A stretch of 34,082 bases of DNA from Plantactinospora endophytica (GTDB lineage Bacteria; Actinomycetota; Actinomycetes; Mycobacteriales; Micromonosporaceae), in NCBI RefSeq assembly GCF_016862915.1, contig NZ_BONW01000026.1:1-34082 (forward strand), in the 5' to 3' direction. Below, piece after piece: positions 1 to 34,082 of the stretch. How positions within the stretch are numbered: the stretch's first letter is position 1; the number at the start of each line of letters is the position of its first letter. The notes beneath the pieces are model-generated. The model was not told where the DNA came from, searched no databases, and saw only the letters and a list, made by a program, of their open reading frames with translations. Position numbers and translations under genes: made by a program.

Positions 1-31
1 CGGCACCGCCCGCCACCCCTGGGCGGTGCCG
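1..31. terminator. Terminator-like hairpin of an upstream unit
   Basis: A perfect 11-bp inverted repeat (1-11 with 21-31) closes a 9-nt loop. No T-tract follows, as is common for actinobacterial terminator hairpins. It probably ends a gene lying left of the window. The hairpin is seen directly; its role is inferred. Confidence 0.55.
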
Positions 32-149
32 GCGGGCCGCTTCCGTTCCGTGCGAAAATCGTCGATGCACCGGTAGCCGGGCCGCCGCCGGTTCGAGGCC
101 CGGCCGGGCCCTCGGACGCAGGCGGACGTGGCGTGGCGGATGGGATGCG

Positions 150-3100
150 ATGGAGCTTCGGCTACTCGGCTCGGTCGAGGTGTGGGCCGGCGGCCACCGG
201 CTCGACGTCGGGCCGCCGCAGCGCCGGGCGACCCTGGCGGCGCTACTGGTCGACGCGGGGCGACTCGTCCCGACCGAGACCCTGATCGACCGGGTCTGGG
301 CGGACGAGCCTCCGCAGGCCGCCCGCGAGGCGCTCTACGCCAACATCAGCCGGCTCCGGCGGCTGTTCCGGCAACCCACCGACGGTCCCGACCAGGCGCA
401 ACCGGTGGTACTGCTCCAGCGCGGCGGCGGCTACACCCTCCAGGTCGCCCCGGAACGGGTCGACCTGCTGCGGTTCCGGGACCTCGTCCGGGCCGCCCGG
501 CAGCGTGAACCGGCCGGACGCGCCGTGTTGCTGCGCCAGGCCCTCGACCTCTGGCGGGGTCCGGCCCTGGCCGACGTACCCGGGAACTGGGCGACCCGGA
601 TGCGGCGGAGCTGGAGCCTGGAACGCCTGGACGCGGCCGTCGAGTGGGCCCGCGCCGAGCTGCGACTCGGCCGGCAGAAGCAGCTCGTCGGCGGGCTGCG
701 GACCCTGGTCGCGGAGTATCCGCTCGCCGAGCCGCTGACGGCGGTGCTGATGCGGGCGCTGGCCGACACCGGCCGGGTGGCCGAGGCGCTGGACTGCTAC
801 GCCACCATCCGGACCGAGCTGGTCGAGCAACTCGGGGCGGAACCCGGCCGGGAACTCCGGGAGCTACACGAAGGGTTGCTCCGGGACGGCACTTCCGTCG
901 GAACGGACGGAACAGCCGGGACGGACAGGACGGACGGAACAGCCGAGCCGGCCGGGACGGACGGAGCAGCCAAGCCGGCCGAGACGCCGGAGACGGCTCG
1001 GGTGCCGGCCGGACGGAACGACCTGTCCGGCGACATCGTGGACTTCACCGGGCGCGAGGCCGAGCTGCGGCAACTGCTCGACTTCCTGCCCGCCGAGGTC
1101 GGTGCCGGGCCGGCCGTGGTGCTCTCGGCGATCGACGGGATGGCCGGGATCGGCAAGACGGCGCTCGCCGTACACGCCGCACACCGGTTGACCTCGCGCT
1201 ATCCGGACGCGCAGTTGATGGTCGACCTGCACGGGCACGCGACCGGGCGGGAGCCGGCCCGGCCGCACGCGGTACTGGAGAGCCTGCTGGGCGCGCTCGG
1301 GGTGCCGGGCAGCCAGATCCCCGACGGCCTCGACGAGCGGGCCTCGCTGTGGCGGGCCGAGCTGGCCGGCCGCCGGGCGCTGGTGGTGCTGGACAACGCC
1401 GCGAACGCCGCACAGGTACGCCCACTGCTCCCCGGCACCTCCCGCTCGCTCACCCTGATCACCAGTCGGCGCCGGTTGACCGAACTCGACGGCGCGCACG
1501 TGATCTCCCTCGACGTACTGCCGCCGGACGACGCGCTGACGCTGTTCCACCGGGTACTCGGCACCGGCCGGGCACCGGACCCGGCCGACGACGTCGCGGA
1601 GGTCGTCCGGCTCTGCGGGTACCTGCCGCTGGCGATCCGGATCGCGGCGGCGCGGCTGCGTACCCGGCCGGCCTGGACGGTCGCCCACCTCGCGGACCGG
1701 CTGGCGTCCCGGCAGCGGCGGTTGACCGAACTCACCGTCGGGGACCGGAGCGTGGCGGCGGCCTTCGCGCTGTCGTACCAGCACCTCGGCGAGGAGCAGC
1801 GGCGGACGTTCCGGTTCCTCGGCCTGGTGCCCGGGCCGGACTTCGACGACTTCGCCACGGCAGCCGTGCTGGGTACCGACCTGGAGCGGGCGGGCCGGCT
1901 GCTCGAAGAGCTGGTCGACGTACACCTGCTCCAGCAGCCGGCGCCGGGCCGCTACCGCTTCCACGACCTGCTCCGGGTGCAGGCGGAGGAACTCGTCCGG
2001 CAAACCGACCCGGAGCCGGAGACCCGGGCCGCCACCGAGCGGCTGTTCGACTACTACCTGCACACCACGGGCCGGGCCGCCGCCGGGTGGGACGCCCGGG
2101 GCACCGCCTTCCAGCTCACCCCGGCTTACCCGCCGACAGCGGCTCCCGAGCTGGAGAACCGGGAGCAGGTGGCGGCGTGGCTCGACGGCGAGTACGCCAA
2201 CCTGCTCGCCGCCGTCACGCACGCCGCGCAGCACGGCCCGTACGCGCCCGCCTGGCAGCTCCCGCACCTGCTGATCTCCTTCTTCCACGCCCGGGGCCGG
2301 CTCGGCGACTGGTTGTCCACCCACCAGCTCGGGTTGCAGGCCGCCCGCCGGGCGGCGGACCGGCACGCCGAGGCGGAGACGCTGAAGAACCTCGGCGTGG
2401 CGTACTGGGTCACCATGCGGATGGACGAGGCCCTCGCGCACAACCAGGAGGCGCTGGCCCTGTTCCAGCAGGCCGGCAACCAGCGGGGCGAGGGTGACGC
2501 GCTGAACAACCTCGGCCTGGCGCACGAGCGGCTGGGCCGCTACGACGAGGCGATCGACTACTACGAACGCGCCCTCGTGCTGCGCCTGGCTATCGGCGAC
2601 TGGCGCGGCGAGGGCGGCACGTTGCAGAACCTGGCCAACGTCTACGACAAGGTCGGGCGGTTGACCGACGCCCGGGACCGCTACCGGCGCAGCCTGGAGA
2701 TCTTCCAACGGCACGGCGACCTGCGGGCCGAGGCGATCGTGCTGGGCAACCTCGGCATCCTGCTGGAACGCCAGGAGCAGTACGACGACGCGATCGAGGT
2801 GTACCAGCGGTCGCTGGCGCTGGCCGACGAGATCGACGACCAGTGGGTCCGGGGCAACAACCTGACAAACCTGGGCAGCCTGCACCGCAAGCAGGGCCGG
2901 TACGACGAGGCCATCGAGACGCACGCCGCCGCGCTCGCCCTGCTCCGGGAGATCGGCGACCGGGGCGCCGAGACCGAGGTGCTGAACAACCTGGCGGACG
3001 CCCATCTCGACGCCGGCCAGCACGACCGGGCCGGCGAGCGCTACCGGCAGGCGCTCGCCCTCGCCGGGGACGTCGGACACCGGCACCAGGAGGGCAACGC

Positions 3101-3254
3101 GCACCGGGGGCTGGGCCGGCTGCTGCGGGACGGTGATCCCGGGGCGGCCCGCCGGCACTGGGAACAGGCGCTGGAGATCTACGCCGAACTCGGCGTACCG
3201 GAGGCGGCGGAGCTGTCGGCCCTGCTCGCCCACCTGCCGGCGGAGCCGGACTGA
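150..3254 (+). CDS. AfsR/SARP-family transcriptional regulator (SARP-BTAD + NB-ARC + TPR)
   Basis: This 1034-residue protein has AfsR architecture. An OmpR-type winged helix (about 1-95) is followed by a BTAD bacterial transcriptional activation domain (about 105-245). A Thr/Gly/Ala/Asp-rich repetitive linker (about 250-290) leads to an NB-ARC/STAND ATPase with P-loop GMAGIGKTA near residue 330 and a Walker-B-like stretch ALVVLDNA. The C-terminal third (about 720-1025) is tetratricopeptide repeats with recurrent NLG and RYDEAI motifs. Family members activate secondary-metabolism or morphology genes from ATP-gated oligomers. No biosynthetic cluster is visible here, so its target is unknown. 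The start is the ATG at 150, because the winged-helix fold begins immediately (MELRLLGSVEV); the Shine-Dalgarno is weak. It is convergent with the CBM2 gene. Confidence 0.93.
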   Translation: MELRLLGSVEVWAGGHRLDVGPPQRRATLAALLVDAGRLVPTETLIDRVWADEPPQAAREALYANISRLRRLFRQPTDGPDQAQPVVLLQRGGGYTLQVAPERVDLLRFRDLVRAARQREPAGRAVLLRQALDLWRGPALADVPGNWATRMRRSWSLERLDAAVEWARAELRLGRQKQLVGGLRTLVAEYPLAEPLTAVLMRALADTGRVAEALDCYATIRTELVEQLGAEPGRELRELHEGLLRDGTSVGTDGTAGTDRTDGTAEPAGTDGAAKPAETPETARVPAGRNDLSGDIVDFTGREAELRQLLDFLPAEVGAGPAVVLSAIDGMAGIGKTALAVHAAHRLTSRYPDAQLMVDLHGHATGREPARPHAVLESLLGALGVPGSQIPDGLDERASLWRAELAGRRALVVLDNAANAAQVRPLLPGTSRSLTLITSRRRLTELDGAHVISLDVLPPDDALTLFHRVLGTGRAPDPADDVAEVVRLCGYLPLAIRIAAARLRTRPAWTVAHLADRLASRQRRLTELTVGDRSVAAAFALSYQHLGEEQRRTFRFLGLVPGPDFDDFATAAVLGTDLERAGRLLEELVDVHLLQQPAPGRYRFHDLLRVQAEELVRQTDPEPETRAATERLFDYYLHTTGRAAAGWDARGTAFQLTPAYPPTAAPELENREQVAAWLDGEYANLLAAVTHAAQHGPYAPAWQLPHLLISFFHARGRLGDWLSTHQLGLQAARRAADRHAEAETLKNLGVAYWVTMRMDEALAHNQEALALFQQAGNQRGEGDALNNLGLAHERLGRYDEAIDYYERALVLRLAIGDWRGEGGTLQNLANVYDKVGRLTDARDRYRRSLEIFQRHGDLRAEAIVLGNLGILLERQEQYDDAIEVYQRSLALADEIDDQWVRGNNLTNLGSLHRKQGRYDEAIETHAAALALLREIGDRGAETEVLNNLADAHLDAGQHDRAGERYRQALALAGDVGHRHQEGNAHRGLGRLLRDGDPGAARRHWEQALEIYAELGVPEAAELSALLAHLPAEPD
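891..990 (+). repeat. In-frame degenerate repeat in the regulator linker
   Basis: Recurring GGACGGA / ACGGAACAGCC blocks encode TDGTAGTD-, TDGTAEPAGTD- and DGAAKPAE-like segments between the BTAD and NB-ARC domains. It probably acts as a flexible linker of variable length. Confidence 0.6.
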
Positions 3255-3557
3255 GCCGCCCGTTGTCCGGTGGTCGTGACCGCGCGCCAAGGTTTCGCCA
3301 AGGCCGCGCACAAGGGTGCCCTGCCAGGCTCGGTCCAGCGTCGGCCCTTCGGCGACCGGCCCTCCGGTGAGGAGGACCTGTGGGGGCGGTCCCGTCGCCG
3401 GAGGGCCGAGGTGTAACGGGGGATTTCGGCTTTCGGGGACTGTTTCGCACCCGCAGCTCCGGAAGCCGTCCGCCGCGCCCAGGGGAGGTGCGGGAAGATG
3501 TTCCCGCCCGCCAGCCGGGGAGGGCTGGACGGGCGGGAACCCCGTCGGGTACCCCGG
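3255..3557. other. Convergent intergenic region
   Basis: About 300 bp separate the stops of the AfsR-like gene and the CBM2 gene. Apart from the strong hairpin at 3501-3539 I see no coding potential with convincing codon bias and no RNA gene. Confidence 0.5.
3501..3539. terminator. Bidirectional terminator hairpin
   Basis: A 10-bp outer stem (3501-3510 with 3530-3539) and a 6-bp inner stem (3511-3516 with 3523-3528) are separated by a single bulged A at 3529, with a 6-nt loop. It lies between two convergent genes and could terminate both. Confidence 0.65.
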
Positions 3558-4799
3558 TCAGCAGCCGATCCGGCTCGCGCCGAGCGCGACGTCGTCGAAC
3601 CAGAGGGTGTCGGCGCCCTCGCCGTAGCTCTCCCAGCCCAGCCGCAGGTCGGTGAGGTTCGGCCGCCAGTTCGCCCGGTTGTACCACTGCCCGTCGACGT
3701 CGTGCGTCGGCGTACCGTCGGCGGTCAGCCCGGTCACCGCGGTTCCGTTGACCCAGGTGGAGAGCCGGCCCTGTGCGCCGTCCACCATGAACTCCAGGCA
3801 GCTCCACTGGTTGACCGGCAGCGGCAGGCTGAGCGCGACGCCGTTCGGGCTCTGCTCCGGCAGGGTGGCGTCGTCCGAGGCCCGGTTCCATTGCAGGGCG
3901 CCGTTCTGCCCGCCCATCCGCAGGTCACGGTTGCCGTCGGCGGCGTCCCGCATGGCCAGGAAGGTCACGTGCGAGGTCGGTAGCGCGGTGGTGTGCCGTA
4001 CCCAGAGCCGGGCGTACCGCACCGCGCCGATGCTGCCGAGGTTGCGGGTCGAGCCGACGAAGACGTGGTTGCAGTAGCCGACGGCGCCGTTGACGCGTAC
4101 CGACCGGGTGCCCTGGTGTGCGACCGAGGTGTCGATGCTGGCGGTACCGCTGCCGGAGCAGTCCGGATAGCTGACCGCCCAGTCGCCGGAGGGGGTCGTA
4201 CCGGTCTGGTTCTCGAAGCCGTCGCAGAGCACCGCCGTACCGCAGCCGCTCGGCGGCGGGGTGGTCGGCGGCACGGTCGGCGGCGGTGTGACCGTCGGTG
4301 GGACGCTGGTGGGTGGCGTGGTCGGCGGCCTGGTCGTCGGTGGGGCAGTCGTCGGCGGGGTGGTCGGTTCGGCGCCGTTGCACGGCTCGCCGTTGAGCGT
4401 GAACCCGGTCGGTGCCGCCGAACTCGCGGCGTAGCTGCCCTGGACGCCGAACTCGGTCGAGCCGCCGGCCGGCAGCGACCCGTTCCAGGCCACGTTCCGG
4501 GCGGTGACGGTCGCGCCGGACTGGGTGACCTGGGCGTTCCAGGCGTTGGTGATCCGCTGGTCGCCACCGTAGGTCCAGGTGACGGTCCAGCCGTTGACCG
4601 CCGTGGTCCCGGCGGTCACCCGGATCGCGGCGGTGAAGCCGCCGGTCCACTGGTTGGCCCGGTAGTCGACCAGGCAGCCGGCGGCGGCCTGCGCGGACGG
4701 GACCAGGGTGGTGCCGACCACGGCGACGCTGCTGGCGGCGATCGCGGTCACCGTGGCCAGGGCCAGGGAGACGCGACGGTACGGTGCGGAGATCCGCAT
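3558..4799 (-). CDS. Secreted CBM2 protein with Cip1-like C-terminal domain
   Basis: 413 residues. A Sec signal peptide (about 1-42, ending in an AQAAAG-like site) precedes a family 2 carbohydrate-binding module (about 43-150) with the typical WTGGF, GWTVTW, WNA, NVAWNG and FGVQGSY signatures. A Pro/Thr linker follows. The C-terminal domain (about 195-413) starts CDGFENQ and ends WFDDVALG, a lectin-like beta-jelly-roll pattern. It resembles fungal Cip1 and its actinobacterial relatives, proteins co-expressed with cellulases. I am fairly sure of the CBM2 and only moderately sure of the Cip1 assignment; a polysaccharide lyase is the alternative. The start is the ATG at 4799, because an AAAGGA Shine-Dalgarno precedes it and the signal peptide begins there. 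A longer open frame upstream lacks signal-peptide character. It is one of two CBM2 proteins here. Confidence 0.85.
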   Translation of the reverse strand: MRISAPYRRVSLALATVTAIAASSVAVVGTTLVPSAQAAAGCLVDYRANQWTGGFTAAIRVTAGTTAVNGWTVTWTYGGDQRITNAWNAQVTQSGATVTARNVAWNGSLPAGGSTEFGVQGSYAASSAAPTGFTLNGEPCNGAEPTTPPTTAPPTTRPPTTPPTSVPPTVTPPPTVPPTTPPPSGCGTAVLCDGFENQTGTTPSGDWAVSYPDCSGSGTASIDTSVAHQGTRSVRVNGAVGYCNHVFVGSTRNLGSIGAVRYARLWVRHTTALPTSHVTFLAMRDAADGNRDLRMGGQNGALQWNRASDDATLPEQSPNGVALSLPLPVNQWSCLEFMVDGAQGRLSTWVNGTAVTGLTADGTPTHDVDGQWYNRANWRPNLTDLRLGWESYGEGADTLWFDDVALGASRIGC

Positions 4800-5107
4800 G
4801 GGAGTTCCTTTCGGACGACCGCCGGCCCCGTCGCCGTCCCTGGCGCGTGCCGGCAGTGCGGTTACGACGACGAGCGACCGGTACGCGTCCCGCGTACCGC
4901 GCTCGTTGGGCTCCCGTGACCAGCTCCCATGATCACTGCGCCACCACCCACGTTCCGGCCAGCCCGTAACCGGTCGTCCCGAGTGGTGGCGCCGACCAAG
5001 CTTAGAGACAACCATCGATGCGAGCAACCGATGCCCCTCGTCGTCGGACCCAGCCCGCTGCCGGCCACCCCGGTCACTCGGTCACCTCGGTGGCCGACAA
5101 TGGCGGG
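4800..5107. other. Divergent promoter region (CBM2 protein / YnfA-type protein)
   Basis: This 308-bp non-coding region holds a strong hairpin (4871-4905), two direct GCTCCC half-sites with a 7-nt gap (4910-4915, 4923-4928) and an AT-richer patch near 5000-5025. No gene is supported. Confidence 0.45.
4871..4905. promoter_or_regulatory. Hairpin in the CBM2-gene upstream region
   Basis: The perfect arms GGTACGCG (4880-4887) and CGCGTACC (4891-4898) are extended outward by CGAGCG/CGCTCG (4871-4876, 4900-4905). It lies about 70-105 nt upstream of the CBM2 gene start. It may be an operator or a 5'-leader structure; which one cannot be decided. Confidence 0.4.
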
Positions 5108-5440
5108 GTGACGATCGCCCGCTCGCTGCTGCTGTTCCTGCTCGCCGCCGTCGCCGAGATCGGCGGAGCCTGGCTGGTCTGGCAGGGCGTACGCGAGAAC
5201 CGGGGGCTGCTCTTCGTCGCCGCCGGCATGCTGGCGCTGGCCGGGTACGGCTTCGTCGCCGCCTTCCAGCCCGATCCGCACTTCGGTCGGGTGCTCGCCG
5301 CGTACGGGGGCATCTTCGTCGCCGGCTCGCTCGGCTGGGCGGTACTGGTGGACCGGTTCCGCCCGGACCGCTACGACCTGGCCGGCGCCGCCGTCTGCCT
5401 GCTCGGCGTAGCCATCATCATGTACGCCCCCCGCCCCTGA
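5108..5440 (+). CDS. YnfA/UPF0060-family small membrane protein
   Basis: 110 residues, which matches the usual 105-110 of the UPF0060/YnfA family, relatives of small multidrug resistance transporters. Four hydrophobic helices are evident. Family signatures include [10 protein letters not shown] in helix 1, [21 protein letters not shown] between helices 2 and 3 (the motif starts near residue 47) and [13 protein letters not shown] before helix 4. The start is the GTG at 5108. A longer frame exists upstream, but family length and homology begin here. A GACAAT hexamer ends 7 nt before the GTG, so the mRNA may be leaderless. Its 3' end overlaps a predicted antisense small gene (5418-5603) by 23 bp. 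Substrate is unknown. Confidence 0.85.
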
Positions 5441-5603
5441 CCCGCACACCCCCGGGCAGCTTCATGATCCGGAAGAGTTCGGCCGACTCCAGCAGGCCGA
5501 ACTCTCCGCGACAACGCCAGGCGTAGTACGTCGAGTTGCGTAGCCGGCCCGTCCACACCGGCACGACGTCGCGGCGGCGTTCCGCCGGCAGCATGGCCGC
5601 CAT
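5418..5603 (-). CDS. Predicted small gene, unknown function (61 aa)
   Basis: This 61-residue frame fills the gap between two plus-strand membrane-protein genes. Support comes from codon position bias: over about 51 codons I counted roughly 67% G/C at position 1, about half at position 2 and about 86% at position 3. A GGAG sequence also sits 8 nt before the ATG at 5603. The product is basic, without membrane segments, and contains the segments [25 protein letters not shown] and [12 protein letters not shown] recognise no family. Its start codon overlaps the ATG of the divergent DUF2269-like gene, and its 3' end overlaps the YnfA-type gene. The alternative is antisense coincidence. Confidence 0.45.
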
Positions 5604-6099
5604 GAAGCTTTCTCCGCCGTGGCGAAAAGCCCTCCTCACCCTGCACGTGGTCACCGCCGTCGGCTGGTTGGGGGTCGACGTGGTGCTGCTGACCCTCGGC
5701 GTGGCCGGGGCGCGGGGCGCCGATCCCGACCTGGTCTACCCGGTGACCGCGCTGGTCGGACAGGCCCTCTTCGTACCACTGAGCGTGCTCGCCTGGCTGG
5801 TCGGCGTGGCCAGCGCGCTGCTCACCCCGTGGGGCCTGCTCCGACACCGGTGGGTACTGGTCAAGCTGGTGATCACCACGGTGATGCTCGGCGCGGTGGT
5901 CTTCGCCCTGCTGCCGAACCTCCAGGCCGCCGAACTCGGCGCGGCGACCCCGCCGGGTGCCCGCCAGGGCCTGCTGGCAGCCCCGATCGTCTCCAGCACC
6001 CTGTTGCTGGTCGCCACCGTGCTTTCCACCTACAAGCCGTGGGGACGGATCGGCCGGGCATCGCGTCCCGTCCGGTCGGCGGGGGCGCGAGTGGCATGA
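5602..6099 (+). CDS. DUF2269-like membrane protein
   Basis: 165 residues with four predicted membrane helices (about 10-32, 45-72, 82-105, 125-145). The N-terminal LHVVTAVGWLGVD is typical of DUF2269-like and similar proteins, in which a helix-borne His may bind a cofactor. The function is unknown. Two in-frame ATGs (5593 and 5602) are possible. I prefer 5602 because the conserved region starts there, although neither has a clear Shine-Dalgarno. The start region overlaps the start of the antisense small gene. Confidence 0.75.
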   Translation: MKLSPPWRKALLTLHVVTAVGWLGVDVVLLTLGVAGARGADPDLVYPVTALVGQALFVPLSVLAWLVGVASALLTPWGLLRHRWVLVKLVITTVMLGAVVFALLPNLQAAELGAATPPGARQGLLAAPIVSSTLLLVATVLSTYKPWGRIGRASRPVRSAGARVA

Positions 6100-6113
6100 A
6101 TAGCGACTAACAG

Positions 6114-6127
6114 GGTATCTAACGGGC
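6114..6127 (+). promoter_or_regulatory. -10-like element giving a probable leaderless mRNA
   Basis: TATCTA at 6114-6119 lies 8 nt before the ATG of the PfkB-like gene and there is no Shine-Dalgarno. This is the usual geometry of leaderless actinobacterial transcripts. No good -35 was found. Confidence 0.4.
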
Positions 6128-7105
6128 ATGAGCGGACATGTCATGGTCTTTTCCCCCGATCCGCAGTTGACGGTCACCGTCGACCAACCGGCCGACGAGA
6201 CCGAGATCCATCTGCACCCCGGGGGCCAGGGAGTGTGGCAGGCCCGCATGATCAAGTGTCTGGGCGTACCGGTGGTGCTCTGCGCGGGGCTCGGCGGCGA
6301 GATCGGGCAGGTACTCGAACCGCTGCTGGCCAGCGAGGGAGTCGACCTCCGGGTGATCCACCGGGAGTCCAGCAGCGGCGGCTACGTGCACGACCGGCGG
6401 GACGGCAGCCGGCAGGAGATCGCCTCGGTGCTGGGTCATCCGCTCGCCCGGCACGAACTCGACGAGCTGTACAACCTCGCGCTGAGCGAGGGGCTGAGCG
6501 CCGAGGTGAGCATCCTCAGCGGCCCGGCCCACCCCGGTATGGTCGCGCCGGACATCTACCGCCGGCTCGCCGCCGACCTCGGCCACAACGGCAGCCGGGT
6601 GGTCGCCGACCTCTCCGGCGCGCACCTGGCGGCCGTACTGGAGAGCGGGATCTCGGTACTCAAGGTCAGCCACGAGGAGTTGCTCCGGGACGGCCTGGCC
6701 GCCGACGACAGCGAGGCGGAGCTGATCCGGATCATCCACGCGCTGCACGCCCAGGGCGCCGAGTCGGTGGTGGTCAGCCGGGCCGAGCAGCCGGCCCTGG
6801 TGCTGATCGACGGCGAGGTGGCCCAGCTCGACATGCCCCGGTTGGAGGCGGCGGACCCGCGCGGTGCCGGCGACTCGATGACCGCCGGGGTGGCGGCGAT
6901 CCTGGCCCAGGGCGGCGACCTCCGGCTCGCGGTCCGGACCGGTGCGGCGGCCGGCGCGCTGAACGTCACCCGGCACGGTCTCGGCACCGGCCGGCCGGAC
7001 GCGATCGCCGGGCTGGTCGACCGGGTACGACTGGCGCCGATCCAGGTGGACCGGCAGGATCGGTTGACCCCCGACGAACTGGCCCACCGGACGACCACGT
7101 CATGA
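6128..7105 (+). CDS. PfkB-family sugar kinase, phosphofructokinase-like variant
   Basis: 325 residues with a ribokinase/PfkB fold. The C-terminal signature DPRGAGDSMTAG (about 245-256) carries the catalytic Asp and anion-hole glycines, and the overall pattern resembles 1-phosphofructokinase/6-phosphofructokinase-2. The N-terminal PfkB motif, usually GGKGxNxAR, reads GGQGVWQAR here, which marks a divergent subfamily and may change substrate choice. The natural substrate is therefore uncertain; a phosphorylated hexose or similar polyol is plausible. Its TGA overlaps the ATG of surE by 4 bp, so the two are translationally coupled. Confidence 0.82.
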   Translation: MSGHVMVFSPDPQLTVTVDQPADETEIHLHPGGQGVWQARMIKCLGVPVVLCAGLGGEIGQVLEPLLASEGVDLRVIHRESSSGGYVHDRRDGSRQEIASVLGHPLARHELDELYNLALSEGLSAEVSILSGPAHPGMVAPDIYRRLAADLGHNGSRVVADLSGAHLAAVLESGISVLKVSHEELLRDGLAADDSEAELIRIIHALHAQGAESVVVSRAEQPALVLIDGEVAQLDMPRLEAADPRGAGDSMTAGVAAILAQGGDLRLAVRTGAAAGALNVTRHGLGTGRPDAIAGLVDRVRLAPIQVDRQDRLTPDELAHRTTTS

Positions 7106-7929
7106 CGATCCGAGTACTGATCACCAACGACGACGGCATCGCCGCCCCCGGGCTGCGCTGGCTGGCGCGTACGGCGGCGGAGCGGGGACTGGACGTGGTG
7201 GTGGCCGCCCCGAGCGAGGAGGCCAGCGGCGCGAGCGCGGCGATGAGCGCGGTCGAGCGGGACGGCCGGGTGGTCGTCGAGGAGCACCCGATCGAGGACC
7301 TGCCCGGCGTACGGGCGTACGGGGTCGCCGGCTCGCCGGCACTGATCACGCTGATCGCCCTGCACGGTGCGTTCGGGCCGGCGCCGTCGGTGGTGCTCTC
7401 CGGGGTGAACCGGGGCGCGAACGCCGGCCGGGCGGTGCTGCACTCCGGCACGGTCGGCGCGGCGTTCACTGCCGCCGCGAACGGCTGCCACGGGCTCGCG
7501 GTCTCGCTGGACGTACTCTCCGTGCACGAGGCGAGCGCCGCCAGCGGCGGTGCGGCGGTGGCCGTACCGCGACGGGACCGGGACGAGCGGCGGTACTGGG
7601 CGACCGCCGCCCGGGTGGCGCTGGACCTGCTGCCCCGGCTGACCGCCGCACCCGTACACAGCGTGCTGAACGTGAACGCCCCCGACCTGCCGTACGAGCG
7701 CCTGCGCGGAGTACGCCGGGGCAGCCTGGCCGGGTTCGGGCAGGTGCAGATGACGGTCGCGGAGGCCGGCAAGGGCTTCGTGCGTACCGCTCTGGAGGAG
7801 TCCGGTCAGGATGTCGAGCCGGGTACCGACGTGGCCTGGCTGGCCGAGGGTTACGCCTCGGTGACGGCGATCCGGGCGGTCACCGAGGCGTCCGACGTGG
7901 ATCTGTCCGGACTGGACGATCCAGAGTGA
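7102..7929 (+). CDS. surE: 5'/3'-nucleotidase SurE
   Basis: 275 residues. Metal-binding signatures of SurE survival phosphatases are present: ITNDDGIAAPG at residues 7-17 (paired Asp ligands), SGVNRGANAG (Asn ligand, near residue 100) and HSGTVGAAFTAA. Family members dephosphorylate nucleoside 5'- and 3'-monophosphates in the cytoplasm, and some act on short polyphosphate. The ATG at 7102 overlaps the upstream kinase stop, so kinase and phosphatase form one operon. A loop rich in Ala/Ser/Gly (about 137-155) is longer than usual. The gene ends just before a hairpin shared with the convergent STAS gene. Confidence 0.93.
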   Translation: MTIRVLITNDDGIAAPGLRWLARTAAERGLDVVVAAPSEEASGASAAMSAVERDGRVVVEEHPIEDLPGVRAYGVAGSPALITLIALHGAFGPAPSVVLSGVNRGANAGRAVLHSGTVGAAFTAAANGCHGLAVSLDVLSVHEASAASGGAAVAVPRRDRDERRYWATAARVALDLLPRLTAAPVHSVLNVNAPDLPYERLRGVRRGSLAGFGQVQMTVAEAGKGFVRTALEESGQDVEPGTDVAWLAEGYASVTAIRAVTEASDVDLSGLDDPE

Positions 7930-7951
7930 GGGATGAGAGTTCCAGGTCCAC

Positions 7952-7980
7952 GATCACCGGCCGTGGGCCGGGTCGTGATC
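7952..7980. terminator. Hairpin between convergent surE and STAS genes
   Basis: The outer arms GATCAC/GTGATC (7952-7957, 7975-7980) and inner arms CGGCC/GGCCG (7958-7962, 7966-7970) are separated by a 4-nt bulge. It overlaps the STAS stop codon. A terminator role is plausible, not certain. Confidence 0.4.
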
Positions 7981-8350
7981 AGACCCCGGGGACTTTGACC
8001 TCGTCGGCCGCTGCCCCGGCGCCCGCGAAGTAGGGCTCCGGCGCCCCGAAGAGGCCGAGCAGCCCGGTGACCCAGAGCTGCCGGTGGACGAACCGGCTCG
8101 GTTCGGTGACCACCAGCTTGACGTCGCTGACCTCCGCGGTCTGGAAGCCGGCGACCATGGCGCTGATGCCGACGGAGTCGATGAAGCTGACCAGTCGCAT
8201 GTTGAGCTCGATCCTGGACGGTCGCCCCTTGGTCAGAACTCCGGCGATCGCCTCACGAACCTCGTACGCCGTATCGACGTCGATTTCTCCCCGAGGGGCG
8301 ATCTCCACAACTCCACCAGGCAGGACCGACTTGACGATCGACAGGCTCAC
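7979..8350 (-). CDS. STAS-domain anti-sigma factor antagonist
   Basis: 123 residues forming a single STAS domain of the SpoIIAA/RsbV type. The segment SFIDSVGISAMVAG (about 55-68) holds the conserved Asp-Ser pair whose Ser is phosphorylated by a partner anti-sigma kinase. The dephosphorylated antagonist binds the kinase and frees a sigma factor. No anti-sigma or sigma gene lies nearby, so the partner is elsewhere. The start is a GTG at 8350 preceded by a strong GGAGGT at proper spacing. The last 15 residues, an Ala/Gly-rich tail, extend beyond the domain. Confidence 0.88.
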   Translation of the reverse strand: MSLSIVKSVLPGGVVEIAPRGEIDVDTAYEVREAIAGVLTKGRPSRIELNMRLVSFIDSVGISAMVAGFQTAEVSDVKLVVTEPSRFVHRQLWVTGLLGLFGAPEPYFAGAGAAADEVKVPGV

Positions 8351-8715
8351 GCGAGCACCTCCACTCGCCCATGTCCGGGCGCCTAATCAGTACGCGGGCC
8401 GCGACCGAGAGTATTCCTCTCACGGCCCCGATCGCCACCCTTCCGGACGGGCAATCTATTCAACGAGCCGACAAACCTACCCGGTAACGGGGCAAACTGC
8501 GCTAAATTTTCCTGCGCCCGTCAGCTCTCACATCCTCGCCATACCCCCTCAGCGTAGCCGTCACCTGGGCCGCGCCGGGCCACCGGTGCACTGTGTCGTC
8601 CCTCGCCCACCGGGGCGGAAGTGCACAGTCGGGCGGGTGTGACGTCGAGCACCTAGCATGAGGTGATCCGTCCGTCGCGCAGGACGGGCGGCCTGGGCGC
8701 GGGAAGGGACACCTC
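8351..8715. other. Divergent intergenic region upstream of STAS and lipoprotein genes
   Basis: This 365-bp region has an AT-richer core (about 8450-8515) likely to hold the STAS promoter. No open frame has convincing codon bias and no RNA gene is evident. Confidence 0.4.
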
Positions 8716-8859
8716 ATGCTGAGGAAGTTGATCGGACTGGCCGGGGTCGGCGCACTGCTGGCTCTGGTACTCGCCTGCGGGTTCGGCGGCGGGGGCGATG
8801 ACGACGACGGTGACGACGACGATTTCGCCCACCGTGCACCCGTCGTCCTGCTCCACTGA
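8716..8859 (+). CDS. Small Asp-rich lipoprotein (47 aa)
   Basis: The ATG at 8716 follows a purine-rich GGGAAGGGA Shine-Dalgarno. The 47-residue product has a two-residue basic N-terminus (RK), a hydrophobic stretch ending LALVLAC and a Cys at residue 21 in a lipobox-like context. A Gly run follows, then eight Asp residues in two clusters (DDDDGDDDD), and a short hydrophobic end APVVLLH. After lipidation only about 27 residues would remain outside the membrane. The acidic cluster suggests binding of divalent cations or of a basic partner, which is inference. It is not part of any family I recognise. Confidence 0.6.
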   Translation: MLRKLIGLAGVGALLALVLACGFGGGGDDDDGDDDDFAHRAPVVLLH

Positions 8860-9079
8860 CCACCTGTGGCCTGCACCGACCACCTGCGGCGTACCGCCGG
8901 CCGGCCACTTGGGGCGTACCGACGGCGGACGTCTTCCGGTTCCGGCAGACTTCGAGACGTGATCCCGGGTTTGCCAGGAAACATGCCTGGGCACCTCCCG
9001 TGTAGCAACCCGTAACCGCGCCGAACAGACGCCTCTGTCCGAAGTGGCCGCTTCGTTCGGCAACCGAGGAGGTAGCACG

Positions 9080-9511
9080 ATGCTCGGAACAAACCTGCTG
9101 AAACACCAGAGCAAGCCCGAGCGGGTCGCCGACCAGGCGTGGGAATACCTGACCAGCACGGTCAACTCGGCCGGCGACTCGGTGAAGCACGCCGCACGCG
9201 ACACCGCCCGCTCGGCGCGGCGGACCGGCTCCCACCTCACCAGCCACGCCGGTGACCGGATGAGCGCCGTGACCGACGAGGCCCGGGTCCGGGCCAGCCT
9301 GGCTTACGACGCCCTCGCCGGCCGCCGGCCGGGGCTGCCCTGGGCCTGGCTGGTCGGGGCGGGGCTGGTCGGCGCCGCACTGGCCTGGGCGGCCACCACC
9401 GCGTCCCGGGCCGCGCTGGCCCGGGCCGAGCGGGAGCTGCCCGCCAGCGACCGGATGGAGTTCGTGGACGTCGACCGGGCCAACTCACCGGTCCGGCTCG
9501 ACACCACCTGA
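9080..9511 (+). CDS. One-helix membrane protein, stress/YtxH-like, unknown function
   Basis: 143 residues. An amphipathic, Ala/Ser/Thr-rich N-terminal half (about 1-80, with repeated heptad-like segments such as AGDSVKHAARDTARSARR) leads to one membrane helix (about 87-112, WLVGAGLVGAALAWA). A short acidic cytosolic or periplasmic tail ends the protein. The pattern resembles YtxH- or DUF3618-like stress envelope proteins, but I cannot assign it. The ATG at 9080 has an excellent GAGGAGGT Shine-Dalgarno and is preferred over an ATG at 9044. A strong terminator follows at 9556. Confidence 0.75.
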   Translation: MLGTNLLKHQSKPERVADQAWEYLTSTVNSAGDSVKHAARDTARSARRTGSHLTSHAGDRMSAVTDEARVRASLAYDALAGRRPGLPWAWLVGAGLVGAALAWAATTASRAALARAERELPASDRMEFVDVDRANSPVRLDTT

Positions 9512-9555
9512 TCCCCGCGGACCCGCCCGGCCGGTCGGGCGGGTAGGCGGAAGCC

Positions 9556-9591
9556 GGAGCCCGGCGCGGCATGCCGCGCCGGGCTCCTTTT
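9556..9591. terminator. Intrinsic terminator, 15-bp perfect stem with T-run
   Basis: The arms 9556-9570 and 9573-9587 are perfectly complementary around a central AT, so the whole element is a 32-bp palindrome, and TTTT follows at 9588-9591. It ends the one-helix protein gene and may also block read-through from the convergent GH74 gene. The last two stem bases form the start of the adjacent tandem array. Confidence 0.85.
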
Positions 9592-9660
9592 CGTGCGAGC
9601 CCCTTTCGTGCGAGCCCCTTTCGTGCGAGCGCCTTTCGTGCGAGCGCCTTTCGTGCGAGC
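9586..9660. repeat. 15-bp tandem array (5 units) between convergent genes
   Basis: Five copies of a CCTTTCGTGCGAGC(C/G) unit (the first has one extra T) run from the terminator to 14 bp before the GH74 stop. Units differ mainly in the last base. No coding role is evident. Confidence 0.9.
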
Positions 9661-9673
9661 CCCCGCTCCCGGG

Positions 9674-12403
9674 TCAGCCTCGGGCGCAGATCACCGGGGC
9701 CGGTACGGCGTTCGCGCCGGTCCAGCTACCGAGGAAGCCGAACGTGGTGGAGGCGTTGGGAGCCAGGTTGCCGTTGTACGACACGTTCCGCACCGAGACC
9801 GACGAGCCGCTCTGGGTGTGCGTACCGCCCCAGATCTGACTGATCGTCTGCCCGTTCGCGTAGGTCCAGCCCACCGTCCAGCCGGTCATCGCCGACGTGC
9901 CGGTGTTCTGCACGGTCACCTCGGCCTGGAAGCCGCCCTGCCACGAGCCGGTGACCCGGTAGGAGGCCGTACAGGCCCCGCTCGGCGGCGGCGTGGTGGT
10001 CGGGTTGGTCGTCGGCGGGCGGGTGGTGGGCGTGGCCGTCGGCGGCCGGGTGGTCGGGGTGGCCGTCGGCGGGCGGGTGGTCGGAGTCGCGGTCGGTCCG
10101 CCGAGCCGGTCGGCGACCAGGATGCCCCGGCCGTTGGTGCCGAGGTAGACCCGGCCGTAGACCCTCGGGTCGCCGGTCAGCGCCTCGCCCATGTTGCCGT
10201 ACTGGTGCTGGTCGTCGTTGATCCGGACCCAGCCGCCACCGGCGTTGTCCGACCGGTACACCCCGCGTACGCCGTCGACGGTGGCGACCGCGAAGACCGC
10301 CGGGTACGTCTGTCCGGGCGCCGCCCGGCCGAAGCCGACGTTTACCGCGCTGGTCACGTTCGACAGTTTCGTGAAACTGGTTCCGGAATTGGTGGACCGG
10401 AAGATCCCGGTGTCGCCGGCCAGCCAGATGTCACCCTCGGCCCCGGCCAGCGCCTTGAACTTCGCCCCGGTGCTCGGCAGCCCGGTGGCGGCGGTGGCGG
10501 TGAAGCTCTGCCCGCCATTGGTGCTGAGGTAAAACCGGCCGGCCGAGTAGCCGTAGAACGTGTTCGGGTTCACCCGGTCGGCCTCGACGGTGGCGTTCGC
10601 CGGGATGCCGCTGGACTGGCTCCACGAGTTGCCGTACCCGACGGAGTAGACCACCTGCTGGCCCGAGTCGCCGGGCGCCCAGACGAAGCGGCTGCCGTTG
10701 GCGGCAGCCGCGACGGTACCGCCGCTGTTGATCCCGCCCGGCTCCTGGCCCTGGAACCAGTTCGCCCCGCCGTCGGTGGAGAACGCGACGTGGCTGTCGT
10801 TCGGGCGGTCGGCGTCGGCGAAGTTGCCGGACCGGACCATGATGCTCGGATTCGACTCGGCAAAGTCCAGGCTGGTGGTACTGGTGAAGTACGGCTGCTG
10901 GAACATCATCGGCGGTACCGCGTCCAGGTTGGTGTGCCGGAAGCCGCCGATGTCGCCGAGCCCGCTGACCAGCGGCGCCCCGGACGGCGGGCTGACCAGG
11001 TCGAGTACGGCGGTCTCCTCCAGCCCCCGGACCATCGGCCGGATGGTGACCGTGCCGCCGCTGTCCCAGTTGCGCAGGTTGGTGGTGCCGTAGATGGTGG
11101 CGCCGGTGCCGTACATCAGCCGGTTGCCGTCGAACGGGTCGATCTCGACGGACTCGTTCATCCAGCCGAGCTTCGGGGTCTCCTCCGGCGGGGCCGGGTT
11201 CGCACCAAGGGTCAGCCACGGTACCGAGCTGACGTCCATGGTGTAGCGCTTGGACCGGTTCGGGTAGGACGTGAAGTCCCAGATCCGGGTCCACGTCGCG
11301 CCGCCGTCGGTGCTGCGAAAGAAGATCGCGTCCGGCCACCAGGAGATCTGCGTGGCCACCATGATCGTGTTCGGGTTCTGCCGGTCGATGGTCAACCCGC
11401 TGTACCCGTAGTACGCGTCCGCACTGCTCGACGGGACCGGGCTGATCTGCGTCCAGGCGCCCGTCGACCGGTTGAACTTCCAGACGTCGCCCTTGCCACC
11501 GTCGTACGGGCCGCCGGTGTCGCTGGTGGCGATGTAGAGGAACCCGCCGACCGGGTCGACGACGCCCTTGTGCGCCAGGTAGCCGGTCGGCTGTCCGGCG
11601 ATCCGCTCCCAGCTCGTACCGCCGTTCGTGCTCCGGTAGACCGGGTTGGACTTGTCCGCGACCCCGACGTAGATGGTCTGGGTGGTGTTGCCGGCGGTGC
11701 CGGTGCTCCTGTCGAAGCTGACCCAGGTGACGCCCTGGTTGCCGTTGAGGTAGTTGTTCGGGTCGTTCGGGTCCTGGGCGTAGTTGCCAACGTTCGGGAA
11801 GTTGCTCACCTTCGCCCAGGTGGCGCCGTAGTCGGTGCTGCGCCACAGCCCGTTGCCGCCCTCGGCGCCGTAGTAGACGACGCTGTTCCGGTTCGGGTCG
11901 ACGGCCAACCGCTCCCCCTGGCCCCGGCCCGGCATGTTCCCGCCCACCTTGAACGGCAACTGGTACGCCTGCCAGGTGTTGCCCTTGTCGGTCGAGCGCA
12001 GGATCGCGCCGTTGTTCGGGTCCCAGTCGTTGGTGTACATCCCGACGGCCGCGTAGACCCGGTTGGTCTGCACCGGGTCGGTGGCGATGCTCAGCACGCC
12101 GTTCCAGCCCCACCGGTCCCAGCCGACCCAGTCCAGCAGCGGAGTCCAGCTCTGGCTGGACTGCTCCCAGCGGTAGGCGCCGCCGATGTCGGTGCGGGCG
12201 TAGATCAGGTTCCGCTCGGTCGGGTTGAAGACGATCCCGGGGACGAAGCCGCCGCCGTCGATCCGGACGTTCTTCCACGAGTACGGCTCGGCCGCCGCAG
12301 CCGAGGCCGGTGTCGCGGACGGGCTGACGGCGACCTGGGCCACCACGGCCACCGCGCCGGCGGCCAGTGCGGCCGCGAGCGAACTGGCGAGACTTCTACG
12401 CAT
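9674..12403 (-). CDS. Secreted GH74 xyloglucanase with C-terminal CBM2
   Basis: 909 residues. A signal peptide (about 1-37, cleavage near ASAAAA) is followed by a GH74 twin seven-bladed beta-propeller (about 40-775) and a Pro/Thr linker built of 9-residue PTATPTTRP repeats. A CBM2 (about 808-909; GGFQAEVTVQN, GWTVGWTY, SYNGNLAPN) ends the protein. The two catalytic Asp candidates are in pseudo-symmetric motifs: TDIGGAYRW (Asp72) and GDIGGFRH (Asp484). Their spacing is close to the 410 residues separating the catalytic pair of Clostridium thermocellum Xgh74A. The enzyme should cut the beta-1,4-glucan backbone of xyloglucan outside the cell, with CBM2 anchoring it to cellulose. BNR/Asp-box motifs (STDGGATW type) recur. 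The start ATG at 12403 has an AGGGAG Shine-Dalgarno. Confidence 0.95.
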   Translation of the reverse strand: MRRSLASSLAAALAAGAVAVVAQVAVSPSATPASAAAAEPYSWKNVRIDGGGFVPGIVFNPTERNLIYARTDIGGAYRWEQSSQSWTPLLDWVGWDRWGWNGVLSIATDPVQTNRVYAAVGMYTNDWDPNNGAILRSTDKGNTWQAYQLPFKVGGNMPGRGQGERLAVDPNRNSVVYYGAEGGNGLWRSTDYGATWAKVSNFPNVGNYAQDPNDPNNYLNGNQGVTWVSFDRSTGTAGNTTQTIYVGVADKSNPVYRSTNGGTSWERIAGQPTGYLAHKGVVDPVGGFLYIATSDTGGPYDGGKGDVWKFNRSTGAWTQISPVPSSSADAYYGYSGLTIDRQNPNTIMVATQISWWPDAIFFRSTDGGATWTRIWDFTSYPNRSKRYTMDVSSVPWLTLGANPAPPEETPKLGWMNESVEIDPFDGNRLMYGTGATIYGTTNLRNWDSGGTVTIRPMVRGLEETAVLDLVSPPSGAPLVSGLGDIGGFRHTNLDAVPPMMFQQPYFTSTTSLDFAESNPSIMVRSGNFADADRPNDSHVAFSTDGGANWFQGQEPGGINSGGTVAAAANGSRFVWAPGDSGQQVVYSVGYGNSWSQSSGIPANATVEADRVNPNTFYGYSAGRFYLSTNGGQSFTATAATGLPSTGAKFKALAGAEGDIWLAGDTGIFRSTNSGTSFTKLSNVTSAVNVGFGRAAPGQTYPAVFAVATVDGVRGVYRSDNAGGGWVRINDDQHQYGNMGEALTGDPRVYGRVYLGTNGRGILVADRLGGPTATPTTRPPTATPTTRPPTATPTTRPPTTNPTTTPPPSGACTASYRVTGSWQGGFQAEVTVQNTGTSAMTGWTVGWTYANGQTISQIWGGTHTQSGSSVSVRNVSYNGNLAPNASTTFGFLGSWTGANAVPAPVICARG
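10011..10091. repeat. 27-nt tandem repeat encoding the GH74 Pro/Thr linker
   Basis: Three near-identical 27-nt units encode the 9-residue PTATPTTRP linker repeat between propeller and CBM2. Linker length could vary by unit slippage. Confidence 0.85.
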
Positions 12404-12715
12404 GTACGGCTCCCTGTGTCGAAGAGCTTGCGCGGGCCGGCGCCGCCAGGAATGGCACGCCGGGAACGGGCGAACCGTCGGCGCGGCGAGCGTGCGGAGG
12501 GTGGACAGCCGGTCGCGCGCACGTGGACGGCGGGACTTCCGAGCGGGGAGCTGCCCGTGCTCCCGTGGCGCGTCGTCCTGGCTCCCGGAACGGCGTCGTG
12601 CCGACGTTCACACACGCCTGTACACGCTGTCAATAGTTGGAGTACCAAACTAATCAGCCGACGGGCGGACCCGCCCCTCCACAGGAGACGTACGCAAGCC
12701 GGCGCCGCCGCCGGG
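12404..12715. other. Upstream region of the GH74 gene
   Basis: This 312-bp region is non-coding as far as I can tell. It carries an inverted pair GGGAGC-N7-GCTCCC (12546-12564), whose arms equal CebR-type half-sites but are abnormally spaced. It also carries a minus-strand TTGACA at about 12627-12632 next to a dyad at 12632-12650. Confidence 0.45.
12627..12650 (-). promoter_or_regulatory. Candidate promoter -35 and operator dyad for the GH74 gene
   Basis: On the gene strand a TTGACA is immediately preceded by an imperfect dyad (TAGTT...AACTA, 12632-12650, 19 bp, AT-rich against its surroundings). LacI-type repressors of glycoside hydrolase genes bind such dyads. The -10 is weak and the 5' leader would be about 190 nt. 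It is a candidate only. Confidence 0.35.
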
Positions 12716-14923
12716 TCAGCCGAGCCGGTACACCACCGAGCCGGCGACCTCCTCGCGGACCACGCCCAACCCGTCGACCGGCCGACTCAACACGTCCTGC
12801 CACGGCGTCCCCGGCAGATACTCCGGCAGCACCACCACGGTACGCACACCGAGTCGGCGCAGGTGGTCGACGCTGAACTGGTCGGGGAAGTTCGCCGTCA
12901 CGCCGAGGGTCTGCGCCTGCGACTCCGGGGTGAAGGCGGCCAGCCCGTTCACGATCTTCGGGAAGCCGTCGGTTGACCAGAGCATGATGCTGAACTCCAG
13001 CGTGCCGTTGCTCGGCAGTACCAGCAGCGGACCCTCGGCGTCGCGCAGCGCGACGGGCTGCGGCAGCACCGGGGCGTGCGGTGTGGTGTTGACCCCCTCC
13101 AGGACGATCAGCGCCAGCGGGACCAGCGCGATCAGCCGTACCACCAGCCGCCGGAACCTGGCCGTCCGCCCGCCGGACACCCGCCGCTCCGCCTCCTCGG
13201 CCCCCGGCGGCGGCTGGTACGCGGCGGTCCGCAGCACCGGCATCCCGGGCCGCTCCCCCACCCCGGCCGGAGCCTGTGCGCCCTGCTCGCTCTCCACCCT
13301 CGCCGTCGCCGTCGGTGTCGGCGCCAACGTCGGTGCCGTCGTCGCCGTCAACGTCGGCGTCTGCTCGGCCGGCACGTCGGCGGCCGATGAAGCAGCGCCG
13401 CCGGACTGAGCAGCGCCGCCGGACGACGCGGTGTCGCCGGACGGAACTGTGGGCGGAGCGGCGTCGGACGGCTCGGTGAGTGGCCGGGAAGGATCGCCGG
13501 CCGGGCCGGTGCGGTCGTCGGAGGGGCGAGCGCGATCGTCGGACGGCTCGCCGACCGGAAACCGGGTCAGCGCGGTGAGCGCACCGGCGGCCAGGATGCC
13601 GAGCAGCAGGGTGGTCCAGAGCACCAGCCGCCCCGAGGTACGGATCGCGTCGAAGCCGGGCGCGTGCAGCACGAGGGTGGCGTACCCCGGGTTGCCGTCG
13701 CCGCCGAGCGTGGTGCCGCTGGCCAGCCCGACGCTGACCAGTACGCCGGCCGCCAGCAGTACCCGGTGCCGCAGTCGCCACACCGAGAAGAACAGCCCGG
13801 CGAAGGCCAGCCCGATCAGCACCACCCCGGGCAGCAGGGTCATCTCCCCGGCGAAACTGAGACTTCCCCGGGCGGTGGCGTGCCGCTCGCCCCAGAGCCA
13901 GTTCTCCGGCGGCGCGGTCAGGAAGCCCCGCCACGGCGGCGAGAACATCTGCACGTGCGCCAGCGTCCGACGGCCGGCCGGATGCCGGGCCACCACCTCC
14001 AGGTACGGCAGCGCCATGAAGATGCCGACTGCGGCGAAGGCCACCCCGCCGGCCAGGTCGGCCAGGAGCAGCCGGCGCCCGAACGGCGGCCGGGACCGGC
14101 GCCGCCACCAGGACCAGCCGAACCCGACACCGGCGGCCAGGCAGACCAGCGCCAGCACGTAGACGAACGGCAGCCCGATGCCGAAGCCCAGCGTCACCTG
14201 CCAGGCCGCCACCAGCCAGCCGGCGAACGCCCAGCCCGGGCGGGCCCGGTCCGGGCGGTAACCGTGCCGCAGCGACCAGCCGTGTCCCCGGGCCAGCATC
14301 GCCAGGGCCAGGGCGATGCCGCCGATGGAGAGCACGTGCAGGTGCCCGGCCTGGGCCAGCTTCCAGGGGGCGTACCCGAACGCCACTCCGGCCGCCGCAG
14401 CGCCGATCCGCCCGCCACCGAGTTGCCGGACCAGGGCGTACGCCCCGACGAAGGCGAGCGCGTGCACCAGAACGTAGAGGATGTTGTACCGGACCACGCC
14501 GGCCACCGGACCCTCGCCGATCATGCCCGCCGGGGCGTACCCGAGCAGGGTGTCGGAGTAGGCGTAGGTGTACGGCTCGGGATAGAAGGTGTTGGAGTGC
14601 CACAACTGGGTCGGGTCGTGCAGCACCGCGTGCCCGCCCCAGGCGATCTGCCACGCCTGGAGGGTCGGGTCGCCGATGTCCTGCGGGATCGTGCTGGTGA
14701 TGTCGCGCAGGGTCGGCCAGGTCAGCACGACCGCCAGCAGCAGCCCGCCGAGCACGGCCAGGGTCCACTCGTGCCGGACCAGACGTACCAGCAGCGGGGT
14801 CCGGCCCGGGTGACCCGGACCGGACGGCGCGGCGCCGCCGCCCACCGCCCCCGTCCGCTCGTCGGGGCCGTCACCGGGCCGCTCGTCCGGCTCGGCCGGC
14901 GCCGTCTGCCGCTCGATCGTCAT
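12716..14923 (-). CDS. Polytopic membrane protein, GT-C glycosyltransferase-like
   Basis: 735 residues. About ten hydrophobic segments between residues 45 and 470 and one near 575-595 indicate an integral membrane protein. The first extracytoplasmic loop contains GDPTLQAWQIAW, an acidic loop position like that of GT-C enzymes which use polyprenyl-linked sugars. A soluble C-terminal domain (about 600-735) ends the protein. Between helices lies an unusually long Pro/Ser/Thr/Ala-rich hydrophilic insert (about 460-555), partly repetitive (SSGGAAQSGGAASS). A role in cell-envelope glycan assembly is inferred. The ATG at 14923 has a GGAAGGA Shine-Dalgarno; the longer upstream frame is Arg-rich non-coding sequence. 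Confidence 0.72.
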   Translation of the reverse strand: MTIERQTAPAEPDERPGDGPDERTGAVGGGAAPSGPGHPGRTPLLVRLVRHEWTLAVLGGLLLAVVLTWPTLRDITSTIPQDIGDPTLQAWQIAWGGHAVLHDPTQLWHSNTFYPEPYTYAYSDTLLGYAPAGMIGEGPVAGVVRYNILYVLVHALAFVGAYALVRQLGGGRIGAAAAGVAFGYAPWKLAQAGHLHVLSIGGIALALAMLARGHGWSLRHGYRPDRARPGWAFAGWLVAAWQVTLGFGIGLPFVYVLALVCLAAGVGFGWSWWRRRSRPPFGRRLLLADLAGGVAFAAVGIFMALPYLEVVARHPAGRRTLAHVQMFSPPWRGFLTAPPENWLWGERHATARGSLSFAGEMTLLPGVVLIGLAFAGLFFSVWRLRHRVLLAAGVLVSVGLASGTTLGGDGNPGYATLVLHAPGFDAIRTSGRLVLWTTLLLGILAAGALTALTRFPVGEPSDDRARPSDDRTGPAGDPSRPLTEPSDAAPPTVPSGDTASSGGAAQSGGAASSAADVPAEQTPTLTATTAPTLAPTPTATARVESEQGAQAPAGVGERPGMPVLRTAAYQPPPGAEEAERRVSGGRTARFRRLVVRLIALVPLALIVLEGVNTTPHAPVLPQPVALRDAEGPLLVLPSNGTLEFSIMLWSTDGFPKIVNGLAAFTPESQAQTLGVTANFPDQFSVDHLRRLGVRTVVVLPEYLPGTPWQDVLSRPVDGLGVVREEVAGSVVYRLG

Positions 14924-15038
14924 CTGCCAAATCCTTCCGGCCCGGGCCCTGTCCTCCGCACCACACCGGCGGCCTCCCACGGCACGCCGGCATTGATGGT
15001 CCCTGATGTCCACCGGGGCTGTCACGCCCCTGCTCCGA

Positions 15039-15070
15039 CTCACCCGCACCGGGTGAGGAGCGCTCACCCG
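15039..15070. promoter_or_regulatory. CTCACCCG dyad plus direct repeat
   Basis: CTCACCCG at 15039-15046 pairs with CGGGTGAG at 15050-15057, and a third copy follows at 15063-15070, 24 bp from the first. It is a candidate operator for the divergent BON and membrane-protein genes. Confidence 0.35.
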
Positions 15071-15168
15071 ACGACGGGCCAGAGTCGAAATCGCGGACGT
15101 GACCGGCGGGGCGCAGCCTACCGGTCGCCGGCACACCGGCCGACCCGCCGGCTCGCCGCCGTCCAGAA

Positions 15169-15285
15169 CCGCCGGCAGCCGCTGGTCAGGACCACCGACC
15201 GCTGCTGTTCAGGACCGCCGGCAGCCGCTGTTCGGGGCCACCGACCGCCGCTGGTCGGGCCGCCGGCAGCCGCGCACCGACCGCC
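15169..15285. repeat. 45-46-bp imperfect tandem repeat upstream of the BON gene
   Basis: CCGCCGGCAGCC recurs at 15169, 15215 and 15260 within units that share a following ACCGACCGC block; about 2.5 units are present. It stops about 25 bp before the BON gene start. Confidence 0.8.
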
Positions 15286-15308
15286 CAGCCGAGCCCGGAG
15301 GAACGACG

Positions 15309-15986
15309 ATGGCCAGCCGCGCGACGAGCCGCAGCGACGAGGAGATCCAGCGCGACATCCTGGCGGAACTGGCCTGGGAGCCCCGGGTCCAGCCGAACGA
15401 GATCGGCGTCGCGGTGCAGGAGGGCGTGGTGACCCTGCGCGGCTGGGTGGACAACTACGCCAAGAAGTGGGCGGCGGAACGGGCCGCGCACCGGGTGCAG
15501 TGGGTCCGGGCGGTCGCCAACGACCTCGAGGTACGGCTGCCGTCCTCGGCCGAGCGCAACGACCCGGACCTCGCGGCGGCGGTCACCCGGTCCCTGGAGT
15601 GGGACGCCTTCGTCCCCACCGCCGAGATCGACGTGACCGTCTCACAGGGCTGGGTCGTACTGCGCGGCCAGGTCGAGTGGGAGTACCAGCGACGCGCCGC
15701 CGAGCAGGCGGTACGTCGACTGGCCGGGGTCCGGGGCCTGACCAACGGGATCACTGTCGAGTCGCACGAACAGCCGGAACCGGACGAGATCTTCGGACGG
15801 ATCCAGAGCGCCCTGGTACGCAGCGTGGAGACCGACGCCGCCGGGATCGACATCCGGATCGACGGCGACTCGGTGGTGCTGACCGGCAACGTCCGGTCCT
15901 GGCTCGAACGCGAGGAGGCCGAACGGGTCGCCTGGTCCGCACCGGGTGTCACCAGCGTCGACAACCACATCACCGTCCGCCTCTGA
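15309..15986 (+). CDS. Triple BON-domain protein
   Basis: 225 residues made of three BON domains (about 8-77, 85-152 and 158-225). Each has a two-helix start, a GxVTLRG-like strand turn (EGVVTLRGWV, QGWVVLRGQV, DSVVLTGNV) and a VxGVxxVxNxI-like end. OsmY-type BON proteins bind phospholipid or envelope surfaces during osmotic and other stress. There is no signal peptide, so this one is probably cytosolic and may act at the inner membrane face. The ATG at 15309 follows a CCGGAGGAACG Shine-Dalgarno. The stop lies within the first unit of a short tandem array, and the gene is convergent with the LAL regulator. Confidence 0.88.
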   Translation: MASRATSRSDEEIQRDILAELAWEPRVQPNEIGVAVQEGVVTLRGWVDNYAKKWAAERAAHRVQWVRAVANDLEVRLPSSAERNDPDLAAAVTRSLEWDAFVPTAEIDVTVSQGWVVLRGQVEWEYQRRAAEQAVRRLAGVRGLTNGITVESHEQPEPDEIFGRIQSALVRSVETDAAGIDIRIDGDSVVLTGNVRSWLEREEAERVAWSAPGVTSVDNHITVRL

Positions 15987-16032
15987 CGTCTGCCGCTGAC
16001 GTCCCGCCGCTGACATCCGCCGCTGACGTCCC
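15981..16032. repeat. 13-14-bp tandem array at the BON gene 3' end
   Basis: CTGACGTC-type cores recur at 15983, 15996, 16010 and 16023 with CCGC between them. The BON stop codon TGA is part of the first core. Confidence 0.8.
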
Positions 16033-16035
16033 CGG

Positions 16036-16065
16036 GTCGACGTCTCCGAGGTCCTCGGGGTCGAC
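16036..16065. terminator. Hairpin between convergent BON and LAL genes
   Basis: The inner stem CCGAGG/CCTCGG (16046-16051, 16053-16058) has a one-nt loop, and outer self-complementary GTCGAC boxes lie at 16036-16041 and 16060-16065. It is a likely bidirectional terminator without a T-tract. Confidence 0.45.
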
Positions 16066-16068
16066 GGC

Positions 16069-19002
16069 TCACAACAGGTTCAGCTCGCGGGCCCGGCGGA
16101 CGGCGTCCCGGCGCCGGGTGGCGTCGAGCTTGCGGTAGATGTTCCGGACGTGCGTCTTGACGGTGTTGACCGAGAGCGAGAGTTCCGCCGCGATCTCGAC
16201 GTTGGACAGGATGCTCTGTAGGTAGCGAAGCACGGTCAGCTCCCGCTCGGTCAACGGTTCGCCCAGCGGCGCGGCCGAACGGGTCACCGGCCCGACCGTC
16301 CCGTCGGCGGCGCCGAGCAGGTCGTCGACCATCGGCCAGAACGCCGTACCCGAGTCGAGGTGGGCGGCGAGCAGTTCCCGTACCGGCGGATCGGCCCGGG
16401 TGAACGGGTGCCGGAAGCCCTCGGGTTCCGCCATCCGCAGCACCCGTTCCAGGACCCGGGCGGCGCGGCGATGGTCCCCGGTCGACCGGGCGGCAGTGGC
16501 GTCGAGCAGGCCGGCCGCCAACCGGAGCGGCAGCGGACCGCCGGACCCGGCCGGCGTGTCCCAGTCCGGCAGCGTACGCAGGGCGGCCTGCGGGTCCCGT
16601 GCCCGCAGATGTGCCCGGGACAGTGCGACCGCCACCGGCTCGACCGGTGCGGCTCCACGCTCCAGCGCGGGGGTCAGCATCTCCCTGGCCAGCTCGACGT
16701 CGCCGTGTGCGATCCACAACTCCGCCTCGGCCGCCAGCAGCCAGTGCGCCAGCGGCTGCGCCTCCGCCCGGTCGCCGAGCCGTCGCCGGGCGCTCGCCAG
16801 GGCCTGGTGCGCGCCGGTCAGGTCGCCCCGGTCCCGCAGCAGTTGCGCCCGGAGTACGCCGACCAGCCCGTGCACCAGCGGTTCGTCGACGTACTCGGCG
16901 GCCTCGGCGGCGAGGGTCAGATTCGCCTCGGCATCCTCCTGCCGGTCCCGATGCAGCGCGACGAGCGTCTGCGCCAGCGCGGCGTGTACGCCGTCCGCCG
17001 GCCGGACCAGCCCGCCGAACGGTGCCGTACCCAGTGCCGTGCGGGCCGCCTCGTCGGCGCTGCCCAGCTCGCCCCGGATCGCCCGGGCCAGCGCCAACCG
17101 GCCCAGGCACAGCCGCCCGGCCCGGGGCAGCCCCGCCCGGAGCGCCTCGGCCAGCCCGTCGGCGATGTCCGGCTCGGCGACCGCCAACTCGCCCGACCCG
17201 AAGCGGATCATGCCCGGCACCATCCTGGCCACCGCCGCGGCCCGCAGGTCGAGTTCACCCCGCCCCGCGTCATCCTCGCCAGCCGGACCGGACGCCGTCG
17301 GATCCCGCCGGAGCAGGTCGCCGACGCCGACCAGGCTGGCGGCAGGTGCTTCCGGGCGGGGCAGGTTGGCGGCGTCGGCCGGACCGGAGGCGGTCGGGCC
17401 CAGGTGGAGCAGGTCGGCAACGGCGGCCGGACCGGAGGCGGTCGGGCCCGGGTGGAGCAGGTCGGCGACGGCGTCCCGTACCGCCGGTCCGGCGCCGTTC
17501 GACTGGGCCACGGCGAGCCGCAGGGCGGCGGCGAGCCGCCGGAACCGGTACCGGCGGGTGGGGTCGAGCAGTTCGGCGTGCTCGGCGGCCAGCGCCAGAT
17601 GTCCGGTAGCGGTGGCGGGGTCACCGCCGTCCAGCCGCTCGGTGGCGTAGGCCAGGCCGATCTCGGGATCCGCCCGAACTGCCTCGGCGGGCGGTGCCGG
17701 CGGCGCCGACCGCGCCGGACCGGGCTGGCCGTACGGAACGAGGTCCGGCCAGTGCCGCAGCAGCACGTCGGTCGCGTACGTCCAGTCGCGGGCGGCCAGC
17801 GCGTGCCGGAGTGACTCGGCCGGCAGGTCGTGCGCGGTGAACCAGGTGGCGGCCCGACGGTGCAGCTCGGTCACCTGCTCGGCGGGGCGCCGGCCCAGCT
17901 CGGACCGGAGCAGCTCACCGAGCATCGGATGGCACCGGTACGCCGCCGGCCGGCCACCGAGCGGAATCACGAACCCACCCAGACGGTCCAGTTCGGACAG
18001 TACCCGGGCCGCGCCGGACCGACCGGTCAACGCGTCGAGCAGGTCGGCGGAGAAGCCGGCGACCAGCGACGCCCGGCACAGCGCCTCGCGGGCGTCGGCG
18101 GAGAGCCCGGCGAGCAGTTCCTCGGTGAGGTAGTCGGTGACGTCCGGATGCTCCCCGGTGAACTCGTCGACGAACCGGGCCGGGTCGGGATGCCCCGGCA
18201 GGGCGAGCGCGGCGAACCGGAGACCGGCCGGCCAGCCCTCGGTGCGGCTCACCAGCCGGCGGGTCTGCTCGGGCGGCAGCGGCTCCCCGTACGCGGAGAA
18301 CAGGTCGGCCACCTCGTCGGGCCGGAACGCCAGGTCGGCGGCGCGGATCTCGGTCAGCTCGCCGCTGAGCCGCCAGCGGTGCAGGGCGAGCCCCGGGTCG
18401 GTACGACAGCCGATCACCAGCCGCAACCGGCCCGCCGTGTGCCGGAGCAGGAACTCCAGCCCGCTGGAGACCTCGGGGTCGTCGACCTGGTGCAGGTCGT
18501 CCAGGATCAGCGTCGCCGGCCCGGTACGCCGCGCCAACTGGTCGGCGAGGGTCTCCAGCCCGTACCCGGGATCCGGTTCGTCCCCGGCATCCGGTTCCTG
18601 CCCGTCCACCGCCGGACGCAGCGCGGCGTACAGATATGACCAGAGTCGCGCCCCGCCGTCACCCGGCTCCAGGGAGAGCCACGCCACCGGCCCCCGGTCC
18701 GGTCCCTTCGCGGTGCGGCCGGCCGTCGCGTTACGGGCCCGGCACCACGAACTCAGCAGCACCGTCTTGCCCCAGCCGGCCGAGGCCGAGACGAGGGTCA
18801 GCGGCCCGGCGGTGCCGAGGTCGAGCAGGTCGAACAGCCGGGACCGGGGCAGCAGTACCGCCCCGGCTCGCGGCGCGGCGGCCAGCTTCGCGGTGAGCAG
18901 CGGCGGCGCCGGACGCCCGTGGTCGGAGTCCGGGCCGGCGAGCCCCGAACCGGTACCCGGCACGACCGCCACGGCCAGTTCCTCGATCCGGTCCATCGAC
19001 AA
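16069..19002 (-). CDS. LAL-family (MalT-like) LuxR transcriptional regulator
   Basis: 977 residues. The N-terminal STAND ATPase has P-loop SASAGWGKT near residues 72-80 and Walker B LILDDLHQVDD near 165-175. A long helical, TPR-like middle follows, then a C-terminal LuxR helix-turn-helix (about 915-977: LTERELTVLRYL, SVNTVKTHVRNIYRKL). Such regulators are activated by ATP and an inducer. A DLLHPGPTASGPA-type repeat (about 510-575) interrupts the middle and looks like a recent expansion. The best Shine-Dalgarno (GGAGGAGGT) is spaced 6 nt from a TTG at 19002 and 12 nt from an ATG at 18996, so the TTG is preferred, giving only two extra residues. It is divergent from the SRPBCC-ADH pair, a natural target candidate. 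Confidence 0.9.
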   Translation of the reverse strand: MSMDRIEELAVAVVPGTGSGLAGPDSDHGRPAPPLLTAKLAAAPRAGAVLLPRSRLFDLLDLGTAGPLTLVSASAGWGKTVLLSSWCRARNATAGRTAKGPDRGPVAWLSLEPGDGGARLWSYLYAALRPAVDGQEPDAGDEPDPGYGLETLADQLARRTGPATLILDDLHQVDDPEVSSGLEFLLRHTAGRLRLVIGCRTDPGLALHRWRLSGELTEIRAADLAFRPDEVADLFSAYGEPLPPEQTRRLVSRTEGWPAGLRFAALALPGHPDPARFVDEFTGEHPDVTDYLTEELLAGLSADAREALCRASLVAGFSADLLDALTGRSGAARVLSELDRLGGFVIPLGGRPAAYRCHPMLGELLRSELGRRPAEQVTELHRRAATWFTAHDLPAESLRHALAARDWTYATDVLLRHWPDLVPYGQPGPARSAPPAPPAEAVRADPEIGLAYATERLDGGDPATATGHLALAAEHAELLDPTRRYRFRRLAAALRLAVAQSNGAGPAVRDAVADLLHPGPTASGPAAVADLLHLGPTASGPADAANLPRPEAPAASLVGVGDLLRRDPTASGPAGEDDAGRGELDLRAAAVARMVPGMIRFGSGELAVAEPDIADGLAEALRAGLPRAGRLCLGRLALARAIRGELGSADEAARTALGTAPFGGLVRPADGVHAALAQTLVALHRDRQEDAEANLTLAAEAAEYVDEPLVHGLVGVLRAQLLRDRGDLTGAHQALASARRRLGDRAEAQPLAHWLLAAEAELWIAHGDVELAREMLTPALERGAAPVEPVAVALSRAHLRARDPQAALRTLPDWDTPAGSGGPLPLRLAAGLLDATAARSTGDHRRAARVLERVLRMAEPEGFRHPFTRADPPVRELLAAHLDSGTAFWPMVDDLLGAADGTVGPVTRSAAPLGEPLTERELTVLRYLQSILSNVEIAAELSLSVNTVKTHVRNIYRKLDATRRRDAVRRARELNLL
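17381..17476. repeat. 48-nt in-frame tandem repeat inside the LAL gene
   Basis: GGACCGGAGG...GGTGGAGCAGGTCGGC units begin at 17381 and 17429, and a more degenerate relative lies near 17285. They encode the 16-residue VADLLHxGPTASGPAx repeats. Confidence 0.8.
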
Positions 19003-19062
19003 CGCCCCACCTCCTCCGGCCCGTCACGGTCGACGGCCCGACGCGGATACCCGGACCGGCGC

Positions 19063-19095
19063 GGTTCACCCCTTGCGGACGAGCCGGGTTCACCC
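19063..19095. promoter_or_regulatory. Direct repeat GGTTCACCC, 24-bp period
   Basis: Copies at 19063-19071 and 19087-19095 lie between the divergent LAL and SRPBCC-like genes. On the LAL strand they read GGGTGAACC, loosely like MalT boxes. They are a candidate LAL site. Confidence 0.3.
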
Positions 19096-19178
19096 GGCAC
19101 CGCCGGACGATGACTGCCCAGGACCCGGCGGACCGACGACGGGCCGGGAAAGAACCCCGGGGCGTGGCGGGGAGGGCG

Positions 19179-19499
19179 ATGGACGTATCCGGCCGGACGG
19201 CCGACGGGCGGGCCGGCCCGCGGACGTACGCGGTGACGATCGACCGCCCACCGGCCGAGGTGGCACCGGACGGAAAGCTCCCCGAGCCGGTGGCCCGCCT
19301 CGGTCCCGGGGTGGCGGTGACGGTACGCCCGGCACCCGGCGGTCGCGGCACGGAACTGGTCGCCGTGCTGTGCGAGGACGAGCCCGGTCCGCTCGCCAGG
19401 CTGTCGGCGAGGCTCGTCGGCGAGGATCGCCGGGCGGCGGTACGCATCGCCCTGCGCCAGGCGAAGCAGGTCGCCGAGACCGGCGAGGTGCTCCGGTGA
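19179..19499 (+). CDS. Short SRPBCC-like protein linked to the alcohol dehydrogenase
   Basis: 106 residues. The C-terminal part, RPAPGGRGTEL followed by a Leu/Ala-rich helix and ALRQAKQVAETGEVL, matches the end of START-like SRPBCC (polyketide cyclase/coenzyme Q-binding) proteins. The N-terminus (TYAVTIDRPPAEV) matches the beginning of the fold. About 60-70 residues usually lying between these parts are absent. It is either a compact family member or an internally deleted one. The ATG at 19179 has a GGGGAGGG Shine-Dalgarno, close at about 4 nt; an ATG at 19110 has none. Its TGA overlaps the GTG of the dehydrogenase by 4 bp, so the two are coupled. Confidence 0.65.
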   Translation: MDVSGRTADGRAGPRTYAVTIDRPPAEVAPDGKLPEPVARLGPGVAVTVRPAPGGRGTELVAVLCEDEPGPLARLSARLVGEDRRAAVRIALRQAKQVAETGEVLR

Positions 19500-20656
19500 A
19501 GGCACTCTGTTGGCAGGGCCCGGACCGGGTCGCCGTGGAACGGGTACCGGATCCCCGGATCGTCAACGCGCAGGACGTCATCGTGCGGGTACGCCAGAGC
19601 ATGACGTGTGGCTCCGACCTGCACCTGATCAGTGGACGGTTCCCGGACATGCAGCCGGGCGACGTACTCGGGCACGAGTTCGTGGGCGAGGTGGTGGAGG
19701 TCGGTTCCGAGGTACGCCGGCACGCCGTCGGCGACCGGGTGGTGGTCTGCTCGGTCGTCGCCTGCGGGCGGTGCTGGTACTGCCGGCAGGGGCTTCCCTC
19801 CTGCTGCGACAACGGCAACACCAACCCGGAGATCGCCGAACTGGCCTGGTCGGCGGTACCGGCCGGCTGCTTCGGCCACTCGCATGCGCTGGGCGGCTTC
19901 GCCGGCAGTCACGCCGAGTACGTCCGCGTCCCGTACGCCGACCACGGCGCGTTCCGGGTGCCGGACGAACTGAGCGACGACCGCGCGGTCTTCGCCTCGG
20001 ACGCGGCACCGGCCGGCTGGCTCGGTGCCGAGTTGGGCGACGTGCGACCCGGTGACGTGGTCGCAATCTGGGGCTGCGGCGCGGTGGGTCAGTTGGCGGC
20101 CCGGGCGGCGGTACTGCGCGGTGCGGACCGGGTGATCTGCGTCGACCTCGTCGAGGACCGGCTCGCCCTGGCCGAACGCGAGATCGGGGTGGAGACACTG
20201 CACTGCGCGCGGGTGGACGCCGGTGCGGAACTGCGGGAGCGTACCGGGGGCCGGGGCGCGGACGTCTGCGTGGAGGCGGTCGGCATGGCGCCGCCTCGGG
20301 CCGGTACCCGGGGTGGGCGACTCCGGCACGGCGCGGACGAGCCCGGCGGCGTACGCGAGGCGGTGCACGCCTGCCGCAAGGGCGGAACCGTCGTCGTCCT
20401 CGGCGTCTTCGCCGGGTACGTCGACGGGTTTCCGCTCGGCGCGGTGCTGCACAAGGGGCTGACCGTCCGGGGCGCCCGGCAGCACGGCCAGCGGCACATC
20501 CCGGAGGTGCTGGACCGGATGCGGCGCGACGAGTTGCGTCCCGAATACCTGGCCACACACCGGTTTTCGCTTGACGACGGCCCACGCGGCTACGACCTGT
20601 TCCGAGATCGCACGGAGGGCTGCGTCCGGGTCGTCTTCACCCCGGACGGCCGCTGA
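19496..20656 (+). CDS. Zinc-dependent alcohol dehydrogenase (MDR superfamily)
   Basis: 386 residues, the usual length for formaldehyde-dehydrogenase-like medium-chain dehydrogenases. Catalytic zinc ligands are probably Cys38 (TCGSDLH), His60-Glu61 (GHEFVGEVVEVG) and Asp169. Structural zinc ligands are in CGRCWYCRQGLPSCC (Cys90, 93, 96 and 103 or 104). The NAD(P) Rossmann motif is GCGAVG at 193-198, and Asp in VICVDLV suggests NAD. It should oxidise an alcohol or aldehyde adduct; the substrate is unknown. The start is GTG 19496, coupled to the SRPBCC-like gene. Its stop lies within the first unit of a 21-bp tandem array. Confidence 0.92.
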   Translation: MKALCWQGPDRVAVERVPDPRIVNAQDVIVRVRQSMTCGSDLHLISGRFPDMQPGDVLGHEFVGEVVEVGSEVRRHAVGDRVVVCSVVACGRCWYCRQGLPSCCDNGNTNPEIAELAWSAVPAGCFGHSHALGGFAGSHAEYVRVPYADHGAFRVPDELSDDRAVFASDAAPAGWLGAELGDVRPGDVVAIWGCGAVGQLAARAAVLRGADRVICVDLVEDRLALAEREIGVETLHCARVDAGAELRERTGGRGADVCVEAVGMAPPRAGTRGGRLRHGADEPGGVREAVHACRKGGTVVVLGVFAGYVDGFPLGAVLHKGLTVRGARQHGQRHIPEVLDRMRRDELRPEYLATHRFSLDDGPRGYDLFRDRTEGCVRVVFTPDGR

Positions 20657-20727
20657 GCCGGCGTGGACGGCCGGTGAGCCAGCGCGGACGGCCGGTGAGC
20701 CAGCGCGGACGGCCGCTGGGCCAGCGC
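20644..20727. repeat. 21-bp tandem array (4 units) at the ADH 3' end
   Basis: Four units of GGACGGCCG(C/G)TGAGCC(A/G)GCG(C/T) occur in exact 21-bp register. The dehydrogenase stop TGA is in the first unit, and units 2 and 3 repeat an in-frame TGA. Confidence 0.92.
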
Positions 20728-20764
20728 GACGCGGGTCCGGCGAACTGGTCGCCGGACCCGCGTC
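20728..20764. terminator. Perfect 16-bp stem terminator
   Basis: The arms 20728-20743 and 20749-20764 are perfectly complementary around loop ACTGG. It begins immediately after the tandem array and lies between convergent ADH and protease genes. There is no T-tract. Confidence 0.8.
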
Positions 20765-20790
20765 GGGGTCGACGGTTGCGGAGCGACGCG

Positions 20791-21609
20791 TCAGGCGGGC
20801 AGGCCGCCGACCTGGGTGTTGATCCAGGACCGGATGGAGGACAGGTCGCCGTAGATGGACGGCCCGGTGGCGCAGGTCGGGTTGTTGTTACCGGCCCGAC
20901 TGGTCGCACCGATCAGGTTCCACCGGCCACCGACGCTGCGCACCTGCGGGCCGCCGGAGTCGCCGTAGCAGGCGCCCGCGTTGCCGTTCGTGTTGTTGGT
21001 GCAGATCTCGTACGTCCCGTTGATGCCGGAGCAGCGGCTGTCGGCCACGATCGACGTGTCCAGCTCGTTGGCGACGGTCGGCGCCGAACCGCAGCCCCGG
21101 ACCGGACAGGTCTGTCCCCAGCCGATGATCCGGGTCGCCGTACCGACCGCACCGGAGGTGGTCGGGATGACGGCCGGGGCGTGGCTCACCGAACTGGCGA
21201 GCTGGAAGAGCTTCACGTCGATGGACGGGTGGTTCACCGCGCGCAGCACGCTGACCACGGTGCCACCGCTGCTGCGGTTGATGCTGCCCACCCGTACCGA
21301 ACTGGGCGTGGGACAGTGCTTGGCGGTGACCACCCAGTTGGCCTTGATCAGCGAGGCCGAGCAGCCCGAGGTGTAGACCAGGAACGAGTAGTTCTCCGAC
21401 GCCGGCCGGCCGTTCACCACCATCGTGCCGACGCCGCCGTCGCCGTCGGTGGCCTCCGGTCCGGGTGCCTGGGACGCCGCCGGCACGTTCGCGTACCCGG
21501 CCGAGGGTGCGGCCGAGGCGACGGCCGGCAGGGACAGGCCGGCAGCGACCAGGGCGGCCACCAGACAGGTACGGCGGAGAAGCACCCGGGCCGGGTGTGG
21601 TCGGGACAT
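20791..21609 (-). CDS. Secreted S1-family (chymotrypsin-fold) serine protease
   Basis: 272 residues with a signal peptide (about 1-34) and a short propeptide. The triad candidates are His98 in VVTAKHC (a Lys replaces the usual Ala), Asp131 in SIDVKLFQL and Ser218 in CYGDSGGP. The residue at chymotrypsin position 189, six before the Ser, is Gly rather than Asp, so trypsin-like Lys/Arg specificity is not expected despite the trypsin-like fold. Six Cys pairs in typical places point to disulfides. It acts outside the cell. The ATG at 21609 has a TGGAGG Shine-Dalgarno. An AT-rich patch near 21670-21690 probably contains the promoter. Confidence 0.9.
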   Translation of the reverse strand: MSRPHPARVLLRRTCLVAALVAAGLSLPAVASAAPSAGYANVPAASQAPGPEATDGDGGVGTMVVNGRPASENYSFLVYTSGCSASLIKANWVVTAKHCPTPSSVRVGSINRSSGGTVVSVLRAVNHPSIDVKLFQLASSVSHAPAVIPTTSGAVGTATRIIGWGQTCPVRGCGSAPTVANELDTSIVADSRCSGINGTYEICTNNTNGNAGACYGDSGGPQVRSVGGRWNLIGATSRAGNNNPTCATGPSIYGDLSSIRSWINTQVGGLPA

Positions 21610-21733
21610 GACGGGCCTCCAGGGGTGTCGGAGTCGAGGTCAGGCAGCACACTAGCGCCAGATAGACAGCCGTAGATACATATCCCTTCTCCCCTACCAC
21701 CGCGCGATGCGACGGGCAGACCGGTGGCACGGG

Positions 21734-21793
21734 TTGACCCACGACCCGGTCGAGTTGACCCTCGACCTGGTCGAGGGGGCACAATCCCTGGTC
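21734..21793 (+). promoter_or_regulatory. MerR-type autoregulated promoter, duplicated operator
   Basis: TTGACC (21755-21760) and CACAAT (21780-21785) are separated by 19 bp, the abnormal spacer of MerR-regulated promoters. The spacer contains the perfect palindrome CCCTCGACC-T-GGTCGAGGG (21759-21777). A 21-bp segment at 21734-21754 is repeated at 21755-21775 with two mismatches, so operator and -35 are duplicated in tandem. The -10 ends 8 nt before the ATG and no Shine-Dalgarno is present, so the mRNA should be leaderless. Confidence 0.75.
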
Positions 21794-23047
21794 ATGGACG
21801 GGGGTGGCCGACTGCTCGGCATCGGCGAGATGGCCCGGGCCAGTGGCCTGAGCATCAGCGCGCTGCGTTTCTACGACGGTGCCGGCGTACTGGCGCCCGC
21901 CCTGGTGGACCCCGGAACCGGCTACCGCCGCTACGCCGAACGGCAGCTACCGGCCGCCCGCCTGCTGGCCGGCCTGCGCCGGATTGGTATGCCGCTCGCC
22001 GAGATCACCCGACTGCTGGAGCTGCGCGGATCGGACCCGGCCGCCGTGTCGCGGCTGCTGGACGCGCATCTGCGTCGACTGGAGGACGGGCTCGCCGACG
22101 CCCGCCGGGAGGTGGCCCGGCTCCGGGTGCTCTGCACCGCCACGCCGCCGACGGTCGGGCCGGAGGTCCGGCTGACCGTGGCCGGACGGGAACTGGCCGC
22201 AGCGGTCGACGCCGTCCGGTTCGCCGCCGGGGCGGATCCCGGGCTGCCGATGCTGGGCGGGATCTACTTCGAGATCGACCGGGGCGTGCTCCGACTGGTC
22301 GCCACCGACCGGTACCGGATGGCGGTGTCGGCGGTCGCCACCGACGGCTACCCGACGGTCCTGCCGGAGATCGCCACCGACGGACACTCGACCTTCGCGC
22401 CGGGAAGCGCCACCGACGGGTACCGGCGGGTGGTGTCGGCGGGCGACGACGACCGGATCGGCACCGGCACCGCGGCGGGCGACGACGCCGGTGCGACGGT
22501 CGGCGCCTCGGGGGTGACGGCACCGGTCGCGTTCGTTGACGCGGCCCGGGCGCTGCTGACCGGTGGCTGGCCGGCCACCCTCACCCTCGGGCCCGCCGCC
22601 ATCAGCCTCAGCGTGCGGGACCGGCGGGTCAGCGGCACCCCGACGGGGCACGACTTCCCGGACTACCGCCGGTTGCTCCGGACCGCCACCGACGGGCCGG
22701 ACCGCCGCCGGGTGACCGTCGACGTGGCCGGGCTACGCGAGCGGCTGGCCTGCGCCGAGACCCGGACGGTGGTACGCCCGGACGACGGCGCACGGTGTGC
22801 GGTAAGCGTCCTCGCGGTCGACGCCGCGAACCGGCTCACCGTCTCTCCCGCCGACGCGCCGGCCGAGCCGAGCGGTCCGGGTCCGGTGGTACGGGTCGGG
22901 GTGAACCGCGAGTTCCTACTCGACGCCCTGGACGCGGTCGGCCCGGGCCAACTGGTCCTCGAACTCGACGGACCGATCCGCCCACTGGCGGTACGCCGAC
23001 TCGACGACGACCGCGCGTTCTCGATCCTGATGCCGATCCAACTCTGA
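21794..23047 (+). CDS. MerR helix-turn-helix fused to beta sliding-clamp domains II-III
   Basis: 417 residues. The N-terminal 1-112 form a MerR winged helix (LGIGEMARASGLSISALRFYD, then GYRRY) with a dimerisation helix. Residues about 125-417 match domains II and III of DNA polymerase III beta (DnaN): LRLVATDRYRMAV at 166-178, FPDYRRLL at 288-295, VGVNREFLLDAL at 368-379 and the C-terminal ILMPIQL. Clamp domain I is absent, in effect replaced by the MerR part. A domain II loop (about 180-245) is expanded with three ATDG(Y/H) repeats. The peptide-binding cleft of clamps lies between domains II and III, and its recognisable residues (ATDxxR, MPxxL) are kept. It may be a DNA-binding regulator that recognises clamp-binding-motif proteins. 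The ATG at 21794 starts the HTH. Confidence 0.88.
   Translation: MDGGGRLLGIGEMARASGLSISALRFYDGAGVLAPALVDPGTGYRRYAERQLPAARLLAGLRRIGMPLAEITRLLELRGSDPAAVSRLLDAHLRRLEDGLADARREVARLRVLCTATPPTVGPEVRLTVAGRELAAAVDAVRFAAGADPGLPMLGGIYFEIDRGVLRLVATDRYRMAVSAVATDGYPTVLPEIATDGHSTFAPGSATDGYRRVVSAGDDDRIGTGTAAGDDAGATVGASGVTAPVAFVDAARALLTGGWPATLTLGPAAISLSVRDRRVSGTPTGHDFPDYRRLLRTATDGPDRRRVTVDVAGLRERLACAETRTVVRPDDGARCAVSVLAVDAANRLTVSPADAPAEPSGPGPVVRVGVNREFLLDALDAVGPGQLVLELDGPIRPLAVRRLDDDRAFSILMPIQL
22336..22430. repeat. In-frame repeat in the clamp-like domain II loop
   Basis: GCCACCGACGG recurs three times at about 48-bp spacing, giving ATDGY, ATDGH and ATDGY segments. They lie downstream of the true ATDRYRM motif and look like copies of it. 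Confidence 0.65.
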
Positions 23048-23080
23048 CGCCGAGCCGGGACTTCCGGGTGGCGGATCGAC

Positions 23081-23491
23081 TCAGGCGTCCTCGCCCAACT
23101 CGGTGAAGAGGGTCAGTTGCAGGTGACCGGGAGCCGCCAGCCGTGAGTTCAGCGAGTTCCACGGCGTACGGGTCGGCTCGGCGATCACCGTCGCGCCCGC
23201 GTCGGCGAGGGTCGCGGTGACCGCCGGGGCGTCGTCGACCTCGAACGCGACCCGGATGTGCCCGGCGACCCGACGGCCCACCTCGACCTCGTCGATGTAC
23301 TCGGCGTGCCCCGGATCGGTGATCTCCAGGGTGGCCAGCCCGGCCTCCAGGATGGTCACCCGACCGTCTGGTGAGGAGAACGCCGCCCGTTCCGGCAGGC
23401 CCAGCACGTCCCGATAGAACCGGAGTGCCTCGTCGTAGTCGTCGGCGGTGACCACCAGCCGGAGTTGTCGGACCGGGGACGGCTCAATCAT
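23081..23491 (-). CDS. VOC/glyoxalase-superfamily protein
   Basis: 136 residues comprising one vicinal-oxygen-chelate unit with two beta-alpha-beta-beta-beta modules (RLVVTADDYDEALRFYRDVLGL near 11-32; HIRVAFEVDDAPAVTATLADAGA near 78-100). Such proteins dimerise and bind a metal. Ligand candidates are limited, as the first strand lacks the usual His, so it may be a binding protein or resistance factor rather than a glyoxalase. The ATG at 23491 gives the typical family N-terminus. It is convergent with the MerR/clamp gene and divergent from the L,D-transpeptidase. Confidence 0.82.
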   Translation of the reverse strand: MIEPSPVRQLRLVVTADDYDEALRFYRDVLGLPERAAFSSPDGRVTILEAGLATLEITDPGHAEYIDEVEVGRRVAGHIRVAFEVDDAPAVTATLADAGATVIAEPTRTPWNSLNSRLAAPGHLQLTLFTELGEDA

Positions 23492-23603
23492 CGCCCCAGT
23501 CTGACACGCTACCGAGGCCCGAAGATCTCCCTACCTCGACAGTGGCGGAGATCGTGGAACACGCGGAGGCAGTGGATGACCGGTCGGGAGCAGGATGACC
23601 GCC

Positions 23604-23615
23604 TACAGTAGCTAG
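23604..23615 (+). promoter_or_regulatory. -10 element giving a probable leaderless mRNA
   Basis: TACAGT at 23604-23609 lies 6 nt before the ATG of the L,D-transpeptidase and no Shine-Dalgarno is present. Confidence 0.5.
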
Positions 23616-24575
23616 ATGGCTTTTGTCCGCTTCAACCGGTTAGTCCTGGGGCGGGCACGCCGCCGGGTCGGTGCCGCGCTGGCCGTACTCGGTGGGGTGC
23701 TCGTGCTGGCCGTGGTGGTGGTCAACGACGCACCCGGGCCACGACGGACCGGCGATCGGCCCCCGGCGGTCGCGGACCCGCTCCTGCCGGCGCCGGTCGC
23801 ACCGCCCGCGACACCGACCACCGTGCCGACCCTGCCCGCTGCGGCACCCCCGGCGGACCTGCCGGTGGTCGACTACGGACCCGCGCCGCGCGGTTTCCCC
23901 CGGGACCCCGCGCCGATGTCGGCGATCCGGCTCGGCGAGGGGCTCCGACCGATCCGCCGGATCGCCGCCTACGACGCGCCCGGCGGACGACCCCGGGCGT
24001 TCCTCGCCCCCACCATCGGCGGAGTGCCGGTGACCATGCCGATCGTGACCCGCCGGGCGGGCTGGACCGCCGTGCTCCTGCCGTCGGCGAACCGGACCAT
24101 CGCCTGGGTGCCGCCCGGCCCGTGGAGCACCGTCGAACTGCGCGACCTGGTCGTGGTGGTCCGACACACCCACCGGCTGCACTGGTACCGGGACGACCGG
24201 CTGGTCCGGTCCTGGCCGGTCAGCGTCGGCACGTCGGCCACACCCACCCCGCTCGGCCGGACGTTCATCCTCGGCCGCTCCGCCCTACCGGGCCGGGTGT
24301 ACGCGGACACCGAGGTATTCGCGCTGGGCGCCGTACCCGACGATCCCGGCTCGGTGCCGGCCGGACTGCGCGGCGCGCACATCGGACTGCACGCGTGGTA
24401 CCGGGACCACGACCTCGGCCGGAACAACAGCAACGGCTGCATCCGGATCACCCGGAAGGCTCAGGAGCTGCTGCTCGCCGAGTTGGTACCCGGTACCGAA
24501 CTGCTGGTGCTCGACCGCTTCTCCGCACCCGACCGGCTTCCCGGGCTCGGCCCGGTCCCCGTCGCGGCCCGCTGA
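23616..24575 (+). CDS. L,D-transpeptidase (YkuD family), membrane-anchored
   Basis: 319 residues. A basic N-terminus and one membrane helix (about 18-37) are followed by a Pro/Ala/Thr-rich wall-spanning stretch and the YkuD catalytic domain (about 178-308). The catalytic motif is HIGLHAW (His255, His259) followed by NSNGCIR with the nucleophile Cys275 and Arg277. Usual members have SHGCIR, so the Asn in NSNGC is a modest deviation. The enzyme should make 3-3 cross-links in peptidoglycan or attach proteins to it. Initiation at ATG 23616 appears leaderless. Confidence 0.88.
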   Translation: MAFVRFNRLVLGRARRRVGAALAVLGGVLVLAVVVVNDAPGPRRTGDRPPAVADPLLPAPVAPPATPTTVPTLPAAAPPADLPVVDYGPAPRGFPRDPAPMSAIRLGEGLRPIRRIAAYDAPGGRPRAFLAPTIGGVPVTMPIVTRRAGWTAVLLPSANRTIAWVPPGPWSTVELRDLVVVVRHTHRLHWYRDDRLVRSWPVSVGTSATPTPLGRTFILGRSALPGRVYADTEVFALGAVPDDPGSVPAGLRGAHIGLHAWYRDHDLGRNNSNGCIRITRKAQELLLAELVPGTELLVLDRFSAPDRLPGLGPVPVAAR

Positions 24576-24667
24576 CCACCCGCTCGCCCGGAAGCCTCGA
24601 CCCGGGTGGTTTCATCCGGACGGACGTACTGGTCCGGGGCAAGGCTCCGACGGCGACGGCTCGCGGT

Positions 24668-24745
24668 CCCGGCAACAGGTCCCGGTTTCAGGTCCCGCCT
24701 TCAGGTCTCGGCTACAGATCCCGGCTACAGGTTCCGGCTACAGGT
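24668..24745. repeat. 13-bp tandem array (6 units) at the GNAT gene 3' end
   Basis: Six 13-bp units of CCCGGCTACAGGT-like sequence lie between the convergent L,D-transpeptidase and GNAT genes. The GNAT stop codon (24738-24740) lies in the last complete unit. Confidence 0.9.
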
Positions 24746-25343
24746 CCCGGCGCATGCAGACCCGGGGCCACCGGTCCAGGCCGTGTGCCGCCTCGCGGGC
24801 CCTGATCACCGCCAGCCCGGGAGTCAGCTCGTGCTCGTCGAGGACGACGAACCCGCACCGGAGGTAGTACGGGGCGTTCCACGGCACGTCGACGAAGGTG
24901 GTCAGGGTCAGCGCCGGTACGCCGGTCGCCGTCGCGTACTCGGCGAGGTGGTCGAGCAGCCGTCGGCCCACTCCCCGGCGGGCGGCCCGGGGATGCACCG
25001 AAACCTGCTCGACGTGCAGGCAGCCGTCCACCGGCTCGGCGACCAGATAGCCGACCGGCACGTCGGCGCTGACCGGCACGTCGCCACCCACCGGCAGGCC
25101 GTGACCGGCTGGTACCTCGGCGGGGTCGGTCCGACCCGGCTGCCGGCGATCGCCGAGCGGACCCACCGGCGGGACCGCGACCCAGGCCAGACCCGCGTGC
25201 AGGTAGCGGGTCAGCTCGTCCACCGACGGCGGCTCGTCGTCGGCGACCTCCGGCATCCCGATGTCCCGGAAGGACCGCCCGGCGGCCCGCTCGATCTCCC
25301 GCAACCCGGCCAGGTCGCGGGGGCGGGCGGCACGGATCCGCAT
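24738..25343 (-). CDS. GNAT-family N-acetyltransferase
   Basis: 201 residues. The fold begins MRIRAARPRDLAGLREIE. The acetyl-CoA pyrophosphate loop is PRAARRGVGRRLL, after strand HVEQVSVHP, and PWNAPYYLRCGF is a typical motif B. A roughly 40-residue Gly/Pro/Asp/Val-rich insertion (about 58-98, containing VPV repeats) sits between strands 3 and 4 and is not normal for the family. The substrate is unknown. The ATG at 25343 follows GAGGA at 7 nt. The longer frame upstream lacks family similarity. Confidence 0.85.
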   Translation of the reverse strand: MRIRAARPRDLAGLREIERAAGRSFRDIGMPEVADDEPPSVDELTRYLHAGLAWVAVPPVGPLGDRRQPGRTDPAEVPAGHGLPVGGDVPVSADVPVGYLVAEPVDGCLHVEQVSVHPRAARRGVGRRLLDHLAEYATATGVPALTLTTFVDVPWNAPYYLRCGFVVLDEHELTPGLAVIRAREAAHGLDRWPRVCMRRDL

Positions 25344-25506
25344 CCGGTCATCCTCGCCGCCCGGCCTGCGGGCGGCGAGTGATATTCCGGCCACCCGGGC
25401 GGGCTCGGGTACGGCCGTACGCGACGAAGGCCGCCCCGAGCCGAATCCAGGTGTCGGCGACCGAGAACGCTCGCCTGTGGCCAGCGCCCCTCGACTGGCG
25501 CCGGCC

Positions 25507-26313
25507 CTAGTCGTCGCACCCGTAGCCGTCGCCGTCACGATCGAGGTCGTAGATGTCCTCACCGATAACCCTCACCGGGCCGCTGACGTACGCCGGACCG
25601 TTGCCGCTGCCGCCCGCGCAGTCCACGTCGCTGGCGATCGGCACGCAGCCGCCGTAGTTCGGATCGCACTCCCGGGTCTCCTTGGTGCCGACCGCGACAA
25701 CCTGCGTCACCGGCTTCCTGGTGACCACCTCTTTGAGGAGCCTCTTGCCGGTCTGCACCCCGTTGACGTACGTGACCTCGTAGGTGAGGGTCTTCGAGCC
25801 CTTGACCCCGGCGGTTCGGACCTTGCGCTTGCCCTCGGCCAGGGAGGGATCTTCTACGGTCCGCTGACCGAACGGGATAGCGCGAGTCTCGGTGATCCTC
25901 CGCTTCTCGGCCGTAGGGCTCGCCGACGTCGGCGCGGGACTCGCGACCGCCGGCACGTCGGGCGCAGGTGAACCCGGAGACGGGGACAGAGACGGAGACG
26001 GGAACGGGGAGGGGGACGGAGACGGGGACGGCGCGGCAGGCGCGGGCGCATCGGTTGCCGAGGAGGTGCGCCTCGATCCGGCGTCCGGATCGACGCTGTT
26101 CCCGATCGCGGCTAGCCCGCCGCAGCAGAGCAGGAGCGAGAGGACCGGGCCGCCGACGAAGAGCGCGGCTTTCTGCCCCGGACCGAGTCGGCCGAGCAGG
26201 CCGGCTCGCGATTGGGGTACCCCGGCCCCGTACGCCGTCCCGGCTGGCGACTGGAACATCGGTTGCTGCGGCCCGGCCGAGTACGCCGAGGGCTGATGTG
26301 GTTGATCGGTCAC
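25507..26313 (-). CDS. Membrane-anchored G5/Excalibur-type extracellular protein
   Basis: 268 residues. A Pro/Gln-rich cytosolic start is followed by one membrane helix (about 52-74) and a Ser-Pro repeat spacer (PSPSPSPSPFPSPSL). A G5 domain (about 140-212; ITETRAIPFGQRTVEDPSL ... KPVTQVVAVGTK) follows. A Cys-containing end finishes DLDRDGDGYGCDD, an Excalibur-type calcium-binding motif. G5 domains bind N-acetylglucosamine-containing wall material, so a wall-associated calcium-dependent role is inferred. The start is uncertain; the GTG at 26313 gives the typical MTDQP-like beginning, while an ATG at 26343 is possible. Neither has a Shine-Dalgarno. Confidence 0.8.
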   Translation of the reverse strand: MTDQPHQPSAYSAGPQQPMFQSPAGTAYGAGVPQSRAGLLGRLGPGQKAALFVGGPVLSLLLCCGGLAAIGNSVDPDAGSRRTSSATDAPAPAAPSPSPSPSPFPSPSLSPSPGSPAPDVPAVASPAPTSASPTAEKRRITETRAIPFGQRTVEDPSLAEGKRKVRTAGVKGSKTLTYEVTYVNGVQTGKRLLKEVVTRKPVTQVVAVGTKETRECDPNYGGCVPIASDVDCAGGSGNGPAYVSGPVRVIGEDIYDLDRDGDGYGCDD

Positions 26314-26540
26314 CGGAGCAGTCTTGGCCCACCGCGAGATCATCCATAGTGGTCGAGCGGCGACACTTCGTGATGCCATCCGGTTCTCGTCGAGGACACC
26401 GTCGTGCCTGACGTCCAACCGAGAGGCGCCGATTCCCGCCGTACGTAGGAGTACCGGTCGTCAGATCGCCAACCGGACCGGACGGCGGCCGGTAGCCCTT
26501 CGCACGGGTCAGGTCTGCCCGGACTCCGCCGACCCCACTG

Positions 26541-27263
26541 CTACCGGACCACCACTCTCTCCTGCCGGACGATCCGGTGGAGGCCGGTCGCCGCGGTGCA
26601 GAGCCAGAGGGCGTACGACCACAGCAGCACGCGTTCGGCGAGCCCGGCCACGCTCTCGTACCGGCCGAAGGTCAGCGCCGGGCCGTCGGTCATCACGTCG
26701 ACTCCGATCACCGCGAAGCCCAGGAACCCCAGCACACACAGGACGGTCGACACGGTCAACATCCGGTGCACCGAACGCCACCGAGGGTCCCGCCGCCACA
26801 CCCGGGTCAGCAGGACCGCCGCCACCGGCAGGACGGCGAACGCGGTCAGTCCGGCCAGCCCGTGCACCGTGCCGGCGGGCGAGGGTGGCCGGTCCCACTG
26901 GCCGTACGGGTCGGTCGGGAAGGCCGCTCCGACCAGTACGGCGACGGCCCAGACCCCGAGCAGCCAGAGTCCGGTCCTGCCGCCCTCGGTTCTGGCGACG
27001 GCCAGCCGGAGCAGTCCCGCCGACGCTACGCCGAGCGTCAGCAGCCCGACCGGGACCAGCCAGCCCACCCCGGGCGCGTGCACGTAGTGGCTGACCATCC
27101 GCTCCACCGGACTCCATCCTCGGGTGCCGAGATCGGCCACGGCGAAGCCGACGAACGGCAGCACCAGCCCGACCGGTACGGCATCGGCGACGACGTCGTG
27201 GCGCGGCGCTCGCCGCACGCCGACGGGTCGGACCGGCCGGATCGGGGATTCGGCGCGGGACAT
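26541..27263 (-). CDS. DUF998-like membrane protein
   Basis: 240 residues with about six membrane helices. Typical DUF998-like features are SHYVHAPGVGWLVPVGLL in the first periplasmic loop, FPTDPYG before helix 4 and HGLAGLTAF. The function is unknown. The ATG at 27263 follows GAGGAGG at 6 nt and is preferred over an upstream ATG. The same-strand CGNR regulator lies upstream, about 180 bp away and separated by a tandem array, so they are probably separate units. Confidence 0.75.
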   Translation of the reverse strand: MSRAESPIRPVRPVGVRRAPRHDVVADAVPVGLVLPFVGFAVADLGTRGWSPVERMVSHYVHAPGVGWLVPVGLLTLGVASAGLLRLAVARTEGGRTGLWLLGVWAVAVLVGAAFPTDPYGQWDRPPSPAGTVHGLAGLTAFAVLPVAAVLLTRVWRRDPRWRSVHRMLTVSTVLCVLGFLGFAVIGVDVMTDGPALTFGRYESVAGLAERVLLWSYALWLCTAATGLHRIVRQERVVVR

Positions 27264-27407
27264 CTGGGCCTCCTCGCTGGACCTGCCAGGCACTGCGGAC
27301 AACCCGAACGTTATGGGCCGACCGGCCGACGACGCGTCGTTCCGATGCGGACATCCGCGTCGACGCCACCGGATTACCGACTACACCGATTGGAGTAGCG
27401 CACGTCC

Positions 27408-27455
27408 GGTCGTCAAGCTGTGCGGTCGTCGAGCTGTGCGGTCGTCAACTCGTGC
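27408..27455. repeat. 16-bp tandem array at the CGNR gene 3' end
   Basis: Three units of GGTCGTCAAGCTGTGC-like sequence are present, with a partial fourth. The CGNR stop (27445-27447) lies in the third unit. Confidence 0.85.
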
Positions 27456-28113
27456 GGTCGGCCGTTCGGCGTTGGTAGTGCCGGGAGACGCGGGCGCGGT
27501 TGCCGCAGGACGGCTTGCACCACTCCTGGCGCGGGTGCTCCTTGACGAAGTAGCGCACGCAGCGGGGCGCCGGACAGGCGGCCAGCCGGTCCCGGGCCGG
27601 ACTGGCGAGGAACTCGATCGCGGCCCGGGCCAGTCCGGCGATCAGACGTACCCGGGCGTCGGCCGGCGGTCCGGACCAGGCGATCATCGGGTTGCCCCGG
27701 TCCGGCCAGTTCAGTACCGGCCGGACCGGCCACCGTGCGGCGGCCTGGTTGAGCCGGTCGACGGCATCCTGCGTCGGCAGCAGCATGGCGGAGTCGACCC
27801 GGCTCGGCGGACCGGGGCGGACGGCGCGGGCGAAGAGGGTACGCACCGCGTGGCGCAGCCCGACCACCTCGACCCGGAGCCGCTCGTCGACCGCCCCGTC
27901 GACCAGCCCGCCAATCGAGCCGTCGAAGGAGCCGTCGGCCGGATCGTCGGAACCGGTGGTCGGATCCGGCCCGCCGACGTACTCCCGCAGTGGTTCGGCC
28001 TGCTGCCGGAGCCAGGCGGTCAGCCCGGCGACGTCGGTGAGGTCGTCCGCGACGCCACCGTTGCCGTCGTGCCGGATCGTGCTGGCCAGGGCGAGCGCGA
28101 GTTGTTGGGACAT
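27445..28113 (-). CDS. CGNR zinc-finger (ABATE-domain) transcriptional regulator
   Basis: 222 residues. The N-terminal ABATE-like alpha-helical domain (about 5-165) is followed by a CGNR zinc finger near 180-215: CPAPRCVRYF then EWCKPSCGNRARV, which supplies four Cys ligands and the CGNR signature. Such proteins are predicted DNA-binding stress regulators. A flexible Asp/Gly-rich insert (about 47-72) widens the N-terminal domain. The ATG at 28113 follows GGGGAGA. A perfect inverted repeat in the divergent promoter (28167-28197) is a likely self and neighbour operator. Confidence 0.87.
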   Translation of the reverse strand: MSQQLALALASTIRHDGNGGVADDLTDVAGLTAWLRQQAEPLREYVGGPDPTTGSDDPADGSFDGSIGGLVDGAVDERLRVEVVGLRHAVRTLFARAVRPGPPSRVDSAMLLPTQDAVDRLNQAAARWPVRPVLNWPDRGNPMIAWSGPPADARVRLIAGLARAAIEFLASPARDRLAACPAPRCVRYFVKEHPRQEWCKPSCGNRARVSRHYQRRTADRTS

Positions 28114-28135
28114 CGGCGTCTCCCCTGGTAACGGC

Positions 28136-28206
28136 TTGTCTGGTCGGCCGGGCCCAGGGTAGCGTGCCTAATGGTAGAAACGCGAGCAACCATTAGGGGG
28201 AACGGA
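28136..28206. promoter_or_regulatory. Divergent promoter with perfect 9-bp inverted repeat
   Basis: CCTAATGGT (28167-28175) and ACCATTAGG (28189-28197) are perfect inverted arms with a 13-bp gap, i.e. 22-bp centre spacing, two helical turns. A possible plus-strand promoter is TTGTCT (28136-28141), 18 bp, TAGCGT (28160-28165), which would place its start site in the left arm. This is typical repressor operator geometry between the CGNR gene and the phosphoesterase gene. Confidence 0.6.
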
Positions 28207-28953
28207 ATGCTCGTCATCGCCCACCTCAGCGACACGCATCTCGACAGCCATCCGCGCTCGGCGGAGCGGACCGCCCGGGTGATGGACTACCTGCACGCCC
28301 TGCCGCGACCGGTCGACGCGATCCTGGTCACCGGGGACATCGCCGACCACGGCGAGGTGAGCGAGTACGAGACCGCCGCCAGGCTGCTCGCCTCCCCACT
28401 GCCGGTACTGTGCTGCCCCGGCAACCACGACGTGCGGGACGCGTACCGCAAGGGTCTGCTCGGCGACGGGCGCGGCGGCACCGGCCCGATCAACAGCCGC
28501 CACGACGTGGCCGGCGCAGTCTTCCTGCTCGCCGACTCGTCGGTGCCGGGCCGGGACGACGGCCACCTCGACGCGGAGACCCTGACCTGGCTCGCCGACG
28601 AGGCGGACTCGGCACCGTCCGGGGCGCCCGTCCTCGTCGCCTTCCACCACCCGCCGGTTGCCCTGCACCATCCGGTCATCGATCCGATGCGCCTGCTGCC
28701 GGCCGACCCGCTGGCCGCACTGCTGGCCGACCGGCCGCAGGTCGTCGCGGTGCTGACCGGGCACTTCCACACCGCCGCCGCGAGCACCTTCGCCGGTCGC
28801 CCGCTGCGGATCGCCCCCGGCGTCGTCTCCACGCTCCGACTGCCGTGGGAGGGCGACGGCCCACTGGTCGACCTGCGCCAGCCGCCCGGGGTGGCGTTCC
28901 ACGTGTTGGACGACACGGGGCTGCTCACCACCCACTACCGGGTGGTGGTCTGA
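28207..28953 (+). CDS. Metallophosphoesterase, CpdA/GpdQ-like
   Basis: 248 residues of calcineurin-like fold. Metal-ligand motifs are in order: DTH (Asp9, His11), GDIADHG (Asp44), GNHD (Asn73, His74), FHHPP and GHFH near residue 190. The arrangement is that of class III cyclic nucleotide phosphodiesterases and glycerophosphodiesterases. The substrate is not decided by sequence. The ATG at 28207 is preceded by AGGGGGAA. An ATG at 28171 falls inside the inverted repeat and is rejected. It probably heads a two-gene unit with the LysE exporter (2-bp gap). Confidence 0.88.
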   Translation: MLVIAHLSDTHLDSHPRSAERTARVMDYLHALPRPVDAILVTGDIADHGEVSEYETAARLLASPLPVLCCPGNHDVRDAYRKGLLGDGRGGTGPINSRHDVAGAVFLLADSSVPGRDDGHLDAETLTWLADEADSAPSGAPVLVAFHHPPVALHHPVIDPMRLLPADPLAALLADRPQVVAVLTGHFHTAAASTFAGRPLRIAPGVVSTLRLPWEGDGPLVDLRQPPGVAFHVLDDTGLLTTHYRVVV

Positions 28954-28955
28954 GC

Positions 28956-29693
28956 GTGCAGGGCATCGCCGTACTCGGATTCCTGGCCGCCGTCGCGCCG
29001 ATCACCGCTACGCCGGGCACCAGTCTGACCCTGGTCGTCTCGCGGGTCGCCGCCGGCGGGCGCCGGCAGGGCTGGTGGGTGATCCTGGGTACGCTCACCG
29101 GGCTCTACGTGCACGCCACGCTCGCCGCCGTCGGGCTGGCCGCGCTGGTGATGCGATCGTCCCAGGCGTTCTGGGTGGTGAAGCTGCTCGGCGCCGGCTA
29201 CCTGGTCGGCCTCGGACTGTGGCTGCTCTGGACGGCGACCCGCCGCCGGCCGCCGGCCGCCCAGACTCCGCAGCCGGCTTCCCAGCAGCCGGCCGCACAT
29301 ACCACCGAGCAGCCGGCGCCCCAGACCTCACAGCCGGCCACACAAACCGCGCAGTCGGCCGCGCATGCGCCGGATGGTCGGGGCCGGCGGCTGCCGTGGC
29401 GTGGGCACCATCCCTACCTACAGGGATTTCTCGGCAACGTGCTCAACCCGAAGGCGGCGGCCGTCTACCTGACGCTGGCCCCCCAGTTCCTCGACGCCGA
29501 CGGTCCGGTGCTGGTCCCGATGCTGGTACTCGGCACGGCGCACGCGGTACTGGCCGGCTGCTGGCTCGCCGGCTGGACCGCGATCTCGGCCGCCGCCGTC
29601 CGGCTGTTGCGCGGCGTACGGGTGCGGCGGGTGCTCGACCAGGCGACCGGGACGCTCCTGGTCGGACTCGGCATCCGTACTGCGGTGAGTTGA
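28956..29693 (+). CDS. LysE/RhtB-family exporter with expanded loop
   Basis: 245 residues. Six-helix LysE pattern: helix 1 with APITATPGTSLTLVV (the usual PGP motif is PGT here), GTLTGLYVHATLAAVGLAAL, and NVLNPKAAAVYLTLAPQF at the third-to-fourth segment. The central cytosolic loop (about 100-150) is a Gln/Pro/Ala/Thr repeat region much longer than in LysE relatives. Such proteins export amino acids or their derivatives; the substrate is unknown. The GTG at 28956 begins 2 bp after the phosphoesterase stop, so it is coupled. Confidence 0.85.
   Translation: MQGIAVLGFLAAVAPITATPGTSLTLVVSRVAAGGRRQGWWVILGTLTGLYVHATLAAVGLAALVMRSSQAFWVVKLLGAGYLVGLGLWLLWTATRRRPPAAQTPQPASQQPAAHTTEQPAPQTSQPATQTAQSAAHAPDGRGRRLPWRGHHPYLQGFLGNVLNPKAAAVYLTLAPQFLDADGPVLVPMLVLGTAHAVLAGCWLAGWTAISAAAVRLLRGVRVRRVLDQATGTLLVGLGIRTAVS
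29262..29370. repeat. In-frame repeat coding the LysE loop
   Basis: Recurring CAGCCGGC-type blocks encode a QxP(A/Q)xxQPA-like loop of about 35 residues. The region is G/C-rich and degenerate. Confidence 0.6.
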
Positions 29694-29768
29694 CCGCACC
29701 GGGGCCGATCCCCCGGGACGTACCGCTGTCCGTGACATCCGACCCTACCCCTATGTAGAGTTCCGAGC

Positions 29769-30119
29769 ATGAGTAGTGAAGTGCGGGTCACCACTGCGGT
29801 GGCGAGAGTGCTCGCCGCGTTCCTCGACGATCCGGCGACGCACCGCTACGGCCTGGACCTGATCGGTACGACCGGGCTGCCCAGCGGCACCATGTATCCG
29901 ATCCTGGTCCGGCTCCAACGGGCCGGCTGGATCGACTCGGCCTGGGAGGAGATCGATCCGGTCGCCGCCGGCCGGCCCGCACGTCGCTACTACCGGCTCA
30001 CCCCGGACGGTCTGGTCCGGTCCCGCACCGAGCTTGCCCTGCTGCACCAACAGCTCGGCGGCGTACGTCCGACCGACGGCACCAGCCGGCCGGGCACCCC
30101 GAAGCCGAGGCCGGCGTGA
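29769..30119 (+). CDS. PadR-family transcriptional regulator
   Basis: 116 residues containing one winged helix: LAAFLDDPATHRYGLDLIGTTGLPSGTMYPILVRLQRAGWI is the PadR signature (begins near residue 15), followed by RRYYRLTPDG. It is short at the C-terminus, lacking the long dimerisation helix of larger PadR proteins (s1 type). It overlaps by 4 bp (GTGA) with the next gene, a widespread pattern for PadR plus partner membrane protein. A TATGTA -10 lies about 15 nt upstream. Confidence 0.88.
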   Translation: MSSEVRVTTAVARVLAAFLDDPATHRYGLDLIGTTGLPSGTMYPILVRLQRAGWIDSAWEEIDPVAAGRPARRYYRLTPDGLVRSRTELALLHQQLGGVRPTDGTSRPGTPKPRPA

Positions 30120-32419
30120 ACGGCGTCCCGACGATCGCCGACACCCTGCTCCGGATGGCCGCTCGCAGGTGGCCCGCCGAGTTGCGGATGCTGCCCGAGT
30201 GGCGGGCCGAGCTGGCGGCGATCCGCGCCGATCCGGCCGCCGGCCCGCTGACCAGGGCCGTCCGGCAACTGCGGTTCGCGCTCAGCCTCGCCGGCTCGCC
30301 ACCGGCCGAGGACGGGTACGGCGTACCGCGCGGTTGGCGGGAGGTGCTGCCCGACGCCGGCCGGGCCCTGCAACCGCTGGTGGTACTGCTCGGCGCGGCG
30401 CTGTTCTGCGAGTTGCTGGTCGGCGTCCTCGACCTGCTGGGCGCGACGGTGCTGTCCCTGACCGGGGGCGAACCGGACCGTCTCGGCCCTACCGCCGGCA
30501 TCGACTGGCCCGGCAACATCGCCTCGGTCGCCGGGCTCGTCGTCGCGGTCGTGCTCGCCGGCCGGCTCGGCGGTTGGCTGGGCCGGCGGCTGCCCCTCGA
30601 CCGGACGCACCGTACCCGGCTCGGGGTGGCCGGCTCGGCGGTGCTGGCTCCGCCGGTGATGGCCGCCGGCACGGTGGCCCTGTACGCCACCATCTACGCC
30701 GCCCCGGAACCGCAGCCGGGCGTCACCGTGCTCGCCTCCGAGCCGGTACCCGCACTGCTGCTCTGGGCCGCCCTGCTCGCACCGCTGGCCGGCTGGACCG
30801 CCCGGCTCGGGGCCCGTGGACAGCGCCGGGCGGCGGCACTGCTCGCCGTCGCGGGCGGGCTGCTCGCGCTCGAACTGGTCGCCGTGCTCGCCGGCCGGCA
30901 CGCGGCGGTGGCGGAGAACCTGGACTTCGGCACCGCCCCGTGGTGGTTTCCGCTCAGTCTGCTGGACCCGCACGGCAGCGGGGTCCAGTTCGGCCGCGTC
31001 GAGCAGGGCTACGTGGCCTCGGAGATGGTCGTCATGATCGTCGCCAACACGCTGCGCCCGCTGCTCGCTGCCACCGCCTTCGCGCTCTGCTACGGCACGG
31101 CGGCGGCGCGGGGACCGAGGTCGGCCGGGGCCGGGGTGCCGCGTCGGGTCGAATCCGTCGTCGGGGACGGGCTCCGGGCGGTGCCGCTCGGCCGCCTTCC
31201 GGGCTTCGGCGTGACGGTCGCGGCGACCGGACTGGGCCTGTGGGCGTACGCGGCGACGATCCTCACCCCGGACCTGGTCGAGGTGGCGGCGGTCGACGAG
31301 GTGCAGAGCTGGGAGCTGCACCTGTGGGCCCAGGAGCTGCGGCAGGCCGGGATCGTGCTCGCCGTACTCGGGCTGCTGCTGGTGGCCGCCGTACGCGGTG
31401 CGGTGCTGCTGCCCGGACTGTGCACCGCCGCACTGCTGCTCGCCGCCGACTCGGTACTCGACGCCGCCGACCTCGCCCGGCCGAGCCTGCTGCCCGGAGT
31501 CTTCGGCGCCGGTGTGGCGGTGCTGGCGCTCGGCTGGTGGCTCGGCGGCGCCCTCACCCGCCGCACCGGCCAGCACGACCGGACCGAACAACACGACCGG
31601 ACGGAACAGCACGACCGGACGGGACAGCACGACCGCACCGGACCGGACGGCCCGACGGCACGGGCGGAGATTCCGGAGTACGTCGTACGGCGCCGGCTCG
31701 TCTGGGTGTCGGGAGTGGCCGCTTTCTGCGCCCCGGCGCTGCTGTTCCGGGCGAGTTGGCCGGGCGAGCTGACCCCGGTCGGGTACCCGATCGGCACCGC
31801 ACTCACCGCCACCGCCTTCGCCCTGCTGGCCGGGGTGACCGCGCTCGCCGTACGCGACGCGCGGCTGCCGGTCGCGGTCGCCGTACCACTGGTCGGGCTA
31901 CCGGCGCTGCTGATGGCCGTCCTCGGTGGACTCAGCGGTGGTGCCGCCGGCGAGGTCGCCTTCGGCTCCGCGCTCGGTCCGGTACTGCTGGCCGTAGTGC
32001 TCGCCACCGTCACCGTGCGACGCCGGCCCGGGGCCGCCTGGCGGTGGGCCATGGTCGGCGTCGGCGCAGTGCTGCTCGCCCTGCCGTCGGCGTACGCCCA
32101 ACTCGCCCTGGGCCCGCTGCTCGGCGAGCCGTTGCTGCGCGCCGCCGACTACGGCCGCCCGGTGGACGGCCTGCCCTACCTGCCCGGTACGGTCCTGCTC
32201 GCCGCCGTGCTGGCGGTGGTGTTCGCCACTCGGGTGGTGCCGGGCGGGCCGACCCGAACGATTCCTGAACCCGCCCCGAACCCGCCCGGCGACGATGGGC
32301 GGGTTCGCACGACCACGGACCCTGGGAGGGTGGATGCGCGGGTGGATTCCTGGCCGGCCGGTGCTGTTGGGCGCGGTGCTGGGCCTGGCGCTGCTGTCGG
32401 GGGTGACGGCCTGCGGTGA
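30116..32419 (+). CDS. Large polytopic membrane protein, PadR partner
   Basis: 767 residues from a GTG at 30116 (coupled to PadR). A soluble N-terminal segment (RWPAELRMLPEWRAELAAI) precedes many hydrophobic helices. Two halves are linked by a hydrophilic loop with four 6-residue QHDRT(E/G) repeats (about 486-509). No catalytic motif is recognised. It may be a permease-like or sensing protein paired with the regulator. The C-terminal 50 residues are Pro/Gly/Arg-rich, overlap the next gene by 86 bp and run through a terminator-like hairpin. An out-of-frame TGA at 32266-32268 suggests that the native end may be about there, after a possible frameshift or sequencing error. Confidence 0.72.
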   Translation: MNGVPTIADTLLRMAARRWPAELRMLPEWRAELAAIRADPAAGPLTRAVRQLRFALSLAGSPPAEDGYGVPRGWREVLPDAGRALQPLVVLLGAALFCELLVGVLDLLGATVLSLTGGEPDRLGPTAGIDWPGNIASVAGLVVAVVLAGRLGGWLGRRLPLDRTHRTRLGVAGSAVLAPPVMAAGTVALYATIYAAPEPQPGVTVLASEPVPALLLWAALLAPLAGWTARLGARGQRRAAALLAVAGGLLALELVAVLAGRHAAVAENLDFGTAPWWFPLSLLDPHGSGVQFGRVEQGYVASEMVVMIVANTLRPLLAATAFALCYGTAAARGPRSAGAGVPRRVESVVGDGLRAVPLGRLPGFGVTVAATGLGLWAYAATILTPDLVEVAAVDEVQSWELHLWAQELRQAGIVLAVLGLLLVAAVRGAVLLPGLCTAALLLAADSVLDAADLARPSLLPGVFGAGVAVLALGWWLGGALTRRTGQHDRTEQHDRTEQHDRTGQHDRTGPDGPTARAEIPEYVVRRRLVWVSGVAAFCAPALLFRASWPGELTPVGYPIGTALTATAFALLAGVTALAVRDARLPVAVAVPLVGLPALLMAVLGGLSGGAAGEVAFGSALGPVLLAVVLATVTVRRRPGAAWRWAMVGVGAVLLALPSAYAQLALGPLLGEPLLRAADYGRPVDGLPYLPGTVLLAAVLAVVFATRVVPGGPTRTIPEPAPNPPGDDGRVRTTTDPGRVDARVDSWPAGAVGRGAGPGAAVGGDGLR
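31571..31642. repeat. 18-nt in-frame tandem repeat (4 units)
   Basis: Four units of CAGCACGACCGGACGGAA-like sequence encode QHDRT(E/G). They lie within the membrane protein's central hydrophilic loop. Confidence 0.92.
32277..32307. terminator. Terminator-like hairpin before the lipoprotein gene
   Basis: The perfect 11-bp arms CGAACCCGCCC (32277-32287) and GGGCGGGTTCG (32297-32307) have a 9-nt loop, the same geometry as the hairpin at 1-31. It lies inside the apparent 3' end of the membrane-protein frame. Confidence 0.6.
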
Positions 32420-32879
32420 CGGCGACGATCCGGCGCCGACGGTCGGGTCCGGCGGTACGGACGGCGGCGGTACCGACGGTGGCGCCGCGCCGACCGGCGG
32501 CCCGGGGACCGGCGCCCCGGCCGGTGGCGTCGGCACCGTCACGGTGACCGCCGACGGCAAGAGGTACGAGTTCGCCACCGACGACTGCTCCACCGTCGAG
32601 GTACCGGCGAAGATCTTCTCGCTCAGCACCGCCGAGGCCGACATCGAACTCTCCCTGCCGCACGACCCGGGGCCGTTCGACCAGGACACCGACGGGGTGA
32701 CGGTGCCGTTGACGCTGGGTGGCGCCGACGAGACGTACCAGACGGTGGCGTTCACCGGTCAGCGCACCGAGGACGGCGCGAGCACCTCGGGCAGCCTGAG
32801 CGGTACGGCGCGCCGGGCCACCACCGGCCAGCAGGTCGAGTTCAGCGTGGACTTCGCCTGCCCGCTCGTGCGAGGCTGA
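32334..32879 (+). CDS. Putative lipoprotein
   Basis: 181 residues. A signal peptide of lipoprotein type ends with LLSGVTAC, giving a lipobox with Cys27. A Gly/Thr/Ala/Asp-rich spacer (repeated GGTDGG) is followed by a beta-rich domain (about 65-181) with two Cys (CST and ACP near the end), possibly disulfide-bonded. Family unknown. The ATG at 32334 has a GGGAGGG Shine-Dalgarno; the start lies inside the apparent end of the preceding membrane-protein frame. Confidence 0.82.
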   Translation: MRGWIPGRPVLLGAVLGLALLSGVTACGDGDDPAPTVGSGGTDGGGTDGGAAPTGGPGTGAPAGGVGTVTVTADGKRYEFATDDCSTVEVPAKIFSLSTAEADIELSLPHDPGPFDQDTDGVTVPLTLGGADETYQTVAFTGQRTEDGASTSGSLSGTARRATTGQQVEFSVDFACPLVRG

Positions 32880-32880
32880 C

Positions 32881-32900
32881 CGGACCGGACCGGACCGGAC
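32881..32900. repeat. CGGAC tandem pentanucleotide x4 after the lipoprotein gene
   Basis: Four perfect CGGAC copies begin immediately after the lipoprotein stop TGA (32877-32879). Confidence 0.85.
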
Positions 32901-32925
32901 GCGGCGCGACCGACCGCGCGCCGCG
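32900..32925. terminator. Lipoprotein gene terminator hairpin
   Basis: Perfect 9-bp arms CGCGGCGCG/CGCGCCGCG (32900-32908, 32917-32925) with an 8-nt loop follow the lipoprotein gene. Confidence 0.6.
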
Positions 32926-33109
32926 AGTCCCCTTCCGACAATCCCCGAGGTTTCTTCCGGTACGGGTGGCGTCCCTTCTCGGTATGAGTGGGGCGTTTCA
33001 CCCGGCCCAGCCGCAAGCTTCGGTCAAGAAATTGTGATCAACGGCACTGTCCCGCCGCCCTGGCCGCACAATCAGAGGACGTTCGGCCTAAGTGGACGGG
33101 GGAACGGCC

Positions 33110-34082
33110 ATGACTCTTGATGCGACCGATGTGACCTGGGGAATCAGCGCGTCGACCTTCCTGTCGGGTTATCTCCTCCTGGCGGTGGCGGTCGTCGGTT
33201 ACGCCGCCGTACGCCGCCGTCAGCTCCTCGCCGGGCCGGAGGCCGTACGCACCTCGCAGTTGAGCGCCGTCGAGATCGCGTACCTGAACGGCGGCGAGCG
33301 GTTGGCCATCTGCACGGCCCTGGCCGCGCTGCGCAGTGCCGGGGCGGTCGGGATCGGACCCGCTCCGGACCGGTTCCTGGTCGTCGAGGGGGAACGGCCG
33401 GTCGGGGCCGGCGCGCTGGAGACGGCGATCTACCGGTTCGCCGGACAGCGCCGGACACCCCGGGAGCTGCGGTTCGACTACGGCGTATCCACGGAACTGA
33501 CCCGGCTGCGCGGTGACCTGGAGCGGGCCGGGCTGCTGCCGGACGCGCAGACCCGGCGGACGCTGCGCCGCTGGACCTGGCTGCTGGTCGGACTGATGCT
33601 GCTCGGCGTCGTCCGGCTGCTCGCCGAGGTCTCGGCCGGCAGCGGCGGGCTGCCGCTGGTCATCGTCCTGTCCGGGCTGCTCGTGGCCACCCTGCTGGTG
33701 GGGCGCCGGCCGCCCCGCCGGACCCTGGCCGGCAGTTGGGCGTTGACGAGCCTGCGCACCGAACACGCCCATCTGGCCCCGTCCCAGCAGCCGGCCTGGA
33801 ACACCTACGGGCCGGGCGGCGCCTCGCTGTCGGTCGCGCTCTTCGGTCCGGCGGCGCTCTGGGCGGCGGACCCGGAATTCGCGGCCGAGGCCGGAATCCA
33901 CCAGCGGCTCGGGGTCGCCTCGGCCGGCGGTTCGGGCGGAATCGCGGGTGGTGGCGCCGGCATCGGCTTCGCGTGCAGCGTGGGCGGGTACGGCTCGGAC
34001 GGAGGAGGCGGCCACGACGGCGGGGGTGGGGGCGGAAGCGGTTGCGGGGGTGGCGGCGGTTGCGGCGGGGGCGGGGGCAGTT
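33110..34082 (+). CDS. TIGR04222-type Gly/Cys-rich membrane protein (3' end cut by the window)
   Basis: At least 324 residues; the frame is open to the window edge. Helices are at about 16-36 and 155-195, the latter a paired segment. Between them is a soluble part with the family-like phrases LSAVEIAYLNGGERLAICTALAALRSAGAV, starting near residue 50, and ELRFDYGV. The C-terminal region becomes almost pure Gly with spaced Cys (GSGCGGGGGCGGGGG), as in TIGR04222 proteins whose ends are Cys/Gly-rich. The function is unknown. The ATG at 33110 follows GGGGGAA at good spacing. Confidence 0.78.
   Translation, partial: MTLDATDVTWGISASTFLSGYLLLAVAVVGYAAVRRRQLLAGPEAVRTSQLSAVEIAYLNGGERLAICTALAALRSAGAVGIGPAPDRFLVVEGERPVGAGALETAIYRFAGQRRTPRELRFDYGVSTELTRLRGDLERAGLLPDAQTRRTLRRWTWLLVGLMLLGVVRLLAEVSAGSGGLPLVIVLSGLLVATLLVGRRPPRRTLAGSWALTSLRTEHAHLAPSQQPAWNTYGPGGASLSVALFGPAALWAADPEFAAEAGIHQRLGVASAGGSGGIAGGGAGIGFACSVGGYGSDGGGGHDGGGGGGSGCGGGGGCGGGGGS

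Follow-up and report, generated by a model that had tools for sequence, protein, structure and literature searches.

A MerR-type regulator joined to half of a sliding clamp in Plantactinospora endophytica and its relatives, a possible sensor of clamp-binding antibiotics

The hallmark of a MerR activator is an over-long promoter spacer (19-20 bp) that holds the operator dyad. The drug-sensing activators of this family, among them BmrR, BrlR, TipA and EcmrR, have in common with the protein described here an N-terminal MerR domain, which is among the matches to solved structures, a long helix, an over-long spacer filled by the dyad and an operator at transporter genes, but the effector part is different, being in our case half of a sliding clamp and, to our knowledge, none of the known MerR effector domains. 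BlaR1 and MecR1 are also close in one respect, as their sensor is derived from the family of the antibiotic's target; they are membrane receptor-proteases, whereas the fusion, which shares the target-family sensor, is a one-component MerR regulator. With the sliding clamp DnaN the fusion shares domains II and III and the client cleft, although it has no domain I, lacks the strand at E. coli positions 300-310 in most members, and has a DNA-binding domain attached.

Clamp clients, the griselimycins and mycoplanecin all bind the same cleft of DnaN, according to the accessible text of two papers (PMC11139829, PMC10817943). Griselimycin resistance accompanies dnaN amplification (PMC8765428), and the producers of griselimycin and mycoplanecin carry a second dnaN (PMC10817943), again as the accessible portions have it. 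In the GriR/MypR self-resistance systems of the latter paper the second DnaN is the remedy; the fusion is not a complete second DnaN, but one that is complete, at locus L203 in genome G060, stands behind the operator described below. The words "MerR" and "regulator" do not occur in that paper's main text. Among titles and abstract openings of the open-access literature we found no account of a MerR-clamp fusion, and neither a drug-sensing nor a clamp-occupancy role for one.

Architecture and cleft of the fusion protein

The gene lies in a stretch of 34,082 nucleotides from P. endophytica (NZ_BONW01000026.1; hereafter the window). Its features are as follows.

21794 to 23047, plus strand: MerR-beta clamp fusion gene, an open frame of 417 residues with no internal stop; MerR_1 and DNA_pol3_beta_2 both detected in each of the 61 aligned orthologs
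21818 to 22021, plus strand: MerR winged-helix DNA-binding domain, residues 9-76 (Pfam MerR_1/MerR)
22037 to 22135, plus strand: long helix, residues 82-114 (AlphaFold2 model)
22163 to 22690, plus strand: beta-clamp domain II, residues about 124-299 (Pfam, ortholog profile, AlphaFold2, alignment, Foldseek)
22703 to 23044, plus strand: beta-clamp domain III, residues about 304-417 (ortholog profile, AlphaFold2, alignment, Foldseek)
22301 to 22324, plus strand: cleft element ATDRYRMA, E. coli T172-L177 region (alignment)
22655 to 22678, plus strand: cleft element FPDYRRLL, E. coli P242-V247 region (alignment)
22904 to 22915, plus strand: cleft element NREF, E. coli N320/Y323 (alignment)
23030 to 23044, plus strand: cleft C-terminus MPIQL, E. 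coli M362-R365 region (alignment)

A sequence-only reading of the window had proposed that a MerR domain replaces domain I of a clamp, leaving domains II and III, and both Pfam and an ortholog profile agree with it. In the fusion product Pfam finds MerR_1 at residues 10-76 (E 5.7e-11), MerR at residues 10-47 (E 2.9e-9) and DNA_pol3_beta_2 at residues 129-181 (E 3.6e-10), all above cut-off, while DNA_pol3_beta_3 at residues 366-415 stays below it (E 0.003), as a diverged copy, and the NCBIfam dnaN model gives a two-stretch match, also below cut-off (8.8e-16). The profile, built from the clamp part of 20 orthologs, aligns with solved clamps along its full 239 positions (E about 1e-32), in E. coli beta over residues 127-365, so that domain III is present as well. 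A chance or frame artefact was rejected because frame and domains are kept in relatives at 34-90% identity. We also rejected the possibility that residues 1-115 are a clamp domain I, this region being MerR; of the three domains of a DnaN the fusion has II and III only. Weak matches to the domain I model, PF00712, occur in 28 of the 61 orthologs and fall on domain II in L029, L030 and L109, the three for which match coordinates were obtained; we read them as the known likeness among clamp domains, probably not a true domain I.

The AlphaFold2 model has a mean pLDDT of 88 for the entire protein and 83 for the clamp part alone. A long helix follows the helix-turn-helix in this model and by its position is presumably the MerR coiled-coil dimerisation helix, the dimer role being one we take over from the MerR family. 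With Foldseek, all matches listed for the whole protein and for the clamp part are clamps, which rank first for the clamp part alone at E 2.8e-16 and include 8ciz, DnaN with mycoplanecin A. The superposition is loose, as the rmsd is 4.7-6.7 A over the 50 matches listed (TM by query length 0.67-0.69). With a winged-helix domain at its N-terminus and a long helix behind it, and with the promoter described below, the product is by the features tested a predicted MerR regulator, whose sensor part we did not find described.

Within domain II the window copy has a 36-bp in-frame repeat of 3.5 copies (22299 to 22424, plus strand), which adds copies of a 12-residue ATDGY-type element beginning like the cleft motif ATDRYRMA. 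The repeat-encoded copies form a low-confidence loop in the AlphaFold2 model and were not seen in the relatives aligned.

The 102 fusion loci that we collected represent 99 distinct sequences. Five (L026, L029, L030, L031 and L101), with C-termini that were cut or could not be aligned, were left out of the cleft alignment, which holds 97 fusion proteins, or 47 after thinning at 70% identity. Taking the list of cleft residues from the accessible text of a review (PMC11139829), we found a mean conservation of 0.82 at the 18 cleft positions against 0.57 at random clamp positions, with none of 20,000 draws as high; at the positions common to E. coli and host DnaN the values are 0.91 and 0.65. T172, R176, M362 and P363 (E. 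coli numbering) are kept in all 47 thinned members, P242 in 45 of 47 and N320 in 41 of 47. The same four residues are also kept in 26 of 26 rows that come from the whole-genome search alone and are free of the pattern bias of the earlier search for relatives. The client cleft is, as judged from these alignments, the best-kept part of the clamp half. The window copy deviates at the R365 position, where it has Q and 41 of the 47 thinned members have R.

That reading had also expected the loss of domain I to abolish the ring. In line with this, most of the 47 members have gaps at E. coli positions 300-310, where an edge strand of the ring interface lies, and the domain III interface strand of a DnaN (E. 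coli 298-310) is not found in the fusion. At the I272/L273 columns the fusions have mainly T/A and P/R, although host DnaN is gapped there and the alignment is unsure.

Relatives and gene neighbourhood

Relatives in other actinomycetes, which had only been suspected, were found in Micromonospora, Actinoplanes/Paractinoplanes, Kitasatospora, Streptomyces, Blastococcus, Geodermatophilus, Rhodococcus, Kineosporia and Ornithinimicrobium. Of 246 actinobacterial genomes drawn, among them the window's own, 8 gave a match at E up to 1e-40; the fusion is widespread but patchy in actinobacteria. Over the part that aligns, the fusion of Plantactinospora mayteni (L032) does not differ from the one in another genome of the genus, G003. 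The window genome has one canonical DnaN elsewhere. Some relatives are carried on plasmids, as six plasmid records match the query over 80% or more of its length; in the annotated plasmid records examined the protein is called only "MerR family transcriptional regulator". We considered and rejected the idea of phage cargo, as the clamp part has no match among phages; viral contigs likewise gave no fusion match, in a search able to detect close relatives only.

Gene neighbourhoods are genus-specific, and among the clusters scanned a gene for a TPR-like protein is the only function common across genera. The neighbours of the fusion gene in the window resemble, by eye, a trypsin-type secreted protease (20791 to 21609, minus strand) and a glyoxalase/VOC protein (23081 to 23491, minus strand). 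A divergent subfamily (L029-L031, L107, L109 and L114-L117) has a related but different dyad, of the TTGACCTTCAAGTTGGTTGAAG type; the TPR-like gene directly adjoins the fusion at most of them, while none was found at L031.

The predicted operator and its putative target genes

The segment just upstream of the gene, which the sequence-only reading had suggested as a DNA site for the protein, has a predicted MerR-type promoter and a further copy of the operator core.

21755 to 21785, plus strand: predicted MerR-type promoter/operator, with -35 TTGACC at 21755-21760, -10 CACAAT at 21780-21785 and a 19-bp spacer
21734 to 21754, plus strand: tandem near-copy of the operator core, with 1 mismatch (sequence match)

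The operator dyad, CCCTCGACC-T-GGTCGAGGG, occupies 21759-21777, inside the 19-bp spacer as is typical of MerR activators, and the fusion start codon comes 8 nt after the -10. In six genomes of the genus TTGACC-19 bp-CASAAT with the dyad is an almost invariant block; the tandem copy is absent from the other five genomes aligned. More broadly, 91 of the 102 fusion loci carry the 21-mer TTGACYCTCRACCNGGTYGAG no more than 130 nt from the fusion and with 2 mismatches at most, and in 89 of those 91 an equally spaced -10 follows. Of 76 well-formed sites, 69 have their first in-frame start codon 6-8 nt past the -10, a distance that suggests leaderless mRNA at these promoters. Given an over-long spacer with a dyad ahead of the fusion's own gene, autoregulation is the natural inference. 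In four Rhodococcus the perfect operator lies not before the fusion but before a TPR-like gene upstream, which extends to the fusion. An Actinoplanes fusion gene has three tandem operator copies ahead of it (L267:1507-1606), where the window has two. Direct control of the window neighbours was rejected, as the sole operator matches in the window at up to 3 mismatches lie at 21734-21781, before the fusion.

Elsewhere in the window genome, the operator at up to 1 mismatch precedes an MFS transporter gene on contig C19 and a gene on contig C45 for a TPR-like protein of 159 residues, which together with the fusion makes three places only. The three-mismatch search of the genome gave 25 matches in all against 18 with the reversed pattern, and these matches are mostly noise. 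Pfam TPR matches of the C45 protein are weak and below cut-off, and by tblastn it resembles the fusion-adjacent TPR-like protein in Rhodococcus and on a Streptomyces plasmid. The MFS targets match MFS_1 above cut-off and drug-efflux models below it. Judging translations by eye, we found the MFS site in all six fusion-bearing genomes of the genus and the TPR-like site in five of them; no operator site was found in G006, a genome of the same genus without the fusion.

Presence of the operator follows presence of the fusion in the family as well. Counting by eye at up to 1 mismatch, we found sites in 20 of 22 fusion genomes and in 0 of 22 fusion-less genomes of the window's family, fusion-less meaning a best match weaker than 1e-21 with at most 17 candidates scored per genome. 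Reading the lists for 300 genomes of the family, we found a site at up to 1 mismatch in 192 and the backward pattern in 3. In genomes G000-G060 the operator occurs in 22 of 25 fusion genomes and 1 of 36 fusion-less ones (Fisher p 2e-12; table 22, 3, 1, 35, counts entered by hand); the single exception, L367, has neither a -10 nor an assigned gene.

We classified 161 sites, 62 in a first batch, which includes two-mismatch sites that start with TTG, and 99 in a second; those outside G000-G060 are the sites among the matches listed, a subset of those in the 192 genomes. By hand count, 32 two-mismatch sites were left out, 31 of them lacking the initial TTG. The fusion itself follows 61 of the 161, and the 100 non-self sites precede TPR-like genes (39), YunG genes (23), MFS genes (18), DnaN genes (5) or none of these (15), although many of the genomes are closely related and site counts are non-independent events. 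The A and T of the -10 at 19-bp spacing are found at 85 of 85 assigned sites and 5 of 15 others, against a background of 1.7%. As the reference target proteins were drawn from the window genome, plasmids and the first 18 regions, the second batch is an independent test, and in it 43 of 50 non-self sites fall into the same four classes. L263 is counted as MFS at only 30% identity, and L284, whose MFS-like frame is about 300 nt off and which has no -10, is counted outside the classes. Three sites (L333, L341 and L354) have the sequence GTGACCCTCGACCTGGTCGAGAACGG and no -10, resemble coding sequence, and are a likely class of false operator matches.

By sequence, neither TPR-like L121 nor YunG L207 has a PDB match. 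By eye, a Cys, a His and an Asp are kept in every one of the 23 YunG proteins behind the operator (PF24585; L207:1643-2431 and 22 other loci), a set that we take to resemble papain-like or transglutaminase-like enzymes. At L207 the YunG frame continues into a NUDIX domain. We know of no link between either class and clamp drugs.

Clamp genes are few. In G060 the operator (1 mismatch) is followed, with a GTG start directly after the -10, by a second DnaN of 367 residues (L203), which matches all three clamp domains above cut-off and the dnaN equivalog model above threshold. Its dimer residues are as in main DnaNs, and its cleft is altered by T172I, P242V and a T at position 360, where main DnaNs have T (28 of 28), P (27 of 28) and L (28 of 28). 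A second-clamp search of the 300 genomes at E up to 1e-95 found only G060 itself and the main DnaN in G040. Searched in two genomes of its genus, the flank of the L203 contig gave no more than short, scattered matches, and the contamination value of G060 is 7 (7%); these two facts, with its being a singleton among 300 genomes, weaken L203 as evidence for a second clamp. G060's own fusion has a promoter 4 mismatches away from the consensus, which, with the contamination and the contig flank, leaves the link between this operator-DnaN pair and the fusion unproven. Other second DnaNs (L243 and L244) have no operator site upstream.

In four Micromonospora-group (g4) genomes the operator stands 690-702 bp upstream of the main dnaN and points at it; by eye these sites adjoin a DnaA-box-like sequence. 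They occur in 3 of 13 g4 genomes among the sites listed, plus G050 (L211, 2 mismatches). The idea that dnaN is under the operator everywhere was rejected, as a site at up to 3 mismatches was found at L223 only of 31 DnaN loci scanned, two of which are the same gene. Further dnaN-upstream sites, beyond the 31-locus scan, are at L246, L247 and L249, and the window genome has no DnaN in its regulon.

Candidate ligands of the clamp half

Starting from the architecture, the kept cleft, the lost ring strand, the MerR-type promoter and the shared operators, all as read from the sequences, we tentatively suggest that the fusion may sense clamp-binding antibiotics, griselimycins for example, by mimicking their target; of the ligands considered this class seems the most plausible to us, at something short of confidence. 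The ligand-binding part would be a captured half of a sliding clamp on a MerR-family activator, and the fusion dimer would sit on the dyad between the -35 and -10, which are 19 bp apart. A griselimycin- or mycoplanecin-like cyclic depsipeptide would fill the fusion cleft as it would that of DnaN, the filled cleft would lead to a distorted promoter, and the fusion would then switch on its own gene along with export, the TPR-like and YunG proteins, and an extra clamp where present. The antibiotic would be felt through the fold of its own target.

An alarm for such drugs best accounts for a clamp cleft as sensor together with exporters, and sometimes clamps, as targets. The dnaN amplification and second dnaN known from resistance and from producers are the same remedies as the regulon's clamp genes. 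It is possible, if a little doubtful, that the regulon as a whole acts against clamp poisons, through an exporter, a clamp that is additional or altered in its cleft, and, as new protective factors, the TPR-like and YunG proteins; these last two would perhaps inactivate or sequester the peptide drug, an action on the peptide that for YunG is speculation. Several findings count against a drug sensor. The commonest targets, TPR-like and YunG, make up 62 of the 100 non-self sites and DnaN only 5, the Q of the window copy falls at R365, a residue contacted by mycoplanecin, and the cleft would serve an endogenous peptide as well.

The last point leads to the main rival, in which the cell's own replication or repair proteins would dock on the cleft with their clamp-binding motifs and the occupancy of the cleft would report a shortage of free clamp, raising dnaN and related genes. 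The same conserved cleft serves this explanation equally, and the sites 690-702 bp upstream of dnaN in four Micromonospora-group genomes speak for it. It leaves exporters unexplained, however, and MFS transporters follow 18 of the 100 non-self sites; a site at only one of 31 DnaN loci also counts against clamp homeostasis. The 85 assigned targets, moreover, include no repair, polymerase or translesion gene, a finding that also led us to reject an SOS or translesion regulator. We consider clamp homeostasis unlikely, though it deserves to be kept in mind; the target set, with TPR-like, YunG, MFS and DnaN genes and no repair genes, appears to suit an alarm for clamp inhibition somewhat better. 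The interpretation given in the sequence-only reading is thus partly supported: its proposal that the fusion reads clamp-binding peptides of replication or repair proteins has found no support so far.

Alternatively, the clamp fold might have been reused as a pocket for some other small molecule or peptide, apart from clamp inhibition, with the regulon as a general export and modification response. MerR regulators often control pumps, no role in the clamp is known for the TPR-like and YunG genes that dominate the non-self sites, and DnaN is seldom a target, with the second copy found in one genome only; these points speak for such a sensor. It is, however, the client-contact residues that are kept, with no new pocket, and the operator does stand ahead of some DnaN genes, and we regard this explanation, too, as rather unlikely. 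A much less probable arrangement has the TPR-like protein as the signal input, docking on the clamp half to hold or release the fusion. The adjacency of the two genes in Rhodococcus and in the divergent subfamily would agree with this, as would the rank of TPR-like genes as commonest target (39 of 100 non-self sites), although direct binding is not required of a target.

A widespread family, annotated in the plasmid records examined only as "MerR family transcriptional regulator", thereby gains a testable role. If the ligand is endogenous, clamp occupancy would, in some genomes, be coupled to transcription around the replication origin. If it is a clamp inhibitor, as we tentatively favor, the operator would serve as a biosensor of antibiotics that target DnaN, themselves leads for tuberculosis drugs, and the regulon would predict how soil actinomycetes may already resist such drugs.
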